Assembly (NCBI GenBank): GCA_947044405.1
Contig: CAMRHE010000054.1
Coordinates: forward strand, 6,525,501-6,589,500
Source of the DNA: Leptodactylus fallax
Taxonomy: Eukaryota > Chordata > Amphibia > Anura > Leptodactylidae
Direction of reading: 5' to 3'
Length of the DNA: 64,000 nt
Part shown: positions 1-64,000 of the stretch, piece by piece
Layout: the number at the start of each line of letters is the position of its first letter
Numbering within the stretch: position 1 is the stretch's first letter
Notes under the pieces: generated by a model
What the model was told of the DNA's origin: nothing
Databases searched by the model: none
Seen by the model: only the letters and a program-made list of their open reading frames with translations
Position numbers and translations under genes: made by a program

Positions 1-236
1 ATATGTGTTGCCTAATGTATACAGTATATGTGTGTAATATGAATAACAACAACAAACATTTGTAATGTGCTTTTCTTACAGTGGGCTCAAAGTGCATATG
101 CATGTGTGTGCGCATGTGTGTATGTGCATATTTTATATATACATGTGTGTATCTGGAAGGGGAATGAAGGAAGGAGGGGCTAGATATACATCCTGCATTG
201 GGGCTCTTTGGTATTTCCAAGATGGATAGTGTGTGT

Positions 237-264
237 GGAGAGAGAGAGAGAGAGAGAGAGAGAG
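237..264. repeat. (GA)n microsatellite
   Basis: An uninterrupted AG dinucleotide run lies directly downstream, in gene sense, of the last visible collagen exon. It is intronic simple sequence. Confidence 0.9.
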
Positions 265-295
265 TTAGATAATTATAATAAGAGGTTATACATAC

Positions 296-349
296 CCTTT
301 CACCAGGTATTCCCCTCTCTCCCTTTTCTCCCTTTATGCCTGGTTCTCC
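296..349 (-). CDS. Collagen exon 8, Gly-X-Y repeat (54 bp)
   Basis: The minus strand reads GEPGIKGEKGERGIPGER, six perfect Gly-X-Y triplets. The exon is bounded by an AG acceptor and a GTATGT donor. A length of exactly 54 bp is the classic unit of collagen triple-helix exons. It follows exon 7 after an intron of only 89 bp, in phase 0. It is the last exon visible before the left edge. Confidence 0.9.
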
Positions 350-438
350 CTAGATAGCAATTAAATCATAATTATATATTTTAAATATGAAGGTAAAACA
401 ATATTTTACTTAAAATGTTTTGAAATTAATAAATTTAC

Positions 439-492
439 TTTGACCCCTGGGTCCCCAGTTCTTCCATAAATTCCAGGATTTCCACGAACGCC
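439..492 (-). CDS. Collagen exon 7, Gly-X-Y repeat (54 bp)
   Basis: The minus strand reads GVRGNPGIYGRTGDPGVK, six Gly-X-Y triplets without interruption, between an AG acceptor and a GTAAAT donor. It is 54 bp and phase 0 on both sides. The intron separating it from exon 6 has been enlarged by a 2.9-kb hAT-type insertion. Confidence 0.9.
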
Positions 493-954
493 CTAATTTA
501 TCAGATAAAAAGAAAACATATCTGTGAGTAAGATACAGATCCCAAAGAAGCTACTTGTGTAACAAAATAATATAAAATAAAATAAAATAAATGCCTAATA
601 CTACAGAACCCTAACTCATATATTAGCCTTATATGAAAATTAAAGATTTGAAAGTAAATTGTTTTGGAGCCTGAAATGAAAAGTGGAGCAACTTTACTTT
701 AGGTCTTAATTAAATATTTCTTATCATTTTGTATTTAGAGCTCCTATTAAGGTTTATCTTCATGGCAGTGAACAAACTCCATAAAGTCTAATCTTGCTGC
801 TATTTTCCCTTCTATTTGCCCTCTAACGTATGGGAATGACAGATATAGGGGAATACAGCTGCACGGTTAGATTGTACATGGTTTTGTTGTTGTCTATTAC
901 TATAGAGACACATACCGTAGGTCTGTATAGGAGTTGTAGACGGTACAAACCAGG
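493..954. other. Collagen intron sequence, AT-rich
   Basis: No exon, conserved frame or recognisable mobile element was seen. It holds a short AAAAT-type simple repeat near 570-590 and ends at the 8-bp target duplication AAACCAGG (947-954) of the next element. Confidence 0.5.
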
Positions 955-1369
955 CAGGGCCGGCGTTAGGGGGGGGGGGAAACTGGGCAATTGCTCAGGG
1001 CCCCATCCCCAAAGGGGCCCCCGTGATCCGGAACCTGAGGTGAGTAAAAATAACAAACATTTTTACTCACCTGTCCTGGCGTCCGACGTCATCTTCTGGC
1101 GTCCCGGACATCACCGCTGAGGCCAGGCCTCAGCCTTAGAGATCACGTGGGGCGTGCTGACAGCATGCCTCACGTAATCGCTGAGGCCCAATCACAGGCC
1201 TCAGCGATGACGTCCACAACGTGTGACGTCAGCCGCAGAGAAGAAGAAGCCGGCGCCGGCGGGGATTGCAGAGCAGCACGAGGAGGCCCAGGAGAGGTAA
1301 GACAAGGTGAGTATAACTGATTGTTATTTTCCCTCACCTCCCCCGGGCCTTCGATTATTATACTCTGGG

Positions 1370-2900
1370 GTCTGAAGCACTGTAGGGACCCTGTGGAGCA
1401 TTATCCTGGGGGCCCCTCTGGATAGCATATTATACTGTTTGGGGCCACTGTGGAGCATTATACTGGGGAAGGGGCCCTCTGGATAGCATGTTATATTCTG
1501 TGGGGCCTCTGTGGAAAATTATAATGTGGGGGGGGCTCTGGAGATAATGTTATATTATGTGGGGCCACTTTGGAGCATTATGCTCTCCAGAGGGGCCCCC
1601 CAGTATAATGCTCCACAGAGGCCCCACACAGTTTAATATGCTCTCCAGAGGGGCCCCCCAGTATAATGCTCCAAAGTGGCCCCATAGAATATAACATGCT
1701 CTCCAGAGCCCCCCACTTTATAATACTCCATAGAGGCCCCACAGAATATAACATGTTCTCCAGAGGGCCCCCTCCCCAGTATAATGCTCCACAGTGGCCC
1801 CACACAGTATAATATGCTCTTATATTATACTGTGCGGGGCCACCGTGGAGCATTATACTGGGGGGGGGGCTCTGGAGAGCATGTTATACTGTTTTGGGCC
1901 ACTGCGGAGCATTATACTGGGGGAGGGCTCTGGATTGCATATTATACTGTTTTGGGCCGCTGTGGAGTATTATACTGGGGAAACCTCTCTGGGCAGTATA
2001 TTATACTGTGTGGAGGCCATTTCTGGAGCATGTTATACTGAGTGGGTTCACTATTCTGGGGGGCCATCAGCAGAGCATATTATATTGCGTGGCGCCACTG
2101 TGGGGCATTATTCGGGGGGGACTAATGAGCATTATACTAGGGGGCTCTCTGGGGAGCATATTATACTGCGTGGGGCCTACTGTAGAACATTATACTGGGG
2201 GGGACGCTCTGGGGAGCATAATATATTGCGTGGGGCCACTGTGGAGCAAAATACTGGAGGGGGCACTGTGCAGCATTATACTAGCGGGGGCCCTCTGGGG
2301 AGCATATTATACTATGGGCCACTGTGGAGCTTTATACTGGGGAAGGGACAGTGTGGAGAGCCTATTATACTGTGTGGGGCCACTGTGGAGTATATTATAT
2401 TGTGTGGGGCTTTTCGAGAGCATATGATACTCTGTGGGGCCATTGTAGAGCATTATACTGGGGGGGACTGTGGGGAACATATTATACTGTGGGGGACCAC
2501 TGTGGAGCATTATACTGGGGGAACTCCTCTGGGGAGTATATTATACTGTGTGAAAGTCATTATGGAGCATGTTATACTGTGTTAGGCCACTGGAGCATTA
2601 TACTGGGGGGGCATTGTGGGGTGCATATTATACTGTATGGAGCATATTATATTGTGTGGGGCTGCTGGGGAGCATATTGCACTGTCTGGGGCCACTAAGG
2701 GGTAGTATACTGTGTGGAGCCTTACATACCATGTGGGGCCACTATGGGGGGGCTCAGGGGAGCATTTTATACTATGTGGGGTCACTGTGGAGCATTATAT
2801 AGCATGTGGGGAAACTGGAGGGCTCAGGAGAGCATTTTATACTGTGGAGCATGATATACCATGTGGAGCATTATACTATGGAGGGGGGGCTCAATTCCTG
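1370..2900. repeat. Tandem array, unit roughly 55-65 bp, with an inverted block
   Basis: Diverged units of the form GAGCATATTATACTGTGTGG followed by GGCCACTGTGGAGCATTATACTG and a G-run repeat across 1.5 kb. The block at about 1581-1818 is in reverse orientation, producing fold-back junctions near 1580 and 1819. The many short open frames here (SILYCVGPLWSIIL-like in all phases) are by-products of the repeat and not genes. Confidence 0.85.
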
Positions 2901-3199
2901 CTGGCAGCCCTGTGTGCTATGTCTGCATCACAGCTCTTCACTATAATCTTGCACATACGTGTAGTGCCCCATGGCCATGTCATTCCCCATACAGTACTGT
3001 GCATGAACTGGCCATGGAGTTATTGGGGCCTGCACAGTACTATAGGGGCTGACTATACTGGGAACATACTCAGTAACACCAGATAGCGAGCACATATGTA
3101 AGATGTCAGTGAAGGAGCCGTGGTGTAGGCTATTAGCAGGAAGCTGTTGGGTAGGGCCCCAGAACAAGATCCTCTGGTGGGCCTAAGGCCCTTCAGTCC

Positions 3200-3615
3200 G
3201 ACACTGTATAACGGAGAACTATTATATATAAGGGTGGGTTATTATATATAATTGGGAAACTTAAATATGAAGGGGCTATTATAAGGGGGAACTATTATTT
3301 ATAAGACGGGCTATTATTTATAAGGGGGGAACTATTATATATAAGGCATCCATTATAAGGGGGAGCTATTATTTATAAGAGGGGAACTTTTTATAAGGGA
3401 GGTATAATTGTTAAGTGGGCTTATTTATAAAGGGGACTATTATTTATAAGGGTAACTATTATTTATGAGGGGGCTATTATTTATAAGGGAGCAGTATTAT
3501 TTTTACGGGGTGTCTGTTACTGATAAGGGGGAATATTACTGATACAGGGCACTATTTATCATTTATAAGGGCGCTATTACTGATAAAGGTGTAATATTAT
3601 TTATAAGGAAGTGCT
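3200..3615. repeat. Short tandem array, unit about 20-30 bp
   Basis: Repeated GGGGAACTATTATTTATAAG-like units lie inside the same hAT-type element, downstream of the longer array. Unit length varies. There is no coding potential. Confidence 0.8.
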
Positions 3616-4075
3616 ATAATAACTGATGACTGGGTGAAAAAATCTATTAGGTGGTACAAAGGTGCTCATTTGAATTGTGTGTGGTAAAATGGGGCTTGTT
3701 ATTACTTTGTGTTGGCAGAAAGGAGGTGTTATTATAGGGGTTGTCACTGGAAGACGATGGTGTTGTTTGCATATCAGCATTTGGGGCCCGCTTTTAATTT
3801 TGCCCAGGGCCCCACTTTGTCTAAAACCGGCCCTGAAACCAGGACAGACAAACAGTAGAAAATATTTTATTAAGACCTATTGCAAAATTGCTTCACTGCA
3901 TATTTTCTTCTTCTATTCAATCTGCAAATGTTCGTATAGCCTATAAATAAAATCTAGTAAACAAAATATAAATAGAAAATTCTTACTTTTGGAACTGTTC
4001 TAAGAAAAGTGACACCTAAAATGTCTAGAATACAATTAATATTCAATATATTGTATAGTATTATCAATAAATTAC

Positions 4076-4129
4076 CAAATTTCCTACACGTCCCGGCTGT
4101 CCTTGTTCTCCTTCATGCCCTTTGTGGCC
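4076..4129 (-). CDS. Collagen exon 6, Gly-X-Y repeat (54 bp)
   Basis: The minus strand reads GHKGHEGEQGQPGRVGNL between an AG acceptor and a GTAATT donor. An earlier GTAGGA inside the exon could be mistaken for the donor, but it would break the Gly-X-Y register, whereas GTAATT gives exactly 54 bp. Phase is 0 at both ends. Confidence 0.85.
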
Positions 4130-4207
4130 CTAAAAATTAAACAGAAATTTTCAGGATTTTGAATGTAACTTTACAGTTTTGTCTTTTAGCAATTGTTTGC
4201 CCTTTAC

Positions 4208-4306
4208 CTTTGTTCCTGAAGGTCCCTGAAGACCTAAAGCTCCATGTGTGCATTTTGAACACCGAGGAGAATTAGCTCCAAGGCTCAGCTCTGCAGCCCC
4301 AGCACA
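4208..4306 (-). CDS. Collagen exon 5, Cys-rich linker to triple helix
   Basis: The 33 codons comprise a short linker with three cysteines (CAGAAELSL... then CSKC) followed by the first Gly-X-Y triplets GALGLQGPSGTK. The exon is flanked by TTTTCCAG and GTAAAG. Such Cys motifs just before the helix are typical of FACIT collagens, where they link chains by disulfides. It joins exons 4 and 6 in phase 0. Confidence 0.85.
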
Positions 4307-4688
4307 CTGGAAAACAGAAAACAGGAGATGTTTCATTGTCAATGTAGCCAAGTGTTAGTTACCACTGACTGTTTATACAAAACTGCTGTCGAGATTTTAA
4401 CGTTCCTTGATCCTTCCAGGAATTACCTCTGCTACTGGGAATTAAATTGTGAAATATAGAAAATTAATTTTAAAATATTATAAACTATTGTATAAATGTA
4501 TTTCAAGGTATTAAATTAACTTTTAAGTAAATAATATTATTTTACGTGGAATCTATGAAGCAAAGCCAAAGTTTGCTAAACCCCATTTACAATAAATCCC
4601 ATTAATTGTAATAATACTTACATATACCACTTATGAAGTCAGAGCTGGCCTGTGTGCATAATGAACACAAAGAAGCTTATTGACTCAC

Positions 4689-4766
4689 CTGTTCATACAG
4701 CTCACAACATTGCTCTTTCAAAGGTTTCACTGGATCGCAGTGGATTTCAAGCTGCTGAATGTCAAC
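4689..4766 (-). CDS. Collagen exon 4, end of TSPN domain
   Basis: The 26 codons begin VDIQQLEIHCDPVKP and end KEQCCELYEQ. IHCDP corresponds to the last beta strand of FACIT TSPN domains, whose cysteine pairs with the MDC cysteine of exon 3. Splice sites are AG before GTT and GTGAGT after CAG. Phase is 0 on both sides. Confidence 0.88.
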
Positions 4767-5339
4767 CTATAAAGTAAGGAAAATGTAAATTTACATTTAT
4801 GATCTTTTCATTACATGCATATTGGGATAATTAGCAGTGAATTCTGTGGACAAATATTAAAAAAAATAAACTAACAAAACACGTTTTAATACTGCAGTGT
4901 ACTTTCCTCAACATTGAAATGCAACACCAAGGAAAAGTCAAAAAGTTATGAAAATACGGTCCATAAAAAGTAATTCCTGAACAATCCCTTTAACATTCTT
5001 GGCAATTTTTGCTCCAATAGCTCTTCTCTGGTATTAGACCAGACAGGTTAGCCTTCACTCCATACATCATTACATCTTGGTCACCCATGACCCTGTCACA
5101 GGTTTACTGATCTTCCTCCCTTGTCTCAGAAAACATATTTTCATTCAGCAAACTTTTTTTGCTTTAGATGTTATATAAGTATACATACTTTTATGGTTAC
5201 AACGGATTACTAGTACGGATTACATGTGCTACTTAGCTGTCTATATCTTCTTCTAAGAGCTACAATATATGATTACAATGGTGTAGTGGCTGTGCTTGGT
5301 TATTGCACATCAGCTTCTAATCACTTGCTTCTGGCTCTG

Positions 5340-5460
5340 TGTACTATGTACTCCTGAGAACAGCTGATCAGAGGAGGTGCTGGGTGTTAAACCCAAATTA
5401 ATCTGATTTTGAAGACCTATTCTAAGGATAGGTTATCAATATCAAAAGCCTGCAAAGCCT
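5340..5460. repeat. Dispersed anuran-type repeat fragment
   Basis: The text GCTGATCAGAGGAGGTGCTG and, further on, CTAAGGATAGGTTATCAATA resembles a repeat common in frog sequence; a related fragment is at 9238-9300. It is recognised by eye only and its class is unknown. Confidence 0.4.
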
Positions 5461-5880
5461 ATAAAAAGGAAGTCTGCCGCTAGGAAATTTGATATGCAGC
5501 CAACTACAGTGCAGTGTAGGAGACATTATGCTGAGCACCTTTGATATTCCAATTTGTGCATTATTTCCATTTGCTTTTATAAATATAAAAAATGAGGCTT
5601 AACTGCAAAGCATGACAGAGCCAGCAAAGGCTGTGTATTCAGGTTTAAATGCTGTTCTACCCCACCCTATGTACAATGCAGGTTTACTAAAAGAACTCTT
5701 TATCTGGATGATTATCACTAATTTCAGAGGCTAAACCTAATTCTAAAGGAAATACATTTAAAACTATACCCTTACTATATCCTCACAGAGTTATTTGTTA
5801 CGCATAAAAAAAAAATCTGCTTAAAGTTTTTGAAGCAGCTGTTGAAGCGTTTCCTGAAACATTTTTTTAAGAGGTTTCTT

Positions 5881-6093
5881 AGGCTGAGGCCCCACGTTGT
5901 GGAAACGCAGCTCTTTTTGTTGCAGATTTTGTTGCAGTTTTTTGAGCCAAAGCCAGGAGGGAGAAGGGAGAAGTATAAGAACTTCCTATATATTTCCCAT
6001 AACTTTTATAGCCATTCTTGGCTTTAGCTCAAAAAAACGCAACAAAATCTGCAACAAAAAAAGCTGCGTTTCTGCAACATGGGGCCTTAGCCT
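5881..6093. mobile_element. Foldback MITE, intact copy (213 bp)
   Basis: Long terminal inverted repeats start AGGCTGAGGCCCCACGTTG and end CAACATGGGGCCTTAGCCT. Together the arms make up most of the element. It has no coding capacity. A second copy of the same family lies at about 6991-8868, interrupted by a Tc1 insertion. The superfamily is not clear from the ends. Confidence 0.8.
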
Positions 6094-6410
6094 TAAGCAG
6101 TTTTTAGAAGCAGTTTTTGCCTAGAACACAACATTCTGTATCCTAACACCTCTAATGTTTTTTAATGCAGCTTCTCCAAAAACCGCTTCAAAAATCTCCT
6201 GCTACAGTAGCTACAGTGTAACTAGTGGAAATGACAGAAATAGCTGTAGAAGTTTACAATTGAAGTCACCATAGCAAGCTAAGAAACGAAAGTCATGATC
6301 TGTGAAATGACAACTTCTCTGCTTTCTATTAACACTAATTTTTATACATGATTCTATACAATTGAAATCTTGAGCACCTTGTGAAACAAATCAAGTCTTG
6401 AATTACTTAC

Positions 6411-6801
6411 CAAAGGGACGGTGTGTGATTCTCCATGCTCACTTGAAGTGAACATTGTCTTTTCATGGGTTTTCTGCTCAGATACTTTAACTGCACTCAC
6501 TTCAATACAATCCATAATCATCTTGGCATCATGACTGGTTACACTGAATGACAATTTATGCCACTTCCCATCAAAAAGTGTTGTAACATTATTGGATGTA
6601 TGGAAATTAAGAGTCTTGGATGGTGAGGAGTACAATAAATTCACTGTTTGTGTATCTTTATTTAAATATAGTCCAACTTTCTGCCTTGTATTAGTATCAA
6701 TAATTTGCCATATATTCCAGACATCTTGTGGTAAATTTGGTAGTATTTTAAATGTGGCTAAGATGGAGTATTCTGTAGGCAATCCATTCTGAGGAAAAGC
6801 A
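6411..6801 (-). CDS. Collagen exon 3, TSPN/LamG-like domain
   Basis: This 391-bp exon begins with T completing a split Ser codon, then encodes 130 residues starting AFPQNGLPTEYSILATF. It includes WNIWQI, LFDGKWHKL and MIMDC, the hallmarks of the N-terminal domain of FACIT collagens (compare collagen IX alpha-1). The domain mediates matrix interactions outside the cell. Acceptor is TTTTAG at 6802-6807; donor is GTAAGT at 6405-6410, phase 0. The first TSPN cysteine usual in this family is not visible in exon 2. Exon length and the single large LamG exon fit the family. No stop or frameshift is seen. Confidence 0.9.
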
Positions 6802-7330
6802 CTAAAATATAAAAAGAGATATGAGTCAGTTGGAAGCTTTTTTCCATGTTTTAGCAAATTTTTGATTAATCTAGTTATTTGGAGTTAACAGAAAAAAAAG
6901 CCTGTGAAAACAAAAGGCAGCAAAAAGGCAGTGTTTTTTTCCATAGAGGTTTTGCTGTATCTCTATACTTTTTCTTCTGTACTTCTTATGCTGAGGCCCC
7001 ACGTTGTGGAAATGCAGCTTTTTTATTGCAGATTTTGCTGCTTTTTTGAGCCAAAGCCAGTAGTGAATTGAGTAGAAGATAGAAGTGTAAGTACTTCCTA
7101 TACATTCATGGCCAGAAAACTATTGCAATTACACATGTTTTGTTATACACATGTTTATTTCTATTGAAAATTGTGGGTAAATAACTTTGTTTCAAGCATG
7201 TAATGCTCGTCCTGTCTCACCTGTGGCAAGTAAAATGTGTAGACGATAATGAAATTACACCTGATAACCAGATAAAAAAGAGAGAAGGTGACTCAATCTT
7301 TGCATTGTGTGTCTGCGTGTCACACTAAGC

Positions 7331-8649
7331 ATGGCGAACAGAAAGAGGGGAAGAGAACTGTCGAAGGACTTGAGAACCAAAATTGTGGAAAAATATCAAC
7401 ATTTTCAAGGTTACAAGTCCATCCCTATAGATCTTGATGTTCCTTTATGTATGGTGCTGAACATAATCAAGAAGTTTACAACCCATGGCACTGTAGCTAA
7501 CCTCCCTGGACGTGCACGAAAGAGAAAAATTGATGAAAAGTTGCAATGCAGGATAGTCCGAATGGAGGATAAGCAGCCCCAATCAAGTTCCAAAGAAACT
7601 CAATCTGTCCTGCAGGCTCAGGGTGTATCAATATCAGCGCAAACTATCTGTCAACATTTGAATGAAATTAAATGCTATGGCAGGAGACCCAGGAGGACCC
7701 CATTGCTGACACAGAGACCTAAGAAAGCTAAACTGCAGTTTTCCAAAATGTATGTGAGTTAGGCCGGTTGCAGATGATCGTGCTTCAACCGGCCTGCCGT
7801 GAATTAAAAGCACGGGCTGAACACAGGGGACACGTCCCCATGTGCCGCCCGTGCACGCGCCGTACTTCCGCGGCTCCTTTCATTAAATGAATAGGACCTG
7901 TTCTAATTGGTGCAGCCCGGACTGTTGGCCCACACACGGGACTGTGAAATTCACGGTCGTGTGTACGGGCCCATAGAAAAGTATGGGTCAGTGTGCTATC
8001 CGTGAAATACACGGATAGCACACTGACCTACACAAGTGGCCTAAGCCAAAGTCCTTCTGGGAAAACATCCTGTGGACAGATGAGACCAAGAAAGAGCTTT
8101 TTTGTAAAGCACATCATTCTTCTGTTTACCGAAAACGGAATGATGTCTACAAAGAAAAGAACACAGTACCAACAGTCAAATATGGTGGAGGTTCAAAGAT
8201 GTTTTAGGGTTGTTTTGCTGCCTCTGGCACTGGGTGCCTTGACTGTGTGCAAAGCATCTTGAAATCTGAAGATTGTCAAAGGATTTTGGATCTCCATTTA
8301 GGGCCCAGTGTCAGAAAGCAGGATTTGCATCCTAGGTCATGGGTCTTCCATAAGGACAATGAACCCAAACTTACTTCAAAAAGCACCCAGAAAGGGATGG
8401 AAACAAAACGCTGGAGAGTTCTAAAATGGCCAGCAATGAGTCAAGTTCTAAATGCCGTTGAACACCCGCAGAGAGATATTAAAATTGCTGTTGGGAGAAG
8501 GCAACCTTCAAATATGAGAGACCTGGAGTAGTTAGCAAAAGAAGAGGGATCCAAAATCCCAGTTGAGAGGTGTAAGAAGCTTGTTGATGGTTATAGGAAG
8601 CGATTGATTTCTGTTATTTTTTTCCAAAGGATGTGCAACCAAATATTAA
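7331..8649 (+). pseudogene. Tc1 transposase pseudogene (element A)
   Basis: It starts MANRKRGRELSKDLR with a paired helix-turn-helix DNA-binding region (residues about 1-120), then the catalytic half with LWTDETK, a degraded DNEPKLTS in place of DNDPKHT, and VEHPQRD in place of IEHLWRD, ending GCNQILS-like before the stop. DD34E transposases cut and paste DNA at TA sites. A 286-bp MITE interrupts the coding region right before the first catalytic Asp motif. There are at least two further in-frame stops (after KMF near 8205 and after MRDLE near 8528). It is non-functional. Confidence 0.8.
7759..8044. mobile_element. 286-bp inverted-repeat element inside Tc1 A
   Basis: Its ends are TTAGGCC and GGCCTAA, with a GC-richer, partly self-complementary interior (for example ACGGATAGCACACTGACC and its partner). 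It splits the transposase reading frame between YVS and KPKSFW. No clear target duplication was found, so it is unclassified. Confidence 0.6.
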
Positions 8650-8868
8650 GTTAAGGGTGCCAGTAATTTTGTCCAGCCCACTTTAGGAGTTTTGCGTGAA
8701 ATTATATCATTTTTAGCTTTTTTTTTCCCTCTACTTTTTAGTGTAATAACAATACAATACAAAGGAGATAAACATGCGTATAACAGTAACATTCTTGGCT
8801 TTGGTTCAAAATGCACTGCAAAATCTGCAACAAAAAATGCTGCGTTTCTGCAACGTGGGGCCTCAGCC

Positions 8869-9439
8869 TTAGCCTGAAAGCGGGTTTCCACTGAAATCCA
8901 AAAATGGCACATATCAGTAAGGCAGTATTCAAAGATTTGTTACATTTTCATTCAATACCAACTTTATAGTTTGCTATCAGTTACTGAGAACTGACAACTA
9001 ATATGGCAATATTTCCTGACACATTTGAAAAAAATGCCATAAAACTGAATGTGAATATCTCTAAGTAAAACAAAACAACTTATACTAATGCATCACTGAT
9101 CTTTAATGTAGTCACTCATATAACCTTCCTAATACAGTAATAACTCAGGTTAGTTTCACATTAGCTTATTAAAGGCAATTTTTTGTTCTACTGGCCAGAA
9201 CGCACATCACACTAGTTCAAACAACACAATAAACTGATCTGTGGGGGTTCCAGGTGTCAGCCCCCCACCAAGCTGATATTGATGACCTATTGCTGTGAGA
9301 AGTGAGAAGTGATCAATACCAACTCCACATCAGTCTAACCTTATTTCCACCTCACCCCTATCTCTTGATAACATACATTCAGTAGGTTAGCAAGGAGCAA
9401 CAAATAAGATGATACAAAAGAGTTCCCACAAATAAAAAG
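8869..9439. other. Collagen intron sequence, no gene seen
   Basis: AT-rich intronic DNA. A fragment at about 9238-9300 (CTGATCTGTGGGGGTTCCAG ... GATATTGATGACCTATTGC) resembles a dispersed anuran repeat. Nothing else was supported. Confidence 0.45.
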
Positions 9440-9443
9440 TTAA

Positions 9444-9722
9444 AGGGATTGTCCAGTTTCAGACAAATGTTATTGTTTGTATAGCACAGTAATCAGACAT
9501 CTCCCTGGTAATGAGCTGTGCACTTGTGTGCCCATCACATGACCATGGACTGTACATCACATGACCATGGACTGAGTAAGCAGAAGGAACGACAGCAAGC
9601 AGAGATTTAGAAAATCATGAGGAATTCATACAGAAAGTATACTGAAAAATTGAATAACATTTCTTAATACAAACAATAACAATTGTCTCTCAATATGTGT
9701 CTGAAAATGGGCAACCCCTTTT
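9444..9722. mobile_element. TTAA-type MITE
   Basis: The left end is TTAA followed by AGGGATTGTCCAGTTTCAGA. The right part (AATTGTCTCT ... GTCTGAAAATGGGCAACCCC) is its imperfect inverted complement, and AACAATAAC/GTTATTGTTTG also pair. TTAA targets suggest a Kolobok or piggyBac relative. The right TTAA is not preserved. Confidence 0.6.
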
Positions 9723-10169
9723 CTTTTTAGTATATCTGGAAAAATATTAAGAAAGGAGGGGTATCTGATTTATTTTCACATTTTTCTTTTCTTTTTTTTT
9801 TTCAATACATTAGCTAAAGTTACAGGAGGAAAACAGCCTACTACCAAGCACCAAAGAATTCTCCTGAGTGTTCTAGGACCCAGAAGCTTATGCCATTCGC
9901 CCAGCATCAAAAAGTCACATGACTTTCAAGTTGGGAGGAAGCTGAAAAATGGAGCAGCTCATTGAGCTGCAAGAACACACCAGTATATCTTTACAGAATT
10001 ATATGCCAATATAGTCAATGGTTGGTTACAAAGAGGTTAATAACAATTAAAGGGAGTCTATCATTCAGATTCAGGGAAATGATGATGACACAGGTGTTCT
10101 TGGAGCACAGAGGGAAAGCCCCCTGTGCTTTGTGAAGTGCTATATGATATTTAAAAAAGTATAGAGATA
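9723..10169. other. Collagen intron sequence, no gene seen
   Basis: No coding frame seen. A one-ended fragment starting TTAAAGGGAGTCTATCATTC near 10049 looks like the end of another TTAA MITE without its partner. Confidence 0.4.
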
Positions 10170-11104
<935 letters not shown>

Positions 11105-11441
11105 TACAAATATTAATACATTTATCCAATAAATACCTTATACCATAACAAAACAATAGATTTTATTCCACAATAAGTTTATGCATACAGAGCAAAATTA
11201 TTCCATAAACTAAGTAAACAAACCAGCAAAAAATTGATCTAGGCACAAATATAAAAAACATATTTTATTAAATCAGAAATATAAAAACAAAAATAAATAC
11301 CAAGAATGAGACAGATAGTACAAAAAACAAAGGTGTCAGACTCTATAGGAGACATATACTCCCTCTCCAAAAACCCCATGTAAACATACTGGAGAAGGGT
11401 CAATATAACACAAATTCATATATAAGTACAGTGGGACAAGA

Positions 11442-11490
11442 ACACTACTACTACTACTACTACTACTAATAATAATAATAATAATAATAA
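11442..11490. repeat. (ACT)n(AAT)n microsatellite
   Basis: A compound trinucleotide run inside the left arm of the inverted-repeat cassette. Confidence 0.85.
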
Positions 11491-11839
11491 ATCACCTAAC
11501 TTATGAATAAACATGTATACATTAATAATAAATAGAATTTACTAAAATATACAAATAACCAAGGTAGTGACCTTGTTGCCGCAGAAAACAACTAAGAAAA
11601 TGCAGTGCATAAAGGAGCACTCAAACTGTGATGAATGGTATTATACCAACTATCTAATTGCACATGCCCTCAAATGCAAACAATGATGCATGGATCAGCA
11701 ACAACACATATCCATAACTGCACCGCCTCTAAGTCTCCAAAGTCTGACACCACACAGCCGATGCGCATTTCAGCTGCTCTTTTGTCCTATGTGTGTGCAC
11801 TGTACCCACCATGTTGCACTCTGTCTCCTCTCTCCCTAG

Positions 11840-13096
11840 GCCAACATCCTGCAAATGATGGAGGATAACAAGAAGCTGGCACTCAGAATAGATGTGCTAT
11901 ACAATCTGAGAGCCAGGACGTGACTAACCTGAGATCTGAGCTGACAGCCACCAACAGGAGACTGGCTGAGCTGATCAGTGGAGACCCCTGTGTCATGAAG
12001 AATAACCAACACAACACACAAGGTCAAGAGTATGGCCACATAAAGTTGAGCAGATCTGGAAAGCACAAATGAAAGACAAATATACATATGGGTTGCTGCT
12101 AAGGGAAGAAGTGTCGCAGCTGCAAGATGAGGTACACGACAAATGAAGGAAATGTTTGCAAAGGACCTGGAGGAGTCATATGACAGCTGATCGGCGGAGG
12201 TACTCTCTGTGACAGAGCTTATGGTGCAGCTGTCACAGAAAGAGCAGGCGCTGGCGCAGGCAAAGGAGGAACTTCAGGTTATGAAGGCAGATTGAAGATA
12301 TTTAAAATCAGAAAAAGTAATTATATTCAACCATGGAAAGCCGGAAGGAAGAATTGCTCTACTTTATCCGAAATTATGAGCAACATAGAAAGGAAAGTGA
12401 AGATTCAGTCAAGGTTTTAGCAAAAGAAAAAGATCTTTTAGAGGGGGAAAAGTGGGAGCTGCCAAGGAAGCAACAGACCATGCCACTTCTCTTTGGTCAC
12501 AGTTGGACTTGAAGGACAATTGGATCAGAGAGGTCAAGGCTGAGATTGCAATGATAACAAAGTGTTTTGTCCAGAGAAAAGAATACTGTGTTTTTGATCA
12601 GAAGAAGAAGCTCTCCACAAGAGGGATAGCGGCCAAGCAGTCTTTAGCGACCCTCACTAAAAATTTACCCAAGGGACATTCACTGGCTATGCCAGATGAA
12701 ACCATCCTAAATGGAAACCAGGAGTGGGTAATCTGCATGCGGATCTTTCCCTAACTGCAGCCATCCATCAAAACCAGCAAACAATGTACCACAGGCAACC
12801 ACAGCATACTGCTGATCGGCAAGCTGTCAGAGTAAGCCCTTGTGATTGGCGACAACCATCTATAATCTCTGCCGCAGAGGGTGACAGATCGTCAACACCG
12901 AGTGACATCAACTCACCAATACAACAACACATTCCCTCTGTAATTCTTTAGAAGACCTGGAAGACCAGAAGAGGAAAAAGAAGAGGGAGAAGATGGGTTT
13001 TGGGTCTTTCAAGGAAAAAACAGAGGAAATCCTTAGACCCTGGTCTTTTTTGACCGTACTACACCTGACTATTAAATTGAAGAGGATATGGACTGG
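11840..13096 (+). pseudogene. KAZN: Kazrin processed pseudogene (retrocopy fragment)
   Basis: Translated in shifting frames, the segment follows vertebrate kazrin, a coiled-coil, desmosome/cytoskeleton-associated protein. The order is ILQMMEDNKKLALRID, LRSELTATNRRLAEL, LLREEVSQLQDEVH, NYEQHRKESEDSVKVLAKEK, AKEATDHATS, QSLATLTKNLPKGHSLAMP, ILNGNQEWV, TADRQAVRVSPC, EGDRSSTPSDINSP, SLEDLEDQKRKKKREKMGFG and finally RKSLDPGLF. These match the family in correct order without introns, so it derives from a spliced transcript. Frameshifts and stops occur throughout. The 5' edge at 11840 is preceded by a polypyrimidine tract and CTAG, like an unspliced acceptor. No poly(A) is seen; the copy ends inside the coding region and is framed by inverted arms. 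Identification is from recognition of the family, not a search. Confidence 0.85.
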
Positions 13097-13703
13097 TGAC
13101 TATGTCTGGATCCAATCCGAACCAGTCAAGTGAGCCTTTTTATTCTATTTAGAGCTTTTTGTTGGTTTTTTTAATTTTTTTTTTTACATTTTCATTGGCA
13201 TTGCTGTGATTCTGAAATAGCTGTACACAAGACCCCCAAACAAAGACGTAGCTGAAACGGGTGTGTGGTGTTAGACCTTGAAGATCTCGGTGCGGTGACC
13301 AGTCATGGGTATGTGTTGCTGCTGATCCATGCAGCATTGTTTTCATTTGAGGGCATGTGCAATTAGATAGTTGATATCATACCATTCATCACAGTTTGAG
13401 TACTCCTTTATACACTGCATTTTATTAGTTGTTTTCAGAAGCAACAAGGTCATTGTCTAGTGTGAATTGTATTTATTATTAATATATACATATTTATTTA
13501 TTAGTTAGGGGATTATATAATTAATTTATTATTGGTAGTGTTCTTGTCCCCATGTACTTACCTTAGATATGAATTTGTGTTATATTGACCCCTTTTTGAG
13601 AGGGGTATGTCTCCTATAGAGTCTGACAGCTTTGTTTTTTGTACTATCTGTCTCATTCTTGTTATTTATTTTTGTTTTTATATTTTTGATTTAATAAAAT
13701 ATG

Positions 13704-14334
13704 TGTAACATCCTGGTCCGTTCGGACCTCTGCACCATCCTCCGGCCACATGCTGTGGCGCAAGAGGCATGTTCGTTTGTTATCCTCTGCTCCATGGCCT
13801 CCTGTTGTTTTGGCACTTCTGAGAGTTCATTGCAGTGTACCAGTTCAGCCAGTGCTATGGTTTACTAAAGAGTTAACGTTAGTTGCTCTTTGATTGACAT
13901 CCTTCCTTGCCAATCAAGCCTGGGGCAGATTCTGGATATCCTTTATATGGTTTTCCAACCCTCTCTTGGTTGCTTGCTATTAGTCTCTCTGAGTGTGCTA
14001 AGCGTTATACTGTTTCCTCTTATCTATATTCTGACCTTGGCTTTTCCCTTTGACTATTCTCCTGGTTCTAATTTGGTACTCCACTGCTCGATTGGTTCTG
14101 ACCATTGGTTCTCTTTATTACCCGTTCCTGTTTGTTTGTCTTGTCTGCGTTTTGTGTATTCACTTGCATTATAGGAAGGGACTGTCGTCCAGTTGTCCGC
14201 CTAGGTTAGTTGAGGCAAGTAGGTAGGGACTGGAGGTGGGTCAAGCATTAGGACTCACTGTCTCTTTCGTTTCCCTTCCTCCCAGGTTTCAGCAGCAGCT
14301 ACAGGGAAATTGCTCAACTGGCAATTCCCTAACA
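13704..14334. mobile_element. Solo LTR (631 bp)
   Basis: The segment starts TGTAACATCC and ends TCCCTAACA, giving TG...CA ends, and is flanked by a 5-bp duplication ATATG (13699-13703 and 14335-14339). The pyrimidine-rich body resembles LTRs common in frogs. Removing it restores the alignment of the right cassette arm, which is independent proof of insertion. The family is not determined and no internal retroelement genes are present. Confidence 0.75.
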
Positions 14335-14390
14335 ATATGGTTTTTAGATTTGTGCTTAGCTCAATATTTGTCAGTTTATTTATATTTTGT

Positions 14391-15224
14391 CTTGATGCTT
14401 GCACGCCCATTTTTAGGGCAGGACATAATAAGGTAGATGTGTTTTATGTAAATCACATCCATAAACTGTGCTATGTGGTTGTTCATAAACTAAGTATATA
14501 CCATACATTACATTACATGTATAAAAGTGCCTAGTCAGAAGCACAATGCAAATTCCAGAGGAAGGTGGTTTTTCATTACTTTGTTTTGGGTGTGCACACA
14601 TTTTTTTATTTGTTGTTGGATTACTGTATGTATCATTTGATGGATTTAGTACTGTGGTCATTTTTGGCTTTCTGTTCCCATGACAGGCTTAGGGTTGGCC
14701 TATTCAAAAGTTTGCTATGGGACCTAGCCTGTTCTAGTTAATCCCATGGATAGTCTTACAAATAAAAATATCTAATGTAACTAATAAGTACTTAAAACAA
14801 CTGAATTATGCCTGTATGCCTGTATGCCTGCAAAATCAACCTAGAGATATGTCTACACTTAACTGACTTCTAGTTTGGTTAACCAATGTAAATTGTCATG
14901 AATCCAATGCAACACAATATGACAACATGATAACAGAAGCCTTGAAAGGTGGCAAATCACAAAAGACCTTGTTGTTTTTTAGAAAAGTTGCATAACTGGT
15001 AATACTGGTAATGTGGACATGTCCAGCCAAGAGAAAAGGTAAGGGAGGACATATCTGTATTACAGTTGTGTGACACTATTTATTGTATTATGTAAGACCT
15101 TGAAGATCACTAACACATCTGGGGCCTTACATGTTTTCCTGTTCACTAATCAAATGTCAAACATATATAGAAAAAAAACAGGCTGAAGATAAAGAGAAAG
15201 TTTTGCTGTAATGTTTGTTAATAC
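14391..15224. other. Collagen intron 2 sequence, no gene seen
   Basis: AT-rich, with a short direct repeat of CTGTATGC near 14812-14830. No exon, transposon ends or long open frame could be supported. Confidence 0.45.
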
Positions 15225-15348
15225 CTTTTTTTATTGTTCAGGTGAGCCGCAGAGCTTACGCGGATAGCTGATAAATCTGGTTTTGAACCATTGACTATTT
15301 TTACGTTTGAATTTGTGGAATGTCGAAGTTCATCTATGATATCATACA
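15225..15348 (-). CDS. Collagen exon 2, start of mature protein
   Basis: The 124-bp exon is read as TG + 40 codons + AG. It encodes YDIIDELRHSTN ... DLSAIRVSSAAHLNNKK and completes a Val with the last base of exon 1 and a Ser with the first base of exon 3. Acceptor is TGCAG, donor GTATTA. It corresponds to the start of the TSPN domain, although the CP(x)IR cysteine motif usual in collagens IX/XIX/XXII is missing. The clean phase agreement with both neighbours is the main evidence. Confidence 0.82.
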
Positions 15349-17278
15349 CTGCAAAATATAAAAGAAACAAGAAACTATTTTAATTTCAAACATTGTAAAT
15401 TTTATATCATCAGGCTGGGTATAAAGTTAAAGTGTACATTGTGTTTAATATGACTTTTCAGGGTAATCTGCTATGTCTGTAAATGAGGATTAATGTTATT
15501 TCTGGTCATTATCTGACTTATATTTTGCATTATTTAGCAATTTCCTCTCTGCAGGCTGTATCTGCCGATGTAATTTCTCTCTGAGCTGGTGGGGGAAACA
15601 AGCTGCCATGTACTAGTGAATCTGCTCTATAAGTGTCTCTCTCTCACTAGTGAATCTGCTCTATAAGTGTCTCTCTCTCACTCAGAAATGGCCCCAATAC
15701 CATGCAGGATATGTATAGAGAAGTACTGTACTGATGTGATGTATTCTTTGGCTGTGTTGGAAAGCTTCATATTCAGCTCTAACATCAGTGTAATCCTGTC
15801 CTTCTTCCTTTATTATCTTTTTACCTGTCTTTTATCTCCTGCAATTCCTGCTCACTCCTCCTCTCTCCATAGACTTCTATAGACATGAGTAATTTGAGTT
15901 ATGTGACCTGCAACCCATCTTCAGACGGATGAAGCAGGGATTTTCAAGGCAAAAGGAAGTTTAGCAGAGGAAGGGGGAGCCAGGAAACTGCATGACAAGT
16001 GCAAAAAGAGGCAGTACTTTCGGATAAGATATATTATAAAGTTTCTTTTAATTTCCTGTATTTTTTATTTATGTAGTGTCTATTTAAAGGTGCAGTAAAA
16101 TAGTTTTCACAGGGGCTATTTCTAATTCTCAGTTGCCTTAAGCTGGTAGGTGGAGACTGGCTCCTGTAATGTCCTGCAGTTCTACTGAACTAAATTTACA
16201 GCACCATAGATACTTATGGTGCTCAAAGTTCAGTTCAGTAAAACTGTTGAGGTCTGGGTGTTGCATATGAAATGTAGACATGGAAACTAATGTACAATGT
16301 ACTCCAAATGAGGCCTAAATATTCAGGTCTGAAGTCTATCATACATGAATTTCTGTCCAAATTCCGAGCACTGCAATTTAATGATGGAGCACTGTCATAG
16401 GAACTGTACAGATAATGGATGGAGTAGGGGTTGCTTCTCCTAACAGCCTACACAGACGTGTCTGCAAACTGTTGCTGTGTGAAAAATACTGGAAATCCTG
16501 CAAATCTCACAGCTTACAATGTAAGAAAAGTCTTCTATGTACTTGTATCCACTTCTGGCTGCTAGTGTGGTTACAGATGGGATATTATTCAGACACCAGC
16601 AGCTTTTTTAACTGTGCTCATAGATTTTTTTTTGTCTGCTTTATCTGCTTGGTTGCATGTATTTGCCCTGCATTTACAGTCCATTATTCCTGGATCTCCT
16701 ATATTATGGTTTTGGGCTTTTCGCAGGTATATGTATGCAATTGTATAATTACTGCTGGCAGAATGGCAGAACTTTATCAGCAATGGATGAGGAAGGGGGA
16801 CAGACTGACACAATTTGATTATTAGCAGCAGAAGAACTGATAGGACATAATTTATGAAGACTTATACAGCAAGAGAACAAGCTGCCAGCTACTTTTCATG
16901 AAAACTCAGTTATCCATTAAAGGCCCCTACTAAACAGTACTATTATTAGTTTTACAGACATTTTGTACCTGGCAGACTACCTTTAAACCTAACTATTTAT
17001 CATTTCTTTTTCAAAAACATATATTGTACATAGAAACATAATATACACATCTTTACAGATCCCTTTGTAGCCCTTTTGTAGCTGTGTTATGTTATTACAT
17101 TTCTGTAGCTCATGAAGTTCACTTGAAATTTTGTAGTAAACAAAAAAAAAAAAATCTAACAAAAGATCAGATAGTGGATAAAAAGCTCTTTTGTTTGATG
17201 CTTCTCTATCATTTGTTACATAATATCATTTAACTGTAATATTCAGTAGATAGTTAGTAATTGTAATAATGTACTTAA
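15349..17278. other. Collagen intron 1, no gene seen
   Basis: AT-rich intron. A 34-bp direct tandem duplication (CTAGTGAATCTGCTCTATAA...) lies at about 15613-15682. A 136-codon open frame at 16415-16825 has no recognisable domain and no splice support, so it is not called. Confidence 0.45.
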
Positions 17279-17577
17279 AGGGAGCCTGACACCAGAACCC
17301 AGGATATCAACCCAGATACTAAGTTACTGAGATATTGCTGTTTTTGTCCTTATAAAAATTAGCTCCTGGAGCAATGTGGGTGGTGCTGGTGCTCCAAAGA
17401 GGTTAGCGACAACATCCTCATTGCTCTAAAGAGCTCTTTTGCAAAATGACAAAAATTGAGCTATCTCAGCAACAGAGGCACTGATTCACAAGGGGAAAAC
17501 ACAGTTTGATTCAAGTGACCTTAACCTATCTATCCATGGACTGGATTGATATGTTGGGTTCTGGTGACATACTTCCT
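17279..17577. mobile_element. TTAA MITE in intron 1 (299 bp)
   Basis: Inverted ends AGGGAGCCTGACACCAGAAC and GGTTCTGGTGACATACTTCC are flanked by TTAA on both sides (17275-17278 and 17578-17581). TTAA duplication suggests a Kolobok/piggyBac-type MITE. It lies only 17 bp downstream, in gene sense, of the exon 1 donor. Confidence 0.8.
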
Positions 17578-17598
17578 TTAAGTAGAACCTTGACTTAC

Positions 17599-17678
17599 CA
17601 GAGCTAGCAGACTCTTGGCATCTTACGTTGATCAATGTGACCAAAATGAGAAGGAAAAAAAAATCTTGGAAATGTCAT
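17599..17678 (-). CDS. Collagen exon 1, signal peptide, with apparent 1-base frameshift
   Basis: The ATG at 17676-17678 is followed by MTFPRFFF. A run of nine T (A9 on the plus strand, 17655-17663) then puts the rest out of frame, and the literal frame hits TAG before the donor. The frame one base over reads LLILVTLINVRCQESASS, a textbook hydrophobic signal peptide with a cleavage-like VRC-QE, and ends with one base that joins exon 2 in phase. Eight T instead of nine would make the exon fully open. Donor is GTAAGT. Either a homopolymer sequencing error or a real allele is possible. Confidence 0.75.
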
Positions 17679-18965
17679 CTTCTCTTTATCCAATAACATT
17701 TATCTAAAAGCAAAAGTACCACATTAATAATTGCTGTTAATAATTAAAACAAGTTATTAATTAGTAATCTATGAAACTAATGTTATGGAACAAAAAAATA
17801 AATAAATAAAATGTGTTTGCTTTTTCAGAAATTGATTCAGAAAAATACAGGTATATCCAATCCATATACTCATCAGACATTGTACGTTGAATTATCTAAA
17901 TGTAGTACATGCAGCTTGTAATAAAGTCACCCTTTGTCAGGATTGTTGGTCCTTAAACACTGTTAAGATCAAGGCCATACTCAAGAATAGGTCAGTCACT
18001 CAGACAGACACAGCAGATTAACTGGAACAAACTTTACTTAGTGTTGAGTCAACAGGAAACAGCCGTGCAGAGAGGCAACTAGCATAATTAAACTTCTTGG
18101 CAGAGACCCCTAGCTTGTCAGTTACTCTTCTTGGCAGTGGCATTTATTTTAAAGCAGACAATCTCTTAATGCACAATTTCAAATGGTGGTTGCCAGGAGC
18201 ATAGACAACACATGCACAGGTACAATAAACTTCATGATGGTTTACCTGATTGTATGGTACCTCCTTTAGCACACAAAGGCCTCACCATGTCACAGTGATC
18301 TGCTGGCTACCATCTCTGTTTGAGAGAACACTGTGTAATGCTCTCTGTCTCTCTTGTATGGGTGTTCTCTCATAGGAACTGAGTCACTGGTGGCACTTCT
18401 CTTGGCAAGATTCTACAATACTCAAGATGGCAAGTGTCAGGCAGTTCTCCCCATAGGTGTTCCTCAGGACATAGAAGCAGATTAGTTACCAACAGGCTTA
18501 TGCTACAGTACTTTTGCCCTAAGGATACAGCTGGGAAGTTGACTGTAACCCCTTTCAGGTCCCTTCACAGGTCACTCTATGGAAAGTACAGCACACTCTG
18601 TTCATCTTTACTTTAATTCAAAAAAGACAAGGAGTACTTTTCCCACTCCTTTGTTGGCTCTTAGATTAGGCTTCACTAGCTTTGGAACTCACATTGAGCT
18701 GTATGGAAGAGAAGCACACTACACTTCTATGCACAGGCTCTTGCCCTCTTCCAGGAAGATTCTGAAAGCACATGCAAAGATGCACAGCCACTCTATGAGG
18801 CAAAGATAATCTGGGCCACATTCCCCTACAGGTCCTGCACTATTAAAGATGACCACTCAAGTTTACCAAATATGTGTCTTAATTGAAGTTTATTGGTGTG
18901 CATTGGACTCTTGATATCCCAGTGAGGTTAACTGATTCATGTGATTCAGATGTACATTATAAGTA

Positions 18966-19045
18966 CTAGGACGTCATGGTGGCTTTGCAGTACTGGAAAC
19001 CTCTGTTCAAATCTGACCAAAGACAACATCTGCAAGGAGTTTAGG
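18966..19045 (+). repeat. tRNA-derived SINE fragment
   Basis: ATGGTGGCTTTGCAGTACTG followed by a box-B-like GTTCAAATCTGACC and then AGACAACATCTGCAAGGAGT matches a common vertebrate tRNA-head SINE as I recognise it. It is truncated at both ends and its internal promoter is degraded. Confidence 0.55.
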
Positions 19046-20867
19046 ATAGGCCATAAAAAATACGCCCAGGCAACCATTTTAAGGATGGAGGTGTACTATA
19101 TGTGGGGTTTGTATTTCCCATGAAATGTAAGCAAGAGTAACTGGCTCACTCTGTAAGTAATGTACAAATGTAGTTTCAGACTGGCCAGCAAGATACATTA
19201 TTGTGCTGCTAATCGGGAAATCCTGTTGAGAATTGAACTTCCTTGTTCGTTCTGACCAGCATTGGGCTGTGACCTTGTTTGGGAGGGTTGGGTTTATGGA
19301 AACCCTTGAAATCAGAGTGTTCCTGGATTATTGCAAGCATTTGTGGATTGCTTTCTTGACAGTTCCAGTTCTTTGGACTGAGGGAGGGCCTTAATAATCC
19401 TGCTCTTTATGACCAGAGACTGAGTACCCTACCCTAAGCTACAGAGAGTGTGCCCCACCAATTCCAATTATTGTAGCTTTCTCTTTCTCAGATTGCAACC
19501 ACAATGTTATGTTGTGTGCCTTCTGAAAAAAAAAATTTAACTAGCACATTGTATGCTCACTGAGAATTGTAACCATTGAGCTCTATGACTTTATGAGACT
19601 CTGCAAATGCCAAGTCTACTTACTATTTATTATTGTAGCTGTCTTGCATGCATTTGTGACTATAACCACTAATCTGTGCACCCATAAACGTTTGTAACTG
19701 CCGAGTTAATTGCCATGTACTCTAACTGCCAAGAAGTGTGTACCCTGTTGGAATAAAGTTAAATTCATGCTTACTGCTGCTTATCTTCCTCTTCACTGTG
19801 CCATCCTAGAGTGTTGCCTTGTAATAGTGTCAAACTAAATGGATGTGTCAGGAAGAGACTAAAGAGAGCTGCTTCTGTCCATGGACAGTGTTTGGTATTT
19901 CATTGAGTAGGTTACCATTTACACATTAACTTACATTTACATTTTTATATTCATGCAAATAGATAGGCCACTTCCATTCAGTGTCAATGATATTCCCTAC
20001 TATAGACACTTACTAGACCCCAGAGTAAGGTTTATTAGTATTATAAAGTTGAACCAGGATCAAGTCTCTTAATCCAATGACATGACCAAAATTTGTAACT
20101 GTGTTCATTGATCTTTGATCAAATGCATAACAGCATGCACTCACTCACACATTATGGAGGGAATAAGACTTCCTGAGGGACAATTACTTGCTGTTAAGTA
20201 AAAGGAACAATTTGTATTTTGAAATTAATTACATTGTAGCATAAAGTCTTTGCAGTCAATGACTTTCAATTCAATAATAATAATACAACAATAGCAATAA
20301 GCACTGAAGTCTTGGATTGATGTCCATCCTTTCTGCAAAGTCATTTACCTACACAAGGAAATCAAGTTATTGTTCTAAAACTTAATGGACCAGCCAGTAG
20401 CTGTCAACGCTACTCTCAAAATGGACATTGTGAAATACAGGAGTTAATTTGTTTCAATTTATTTACTTTAGGGTTAACAGACAGTCCTCAGAACACACAC
20501 AGACAACCATTGTAAGGATTAACTGCCCTTTAACCGCAGTGCAAATATTGGGTTTCACACTAGCAGTTTGCTGTGAAATTCAATACTACTACATGAACGG
20601 GAAAGATCACATTGTGATGACCATTCAGCAATGCCTTCCATAACCCAAAAGTCCATATATCATGGTATATAATAATAACAGTTCATATGTGAATTTAATA
20701 TTTTGAAATTAAAAGTATATTTCTACAGAATTGGTTCCAGAAAGTGGAACAATCTATTTTCACAATGTACTATACAAACTGTATTTGATTTGTATATTCA
20801 TTACTTTATTTGTCGCAAGTGAGTTGTTAAAACATTAAATCCTGTACAAAGCATACAAAACATTATA

Positions 20868-21062
20868 TTGTATCACAGAGTTAATAAGGTTGATGACAAA
20901 TCCATCAAGTTCAACCTACAGTATAAGCCTACTGTATTTATCCAGAGAAAGGGAGAGGAAATCATATTACTGTTAGAGGAAAACTTTATTGCTGACTATA
21001 AATATGGTCATCAGAATAAATCCTTGAATCTATGCCTCATCTCCAGCAATTTAACTATATTG
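20868..21062 (+). repeat. Dispersed vertebrate repeat fragment
   Basis: CACAGAGTTAATAAGGTTGA ... CCATCAAGTTCAACCTACAG ... TGGTCATCAGAATAAATCC resembles a widespread fish/frog interspersed repeat. The 78-codon open frame over it is a chance product. The class is not assigned. Confidence 0.5.
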
Positions 21063-23435
21063 ATATTAAAGATAATAAATAAAGCAAATACGTATAATGG
21101 TTGAAAAAACTACAGTCTAATTATAACCAAGATGTCATCACTTACATTTCATACTTTGTGGGTCAATACACAAGATGAGCAGATTGTGATCCGACACTTC
21201 AGAAACCTTCAGGAGAAGAGGTTGAGTCTGTCCAGGGTAGCTGGGAAAGTATTATGCACTCAACATTTCTTGCTCAAACCTCAGATGTCACACTACTACT
21301 TCAAGTTTTGTGCTTCAGAATCCTGCTCTTAAGCGATAGGTGGAACACGTGAGCACTACCTCTATCTATTTAGCCCTTACGCAGTGCCATTCATAGAAAG
21401 TGTAAGATATTTTGGTTGGATTTTGTGAACTGTGATATCCTTTATAATGCTAATGTTTCACTGTAATTGATAACAGTAAAGTTATAACTGATGTTATACA
21501 ATGAAGAATATATAGAAAGTTTTAGTACTTCTGTTTATAGGAATTGCTATCTGTTACCAATATGTCTCCCATAACATGCACCCCATACTACTAGTTTAGT
21601 TACATGCATTAAACACTTAAATCTAATGTCTTATGGAATAGTTTACTATGTTCATGGTTTGAATATAAAGGGAATAATAATGAACACTAATTTGGGGACT
21701 TGGTGGAAATTTATGCTGGAACCAATCCTGTTTTTTCATTGGGTATTGTTTGTGCCTCATTGCAAAAATATGCAATATCTATGCCAAACCATTTCTGGTT
21801 CTAATCTAGTTGCATGCTATATCCTTTGGACCGCTTCACACTGGCAGATTCAATCTGTAAAGTATGGACAGGGTGTGAGCCATAAATCCTAGGCCGAACA
21901 CTACTAAGCCAGAACCTGGACTCCAAGCTTCACAACGATCTTTCATGGTAGGGGTCCCTGTCTCCCTGCAATCATATTTTCAGCATAGAACAGTAGTCCT
22001 ATGAGGAGGTCCAAACAGATCAATATAATGCTGGGAATTCAGGCCTTGCCTTAGTGTTCCGTCCAGGAAATATGGCAAACATGTGGTATGCATTTCTGGA
22101 ACTAAATCTACAGTGTGAAGCCATACTTAAGAAAGAACATAAGGCTGATAGGGTTCATTATTTCTAGTTACTCCCTATCCACTTTATGCATTCTATTTTT
22201 CCATTTCCACTAGGAGATGTCACAATACAATCATTTGATGATTGATATAATGCTTTGGTATAGTCATTGTCCCAAAACATTAATGTGTCAAAAACTGACT
22301 GGCAATCTCTTAAACCATGCCTTTGTAATGGCCCTATAGGCATTTGGCCTTGGTAGGTGTGGAGGCCTTTGTGCATATGGTTTGTGCCATGACAACTTTT
22401 GGCATCCCATGATCATAGTGAGGAGTTGCCAATGGAGAAGGCAAGGGAGTCTCTTCTTCAGTAAACTTCTTTGATGCTGCAGTCTGCTGCATCCAAGCAG
22501 CTATTCAGCTGAGACTGGCTGTTACTTCTGCCAGTCACTTCTAGGCTCCCATGGTGATCATGTGGAAACAGCTTATGATCCCATGTGATCACCCTGCTGT
22601 AACTGTATGTCAAGTTGCCTTACCTACCTAGAAACTATATTGGAAAATACAACTTTTCATTATACAATACATATGCTTCATTAAATACTTAAATTGGAAT
22701 ACTGCTTTAATATAAGTTAAAAGAAGTTTGGCTTGCTTCTTGAAATACAATATATTAGAAGGTATCTGTGATAGATTGTACGAGAAAGAAAAGTGATCCA
22801 GGAACTTGTTCTGATTTAATCTTCATTTGTCAAAAAACATTTTGTTATCTTACATGAAGACTAAAAATCACCAGTAATACTCTGGGGGAGCTTTAATAAT
22901 GAGGAAAAAAACTGAAGCAAAAAACAGAAGTGATTTACCAAATATATACATATATATATACTGCATGTCTAAATAAAAGATCCCAGAAAAGAAATGATGT
23001 GTGTGTTCTTATTGCATGTATTGCTTCTATAGTAACAAGTATCATTGCAAAAGATATACTGTGCATACATCTTAAGTATTTTTACATGTCCTGTAGAAAT
23101 ACCATACAGTGCATTGCAAGAATCTGCTAGACTCAAAGCAAACATATGGTCTGTGAAAGGGATGGATTCAGCACATTTATAATGTATGGCATTGAAACCA
23201 AGGAGGTAAACATAGTTTATTAGCCCAGGAAAATAAATTTCTTGTAACATAATCGGATTATTAAAACAAAGAAACATAATCCTTCTCATTAGTTCTTGGA
23301 TACTTTGACATGAAAAATATCATCATAGATAAAAGCATGTGACAGGTAATAATGTACAAAGAACAATTTCATGGATTTACAAGTGTCAAGGCAAATTATA
23401 CCTTAGGTTTGCTACATAAATCATATCACAGTGAT

Positions 23436-23443
23436 GTGATAAC
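23436..23443. repeat. Left 8-bp target duplication of the 22-kb hAT element
   Basis: GTGATAAC immediately precedes the left end TAGAGATGAGC and is repeated exactly at 45617-45624 after the right end. Confidence 0.85.
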
Positions 23444-23884
23444 TAGAGATGAGCGAATTTCTCAAAAGTTCGATTCTGCAGTTCGATTTGAAGTTCCAAA
23501 AAATTTGCTTCAATCCGAATTAATTTGCAGCAAATATCGCTAAAAAACACCTATTTTCTGGCTTCAGAGAGCCTGTATAGTGGTGTAGAACACTGTGCCT
23601 TGCAGTAACACGCATAGGGAGCCTACTGTGGTAGTCAAAAATACTGTGAGTCAGTATGACATGAAAATGACAGATGTCGCTCTTAGAACCACTGCACATT
23701 TCACTTATTTGGACAGTTACGGGGCCAAAACTGACCAACTAACTCAAGTGTGAACTCAGCCTTACAGGTCCATATTAGTGCCAGGTAGGAAGAACCATGC
23801 AGAGGCCCAATATCCTACTGAAGCGTGAAAGAGCGCACACTTTTACACCATCGTCTGTCGATTCCACATATATGTCTACAGAGT

Positions 23885-23974
23885 GGCAAGGTGACATAAT
23901 GTGGAGGTGGCAGCCGCATGAGGATGCCATACAGTGACCCAGTGGCAGCGGCATTAGGAGGACATACAGTGACC
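23885..23974. repeat. Minisatellite of the hAT interior, left part
   Basis: Units like GGCAGCGGCATTAGGAGGACATACAGTGACCCA recur here and again at 34557-34845. The Penelope-like element now separates the two parts, so it inserted into this minisatellite. Confidence 0.7.
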
Positions 23975-24058
23975 AAAACAAAACAAAACTGTCCTGAATG
24001 ACTAGGATGTGTATACACCCTCGCTGTATTGATAAAAACACATAACTGGATATAAATA

Positions 24059-25656
24059 CAGTGGGGAAAAAAGTATTTAGTCAGTCACCAATTGTGCAAG
24101 TTCTCCACCTTAAAAAGATGAGAGAGGCCTGTAATTGACATCATAGGTAGACCTCAATTATGACAGACAAAATGAAAAAACAAATCCAGAAAATCACATT
24201 GTCTGATTTTTTAAGAATTTATTTGCAAATTATGGTGGAAAATAAGTATTTGGTCACCTACAAACAAGCAAGATTTCTGGCTCTCACAAACCTGTAACTT
24301 TTTCTTTAAGAGGCTACTCTGTCCTCCACTCATTACCTGTAGTAATGGCATCTGTTTGACATTGTTATCAGTATAAAAGACACCTGTCCACAACCTCAAA
24401 CAGTCACATTCCAAACTCCACTATGGTGAAGACCAAAGAGCTGTGGAAGGACACCAGAAACAAAATTGTAGACCTGCACCAGGCTGGGAAGACTGAATCT
24501 GCAATAGGCAAGCAGATTGGTGTGATGAAATCAACTGTGGGAGCAATAATTAGAAAATGGAAGACATACAAGACCACTGATAATCTCCCTCGATCAGGGG
24601 CTCCACGCAAGATCTCACCCCGTGGGGTCAAAATGATCACAAGAACGGTGAGCAAAAATCCCAGAACACACGGGGGGACCTAGTGAATGACCTGCAGAAA
24701 GCTGGGACTAACGTAACAAAGGCTACCGTCAGTAACACACTACGCCGCCAGGGACTCAGATCCTGCAGTGCCAGACGTATCCCCTTGCTTAAACCAATAC
24801 ATATCCGGGCCCGTCTGAAGTTTGCTAGAGAGCATTTGGATGTTCCAGAAGAGTATTAGGAGAATGTCATATGGTCAGATGAAACCAAAGTAGAACTGTT
24901 TGGTAGAAACACAACTCGTCGTGTTTGGAGGAGAGTGAATTCTGAGTTGCATCCAAAGAACACCATACCTACTGTGAAGCATGGGGGTGGCAACATCATG
25001 CTTTGGGGCTGTTTCTCTGCAAAGGGTCCAGGACGACTGATCTGTGTACATGAAAGAATGAATGGGGCCATGTATCGTGAGATTTTGAGTACAAACCTCC
25101 TTCCATCGACAAGGACATTGAAGATGAAACGTGGCTGGGTCTTTCAGCATGACAATGATCCCAAGCACACCACCAGGGCAACGAAGGAGTGGCTTCGTAA
25201 GAAGCATTTCAAGGTCCTGGAGTGGCCTAGCCTGTCTCCAGATCTCAACCCCATAGAAAACCTTTGGAGGGAGTTGAAAGTCCATGTTGCCCAGCGACAG
25301 CCCCAAAACATCATTGTTCTATAGGAGATCTGCATGGAGAAATGGGCCAACATACCAGCAACAGTGTGTGCCAACCTTGTGAAGACTTACAGAAAACGTT
25401 TGACCTCTGTCATTGCCAATAAAGGATATATAACAAAGTATTGAGATGAACTTTTGTTATTGACCAAATACTTATTTTCCACCATAATTTGCAAATAAAT
25501 CCTTTAAAAATCAGACAATGTGATTTTCTGGATTTTTCTCATTTTGTCTCTCATAGTTGAGGTCGACCTATGATGTCAATTGTAGGCCTCTCTCATCTTT
25601 TTAAGTGGGAGAACTTGCACAATTGGTGGCTGACTAAATACTTTTTTTCCCCACTG
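24059..25656 (+). mobile_element. Tc1/mariner element C, near full length (1598 bp)
   Basis: Inverted ends begin CAGTGGGGAAAAAAGTATTT and end AAATACTTTTTTTCCCCACTG, with TA on both sides (24057-24058 and 25657-25658). It is inserted into the left arm of the Penelope-like element. It is the same family as truncated element F at 57716-58955. Confidence 0.9.
24423..25444 (+). pseudogene. Tc1 transposase pseudogene (element C)
   Basis: It begins [20 protein letters not shown] (helix-turn-helix) and reaches RTHGGT, where a frameshift ends the first frame at 24683. Another frame continues with [11 protein letters not shown], the catalytic [15 protein letters not shown] and [10 protein letters not shown]. 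In-frame stops lie in DVPEEY*EN (24857-24859) and after NIIVL (25321-25323). The end is GYITKY. All three catalytic regions remain, but no full-length protein can be made. Element F carries the same frameshift site and the same first stop. Confidence 0.88.
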
Positions 25657-25931
25657 TATATATAGACATCCAGCACAAGGAGGGAAAAAAAACGGCCAAA
25701 CAGCCCCTAACTTATAGGGCCTTTGCTGCAGGCTAAAGTATATAACCAGTACCAATATAAAATTGTCAGCTAACCTAACATTCTAGCTAACTATAAAGAA
25801 AGAAGTGTAGTGACTCACAAGCGTTTAGTGCCTGCTTATCTGTTCATATACCTATTCAAACAGTAGCTTACTAACATCTAAACACCCAGCGAACAAGTCA
25901 CTATAGACAACTAGCTCAAAATATCTAATAA

Positions 25932-26002
25932 AGCACAGCTAACGCATTTCAACTGCCCATAGGTGGGTTTTCACTATGGCAGATCATCAGAGGTACTGTG
26001 CT
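25932..26002 (-). ncRNA. Candidate hammerhead ribozyme, left Penelope arm
   Basis: On the minus strand the order is AGCACAG (helix I 5' side), CTGATGA core, CTGCC-ATAG paired with CTAT-GGGCAG (helix II, one bulged G), GAAA, a minimal helix III around TGCG, then GTTA and CTGTGCT, the exact complement of the helix I strand. Cleavage would fall after GTTA. Hammerheads in the pseudo-LTRs of Penelope-like elements are established knowledge. The core is intact in this copy and is in the same sense as the reverse transcriptase. A T before GAAA and the weak helix III are imperfections. Confidence 0.6.
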
Positions 26003-26700
26003 AAAGGAACCAGGAAATTTGAACTAACTACAACCCTCATTTCTGCTTTGTTTTGTCACAGAGAGTCAATATAATAAAGATCTCCATTCCCCCATTGGCA
26101 CTAATACATGGCCGCACGGGGGAGCGGAAATCCCTGTCTTAAATAGGCTACGATACAGCATCAGCTGTGGCCAATCGCAAACCAGACCGCAACATCGCTG
26201 AAAACGGCAGGACCTTCGCGCATGCGCACTTGACAGACCAATCACAGAGCGGGAGAGAAGAAAACTCCCCCGTAAACCCCACCCACCGGTGAGAAGTAAA
26301 CAAACCCGACGCTCACATACTCCTAACAGTATGAGACGAGTATATAGGAACCAAAAGCACGTAAATATGAACAAAAAAAAGGACTATCCCTAGTTTTATA
26401 ACGGAGAATGATATATATAGGAGGCTAATAACCAAAGGGAAAAAAGCAACAGACCATAGTAACAACCCCAAAAGGTATAAATAGCCGATAATGCATATAT
26501 AGATAGAACCATCCAATCTATAATAAAAAATATATTGCCCATGGACATACCACAGCAAAAAAGTATGCTGCCCCCTCATAATTTAACAAAGAAGGATGAA
26601 TCTCAACAGAAAAGGACACTACCAGATAAAACGAAATAAAACAGGCATACGAAATCCCATCATTTAGTCCCCATGGCTTAATTATTTTTAGATCAAACGT

Positions 26701-29500
26701 CTAACAAGTCTCTCTCTGAAGCAAATTTTGATCAAAATCACCCCCTCTTTGAGACGGATGCACCAATTCTATTCCCCGAAATGTAATCTGGGAAGCATCT
26801 CCTTGGTGCTGTTCCCACACATGTTGGGCGATCGTAGTGTCCTCCTGGCGATTAATATTGAGGATATGCTCCCTCACACTTCTACGAAATTGTCTGATGG
26901 TTTTGCCAACGTATTGAACACCACAAGAACAGGTGATAAGGTAAATTACCCCTTCAGTTTTACAGTTAATAAAGCTGTTATTTTTATACCATCTCGCAGT
27001 GGCAGTACTTTTGAATGACTTGCTCGATTGAATAAATCTACATGCACGGCATGACCCACACGGATATGTCCCAACGATTTTAGCCGCTTGTCGACCCAAC
27101 CAGGTTTCAGAATTTGTTGAGGTCAAATGGCTATGAACCAATTTATCCCTGAGATTGGCCCCTCTGCTATAAGTCACTGACGGTCTGTTATTCAACAGGG
27201 GACCAATGTCTGGGTCAGATAATAAGATCTCCCATGAGTTTTGTAGAGGATAGAGCGTGTTGATGAGCACTTCTCAAAACACCGTCCGGGTAACCTCTAT
27301 GATGGATGTGCATACTCATAGTCAGGGAGGTACCGTTCCTACGTAAACGAAGGAACTGCCCTTTCGGTATACCTTTTCGTAGGGCAAACGGGTGCCAGCT
27401 ATCCCATTTAAGTAAGGAGTTGGTCGCAGTCTCCTTTCTAAAAATAGTAGTGGTTAATTTCCCTGAGCTAGATTTCTTGATAGTGAGATCCAGAAATATG
27501 ATAGAATTCTCATGGATTTCAGAAATAAAAAACAGGCCCAAAGTGTTCATATTCAGGATCCGCACAAATTCATCAAAGGATTCTCTTGAGCCACCCCAGA
27601 GGAGGAACACATCATCTATAAATCCGACCAACATCAGGACCGATGACGACCAGACCTCCATACAGTCCCAAAAAACCACTTCCTTCTCCCACCAGCCCAG
27701 GAACAGATTGGCATAAGTTGGGGCACATGGACTCTCCATAGCCACGCCCCTGAGCTGGTGGAAGAAGTGGAGGTCAAACAAAAACGTATTGTGCGCTAAA
27801 ACAAAGCTCAATAAATCCAATACCAAGGTGTTATGTGGAGACAAGTGGTTACCTCTGGTTTTTAAGAAGTCCCCCACAGCCCCTTAGCATGGGGTATGGA
27901 GCTGTAGAGGGCCTCGACGTCCAATGATGCCAAAAATACCCCTGGTGACACCGACAAGTCTTCCAATCTCTTAAGAATATCAGTGGTATTCTTCACAAAA
28001 GAAGGCAAGGTTGTCACAAATGGACGGAGTATTTAATCTACATATAACGAGATGTTTTGCGTAATAATATTAATACCTGCCACAATAGGCCTTCCTTTTA
28101 GAGGTGTCAAACCCTTATGGATTTTAGGTAGGGCATAAAAGGTTGGACGAGTAGCATATTGCGGTAGTAAAAAATTGAACTCACTTTCGCTAATTAAATG
28201 GTCAGACATCAAAATCCCCCTGAATTCAGCAAGATACCCATTTGTGGGGTCCTCAGGTAAGATCTCATAACACCTCGAATCATCAAGAATGGACCGACAC
28301 ATTTTGATATATTTGGTGCGATCTAAAATCACCAAATTTCCACCCTTATCAGAAGGTTTTATAATTATAGAGTTGTCATTCTCTAATCCCCTTAACAATT
28401 CTCTTTCCTCCTGACATAAATTGGAATGACACATTGATCTAGTGGCGTCAATACGTGATAATCGTTCAGTCACAACTTTACAAAAGATATCAATAGCTGT
28501 GTCATCTGATATTGGGGGAAATTTCTTAGAGGGTAAATGCAAATTTGTGAAGGGGCCTTCACCTAAATCCCGTTGTCCCTCCTCCCAGAGGCCTCCCAAT
28601 AGTCTAAGTGATGGAAGATCCTCCTCTATATCCAATTGGTCACAATTTCTCCTATCATTTATACTGAAGAATTTCCTCCACTTTAGTTTCTGACAGAAGA
28701 GGTTCAGATCTTTAACCGTTGTAAATAAATCAAACCTGGGAGTACGGACAAAAGAAAGGCCCTTTCTTAAGATGTTTTTCTCATCCATACTCAAGACCCT
28801 TTGTGACAAATTTAATATCTGCATATCATCCCTTTTGGTAGTCTGGCAGACCATCATTTCGGATTTCTGAGCATGTACTCCGATATTGGAGGAGCCTGGG
28901 ATAAAAAACCACCCCTTTCTCCTACAGTTCTGCCTCTGCTCCTACCTTGTCTGGGACTACTAGAATTAAGGGTATTACTTTGCTGCTGTCTATTATATCC
29001 TCTACCCCCAAAAAAAGATTTTCCTTTCCGGTTTCTAGATCTTGAACATTCAACGTCAAACAACACATTCAGAAGAAGAAGGCTCAGTATCCACCTCTCT
29101 TTTCCCCGACCCTTTAGCTGAATAATCAAAGATCCTCCCTTCTTTGAAATCAACAATGTCCCTTCTAAATCGGTAATGCTTTCTTTCTTTATTTCATAAA
29201 GACAATGAAACGTTCCACTGTCTGCTGCAGTGCAGTCTCCCTCAGTTCAAAGTCAGTATTACTAGCAAACTTCTTTACTGCCTCAATTTGTTCTTTAAGT
29301 TCAAGGGAAGTTTTTTCAAGTAAAGATTTCTCCTCATCCAATAAAATTCCCATTAATCTGAGGGAAGACGCAATAGATTCCTTTTCCCACTTATCTAGAA
29401 GGGTCTGAGATCTTAAACGTTGGGCCGGGAGTAAGTTAATGCATAGTCCCCTCGGGACGATGTTATTTTTTAAATAATTTTCCAGAGTCTGGACCTCCCA
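26701..29500 (-). pseudogene. Penelope-like RT / GIY-YIG endonuclease pseudogene
   Basis: Read from high to low coordinates. It starts with an N-terminal region (GLCINLLPAQRLRSQTLL near 29400-29450) and a basic stretch, then RT domains with IIIKPSDKGGNLVILDR, YALPKIHKG and GRPIVAGIN (28033-28857), motif A SLDVEALYSSIPH (about 27885-27925), GVAMESPCAPTYANLFLG, and the catalytic FIDDVFLLWGG (about 27590-27625). Next come the zinc-binding CGSCRAC linker and the GIY-YIG nuclease motif GVIYLITCSCGVQYVGKT (about 26890-26960). Penelope-like elements copy RNA by target-primed reverse transcription using this nuclease. At least four frame breaks (near 28855, 28033, 27880 and 27250) inactivate it. Confidence 0.88.
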
Positions 29501-30230
29501 AAAGGATCTCAGATGGTCTTAATATATATGATCTAAAAACAATTAAGCCATGGGGACTAAATGATGGGATTTCGTATGCCTGTTTTATTTAGTTTTATCT
29601 GGTAGTGTCCTCTTCTGTTGAGATTCATCCTCCTTTGTTAAATTATGAGGGGGCAGCATACTTTTTTGCTGTGGTATGTCCATGGGCAATATATATTTTT
29701 TTATTATAGATTGGATGGTTCTATCTATATATGCATTATCGGCTATTTATACCTTTTGGGGTTGTTACTATGGTCTGTTGCTTTTTCCCTTTGGTTATTA
29801 GCCTCCTATATATATCATTCTCCATTATAAAACTAGGGATGGTCCTTTTTTTGTTCATATTTACGTGCTTTTGGTTCCTATATACTCGTCTCATACTGTT
29901 AGGAGTATGTGAGCGTCGGGTTTGTTTACTTCTCGCCGGTGGGTGATGTTTACGGGGGAGTTTTCTTCTCTCCTGCTCTGCGATTGGACTGTCACGTGCG
30001 CATGCGCGAAGGTCCTGCCGTTTTCAGCGATGTTGCGGTCTGGTTTGCGATTGGCCACAGCTGATGCAAGAGGGCGGTATCATAGCCTATTTAAGACAGG
30101 GATTTCCGCTCCCCCGTGCGGCCATGTATTAGTGCCGATGGGGGAACGGGGATCTTTATTATATTGACTCTCTGTGACAAAACAAAGCAGAAATGAGGGT
30201 TGTAGTTAGTTCAAATTCCCTGGTTCCTTT

Positions 30231-30301
30231 AGCACAGTACCTTTGATGATCTGCCATAGTGAAAACCCACCTATGGGCAGTTGAAATGCGTTAGCTGTGC
30301 T
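30231..30301 (+). ncRNA. Hammerhead ribozyme-like motif, right Penelope arm (probably inactive)
   Basis: This is the inverted counterpart of the motif at 25932-26002. The helix I strands AGCACAG/CTGTGCT, the helix II CTGCC-ATAG/CTAT-GGGCAG and GAAATGCGTTA are identical, but the core reads TTGATGA in place of CTGATGA. That change removes a conserved base and should weaken or abolish cleavage. Confidence 0.5.
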
Positions 30302-30406
30302 TTATTAGATATTTTGAGCTAGTTGTCTATAGTGACTTGTTCACTGGGCGTTTAGATGTTAGTAAGCTACTGTCTGAATAGGTATATGAACAGTTAAGCA
30401 GGCACT

Positions 30407-30707
30407 TGTTGCATAGTTGTGTCACAGAAGAAGCTTGAGAGTAGATTATATGGGATAATCAGCATTTACTTCTTAGAACATGAGGTAAACAGCATCAAAA
30501 CGTTAACACAGCAAAACTTGAAAGTAAAAAAGGACCTTTTACAATAGAGATAAAAAACAAGGTACAGCAAGTCTCACATAGCATACCATTACACTCTATT
30601 CAGCATATAACACTAATAACATCGCCATCTACTGTCAGATAGATGTAAACTTCTGCACACAAATAAGTCTATCTGTTGCATATATATGTATATAGTATAT
30701 ACCAACA
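30407..30707 (-). repeat. Copia 3' LTR (301 bp)
   Basis: It matches the 5' LTR base for base by eye apart from a GA dinucleotide missing in the A/G tract near 30545. A purine-rich tract (GAGAAAGGG on the minus strand, 30708-30716) abuts it internally, as expected for the polypurine tract. Confidence 0.93.
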
Positions 30708-30728
30708 CCCTTTCTCAGCAGTAAGAAC

Positions 30729-33700
30729 TTATTCAGTTAAATATAATCTCTTCATCAGTCTCTGGTGTCTTTCAGCACTCAACGCCTTTGTGAAAATATC
30801 TGCTGTCATATCTTCAGTTGGGCAGTATTCTAAATTCAGAATTTCTTGTTCCTGATGATCCCGTAAGAAATGAAACTTCACATCAATGTGTTTAGTTCTG
30901 GGATTAACTCTTTCCATCTGAGCAAGAACAAGACATCCTTGATTGTCTTCATGTAACGTTGTTGGTCCTAACTGTTGTTGTCCTAAGTCTGTTAGTAGTT
31001 GTCTTAACCAAAGAACTTCTTGACTCGCATGAGCGGCGGGTACATATTCTGCTTCTGTAGACGATAGTGTTACTATAGATTGTTTTTTACTAGTCCAACT
31101 AATTGGTCCGCCCGAGAGTAAGAAAAGATAGCCACTGGTAGATTTTCTATCAATTGGATCTCCAGCCCAGTCTGCATCAACATATCCAGTTAAAACGCAT
31201 TCATCACTTGCAGGTAGTTTCAGTTTAACGTTGCTAGTTCCTTTCAGATAACGTATTACTCTCTTTACAGCTTTCCAATCCATTTCATTGGGGTTTGACA
31301 CTTTTCTGCTCAAAATTCCTACTGCTGCTGCAATGTCTGGCCTTGTAACAGTCGCTAAATATAGTAATTTTCCCATTGCTTTTCTGTATAGCTCATTATC
31401 TGGTAACATATTTTGTTCACTTTTAATTTCCTTCAGATAATTAGTTTCCATTGGAGACTTTACTGGTTTCGCATCTTTCAGTCCAAATGTTTCTATTATA
31501 TCTTTGATCATGTGATTTTGGTTAAGTTGGAAACTCCCATCTTCTTCTCTTTCTATCTGTATCCCTAGGTAATGCTTCACATTTCCCAGATCTTTGATCT
31601 CAAAGTGTTGATCCAAAATTTTCCGTATTTCAGCTTCATCCCTTTCTCTTTCAAAACAAACTAAAATATCATCAACATATATCAGTACATAGATCCATCT
31701 GTCATCTAGTTTCTTTGTGTATAGACAGGGATCCGCTTTGCTTCTTAGAAAATGTTCATTTATGAGCACTTCAGTGATTTTATCATTCCACGCTTTAGCG
31801 GCTTGTTTTAAACCGTATATACTTTTCTGTAGCTTACAAACCATGTTTGGTTTCTCTTTATCTTTGAATCCTGGAGGTTGTTCCATGTAAATTTCTTCTG
31901 TTAAATCTCCATTCAGAAATTCTGTCTTTACATCCAGATGTTTCAATTCCATTCCTTTAGTAGCTGCAACCGCAAGCAAAGTTCTGATTGTAGTATGCTT
32001 GACAACCGGAGCAAATGTTTCATCATAGTCTTCTCCGTATTTTTGAGAATAACCTTTAGCTACGAGTCTTGCTCGGTATTGTTCAGCGGTGCCATCTGTT
32101 TGGTATTTAACTTTAAAAACCCATTTACATCCTATAGCTTTTCTCCCTTTTGGTAATTCTGTCAGTGTCCATGTCTTTGAATCATGCATGGATTTCATTT
32201 CTGTTTCTGTAGCCTTTATCCACTTATTGGCCTCTTCTTCTGAAAGTTGAGATATATCCTCCCAAGATTTAGGTTCATATACTTTATTTGTACTTGCCTT
32301 GTATGAAAGACGTACAGGTGGTTTTCCTTTGTTTTCTCTCATTGAACGTCTTGGTTCTGTGTCTTTTGTTTCACTCTCTTTAGGTATACACACTCTTGTA
32401 GCTTTAGATTTTATACAACATTCACATCTTACAATAATTGAGCAATCAGATATCAACAGATCTTTTGTCAAATTTTTGTTCTGTAATGCCATGATACTCT
32501 CAGGATGTCTGTGTCCTAAGCGTCTATGCCACATGTGAATACAATTCTTGTGATCATGCGTACCTAACTTCATCTGTTCCTTTAATGTGTCTAGATGATA
32601 TAATTGTTCACCTGCTTTTACATTTATTATTATCTTGTCTCCTGCTAGGATTGTACATTCATCATCTTTGAATTTTACAGTAAGTCCTTTAGCTGTTAGA
32701 CGTTTTACAGATAATAGTCCTCCATCTAGTCCTGGAACATATAACACATCCTTTACTAGTATCTTTGAATTATGCCCAAATTTATCAGAATAGATTAGCA
32801 TTCCTTGTCCAGTACCTTCCGCGGTTATTTTGCTCCCATCTGCAAGGTAAATAGCTTCCTTCTTATTTAGATCAAGTTCAGTAAAGAAGCTCTTATTACT
32901 TGTCATGTGACTTGTTGCTCCTGAGTCAATATACCAACTGATTGATAACCTTTTATCGGTTACTTTAAATGTACCATTCCAGTGATCTGCATGTGGGTTA
33001 GATATTGTGCTTTTCACCTTCTGTTTACTTTCTTTATGGTATAACTTCTGTTCTGCTTTCCATATAGTACAGTCTTTCTTTAAATGTCCCTTTTTCTTGC
33101 ATCTGAAACATTCTCTTGTTTCTGTTTTATAGGTCCTCTTATCTGTAATTTTAAGAGCATTTACACTGTCCTTTTCTGTGGAATCATTTGTTTGTTCTTT
33201 CCTTCTCTGGTATTCATCTATGAGTCGTGTTTTTACAAACTCTAGTGTAATGTCTGCTTCAGGTCTTGTTTCTAGAGCATTTATCAAAGCAGTGTATGAA
33301 TCCGGCAAGCTAAACAATACTATTGCTGCTACATGACTTTCTTTAATATCTTCACCAACTGATCTCAGCTGTGTTATCACTTCCATCATGGAGTTTATGT
33401 GCTCCTGCATGTCTTCCTGTGCACTTAATCTCATCTTGTAAAGTTTCCTTAGCAGAAACAATTTGTGATTTAAGCTGGATCTTTCATGTAACTTTCTCAA
33501 TGCTTCCCACATTCCCTTTGCTGTATTCTCATTCCTTATGTGGATTAACTGATCATCTTCCACTAATAAGCTGATAGTAGCTCTTGCTTGTCTGTTTTTC
33601 TTATCCCATGTCTCATTATTATCATTGGGTCTATCTGTAGTGATTACATCCCATAAATCATCTTTAGACAATAACATCTCCACTTTGAACTTCCATAACT

Positions 33701-33758
33701 GATAGTTCTCATTGTTCAGCTTAGCTACTGTAAGTCTGAGTTCTGAATTGCTGGTCAT
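30729..33758 (-). CDS. Copia Gag-Pol polyprotein without integrase core (1009 aa)
   Basis: The start is taken at ATG 33756-33758 (MTSNSELRL); upstream codons in frame overlap the primer-binding site. Domains in order: copia-type Gag with LNNENYQLWKFKVEMLL (residues about 15-35), zinc knuckle CFRCKKKGHLKKDC (about 217-230), protease DSGATSHM (about 278), integrase zinc-finger part HRRLGH...CECC (about 410-447). Then the sequence passes directly at about residue 460-466 into the linker ESETKDTEPRRS and reverse transcriptase CKWVFKVK...LDVKTEFLNG...IYVDDILV (about 694-697), and RNase H YVDADWAGDP...STEAEY. The roughly 250-300-residue DDE core between them is missing, yet the frame is open throughout. 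Protease, RT and RNase H motifs look intact. It could supply Gag and RT but not integrate unaided. Confidence 0.92.
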   Translation of the reverse strand: MTSNSELRLTVAKLNNENYQLWKFKVEMLLSKDDLWDVITTDRPNDNNETWDKKNRQARATISLLVEDDQLIHIRNENTAKGMWEALRKLHERSSLNHKLFLLRKLYKMRLSAQEDMQEHINSMMEVITQLRSVGEDIKESHVAAIVLFSLPDSYTALINALETRPEADITLEFVKTRLIDEYQRRKEQTNDSTEKDSVNALKITDKRTYKTETRECFRCKKKGHLKKDCTIWKAEQKLYHKESKQKVKSTISNPHADHWNGTFKVTDKRLSISWYIDSGATSHMTSNKSFFTELDLNKKEAIYLADGSKITAEGTGQGMLIYSDKFGHNSKILVKDVLYVPGLDGGLLSVKRLTAKGLTVKFKDDECTILAGDKIIINVKAGEQLYHLDTLKEQMKLGTHDHKNCIHMWHRRLGHRHPESIMALQNKNLTKDLLISDCSIIVRCECCIKSKATRVCIPKESETKDTEPRRSMRENKGKPPVRLSYKASTNKVYEPKSWEDISQLSEEEANKWIKATETEMKSMHDSKTWTLTELPKGRKAIGCKWVFKVKYQTDGTAEQYRARLVAKGYSQKYGEDYDETFAPVVKHTTIRTLLAVAATKGMELKHLDVKTEFLNGDLTEEIYMEQPPGFKDKEKPNMVCKLQKSIYGLKQAAKAWNDKITEVLINEHFLRSKADPCLYTKKLDDRWIYVLIYVDDILVCFERERDEAEIRKILDQHFEIKDLGNVKHYLGIQIEREEDGSFQLNQNHMIKDIIETFGLKDAKPVKSPMETNYLKEIKSEQNMLPDNELYRKAMGKLLYLATVTRPDIAAAVGILSRKVSNPNEMDWKAVKRVIRYLKGTSNVKLKLPASDECVLTGYVDADWAGDPIDRKSTSGYLFLLSGGPISWTSKKQSIVTLSSTEAEYVPAAHASQEVLWLRQLLTDLGQQQLGPTTLHEDNQGCLVLAQMERVNPRTKHIDVKFHFLRDHQEQEILNLEYCPTEDMTADIFTKALSAERHQRLMKRLYLTE

Positions 33759-33834
33759 TTTAACTTGTCTTACTTGTTTGGAGAGAATTGTTCTGAAGAA
33801 TCCTTTTGCATTCACTGGGTCTTTTTGTCTTCTA

Positions 33835-33850
33835 TGCCTGGGCACATAAC
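33835..33850 (-). promoter_or_regulatory. Candidate primer-binding site (initiator-tRNA anticodon half)
   Basis: Directly inside the 5' LTR the minus strand reads GGTTATGTGCCCAG. This is one base different from the complement of the initiator Met tRNA anticodon arm (GGTTATGGGCCCAG). Copia elements are known to prime from an internal half of this tRNA. The mismatch is visible; the role is inferred. Confidence 0.6.
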
Positions 33851-33851
33851 C

Positions 33852-34154
33852 TGTTGCATAGTTGTGTCACAGAAGAAGCTTGAGAGTAGATTATATGGGA
33901 TAATCAGCATTTACTTCTTAGAACATGAGGTAAACAGCATCAAAACGTTAACACAGCAAAACTTGAAAGTAAAAAAGGACCTTTTACAATAGAGAGATAA
34001 AAAACAAGGTACAGCAAGTCTCACATAGCATACCATTACACTCTATTCAGCATATAACACTAATAACATCGCCATCTACTGTCAGATAGATGTAAACTTC
34101 TGCACACAAATAAGTCTATCTGTTGCATATATATGTATATAGTATATACCAACA
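33852..34154 (-). repeat. Copia 5' LTR (303 bp)
   Basis: It is in 5' position because the element reads on the minus strand. It begins, in that sense, TGTTGGTATATAC and ends CTATGCAACA. The TATATAC run near its start may be a promoter element. It differs from the other LTR by one GA dinucleotide. Confidence 0.93.
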
Positions 34155-34556
34155 GCACTAAATGCTTGTGAGTTACTACACTTCTTTCTTTATAGTTAGC
34201 TAGAGTGTTAGGTTAGCTGACAATTTTATATTGGTACTGGTTATATACTTTAGCCTGCAGCAAAGGCCCTATAAGTTAGGGGCTGTTTGGCCATTTTTTT
34301 TCCCTCCTTGTGCTGGATGTCTATATATATTTATATCCAGTTATGTGCTTTTATCAATACAGTGAGGGTGTATACATATCCTAGTCATTTAGGACATTTT
34401 TGTTTTGGTTTCCTTCTTGGGGGGTATTCTATTGGTTTTAATATGTTTCAATAAAGACTTTGTTTTAACACGTCCTTTGTGGGTAACGACTCTCCTACGC
34501 TTATATGTGATATAGTCAAGTGGGCACGTGAATTTATTATCATTATAAATAATTTC

Positions 34557-34845
34557 AGGACATACAGTGACCCAGCAGTGTCAGCGGCATGAGGAGGGCA
34601 TACAGTGATCCAGTGGCAGAGGTGGAGGTAGTAGCAGCCTTAGGAGGGCAAACAGTGATCCAGTGACTGCAGAATGAGGAGGGCATACAGTGACCCAGTG
34701 GCATCGGCATGAGGAGTACACAGAGTGACCCAGTGGAAGAGGCATGAGGAGACCATACAGTGACCCGGTGGCAGTGGCATGAGGAGGACACAGAGTGACC
34801 CAGTGGGAAGCAGCATGAGGAGGACATACAGTGACCCAGTTCCTG
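34557..34845. repeat. Minisatellite of the hAT interior, right part
   Basis: About eight diverged units of roughly 36 bp such as GGCATGAGGAGGACATACAGTGACCCAGT. These are the same units as at 23885-23974. Three overlapping open frames across it arise from the repeat alone. Confidence 0.85.
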
Positions 34846-34929
34846 CCCTGTGTGACTTTGTTTGCCCAGGCAAACGAGGTGTAGAAGAGCGTGACACTGC
34901 TGTGCCCTGCACATGTGGTATGCTGGATG

Positions 34930-35225
34930 AGCATACACCTTATTTAAAGGTGTTTATTAGTGTGGAAACCCATAAGGAGGACCATATTCGCGATTTTGTT
35001 CCCATTATAATGTTGCTGGCCATTCAAAAATACAGTATTGTCAGTAATAATTCAATAATTCTTAGCAGTTACCACTTATTGAAAGGTGTTTATTAGTGTG
35101 GAAACCCATAAGGAGGACCATATTTGCCATTTTGTTCCCAGTATAAAGTTGTAGGCCATTTATCAATACAGTATTGTCAATAATTCAATAATTCTGAGCC
35201 ACAAATCTCTGCCTTCATCACGCTT
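34930..35225 (-). repeat. hAT left subterminal tandem repeats
   Basis: Two units of about 160 bp containing AAAGGTGTTTATTAGTGTGG, AAACCCATAAGGAGGACCAT and the ATTTTGTTCCC...TATAA segment. They are the reverse complement of the units at 37795-38180, so they form inverted subterminal repeats on either side of the transposase gene. Confidence 0.8.
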
Positions 35226-35492
35226 TTTTTTTATAGGTGTTCATTAGTGGGGAAAGACATAAGGGGCATATTTGCCAATCTCTTCAAAGTAGAAAATAAC
35301 AGGCCTTTTTGCCCTTTGCAATTACGTTTTTTCATCGAACAGTATGTCATACAGAGAAGCAAGAAGCCATGCATAGGGGAGGGACACAGGCTTAAATGTT
35401 TCTGGTGCAGGCAAAGGTCGCAGTAGAGTAAAGGGGCATGGCAGCAGGGGTCAGTTACAGAGGCCTGAGCTCCCAGTGTCAAGTGTCGTGTC

Positions 35493-37735
35493 TTGACCAG
35501 CAACCCAACGGTTGTAGACTGGTTGACTCGGTCATCCAATTCACCCCAAGTCACATCAGATACCCCCAGCCAAGAGTCGGTGAGTTCATCAGACAGGACC
35601 CTTAGTTGGCATGGCCTGGCAGCAGTCCCTGTGCCCTCACCTGTCCTCAACCTGCCTCTGTCCTTTTCCGTTCCCTCAGCTAGAGAAGTACTTTATGCTG
35701 TGCACTCAGATCCACTGTACAGTGAGGAGGAGGTATTATTATAATTGTTTATTTATATAGCACCATTAATTTCCATGGTGCTTTACATTTGACGGTTAAC
35801 TTACGGTGTGCAAGATATACAAAACAGATAATACTAACAGTGACCAACTGGCACAGTGGGATAGAGACAGAAGGTGGGGGTAGAGGCTGTACAGGTGGTG
35901 GTATGGAGACAGTAGTGTTATTGGAGGTTGTAGGCCTTCCTGAATAGGTGAGTCTTCAGGGCCTTCTTGAAGCTTGTGATTGTGGGGGTCAGTCTTATGT
36001 GTCTTGGTAATGAGTTCCAGAGTATGGGGGATGCACTGGAGAAGACTTGAAGATGGTTGTGTGAAGAGCAGATAAGAGCAGAGCGGAGTAGGAGGCCTTT
36101 GGAGGATCAGAGGTTACGTGCGGGCAGGTAGCAGGAGATTAGGTTGGAGATATATGGAGGGGACAGGTTGTGGATGGCTTCGTATGTCAGCGTTAGTAAT
36201 TTGAACTCTATTCGCTGGGCAACGGATAGCCAGTGAAGGGATTGGCAGAGGGGTGCGACCGATGAAGAACGGGGCGAGAGGTGTATTAAGCGAGCTGCGC
36301 AATTTAAGGTGGACCGGAGGGGGGCAAGAGTATTTGCTGGGAGGCTATGGAGAAGGGTGTTACAGTAGTCTAAGCGGGAGATTATGAGGGCATCTTTGTA
36401 GTTTCAGAGGTGAGGAAGGAGCGGATTTGATAGATGTTCTTGAATTGGAGGCGGCAGGAAGTGTTGAGGATTTGGATGTGCGGCTTGAAGGATAGGTCAG
36501 AGTCTAAGGTTATCCCTAGGCAGCGGACCCATGGGACTGGGGTAAGTGTAGAGGACAGTCATCAGCTACTGCTCAGCCAAGATCTGGAGGAGACATCCAC
36601 CACTTCCTCCGGTAGGTGGGCAAATAGTGATGAGGAGAGTCGAGTGGGAGCTGGTGTTGAGGAGGACATCAGTGACCTGCAGACAGTAGTGGATGACGAT
36701 GTAGTCGATCGTAATTGGGAGCCAGGTGACGAAGGGGCTTCATCATCATCAGGAGAAGAGGGTTGCAGATTGCGCATGAGGCAGCGGGGGAGTCAGCAGA
36801 GTGGCAGCAGTGTGAGGTCGGGAGCTAAATGTGCTTGGGGTAGACCACCCACTTCGCGGCAGCCTACCTGCCTGGAAAGCAGTGGTGCAGGGGTTCATGG
36901 AGGCAGTGGTGGTAGCAGTCAGTTAGTGTGGAGTTTTGGGGGTAAAATGACCTACTTGGCGGTGTGGCAGTTTTTTTTAAAACCACCGGGGGAGGTGAAC
37001 ATGGCCTCATGTTCAAACCGTGGGTAGAAATTGAAGCATGGACAGGGTGCCAATGTTGGCACCACAGCCCTGCGTCAACATATGCAGCGTCACCATAAAG
37101 TGGCCTAGGAGAGCCGTGGCTCCAATGTGGCGGTCCAGCCTGCCGCAGCACCCAGTGGTATGCACCCCACTTCAGCCAGTCAAGGCTCCACCACCTCAGC
37201 TGAAGGAAGCTGTGTGTTCTTCCCATCATCTGCTGGTCGTGATGCTCCTGCTCCTCCTCCTCCTAGTCAGTCATTGCGTCAGCAATCCATCACAGAAGCA
37301 ATTTTGAAGAGACAACAGTATGCATACACTCATCCAATGGTGCAGAAGCTGAACGTGCTCCTGTCCAAGTTGCTGGTGCTGCAGTCCCTCCCTTTCCAAG
37401 TGGTGGACTCTGCACCTTTCAGAGAACTGATGGCTTATGTTGAGCCGAGGTAGAGAGTCCCAAGCCGCCATTTCTTTGCCAAAAAGGATTTACCAGCCCT
37501 GCACAAATACGTAGAACAGAAGGTGGGTCAGTCCTTGAGCCAGTCGGTGTCTGCCAAAGTGCACGGCAGAGCCGACGTGTGGAGCTGTAACTACAGTCAA
37601 GGACAATATATGTCCTTTGTGGCCCACTGGGTGAATGTGGTGCCTGCCCAGGCACACCAGCAACTTGGCCAGGTGACGCCGGTTCCACCTCCTGGTCGCA
37701 TGTCCGACCAGGGGGGCCCTGAGCACTCAACTTGC
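35493..37735 (+). pseudogene. hAT (ZBED-type) transposase pseudogene, truncated
   Basis: The N-terminal low-complexity part (PTVVDWLTRSSN...YSEEE, 35493-35740) is separated by an 0.8-kb repeat from its continuation (EDSHQLLLSQDLEETSTTS, from about 36553). A BED zinc finger follows (AVWQFF...ASCSNRG...TTALRQHMQRHH, about 36960-37105) in which the second cysteine is replaced by Arg. Next are QSITEAILKRQQYAYTHP and RHFFAKKDLPALHKYVEQKV up to GQYMSFVAHWVNV. Stops occur at about 37027, 37110 and 37453, all in the same frame. The catalytic remainder and the C-terminal dimerisation region are gone. hAT transposases cut and paste DNA with 8-bp duplications, which agrees with the element ends. Confidence 0.8.
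35745..36545. repeat. 0.8-kb dispersed repeat inserted in the hAT gene
   Basis: It begins near ATTTATATAGCACCATTAAT...CATGGTGCTTTACATTTGAC and ends near CCCATGGGACTGGGG. It separates two halves of the hAT coding sequence. The start resembles a repeat widespread in amphibian and fish genomes. The 62-codon minus-strand frame inside is not a gene. Class unknown. Confidence 0.55.
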
Positions 37736-37794
37736 ACTGGCATAGTGGCTGTGGGAGGGGGAGGGGGGTGGGGGTGGCAGGAGCAGCATCGGTT

Positions 37795-38180
37795 CCATCA
37801 GCACAATGGGAACAAAATGGCGAATATGGTCCTCCTTATGGGTTTAGACACTAATAAACACCTTTAAATAAGTGATAATAACCACTAAGAATTATTGAAT
37901 TATTATTGACAATGCTGTTTTTAAAAATGGCCTAACAACTTTATATTGGTAACAAAATGGTGAATATGGTCCTCATTATGGGTTTAGACAGTAATAAACA
38001 CCTTTAAATAAGTGATAATAACCGCTAAGAATTATTGAATTATTGTTAACAATACTGTTTTTAAAAATGGCCTGCAACTTTATACTGGTAACAGAATGGC
38101 GAATATGGTCCTCCTTATGGGTTTACACTCTAATAAACACCTTTAAATAAGTGATAATATCCGCTAAGAATTATTCAATT
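37795..38180 (+). repeat. hAT right subterminal tandem repeats
   Basis: Three units of about 150-160 bp with AACAAAATGGCGAATATGGT, CTTATGGGTTTA and AATAAACACCTTTAAATAAG. The last unit is interrupted by the LINE, with its remainder resuming at 44678. They are inverted relative to 34930-35225. Confidence 0.85.
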
Positions 38181-38566
38181 TTTTTTTTTTTAACTCGTTT
38201 TATTGAAGTTTGTACAACAAGGCATACAACACAAGGAAAAGGTACAAAGGAAGTAGCAGGATAAGTACAGTAAAATTCTGTATAAAAGATAACATAAATT
38301 GAACTAAAGTAACAAAGGAAACAATTAAAACAGTTGCTGCAGAGTCCATAACATGTGAAACCTGAAAATAAAAAGCACGAGTAGTCCCAAAATCATGAAG
38401 TAGGTGGGCAGAAGGACCAGTCGAACCAACCTGTAGGAGAACAAAGGAAACAGACAGAAAGTATAGCAACTCAATCCAACCTATGCGGCCAAAATGAATT
38501 CCAGGGTACCACAGGGGTCAGGAGACAGGAAAAACCCTTAGGGGAACGCACCGTAGGAGCACCAAA

Positions 38567-41500
38567 TCAAGTCATAAATGCATCAAGGGCTGTACGAAAA
38601 GATGGGGTTGTGTATAAGCTTAGCGGTGAGTTACACCAGGGACCCCAAACCTTTTCAAATTTAGTGGGCCGTCCTCTACCCTTGTATACCAGCTGGTTAT
38701 ATGGTAAAACTAAATTCACCAACTTTCTCCACTGTGAGAGAGAGGGTGGGCGAGAAGCCATCCATCTCAGAGCTATGGCCTTTCTAGCTAAGAATAAAGA
38801 TTCTCGTATGCATAATACGAATATGATGTATCCATAGCTCCTTGTTCAGGATACCAAACAGGCAAACTTCTGGGGTGAGTGGAACAGGGACACCTAGGAC
38901 CTCTGATAGTATATCTACCACCTCTGTCCAGAAACTTTTAATAACAGGGCAGTCCCATATCATATGCCAAAAGTCTGAATACTCTGCAGGACAACGTAGG
39001 CAGCCCGGATGTTGTAGTCGTTCCATCTTATGTAACCGTGCAGGGCTCAGATAACTTTGGTGTATGATATATACTTGAATCAACCTATTGTTGACTGATG
39101 GGGATAAAAATTGTGCTGATTCCTGTAGTTCTAAATAGGACTTATCGGTAAGGGCAGGAATCAGAGTGCACCATTTCAACAAAGAGGGAGCAGCCAGATG
39201 GGATGTTTTAGCCTGTATGAGGTGGACATATAGGCTTGAGATGAGACCCCGAGGACCCTGGGACCATAGTATACCTATTAGAGGATAAGTAGAAATGAGC
39301 ACATCAGAGGGGGGAAACTGTGTAGTCATGGCATGTCTAAATTGCAAAAACCTGAAAAACTGTGTGTGGGGAATGTTAAACAGTACACATAGAGAGTCAA
39401 AAGAACGAAATACACCCTGTTCGTATAAATCACCAAGAGAGACAACTCCAAACCGCTCCCAGCACCTCACGTCTAGGAGAGCCAAAAGCTCCGTCAGCCC
39501 AGGATTATCCCAGAGCGGAGTCTCAGTAGGAATAGCAGAGTAGGATGCTACCCGCTTGGCCTGCTGCCAAACCTGACTTGCCAGTTTGTGGAGAGGCAGT
39601 AACTTACCTTTATATAAACGTGGACTTTCCAATACTGACCATAAGGTGGGTATAGCTAAATAATGTGCTAAGTGGGCCTCCGGGCCAGGTAGGGGCCAGT
39701 TAACAGCCAAGACTTCAAATAGCGGAGTTGCCCCGCAATGTAGTATAAAAAGATGTCCGGCAGGGCCATCCTGCCCATATCTTTGGGACGTTGCAAGGTG
39801 AATAGTCGCAGCTTGGACCTGGAACTCCCCCAGATAAAGGGAATAAATAGGGAGTCTAACTGCTTAAAGAAACTGCAGGGTACTAGCATGGCCACATGCT
39901 CCAGTATATATAAACACTTAGGGAGTACCACCATCTTGATAAGGTTTATCCGTCCAGCTACAGACAAAGGCAGAGCCCCCCAAACTTTAAATTTGGTTCT
40001 GAAATGGCCTAAAAGTGGGTACACATTTAGGTTCAGGGAGTTGTTGTGATCATTAGTGATATGAATACCCAGGTATTTGCAGGCATTCACCACTCTCAGG
40101 TCACACATCAACTCTCTGGTGTCTGCCAGTAGGCGCGGAGAGATAGGCATATATGAGGACTTAGACCAATTAATTTGTAGGCCCGAATAGGTACCAAATC
40201 TATCAATGACATCCATAGCCCTGGACAAAGTGTGAGCGGGGTCAGACATAAATAAGAGTCTGCGTATAGGGCCGTCCTTTCCTCTTGGGCGTCAATGGTC
40301 AACCCTTTGTATATCGGGTCTGTCCTAATAATAATAGCGAGAGGCTCCAACACTATCACAAACAATAATGGGGATAAGGGACATCCCTGACGGGTTCCCC
40401 TATGTAGGGGGAACGTAGGAGACAAAGCACTATTAATTGAGAGTGCCGCCATGGGGGATTGGTAGAGGAGGGTAATCCATGTAATAAAGGAGTCACCAAA
40501 CCCAAAGCAACGGAGAACCTGTAGGAGGAAGGGCCATACCACTGAGTCAAATGCCTTAGTGGCATCTAAAGAGGCAATTGCCCAATCCTCATGGAGAGCA
40601 GCCCCAATTTGGGATACCACATGGACCCTCCTAAGATTGTCTGAAGTGGACTTTCCGGGCATAAAGCCTGTTTAGTCGGGATGAATCAAGTCAAAATAAT
40701 AGTGTTCAGTCTATTCACTAGGATTTTTGCAAGCAGTTTATAGTCAATGTTAAGAAGAGAGATGGGTCTGTATGACCCACACTCCAGCTGGTCCTTATCT
40801 GGTTTGAGGAGAAGGATAATTGTAGCATCATAAAAGGACTCCGGCAGTGCATGGGTCGAGTAGGCATCCTGATAGCATTTCAACAATACAGGAAGTAACA
40901 GGTACTGATATTGCACATAGACCTCCACTGGTATACCATCAGGGCCAGGGGATTTACCCCTGGCCATATCAGCCGGGGCATCAGATAGTTCCTCCATAGT
41001 GAGAGAGGAGTCTAGGAAAGTCCGTTGTTCTTGCATCAAAGTTGGGAAGGAGACATCGGTTATGTACTGAATAAGTTCTTGACTAGGGGCTTGGAGCTGG
41101 GATTGGTAAAGACTGGAATAGTAATGGTGGAACTTATTCTGGATAGCAACACTGTCAGTCAAAACCACCCCATCAGCTGAGTTAATTTTCAGGATACCTG
41201 GAGAGGCTGTGTTATAGTGAATCAGATGGGCCAGGAGACTACTAGACTGGTTGCCTAGTTCATAAAACCTCTGTTTGCTAAAGAATTGTGACCTGCGAGC
41301 TTTGTCATACAGAACATGCAAATATTGTCTGCCCATTTGGAGCCATGCATTTTTAGAGTCCTTACTGCGGTCAGTAATGTAGGCTGCTTCCAGGGAAGCA
41401 CATTTATTAGCTAGCTCAGATTCTAGGGAGGAGGACTCTCGCTTGATATATGAGATGGAAGATTTGATACATCCTCTCACGTACGCCTTAGTAGTTTCCC

Positions 41501-42341
41501 ATAGGATGATAGTTGTAGTACCTGGAGAGTTGATATCTAGAAAGGTGTGTAACTGGTCAGGAATACGGTCATTGGTAGCTATAAGTTTGAGCCAAAAGGG
41601 ATGAATACGCCAGTTGTGTGGATGGCCCGGGGAGGCACTCTCTCCGATTTCCACCAACAAGGGTGAGTGGTCGGATGTGGCCCTAGGCAAATATGAAATA
41701 GCAATTAGCTGGGAGCTAGCTCTAACATTACCCAAGGAGTGATCAATTCGAGACAAAGTGTGATACGTAGCAGAGTGGCAGGAATATACCCGGGCCTGGG
41801 GGTGTTTAAGACGCCACAGGTCATACCATCCCAATTCTTGTATAAGGTGGGCCAAAGGAGTAGGTGCAGCTACGGGGGAGGGGGACACATCAGTCATAAA
41901 TTTATCTAAGGAGGCATCCAACACCTTATTAAAATCACCCACACATAGCACCGTGGAAGCTGGGAATCTAGACACAAACTGGGCAGCTTCATGTAGTACA
42001 GAGAGGTCAGATGCAGGTGGCAAATAGAGACCACCTGCATCTATCCAGGCCTGAACAAACACATAAAGCCCCTCCGGGTCTCTAACGGTGAGACCAGACT
42101 CCCATCTAAGTCTGCGGTGGACTAAAAGAGACACACCTCTAGAGTAGGAGGTGTGAGTGGAGTGTAAGGACCATTGGATCCAGGGCTTTTGCAAAAGCTG
42201 GGTCGTGTCAGGAGTAAGGTGAGTTTCCTGCAAGTACACTATATCTGAGACATGTCTTCTTAATTGGGAGAAGATAACTAAGCGTTTTTTAGTGCTACCC
42301 ATTCCCCTCACATTCCATGAGAACAGTTTAAGGGTCGCCAT
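38567..42341 (-). pseudogene. LINE ORF2 pseudogene (endonuclease-RT)
   Basis: It begins MATLKLFSWNVRGMGSTKKR with an apurinic-type endonuclease (LQETHL, GDFNKVLD, SDHSPLLVEI) over the first 230 residues or so, then the RT (GPDGIPVEVY, YRPISLLNIDYKLLAKIL, GKSTSDN, SLDATKAFDSV, RQGCPLSPLLFV). ORF2 proteins nick the target and copy the LINE RNA there. Breaks: a one-base loss plus stop near 40680, a small deletion that removes the second Asp of the YADD site and shifts frame near 40250, further shifts near 39690 and 38790. The C-terminal part (HTRIFILARKAIALRWMA-like) is recognisable as L1-clade. It is inactive. Confidence 0.9.
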
Positions 42342-42802
42342 GGTAAGTAAGTTGTAATGGAATCACCACTGGTGGGACACCATCCTCCACCCATAGCTGA
42401 AAGGGGAGCATGAAGAAAAATATTGATCCACAGCAACATTGAAACCAAGAACTAATACCCATAAGGGGTAAATTAACCATGAGGGAAGGAGTCTAGACTC
42501 ACTTCTGCAAACTATGTGGCACTTAGTAAAAGGGGGGAAGCAGCGCACCCTAGGTGGTACAGTAATGGGCCACTGTCTTCAACTTAGATAAAGAAAGGTA
42601 AAAGCAAATCCAGGGCAGGAACAATCTCTGAGTGGTGAAACACAACATATAGTTTCAGTAAGACTCTGGAGCCGGCAGCCCCGCACCCCAAATAGATGAA
42701 ATTAACAGGCAGGTATAGACAATAGAACAAAGTAAATCACAGTACAGTCCATATAAAGATATTAGGCCGCAAGAGCCCCTTACCCAACAGCGCCGCAGAC
42801 AG

Positions 42803-43669
42803 CTATCGTCTGGGAGACCGAGGCAATAAGTTTAACCAGTCCTCCACCTCTCGCGGAGAAGCAAAGAAGGTTGTCTTGTCATTGTAGATCACTCGAAGAT
42901 GAGCAGGATATGCCATAGAGTACTGGATGTAGCGTTCCCGTAGGCGCCGCTTCACAGCAACAAAGGTAGAATGCGTCTTCTGTAGTGCTGCAGAGAAGTC
43001 AAGAAAAATGGAAGCTTGGGCATTGTCGAACTTTATCTCCCGAGGTTGCCGCGCCCCTCTCAATGCTGCATCCCTGTCCTTGCTGCTCAGGAGACGGTCC
43101 AGGAAAGGCCGAGGAGGTGCTCCCGGAGGAGGTGGCCTGGCCGGGACTCAGTGAGCCCTTTCCACTGCAAAAATAGGAGAGAAGGTCACATCCGGTAGGG
43201 TATCTTTCAGCCATTTCTCTATAAATTCACATGGAGCAGCTCCCTCCACTCGCTCCGACAGGCCCAGGATTCGTAGATTATTATGGCAGAGCCTATTCTC
43301 CAGGTCGTCCGCCCTCTGGGTCCACAGATCGGTTGCTCTTTCCAATGTGGCAAGCTTCTCTGGCACTGGAGCAGCGCTGTCCTCCAGTAGGGATATGCGA
43401 TCCTCCGTTTCTTTCACTCTGTTTCAAAGAGTTTGAAAATCTTGGCGGAGGAGCCCAATGTTTATCTTTACCTTCTCAATTTTACACGTGAGGGAGGAGG
43501 TGCTACATTGGATAGCCTCCAGTAACTGCTCCGTAACCTACCACAGGGTAGGCTCAGGTTCCTTAGTTGAGGACGTCGACAGCGGTGGCCCTGGTGGGCT
43601 TCTTTGCGGCTGGTCCCTGGCAAAACCCCGGAGGCGCTCAGAAGTCGATCCCTTCTGTTGTCGACTCAT
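42803..43669 (-). pseudogene. LINE ORF1 pseudogene (L1 ORF1p-like)
   Basis: The start at ATG 43667-43669 reads MSRQQKGSTSERLRGF. A coiled-coil-like region (KETEDRISLLEDSAA...LATLERATDLW) leads into NNLRILGLSERVEG, the RNA-binding signature of L1 ORF1 proteins, and FIEKWLKDTLPD, ending EDWLNLLPRSPRR. ORF1p is the RNA chaperone that coats LINE RNA. One frame runs through the whole length. It is broken only by three stop codons (about 43538, 43425 and 43148), with no frameshift seen. Confidence 0.85.
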
Positions 43670-43754
43670 GATCACAAGGCTGTGTCTGAAAACCGGAGGC
43701 AAGGGCAGTGGTAGGTAGGACAATGCCACCAGTAGGTACTGTCAGAAGTGTAGC

Positions 43755-44250
43755 ACGGAGTCAGAGGATCAGCAGCAAACAGTCACGGCTTGTACCGACA
43801 GCTTCGCCAGTAGATGTTATCAGAGGAAGAGCATGCAGCAATCAAGATCAGTAGATGTTATCAGAGGATCAACAGCAGACAGTCCGGTCCGTAACGGCAG
43901 CTCCACCAGCAGATGCCGCCAGAAGGAGGGCGTGCAGCAATCAGGATCAGTAGGTGTTATCAGAGGATCAACAGCAAACAGTCACAGCTTGTACTGGTAG
44001 CTCCTCCAGTAAGTGTTATCAGAGGGAGATCGTGCAGCAATACAGATCAGTAGGTGCCACCAGAGGATCAGCAGCAGACAGTCACGGCACGTGCTTGCAG
44101 CCCCGCCAGCGGGTGTTATTAGAGGGGCAGTGGGCAGTAATCAAGATCAGTAGATGTTATCAGAAGATTAATAGCAGACAGTCACTGTTGGTGCTGGCAG
44201 CTCCGCCAGCAAGTGTTATCAGAGGGACACGCGCAGCAATGATCACAGTA
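43755..44250. repeat. LINE 5' region tandem monomers, about 110 bp each
   Basis: Four to five diverged units such as GATCAGTAGATGTTATCAGAGGATCAACAGCAGACAGTC and GGCAGCTCCGCCAG follow one another just upstream of ORF1. The position matches the promoter monomers known in rodent L1 elements. Promoter activity is inferred only. Confidence 0.75.
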
Positions 44251-44779
44251 CAGCAGATGGCATTAGAGGAGTTGGCCAGGATGGGGATCAGCAGTGTGGT
44301 GCACAGCGGGTTAAGCTGGTGCACCCGTCTTCATACCTGACAGCGCTGAGCACAGGGGAACAGAGAGCTGCAGGGAAGATCCAGACCTTGTGTGCAGCGG
44401 TTTAAGGAAGCGCTGCGGGCCGGGGCCACGGGAACTTGTCGGCACGATGGCCACCGCAGCTTTCAAGACCAAGCTCCAGCCAGCCGTAGCGATGCAGCAG
44501 GAGGCAGTGAGCGGCACCGCTGGCCCGAACCCGCCGCAGGAAAGTCACTGAAGGGTCTGGGGGGTTTTGGGGTCACCAGGGCACCGGGGTCGGCAGGATA
44601 AATACAGGATAATGGTGGGTTTCTGCCACAGCTCAACTCACATGCGTCCGGCCGGTATACGCACAAGCCACGCCCCCATTCAATTATTATTGACAATACT
44701 GTTTTGATTAATGGCTAGCAACTTTATACTGGTAGCAAAATGGCGAATATGGTCGTTATGTCTTTCCCCACGTTAAAGG

Positions 44780-45080
44780 CATTTATTACAGATAAGTGCA
44801 GATATTATTGGATGATAATTCAGTTTTCTTTGGCACAGTAGTACTGACAAATGTAATGTTATGCTTTGGAAGAACAGTGAATAAGCCCCTTATAATAAAC
44901 GCCTTTAAAAAGGCGTTTTTTACAGATACGTGCAGATATTATTGGATGATAATTCAGTTTTCTTTGGCACAGTAGTACTGACAAATGTAATGTTATTCTG
45001 TGGAAGAACAATGAATAAGCCCCTTATAATAAACGCATTTAAAAAGGCGTTTTTTACAGATACGTGCAAATATTGGTGTA
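44780..45080. repeat. Direct tandem duplication in the right part of the hAT element
   Basis: A unit of about 133 bp (GCAGATATTATTGGATGATA...TTCTTTGGCACAGTAGTACTG...AATAAGCCCCTTATAATAAA) occurs slightly more than twice with few differences. Non-coding. Confidence 0.85.
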
Positions 45081-45616
45081 TGATAATTCACTGTTTTTTA
45101 CTGTACTACACTGCAAAAGGCTTGTTGTGTTCCACCTTGAAGACACAGGTATGAGTAATGAGCAGCAGTATAATGGCAGTGAGTGCTGCAATGTGAATTA
45201 TGCTGCAAATTCTTGCTGTAAATGACCCTGCAACCACCCCAAATTCTTCTCTCAATTTCTCCCTATCTTTCCTTACAGTTCTAAGGCTCAGCCTCTTTCC
45301 CTGAACTTCTATCTCTTTTCTAATTCTTTCCCTAACTCCTGCCGATATCTGATCCTACAGTAAGAGTGATGTGAAATGACCTGTACCTAAAATGGCCGAG
45401 GGTTTTTATAGGGCTGTTACATCACAGGTCCGGCTGGCTGCTGAGTAGCTGCACGCTTGGCATTGTGGGTGATCCCGTGTTCCAAGAGTCCCTTGCTCCT
45501 TTTCCTAACATGTGCAGCGGTCATTTTAAAAAAAAAAATGCGATTCGATGCATCGAAGCGTGAGGAAATCCGGAATCGAGGCAAATTGAAGATTTCCTGA
45601 AATTCACTCATCTCTA

Positions 45617-45624
45617 GTGATAAC
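45617..45624. repeat. Right 8-bp target duplication of the 22-kb hAT element
   Basis: GTGATAAC directly follows the right end ...ATCTCTA and equals the left duplication at 23436-23443. Confidence 0.85.
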
Positions 45625-45779
45625 ACATGACTTCCTCTCTTGCTGCACAGACACCCTGGCTAGTATGGCACATTACTAAAACGTTTGCATTGCCTTACAT
45701 GTATGTGTCATTGTCAGTCTGTGAAGTATAGTTTCTGTAAGACTGTACCCTAAAGGTCCTACTGGACTGGTTAGATTGC

Positions 45780-48700
45780 TGCTGTCTTGACTTGGTGTAT
45801 GCTATATGCCAGTCCTGTGCTTTTTCCTTCCTCCAGAGCCAGCGTCTTGTTACCAAGACAGCCGGAAGCCTATTGAAGGCTCCCAGGCTTGTCTACCATT
45901 GATTTGTATGGCAGGCTGCTTTATGCTTTATGGTTCAAGACCCCTAGGAGGTCTAATAAATGCAATAAAAAAAAGTAAAAATAAAATATTAAAAGTTCAA
46001 CTCACCCCCCTTTCCCTAGAACACATATAAAAGTACTTAAATACTGTTAAACACATACACATTAGGTATCCCTGTTTCCAAAAAGGTCTACAAACCTATA
46101 AAAATACTTTTCCCATACAGTGAACGCCGTAACAGGAAAAAAAAAAATCAAAAGTGCCGAACCGCCATTTTTTCGCTGTTCCTCCTCTGATAAAAATTTG
46201 AATAAAAAGTGATCAAAGTAATAGACATTCTCCAAAATGGTATAACTAAAAAGTACACCTGGCCCTGCATGAAAAGACGCCATATGCATTACCATACATG
46301 GAAATATAAAAAAAAAGTTCTGGGTGTCAGAAAATGGCAGCTTAAAAAAAAAAAGTGTAAATAAAACTATATAAATTTGATATCTCCAGAATCATACCGA
46401 AACATAGAATACAGGTGACATGTCATTTTGGCTGCACAGTGAACGCTATAAAAATGAAGCCATTAAGAAAGTCACACAAAAACACTTTATCTCCAATTCC
46501 ACCCCATTATGAATTTTTTTCACATCTTCCCAATAATAAATGGTACCATTATGATGAACAATTTGTTCCACAAACAATAAACCCTCATATGTGAATGGAA
46601 AAATAAAAAAGTTATGGGGTTTGGAAGACGGGGAGTGAAAAACGAAAATGGAAAAATATCACCAGCAGAAAGGGGTTAAATGTTTCGATATTAACAGTAG
46701 AGAAATATAAAAACATTGCTGCATCTCAAATACATAAATCACTGACTATTCTAGGAAAAACATCTGTTTAGCAGCTAATCCTGACAATAAACATATCAAT
46801 ATTCAATCCCTCAGATTGCCAGCATTTTTATTTGCCATTGTTTTCTTGGCCAGACAATATAATTTACAGATTTATAAAGAGAAAAGCCCTTACTATATTC
46901 TAGAGGATTAATAAAAACCACATGAGTTTATCAGGCCAATTTTACAGACAGAATATGAAAAGGAATAATCCTATAATATAATATCAGGCCAAAAAATTTA
47001 ATTTTGCATATTTTATGTCACTACAAATAACAACTGATGCCACAGAAACCAGTATATGGTATGAATATTATGAAGATGAATCAGTTGCATAGGAAATCTA
47101 TGCCAGTTCCTGACTAGCATAGATTTCTATTTTGGTGCACCTGATGTATTAACCCCTACAGGACGCAGCAATTTTTCACTTTTGTGTTTTCAATTTTTAC
47201 TCCCTGTCTTCCAAAAGCCATAACTTTTCCATTTTCCCATTTACATATCTGTATAAGGGCTTGTTTTTTTGCAAGATAAATTGTACTTCAAAATTGTACC
47301 TTTTAATTTTCCTTAAAATGTACTGGGAAGCTGGAAAGAAATACAAAATGGGGTGGAATTGAAAAAAAATGTAGTACCACCATTTTCTTTCAAGTTTTGT
47401 TGTCACAACTGCTACTGTATGGTAAAAATAACATGTTAGTTTCACTATTTGGGTCAGTATGCTCATAGTGATACCAGACATATAGCTTTTTTTATGTTTT
47501 TTAATTAAAAAATAAAATTTCTTTTACTTGCCATATTCTGACCCCGTAATTTTTTTATAATTCAGTGTATAGAGCTATGAAAGGTGGTTTTTTTATTAAG
47601 CAATATGTAGTTTTTATTTATATCATTTTTGTAATGTATGATGTTTTGATGACTTTTTATTATATTTACTTGGGGAAGGCGAAATGGTGATTCAGTAATT
47701 TAGGTTTTTTTTCAGCTATGGCATTCACCACATGGAACAAATGTATTTATATTTTATTAGTTCAGACTTGTGAATGCCTAATGGCATTATTTTTGTTTAC
47801 TTATATGTCATCTAGGGAAAATCATTTTAATTTACAGTTTTCCATATCTGGTTTTATCAACACCAGGCCAAATAGCAGCAGAAAGGTGTAAGCTGACACT
47901 TAGTCAGGTTTTATTTATGCTGTTCAACACTTACTAGACATTAACTTTAGCATTAACTTTTTGAAACACGGCGTCATTTTTGTGGCGGCCTATGGGCGCC
48001 GCCATTATATCTGTGGTTCACCGACCCCGGAATGAGAGCGACCAGTTGCCATGATGGGCTATTAAAGGCTCCCAGACTTTTCTGGCATTCATTTGTATTA
48101 CAGGCTACTCTATGTATTAGCATTGCAATGTATTGCATTAGTGACGCAGACAATTTTAATTTTTGTCTTTTTATTTTTAACTTCCTATATTCCAAAAGCC
48201 AATTTTTCTGTTTATGTACTCACATAAGGGCTTGATTTTTGCATGATAAGTTGTACTTTAAAATGGTACCATTTACAATGTAAATGGGAAGCCAGAAAAA
48301 CATTTACAATGGGTTGGAAATTAAAAAGAATTGCAGTACCACCTTTTTCTTACCGGATTTGTTTTTACAGCTTCCACTCTGTGGTAAAAATGCTATGTTA
48401 GCTGTATTCTTTTGGTTTGTTTGATCATGGTGATACCAAATTTTTATATAGATTTTTTTCATGTTAATAATTTTACAAAAATACAAAATTTGGAAGAAAA
48501 AAAAAATTCTTCACCATATTCTGACACCTGTAACTTTTTTAGTTAAGGAGCTGTGTAAGGTGTCCTTATGTAGTTTTAATTGATACCATGTTTTGGAATG
48601 TATAATGTTTTGATCACTTTTTATTCCATTTTTTTAGGGAGGAAAATTGGCAAAAAAAATCCTTCAATTATGCAATTTTGATTTTTTTTTTCCTACTACA

Positions 48701-49345
48701 GCATTTACCATATGGGACAAATGTTTTTATATTTTAATAGTTTGGGCCTTTTTGGATTTAGGGATGCCTAATGTGTTTATGTTTACTTTTATTTATTTAT
48801 ATTTATATGTGATCTAGGGAAAGAGGGTGATTTAAACTTTTAGGTTTTTTTTTTATATTTTTATATTTTTAAAAACATTTTTATTTTTTTTTAACCCTCC
48901 CTAGGGAGCTTGAACATGCAAACTTCAGATCGTTCATTCCATACCCTGAAATACTATTGTATTGCAGTCTATGGCAGATTCGCTATGCAGGTAAGCTTCA
49001 GCAGTTACATTACTATGGAAAGCATAGAACGTGAAAGTGAAAGTAACTGCTCAGATGCTGTAGCCACATTTAACCACAGCATCTAAGAGCCATCTCTGAT
49101 TATGGGCAATGCTTCTGGGTCCCTGCTGTGTGATACAGCACATACACGGCAGCTAATGCATCCTCTCTGCTTCAGAGAGGACCCCATATTTAGTTACGTG
49201 CACCAGAAAATGCATGTATGTCCTGGTGTGTGTAGGGGTTATGCCCTCATATAGCTCTGTGAATGGAAAAATAAAAAAGTTATGGGTTTTGAAAGGCGGG
49301 GAGTCAAAAACAAAAATCGAAAAAATGCCTGCGACAGAAAGGGGT
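45780..49345. repeat. Cluster of an unclassified AT-rich repeat family in both orientations
   Basis: Copies are recognised by shared text. One copy at about 45800-46680 holds CCAATTCCACCCCATTATGAA and GTTATGGGGTTTGGAAGACG. An opposite-orientation copy at about 47150-47830 holds ACAAAATGGGGTGGAATTG. A third at about 48000-48900 starts with the ATTAAAGGCTCCCAGACTTT segment also present near 45875. A short end occurs at 49225-49345. No long open frame. Possibly a non-autonomous element or its derivatives; class unknown. Confidence 0.55.
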
Positions 49346-51824
49346 TACTGCTCCTGGAAAGAAGAAGATAATCAGTTCTTACCCACTCTGAAACAATTTT
49401 TTTATCTGTTGTCCTTATGTTATATATTATTTAATAACATGTAAACTAGATTGTAATATCATGCAAACCAGACTCATAATACTTGGTGTCACAAAGTGAA
49501 AATTGTGAAAATGTATAATAAAAACAAACATGGTGTGAAGGATCATCACACATGGAATAATCTAATTGTAAGAAAGATTTATTTTGGAAAATAACAATCG
49601 TGTTACTTGGTTTATTATTCTTGGCAGCCAGTAATTATGGCAAAGGCCAAAACTATCATTATTTTAAAGTACCACAGGGATTGCAGACCTAGGCCTGGAA
49701 AAATTTTAGAAAACAGGTTTACATAGTTAAAATAACACATTCTTATCTACATGTTATAAAGGGTATTCATATCAGCATAATGTAAACCCATCAATCTTCC
49801 TTATTAGTCTTCTATGCCATATCTGAAATTAATGTCTGGAATTCCACATGCTGCAATGGAAGAAATTCTGGCATTCAGGGCAATGGGAATTCTGAGAATC
49901 AGTGTAATATCAGTGTAACACATTACTGCAGCTTGTAAGATGTATTGTATATTCTCTGATTTTTTTCATCTTATATTTTATACTTTAATACTTTCTACTT
50001 TTATACAATTGTATTATTTGGTACGTTAAAAACTAGATATTTTTATACATTTTGTGATGCAAATGCCCTTATGTGTGGTAGAGTTTTATAAAATGATTAA
50101 CAGAAAGTACTGATTCTCTTTCCAAAGGTCTAGTTAGTAGGAGGCTTTTCAGGCAATGCTCTCTGGCAAATAAAAATGTATCTTTCTAAATAGTGTCTAC
50201 AGATTGGGGTCTCTTGTTTAACTGATAACCAGAGTCACTTTTCAGTACTATTTAAAAGGTTGGCCATTAACACTGATGTTTTCCCCCTATAGGTGGCATA
50301 AGAGAGGTTTTTCTTTTGGAATAGGAGGACTGTTTTGCATATAAAAGTATTTAGTAACACAAGCAATTGTTTCATTTGGTACACATGCCACACCCCAATT
50401 TTTATTATAATTTATTTTTTTTCTCTTCACAAGATACTTTTCCAAAGCGTCTATAAGAGGGGGTGAGATTAAGTGCCAGATTTTTGGTGAAAAATACTGA
50501 TCTAAAGGATAGTAAGCCAACCAAAAATTGGCATCAGTAAGGAAAAGTGTCTTACTTGTCACAGATTCTGCTTGTCTCATACTAGTTTAGGATGTTTACG
50601 TTTTATATTTCCCATAAAATAATTTTAAAGAATTTTTTTGTGTGTAGTGCATTTGCACTGATATTCCTCCAAAAATTTTATGAATAAATTGACAACTGTG
50701 TGTAACCTTTCCTCTTGTCACTGATAGGGCAGAATCAGACTGTTAAGAGACACATCCCAACAGTTGTCAATTTACTCATAAATTCCTAGAAGATGCAATT
50801 TCTAGGATTGCGTAATAATGGGAAATACAATCATTTACTTAGACTGCCAAGAGAGGTGCCATGTGCCCTTTAAAGAGTGCCTTTTGCTACCTCCACCAAC
50901 TCCAGTTCTTGGTATCCTTTAAAAGATGCTACTCTACTGATTCTGGTGCAATTGGAATTTTTTTTCTCTAGCCCCCAGTTAGAATTATTGCCTAATATGC
51001 TAATTAGGTTATCTACTGCTAAGTGGGTGGCCTTGTGCATCCAATATGCTAATTAGACTCTCTACTATCAGGTGGATGATTTAGTGGAGATGGGTAGTTG
51101 CAAAAAGAAATAAAGTCCTGTAATAATTATGATATCACCAGAACATCCATCTGATGTGTCTGTGCTAGTGAAAAGCCACTGCTTGTGCACTGACTCTTAT
51201 TGCCTGTCTCACACATTATTAGTATGTGTCTGTGTTCTCTGTGTCCCTTGTTTAAAAGAATGCAGGCAGCGGAACTCAGCTACTTAGTCTGAATCCCTGG
51301 TGGTCTAAGGAGGATAATTCCACTATCTCTTGTGGTCTTCAGCAGTGAAGAGGTAATGTAAGGTATAGGGCCATCAAATGATTAATGTCTACATTCTTAG
51401 TGATCTATGGCAGTGAGGGGATTAATTACTGTACCCTTTGTGATGTAGAGCAGTGGAATTGTTAATATAGTAATCCCTGGTGGACTAGGGCAGTGAAGGG
51501 GTAAACATGTCAATATATTTAGTGGTCTAGTAGAGAAGGATAGGGGATAGGATATGCCATAGATGCTTAATAGATAAATGTCCCACTTCTAGGAACTACA
51601 TACATCTTGGGAATGGGACTCCATTCATTTCCACAAGTGAATGAAAGATAGTTGCACAAGTACAAGTCTCTCTATTCATTTGTACTGGACTGTGCTGCTG
51701 GGACATTTGCTGCTAAATCTGTATGGTTGCACTTTGATAAGCAAGGCAATTAATGAGCACTCAGGGAGTCTATCCCTGACTGGAGATAGCTTAAGAACTA
51801 GGGTGCAAGTATGTAGGAGTAATA
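49346..51824. other. Intergenic, no gene seen
   Basis: AT-rich DNA. A weak hairpin-like inverted repeat pairs TAAATTGACAACTGTG (about 50685) with CAACAGTTGTCAATTTA (about 50760). A 97-codon minus-strand frame at 50287-50580 (LTDANFWLAYYPLDQYF...) has transposon-like flavour but no domain I can name, so it is not called. Confidence 0.4.
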
Positions 51825-53442
<1,618 letters not shown>

Positions 53443-53444
53443 TA

Positions 53445-54170
53445 CATCTTTCTACATACATCATACATTTTCAAAAATTATTTCAGTTGCAAACTACCTT
53501 CCAACTATCCCACATTTAGTAGAATGGTTCAAGATTTTTGGTGCTGTCCTGCTGTCCAAGTGGGCTCTAATTTCAACTCTATCCATGTCTTTAGGATGCA
53601 GATAAAGTTGGATACAATAGTAAAGCAGTGAGCTATTAGCTCCCTGCTCCACCATTTATCTACTGTTGTTGTTGCCAGCATCTTAGACATAGACAGGCAC
53701 GATATAGTAACACCATGGCATTATATTTTTTTTAAAAACTAAGCTTCTAGTTTACTAAATAAAGAGATAACACTTTACTGGTGGTGAAAATAATTTGGCC
53801 ACAGCCTTTGTTAAAGGTATAATCAAATAACCAAACAATAACTTTTAAAACTTTAAAACCATAAACACAGCTAACGCTAGGTTCAAACCTGCATTCAGGT
53901 TTACATTCTTCGGGTCTGTTTGGGGAAACCCAATCCGCTTAAAAAGTGGTTACCCATGGAAACCCATGGACCCCATAGTCTTTAATGTTCGCCAGTTTCC
54001 GCCTGGCTCCTGCCTGAACAATGCGGAGAGAAAATTGCTGCTTGCAGGACATAATACTGTGTGGGGGCTAATAATGGGGCAATATACAGTGTCTGCCAGT
54101 AAAAGGGGCATTATAATGTGCAGGGGGACTAGTAAAGGAGTATTATTCTGTGTGGCGGCCAGTAAAGGGG
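53445..54170. other. Intergenic, no gene seen
   Basis: Mostly AT-rich. The section 54040-54180 has loose repeats of GGGGCAATATA/GGGGCATTATAATGTG type similar in style to other amphibian low-copy arrays. Nothing coding. Confidence 0.4.
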
Positions 54171-54174
54171 AAAA

Positions 54175-54452
54175 TATATCAAGCGACTTGCAGCTGTAAT
54201 CGCAGCAAAAGGTGGTGCTACAAAGTATTAACTTAAGGGGGCCGAATAATATTGCACGCCCCACTTTTCAGTTTTTTTATTTTTTACAAAAGTTTAAAAT
54301 AACCAATAAATTTTGTTCCGCTTCACAATTGTGTCCCACTTGTTATTGATTCTTCACCAAAATTAAAATTTTATATCCTTATGTTTGAAGCCTGAAATGT
54401 AGCAAAAGGTTGAAAAGTTCAAGGGGGCCGAATACTTTCGCAAGGCACTGTA
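54175..54452 (+). mobile_element. Tc1/mariner 3' remnant
   Basis: The start reads like a transposase C-terminus (GCAGCAAAAGGTGGTGCTAC...AAAGTATTAA, giving AAKGGATKY and stop). The end AATACTTTCGCAAGGCACTGTA looks like a terminal inverted repeat abutting TA. The 5' part is missing. Confidence 0.65.
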
Positions 54453-54513
54453 TATACCGTATATATATAAATATCTCCATGTGTGTATCTCTGTATACAT
54501 ATTTACCTATATA

Positions 54514-54831
54514 CAGTTGAAACCAAAAGTTTAAATACACTATGTAAAAAGACACATATGCATGTTTTTCTCATTATCTGACATGAAATCAGAATAAACC
54601 TTTCCCGTTTTAGGTAAATTAGAATTACGAAAATTATTTATATTTGCCAAATACCAAAATAATAAGAGAGAGAGAATTTTTTAAGGCATTTTTATTATTT
54701 ACTGAAAAGTCAAAAGTTTACTTACATTTCATTAGTAAACGGGAAAGGTTTATTCTGATTTCATGTCAGATAGTGAGAAAAACATGTATATGTGTCTTTT
54801 TATAGTGTATGTAAACTTCTGGTTTCAACTG
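54514..54831. mobile_element. Tc1-type MITE (318 bp)
   Basis: Inverted ends CAGTTGAAACCAAAAGTTTA and its complement enclose non-coding AT-rich DNA, with a second inner inverted pair around TCTGACATGAAATCAGAAT. The end sequence resembles the ends of Sleeping Beauty-related Tc1 elements. TA precedes the left end; the right TA is altered. Confidence 0.75.
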
Positions 54832-54890
54832 AATACGTGAATGTATGTGTATATATAGTATATAAGAACATGCATGTGTATCTATATATA

Positions 54891-55797
<907 letters not shown>

Positions 55798-55799
55798 TA

Positions 55800-57139
55800 T
55801 ATATTGAACGAGAATGTCTGTAAACCACAATCACACAATCTGGTCTAATAATACAACACTTCTCAGTAAGGCTGTGCTCACATGGTGTAGTTTTGCTCAA
55901 GAAAGCATGTGTCTTTATCAGAAAACCAAATGCGTTTTTAAAAAATTCAGAAACCCACACATGCTTTATAAAAAAAATAGCATATATTGTTCAAAAACGC
56001 ATACAGTTTTCCCAGCATGATGCTAGAACACTCACATCTTTCACACATGTTGCTTGTCTCCTTCACTCTCCCTATGCATCTACCATTCTGCCAGCCCGTC
56101 AGTGTCCATAAAACCCTCCGACCACTCACAGAAGAGGCAGGGGAGAGGCTAGAATAGTTAAAAATAAAACAAATAAAAATTTGTTTTTCTACCTTACATG
56201 CTGTGGCTGCCTCTAATCACTGCTGTGATCATATATGAGAACCAGGTGCTGGCTTGTAAAAAAAAAAAAAATATATATATATTGGGGAAAACCCCTTTAA
56301 GTCACTGGACGTTACTATGTAAATGGGTGCTTTCAATAGGATGCCTCCATTACTATAGAATGGATGTTTTATAGGTTTCATTTACAATGCCCACAAGAGG
56401 GCAGTAATGCAATACTGATTTCCTCATGTCTTAAAAGGAAGCAATTGCTCTAGACATAAAGAATGTAGGTGAAATTGTTCATGTTGAGAAAAAAAGAAAA
56501 TAAATGCCATTTATAGCAGGCAATTGAAACACAAAGGAACAAGCTTAGATCATCTTGTAAAGAAAAACTTACAAACCAGTCATTCCTATAACATTATTCA
56601 TGCATAGTAATCCACATAGTATATCATGTGGCCAAATAAAATATATGCATATGTTACTGATTTACTGCTCTTTTGATAGGAAACTTATAGACGACATTCA
56701 CAATGCATTACAGATAATTCAGCCATAAAAGCGGTTACAGTGGTACACACATAGCATCACTGTAATACTGAACTGCTAAACTAACAAATGCCACAATTTG
56801 CCCAAGTAAAAAAAAAAAAGTCAAGTTAAACTTTTCTACAGCTGTATGACAAAAGTAGACCAACCACGTCACTTTCATCATCATCATTATCATCATCAAG
56901 CAACAACCCCCCTCCCCCACCATTATTGTACTTAGAAAGCAGTGATGGGGTGGATGGGACCTCTTCTTGCACACTGTCTGTGCACATCTTCTATTTTCTT
57001 CCTAGCAGTACCATAGAATAAGGGTCAAGGTTCTGGGAGGAAAATAGAAGAGGAGTTCTCACCCACCCCATCACTTCTCTGTATGTATAATATAACTATA
57101 CATTGCAACTAAATTGAATGGTGCGGGGAGGGGGACTAC
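55800..57139. other. Intergenic, no gene seen
   Basis: AT-rich with a poly(A)/(TA) stretch at about 56256-56281 and a TCATCA-type run at 56876-56900. Short open frames show no recognisable domain. Confidence 0.4.
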
Positions 57140-57385
57140 CTGCAGGGAGCACTATTAGGCCACTATTAGTGTCAGTATGTGTGAACATACCCTAACTGTA
57201 ATAGTGCCCCCCATAGGTAACAGCATTACTTATGTGGGGGAGGGAACTATTACCTGTGGGGGGGGTGCTATTAGGGCACTATTATGGTAATAGTGCCCTC
57301 CCTCCACAGGTAATAGCATTACTTATGTGGTGGGCTATTACCTATAGAAGGGGGCACTATTACCTGTGGGGTGGCCCTGTAGCCC
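57140..57385. repeat. Short repeats with direct and inverted units
   Basis: GGTAACAGCATTACTTATGTG and GGTAATAGCATTACTTATGTG are direct copies, interspersed with inverted GGCACTATTA/TAATAGTGCC words. It is low-complexity GC-rich sequence in an AT-rich setting. Confidence 0.65.
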
Positions 57386-57715
57386 AAACCGCACCCCCAA
57401 CCCTGACTCAACCAGCACTAGTTCCCAAGGAAAAATTGTCTTGAATTAAACTGGTCCTTGGTTCAAAAATGTTGGGGACCATTGATTTACAACATGAAAA
57501 TGCTGTAAATGAAAGAAAAACCTAGGCACCAGGACACCTGGAGGATGCACTTAACTCATGATGATGAATTAAGCGCACCCTCACTGAAACAGGTTATATA
57601 AAGACCAGAACACAACATGTCAGTATTGATTAATCCACCCCATAATGCAATATGTTTGCATATGTAGAGAACTACTGGGATGTAGTGTATTTGGCCTCTC
57701 AGCCCCTGCTGCTTG

Positions 57716-58590
57716 CTGCTGGGCAACACGGACTTTCAACTCCCTCCAAAGGTTTTCTATGGGGCTGAGATCTGGAGACTGGCTAGGCCACTCCAGGACC
57801 TTGAAATGCTTCTTACGAAGCCACTCCTTCGTTGCCCTGGCGGTTTGCTTGGGATCATTGTCATGCTGAAAGACCCAGCTACGTTTCATCTTCAATGTCC
57901 TTGCTGATGGAAGGAGGTTTGCACTGAAAATCTCACGATACATGGCCCCATTCATTCTTTCATGTACACTGATCAGTTGTCCTGGTCCCTTTGCAGAGAA
58001 ACAGCCCCAAAGCATGATGTTGCCACCCCCATGCTTCACAGTAGGTATGGTGTTCTTTGGATACAACTCAGCATTCACTCTCCTCCAAACACGATGAGTT
58101 GTGTTTCTACCAAACAGTTCTACTTTGGTTTCATCTGACCATATGACATTCTCCTAATACTCTTCTGGAACATCCAAATGCTCTCTAGCAAACTTCAGAC
58201 GGGCCCGGATATGTATTGGTTTAAGCAAGGGGATACGTCTGGCACTGCAGGATCTGAGTCCCTGGCGGCGTAGTGTGTTACTGACGGTAGCCTTTGTTAC
58301 GTTAGTCCCAGCTTTCTGCAGGTCATTCACTAGGTCCCCCCGTGTGTTCTGGGATTTTTGCTCACCATTCTTGTGATCATTTTGACCCCACGGGGTGAGA
58401 TCTTGCGTGGAGCCCCTGATCGAGGGAGATTATCAGTGGTCTTGTATGTCTTCCATTTTCTAATTATTGCTCCCACAGTTGATTTCATCACACCAATCTG
58501 CTTGCCTATTGCAGATTCAGTCTTCCCAGCCTGGTGCAGGTCTACAATTTTGTTTCTGGTGTCCTTCCACAGCTCTTTGGTCTTCACCAT
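57716..58590 (-). pseudogene. Tc1 transposase pseudogene (element F)
   Basis: It starts [20 protein letters not shown] as in element C, reaches the same RTHGGT frameshift, and in the catalytic half has the same TAG within DVPEEY*EN. It continues with [16 protein letters not shown] (His to Gln) and [10 protein letters not shown] before truncation. Sharing both defects with element C implies a common defective ancestor. Confidence 0.88.
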
Positions 58591-58955
58591 AGTGGAGTTT
58601 GGAGTGTGACTGTTTGAGGTTGTGGACAGGTGTCTTTTATACTGATAACAATGTCAAACAGGTTCCATTACTACAGGTAATGAGTGGAGGACAGAGGAGC
58701 CTCTTAAAGAAGAAGTTACAGGTCTGTGAGAGCCAGAAATCTTGCTTGTTTGTAGATGACCAAATACTTATTTTCCACCATAATTTGCAAATAAATTCTT
58801 TAAAAATCAGACAATGTGATTTTCTAGATTTGTTTTCTCATTTTGTCTCTCATAGCTGAAGCTTACCTATGATGTCAGATACAGGCCTATCTCATCTTTT
58901 TAAGTGGGAGAACTTGCGCAATTGATGGCTGACTAAATACTTTTTTTCCCCACTG
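57716..58955 (-). mobile_element. Tc1/mariner element F, truncated
   Basis: The right end ...AAATACTTTTTTTCCCCACTG next to TA is the 5' end of an element of the same family as C. The match to C stops after GTTGCCCAGCA at about 57716, so the transposase C-terminus and the other inverted end are lost. Confidence 0.88.
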
Positions 58956-58959
58956 TAAA

Positions 58960-59480
58960 TATGTCTGCAAAGGTAACAACTCTATTAGTAATAAAGATCA
59001 ATTACAAAGTGATATCAGCTTACCCACAGACATGTTAAACGTGGGAGAACCCCCTCTCACAGCACTATGGAACGCCGACGCGCGTTTCGTCTATAGAAGA
59101 CTTCGTCAGGATGTGGTAGATAATCCCCTCATCACCGTTTGTTTTCTACCTGTAGTGTGGAGACAGGTTATATTTAATGCATTTTTCCTATCTAAAACTT
59201 AAAAAATATAGCATAGTTTCCACAATATTAAACAAAAGCAATGTAATAGATACAACAGAGATGTAGTAAACAAATAGGCAATGGAAAAGAATAATAATAC
59301 AATCCTTTTTCCCATAATTGCACTGATGATACACATTATAAAAATTCATGTGTCTATTGGCACTAAAACAAGAACATCAGGGACCAGCATAAAATGGCGG
59401 TAAACTGGATACCCTATAGGCTTTTCCTACAAAATAAAATGAGAACTGGGATCACCACTGTAATGCATAATAAATATATG
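58960..59480. mobile_element. Possible pseudo-LTR remnant around a hammerhead motif
   Basis: The limits are uncertain. The region surrounds the hammerhead-like motif at 59066-59122 but contains no RT. In Penelope-like elements and retrozymes such motifs sit in terminal repeats, so it may be a solo arm. Inferred from the motif only. Confidence 0.4.
59066..59122 (-). ncRNA. Candidate hammerhead ribozyme, orphan
   Basis: The minus strand reads CTGACGA (core CUGANGA), helix II GTCT/AGAC around a short loop, then GAAACGCGCGTC, where CGCGCG is a self-complementary helix III and GTC the cleavage triplet (cleavage expected between 59077 and 59076). This core plus palindromic helix III is the arrangement described for animal Penelope-associated hammerheads. 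Helix I is weak: two pairs next to the core, an internal loop, then CTA/TAG. Confidence 0.65.
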
Positions 59481-60829
59481 TGAAATCCACAGATAATAGA
59501 ACAATGCTTTGTGTGTAATATATTTAGCGTTACATTACTTGCAGTAACCACATGAATTGCTTCTTTTGCCATGTGAGCAGTTACCTTTGCCAGCCATATT
59601 AGCGTTTACAAGACAGCTGTATCTGTCACCCAGTCACACACATCACCCTCTTCTCCTTCTCTTATGTCTCACTGTCAGTCAGAATAGTGAAAGATACTGA
59701 GTAGCTTCTCATATACAGCCGTCAGACCATTATTATATCTAGTTAAACACTCTGCATATTTGAAGAATTGTTCAGTAATATGAGATCTGGTATGAACCCT
59801 CTCGGCTTTCAGATCTCCAGGATAAGATGTGAATAAATTGGGTACCAGCATTAAGCCAAGCTTGATGCTATTTCTGCATATTCTAAATGCTTTCATTTAA
59901 ACCTTGTAGGAGAAGAGGATGGATTTGCACATTATGTGCATATATGGCAAAGCTGATCCACAATGATACAATTACAGTGCTGTAAAACACTGAATCTAGG
60001 TAATTGTCCTTGCCAAAGCATGAATCAGATCCCTAATAGACTCCAGTCTGCTCTGTTTTCCATTGCTTAATAGTTCAGTATGAGCCATCGCTCACAACAA
60101 TTATACTGATTGGAATAGCAGACACTGGCAGAGAAAACAGCTCTGGCAAAGATCTCTGGGCCTGAATTGACATTGTTCTAAATATAGACAAATTAAAGTT
60201 CATCAGGCTTTTCTTTCGGAAACACCATTGTAATAAGACCATCCTTTGTAAAAGACTAATACTAGTAAATGGCAAATAATTAGGAAACACATTCTGCAGT
60301 AGATGCAGAAGATTGCAAAACAATAAGGAAACCACAGTTAACCATGGAAAAATTAGAGGATGAATTTTATTTTTTTTTTTTATAAATAGCATAAATAATA
60401 ATTTTGGAATTTCTTTCTTAAAACTTTTCTTTGTGCTGTCCCTGTTTCTCCTTCTGGAAATGTATGAATGAATTAACACCTCAACATTACCACTCCCTCA
60501 TTCAATGTTATCTGACATGTCCCTATGCAATGGAGTAGTAATACACCAGTCATTCATACTTTGACAGGAGGATTAATAGAGGAATTGCACAATGGAGAAA
60601 GTATACTTTAGTATTTTTATTTCAAAGGAAATGATAGTATTTGCTAAAACAGATCAAGAGAGATAACAGGTATTTTTTAAGCATTTACAGATCACCCACT
60701 GAAATCAATGGGTCATCTGTGTAATGTAGATAGAAAATAGATGTTCCTGAGCAGTTAGGTCTTTCTTCTATTACAGTACAGTCATATAACATAAAAAGTT
60801 GTTGCCTAAAGTAAGCAAAACCTTTGGAC
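59481..60829. other. Intergenic, no gene seen
   Basis: AT-rich. The minus-strand open frames at 59675-59896 and 60075-60479 lack recognisable domains or supporting signals. Confidence 0.4.
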
Positions 60830-61412
60830 CAGTGGTTCCCAAATTTTCTGAAGGCAGGACTCACTTTTGGGTGAGAATTTTGTTTGGGACCCCCTTTTAC
60901 TGTACTATCTACATTTGAATAATATTAATCTCTGTAAAATAAAAAGGTGTGTTCTGATTTTGCTGGATTGTGCTTCTTCTTCTGTTTTTCGCCACTGTAT
61001 TGTGCCTCTTACAGTTGTGCAGATCTGCTGCCTGAGCATGCACCAGTCATAATGGCCAGTCTCACACAGGCAGGACAAGGCATCCTCACAGTCATTGCAT
61101 TGGCCCACTGGGAAATGTAGTTCGGTTCACTGTGGGCTCCTTTATTAAGGAGCATCTTCTGTACTAAATTTCTTAGATGGCCTAATGGTGGAGATGTCAG
61201 TTATCTAGCAAGAGCCTCAGTGTTGTGATCGCATATATTGGTTCTTGTGGTCTTATGTACTCATAGACTGCCTGACTGCCCACACACCCCACTTGCCCAC
61301 TTCCGTGCCCAATCCTAAGCTGTGCAGCTATCCACTCTAGGTATGGCAGGTATTGTGGGGTCATTTACTTGATTCCCCCAAGTTTTTTCCACCGACAGAT
61401 TGGGAATCCTGG
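60830..61412. mobile_element. Possible hAT-type non-autonomous element
   Basis: The left end CAGTGGTTCCCAAATTTTCT is a familiar hAT-type terminus. The right end ATTGGGAATCCTGG is an imperfect complement. Flanks CTTTGGAC and CTTTAGCA share five of eight bases, a degraded duplication. No transposase inside. Confidence 0.55.
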
Positions 61413-61635
61413 CTTTAGCATGCTAACATTATATTAGTGAACTGCATATTACACAAGGTAAATAAGAGAGTGTGTGGGTTAGAATACAGAATTCAGAATT
61501 AATACATTCAGTTAGGAAAAAAAAGGCTATGGGGTGATCTAATAACAATGTACAAATATGAATGGACAGTACAAAGATATTTCCAATGATCTCTTTACAG
61601 CTATGCCTGTAACCATGACAAGGGGGGATTATCTA

Positions 61636-63252
<1,617 letters not shown>

Positions 63253-63254
63253 TA

Positions 63255-64000
63255 TATCTAGAGGAAAAAAAGGTTTCACTTTTATCATAGTCAGAGATTA
63301 TTTACTGTAAGAGCAGTGAGAGATGAATGAATTCATTGGTCCCCGCTAGCTCCCCAACCAGTGCTTTTTCCTTACTTGTTATTAATGAAACATATTTTTG
63401 TTATTTATGACTTTAGATGTGAAATTTTGAAATATGAAATTAGATGATTGCTGAATCTATTCAAATGTTTCATATTTCTAAAATACCTAGTGGCAAACTA
63501 TCAGACCTTCTGGATTATGAGATGCAGATTGAAACAATCATAATCTCTACATGACCCTGATAGGTCTGTTCCTATTTGGTCTCTTTATGTTAAACACTTT
63601 TCTATTTGTTACAGTTTTGTATATTTTTGGAACCCAACTTTCTATTTCAAGGGTTTGTGCAAACAGAGAATTGCCAAATGTATTTTAAGAACTTCTACCA
63701 TGTCTAATAGATAAATTGCTGTCCATGCATTTCTGAGTGCCCCAAACAGATCTGTAAAAATAAAAGTTCCATTTTTCTTAAGCAGATAAAATAAACTGTT
63801 TCCCCGTGACACTTTCTATTTCAGAGAATTATTAGGGATTGGTCTGAGGCAGACAATATTGTTATGATCTGAAATATAAATATTTAACTGAAAACATTTT
63901 AAAGAGAGAACCCATGTCACCATGTCATCTGAGGTAACAATCCTCTCCATTATATATTTTACATGGGCTCCAACTAAAAACAATCTAAACTAACCCTTAC
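63255..64000. other. Intergenic, nothing recognised
   Basis: AT-rich sequence without repeats, open frames or splice-supported exons that I can support. Confidence 0.4.

Follow-up and report, generated by a model that had tools for sequence, protein, structure and literature searches.

How did a spliced piece of a host message come to lie between the inverted arms of a mobile element in the genome of Leptodactylus fallax? The window studied here is a stretch of 64,000 nucleotides (C54:6525501-6589500), and the genome searched for its relatives comprises 2.5 Gb in 2215 contigs. Copying of host genes by Penelope-like elements (PLEs) was previously described with introns retained, suggesting an antisense or unspliced template. 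The cassette described in this study carries a copy of a mostly spliced sense kazrin transcript between PLE ends, which makes the question of the PLE template testable. It appears that an element of PLE type copied the message of a host gene to another site, and PLEs thereby join the possible makers of retrocopies in a large animal genome.

The anatomy of the cassette, observed directly, is as follows:
11217-14483: the whole cassette, comprising the left arm, then kazrin, then the right arm
11204-11216: left target-site duplication, CATAAACTAAGTA
11217-11789, minus strand: left PLE arm, inverted and without tail, its inner end abutting a kazrin intron
11790-11839, plus strand: unspliced 50-nt 3' end of the kazrin intron that precedes the first captured exon, ending in CTAG
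11840-13099, plus strand: nine joined kazrin exons, with an ATG at 11855 and the native stop TGA at 13097-13099, a pseudogene
13100-13231, plus strand: first part of the kazrin 3'UTR, truncated inside the parental 3'UTR, without poly(A)
13232-13703, plus strand: right PLE arm, part 1, beginning at a hammerhead-like motif seen by eye
13704-14334: nested solo-LTR-like insertion of 631 bp, TG..CA
14340-14483, plus strand: right PLE arm, part 2, of which about 14381-14483 is the tail
14484-14496: right target-site duplication, CATAAACTAAGTA

The arms are real inverted repeats, recovered by repeat finding and by BLAST (E 2e-121), and match nothing else in the window at E 0.001, a looser search giving only short weak matches. 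An earlier note, made from the letters of this DNA, had placed kazrin exactly between two reverse-complement arms. Indeed, the inner ends of both arms meet kazrin directly and no PLE interior remains; the extents of the arms are corrected to 11217-11789 and, with the 631-bp insert, 13232-14483.

A perfect 13-bp direct repeat, CATAAACTAAGTA, encloses the arms and kazrin together, and 10 of its 13 bases are A or T. Of 2861 random pairs of equally sized window regions, 8 contained a direct repeat of 13 bp or longer; a 13-bp match anchored at the element boundaries occurred in 7 of 400,000 random draws, a total in which the skipped draws with ends less than 1.5 kb apart are still counted. Since the whole unit lies inside this perfect duplication, it was inserted as one piece, and integration of the cassette as a unit is supported. 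The insert in the right arm has its own 5-bp duplication, ATATG (13699-13703 and 14335-14339); it has no further match within the window, and its features are solo-LTR-like and suggest an arrival later than that of the cassette.

The spliced source is evident from the genome search with 11840-13096, which gave ten matches (all ten candidates scored): the full-length copy of the window and nine exons. The nine exons are separate matches on the minus strand of C301, spread over about 131 kb (1670871-1801925). The copy joins them, in the same order, where the parent gene has eight introns; the parental splice sites were placed by hand at GT..AG, which all eight introns allow. When the joined parent was aligned with the window copy, the homology spanned 11790-13231 in order, so that the spliced, order-preserving fragment reported earlier at 11840-13096 is borne out and extended at both ends. 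The 50-nt stretch of retained intron differs from the parent at 3 of 50 sites. Beyond the native stop, 132 nt of 3'UTR are present, with about 50 parental nucleotides deleted. The string TGG..GTGAG at about 13094-13134 was weighed as a donor site following some foreign exon and rejected, being the kazrin stop and 3'UTR. The coding part contains 11 indels relative to the parent and differs at 109 of 1242 sites (8.8%). First and third codon positions differ alike (42 of 415 and 43 of 413), and the copy is in this pseudogene-like, although second positions differ less often (24 of 414); as judged from these changes, the kazrin copy is a pseudogene. The count for the 3'UTR (38 of 165 sites) extends beyond the junction and was set aside.

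The gene was named from a 437-residue parent translation. eLife 83793 calls kazrin a vertebrate protein and places two guide sequences in mouse kazrin. Both match one exon of the parent, each with 2 mismatches in 20, compared with 7 and 6 mismatches for the best matches in the window from 13201 on. Moreover, the motif KRKKKK lies at 289 of 335, where it is expected from the published 281 of 327 (eLife 83793). The name kazrin is thus supported indirectly, by the agreement of the guide matches and of the KRKKKK position. Pfam and PDB searches with kazrin returned nothing usable, and a probe for the long-isoform part had no match in the 80 kb downstream of the parent.

Searches of the genome with the right arm (a query that includes the kazrin 3'UTR) and with the left arm gave 13 and 19 matches, respectively, and show that the cassette arms belong to a low-copy family. 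Besides C54 and C301, these searches reached 13 contigs, among which C59 was matched solely by the T-rich portion of the query that comes from the kazrin 3'UTR. Kazrin was found on none of the 13, nor was a second kazrin cassette found among the ten kazrin candidates, of which one is spliced; the search skipped very common words, so that absence is not proof. The earlier note had held that another locus with the same arm-kazrin junctions would prove mobilisation as a unit; no such locus turned up in the kazrin and arm searches, and it is integration as a unit, rather than later mobilisation or spread, that is supported.

Two members of the family link the arms to PLEs. Locus L030 (C1381) has two inverted arms (about 1605-1775 and 8300-8855); a coding remnant, PCGRCMACPNVERTTHFF, with VVYCATCPC in another frame, lies roughly 300 bp inward of the left one. 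At L035 (C70), a remnant ending in KWIWILRTLTPLGLNESLNY stands upstream of the arm. We take both remnants to be PLE endonuclease motifs, and tblastn with the PLE endonuclease-like piece of the window matched them with E values of 0.001-0.002. The coding remnants of the family outside the cassette are short and decayed. None of the PLE pieces tried matched a reverse transcriptase or a GIY-YIG domain in Pfam, NCBIfam or PDB, and single-sequence structure models of two pieces were too poor to use (mean pLDDT 29.7 and 41.2), so the RT and endonuclease assignments are motif readings. The best candidate for a target duplication at L030 is an 11-base T-rich match, which is not convincing. The assignment of the cassette arms to PLEs is supported, in part by motif reading. 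Within the cassette, no significant match to PLE coding sequence was found (best E 0.24), and on this evidence the cassette is a PLE-framed insertion, not an autonomous PLE. Together with the tail and the enclosing duplication, the PLE-like remnants at L030 and L035 support the earlier proposal that a Penelope-type element captured a host transcript. An arm block, TGTCTCC..GTCTGACAC..TTTTTTGTACTATCTGTC..AATAAAATAT, was also noticed to be common to the otherwise different elements L054, L056, L058 and L062.

The two arms end differently, as the comparison with other family copies shows. The right arm of the cassette, C166 and C70 share an end point to within a base or two, and C386 and the right arm of C1381 run into the tail stretch before other sequence intervenes. 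The left arm of the cassette, the left arm of C1381 and C34 lack the tail and terminate about 100 nt before that point. The comparison set aside C215, C25, C30, C59, C74, C87, C227 and C533 as internal, too short, or related elements. Penelope elements have pLTRs, of which one is often inverted; an inverted arrangement is seen in the cassette arms and in at least eight pairs of a second family, and the cassette also has the optional tail at one end and the short target-site duplication. At their inner ends, the two arms break off at nearly the same PLE position (by eye, no more than about 10 nt apart) and carry a GAC..GAAACG-like stretch that resembles a hammerhead by eye; neither Rfam nor a strict regular-expression scan returned a hammerhead ribozyme. 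Elsewhere in the window, at about 59107 on the minus strand, CTGACGAAG..GAAACGCGCG resembles a hammerhead core; at Rfam gathering scores there was nothing in the window.

The second PLE family offers a comparison case, since one member lies in the window outside the cassette:
25826-30406, minus strand: decayed PLE of the second family, with RT-like and GIY-YIG-like motifs in its ORF pieces
Its RT-like strings (for example FIDDVFLLWGG) and GIY-YIG-like motifs are putative motif readings. Its inverted arms (25826-26690 and 29534-30406) are 96% alike, and no convincing target duplication was found for it. The genome search with its arm gave at least 54 matches (40 of 65 candidates scored) and that with its ORF at least 83 (40 of 1721 candidates scored). 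At least eight inverted arm pairs within 15 kb were recovered, including that of the window, all of them outward-pointing. Among the matches listed, seven of the eight pairs have PLE coding sequence between the arms; the eighth, on C226, has about 126 bp between its arms and no listed ORF match. No host gene is known from any of the eight, and the kazrin cassette is therefore the exception. Judged from match coordinates only, C112 (C112:5403608-5407122) consists of two PLE halves with coding sequence arranged head to head as a near palindrome. On C152, an antisense PLE ORF fragment (L063 1-120) is bordered by the left arm on one side and by the sense ORF on the other. Since the inner extents vary from copy to copy, two cDNAs, one per cut end, fit these elements better than fixed repeats do.

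We consider it very probable that the cassette is a non-autonomous Penelope-like insertion made by two-ended priming, in which one cDNA jumped from PLE RNA to a kazrin transcript. In this model, PLE protein would have cleaved the two strands of a target rich in A and T, and each broken end would have primed a cDNA on PLE terminal RNA, the left one starting at the no-tail site and the right one at the tail site. Synthesis on the right would have proceeded through the arm as far as the hammerhead-like motif, jumped onto a sense kazrin transcript inside its 3'UTR, and traversed the nine joined exons before ending 50 nt into the unspliced intron that precedes them. The left-hand cDNA would consist of the arm alone and would have been joined to the right-hand one, and repair of the staggered cuts would have produced the 13-bp duplication. 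Because both arms end there, the 5' end of the PLE RNA template may lie at the hammerhead-like motif. The kazrin template was a sense transcript from which eight introns had been removed, as an antisense one would retain them; the intron preceding the first captured exon either stayed in or contained the start of transcription. Two-ended priming, the template switch, the order of events and where the RNA ends came from are what we infer from one locus. The head-to-head halves of C112 and the antisense piece of C152 would follow if separate cDNAs, variable in length, had been made from the two ends.

Alternatively, the chimera could have formed first, as RNA: a PLE end near kazrin would have been spliced or read through, and the product inserted by a PLE protein. 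In one variant, a PLE in a kazrin intron could have supplied the promoter, which would explain the 50 nt of retained intron. The 5' junction does lie in an intron just before an exon, as read-through from an intronic element predicts, and an RNA chimera predating reverse transcription would look identical. The 3' junction, however, lies within the 3'UTR and coincides with neither a splice site nor an evident poly(A) site. Moreover, no PLE arm was seen in the parent gene at either junction, where the flanks continue as other sequence, although such an element could be polymorphic or lost. Overall, a chimeric RNA formed beforehand seems unlikely compared with a jump during cDNA synthesis.

Another explanation is that a LINE-made kazrin retrocopy happened to insert between the inverted arms of a PLE already in place, the interior of which was later lost. 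LINEs generally make retrocopies, and LINE-like ORFs are present in the window, by eye. LINE-made processed pseudogenes are spliced, 5'-incomplete and decayed copies of host cDNA, and the kazrin copy resembles them in all three respects. Unlike them, it has neither a poly(A) tail nor a duplication flanking the cDNA, and it is framed by the ends of another element, which it abuts on both sides with the PLE interior absent. No run of six or more A was found within 61 nt past the kazrin 3' end, and the longest string shared near the two kazrin junctions is the 7-nt GTGTGTG, which is not a duplication around kazrin alone. The earlier note had reported that poly(A) and short duplications were both missing and had named kazrin bounded by its own duplications as the contrary observation: its statement holds for kazrin itself, around which no such duplications were found, but not for the whole cassette, which lies in the 13-bp duplication CATAAACTAAGTA.

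The ages of the parts also speak against a later landing. The two arms differ from each other at 77 of 502 sites (15.3%), the closest pair among the copies compared, and from the other copies by 17-32%; a two-sequence alignment that includes their kazrin ends gives 106 of 553 (19.2%). The figures of 15.3% and 17-32% come from one seven-sequence alignment, all pairs but the last being compared, and they are rough since the arms are indel-rich. The ratio of arm divergence to the divergence between kazrin copy and parent is about 2:1, as is expected for parts of the same age if two arms decayed separately while the parent changed slowly. The arms and the kazrin copy therefore look equally old, a reading that depends on the alignment of indel-rich arms, and a LINE retrocopy landing by chance is highly improbable. 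Pack-type DNA transposons have long inverted arms, a target duplication and a foreign interior, as the cassette does, and one of these could have captured a kazrin processed pseudogene by transduplication; this is extremely improbable given that arms of the family lie elsewhere near PLE endonuclease-like remnants (by motif reading), that the arm ends are asymmetric with a tail on one side only, that the inner extents of the second family differ between copies, and that several copies of the cassette family are one-ended within the stretch fetched.

Non-autonomous insertion by PLE enzymes has a close counterpart in the bdelloid rotifer Adineta vaga. As described in PMC3846280, a host NRPS gene is framed there by Penelope pLTRs, two direct and one inverted, within an 8-bp duplication, an empty allele was shown, and the gene retains all introns; an antisense template suits this retention, an unspliced sense template being left open. 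Both loci have a host gene between PLE terminal repeats of which one or more are inverted, no PLE interior sequence, and a short duplication (8 bp there, 13 bp here), an arrangement that PMC3846280 explains by PLE enzymes acting in trans. In contrast to the NRPS gene, the kazrin cassette has eight introns removed and one intron end kept, and it has two inverted arms only. The Poseidon element PAc of Anolis (PMC11167929) begins reverse transcription at two adjacent internal sites, from which the 'tail' signature arises; its protein cuts both strands of the target and extends each. The cassette shares with PAc the tail and no-tail ends and the AT-rich target. PAc is unlike it in being tandem, with a tested hammerhead and a published tail of 30-40 bp, whereas the cassette has inverted arms, a putative hammerhead and a tail of about 103 nt. 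The term pLTR is also used in PMC9674220, on moth retrocopies. Among titles and abstract openings in one open-access library, no vertebrate host gene framed by a PLE was found, and priority is not claimed.

The kazrin cassette and the variable two-sided copies on C112 and C152 point to initiation at both target ends. As a tentative generalisation, which we would not yet bet on, PLEs may use two-ended priming, with inverted arms representing independent cDNAs, and spliced host messages may be captured in this way in vertebrates and missed by scans that rely on poly(A).

The surroundings of the cassette are rich in other elements. A Tc1-like transposon copy (10168-11106) lies about 110 bp from the cassette, and further copies are found at about 7.3-8.5, 24.4-25.3, 52.0-53.1, 55.3-55.8, 57.6-58.7 and 61.9-63.0 kb; we take them to be Tc1-like from their ORF sequences. 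LINE-like ORFs with endonuclease and RT by eye occupy 38784-43423 on the minus strand. The second-family PLE at 25826-30406 abuts a copia-like element: a single open frame of 1045 aa on the minus strand (30729-33866), which we take to resemble Ty1/copia gag-pol, seems too short in the stretch from protease to RT, as though some of the integrase region had been lost in frame.
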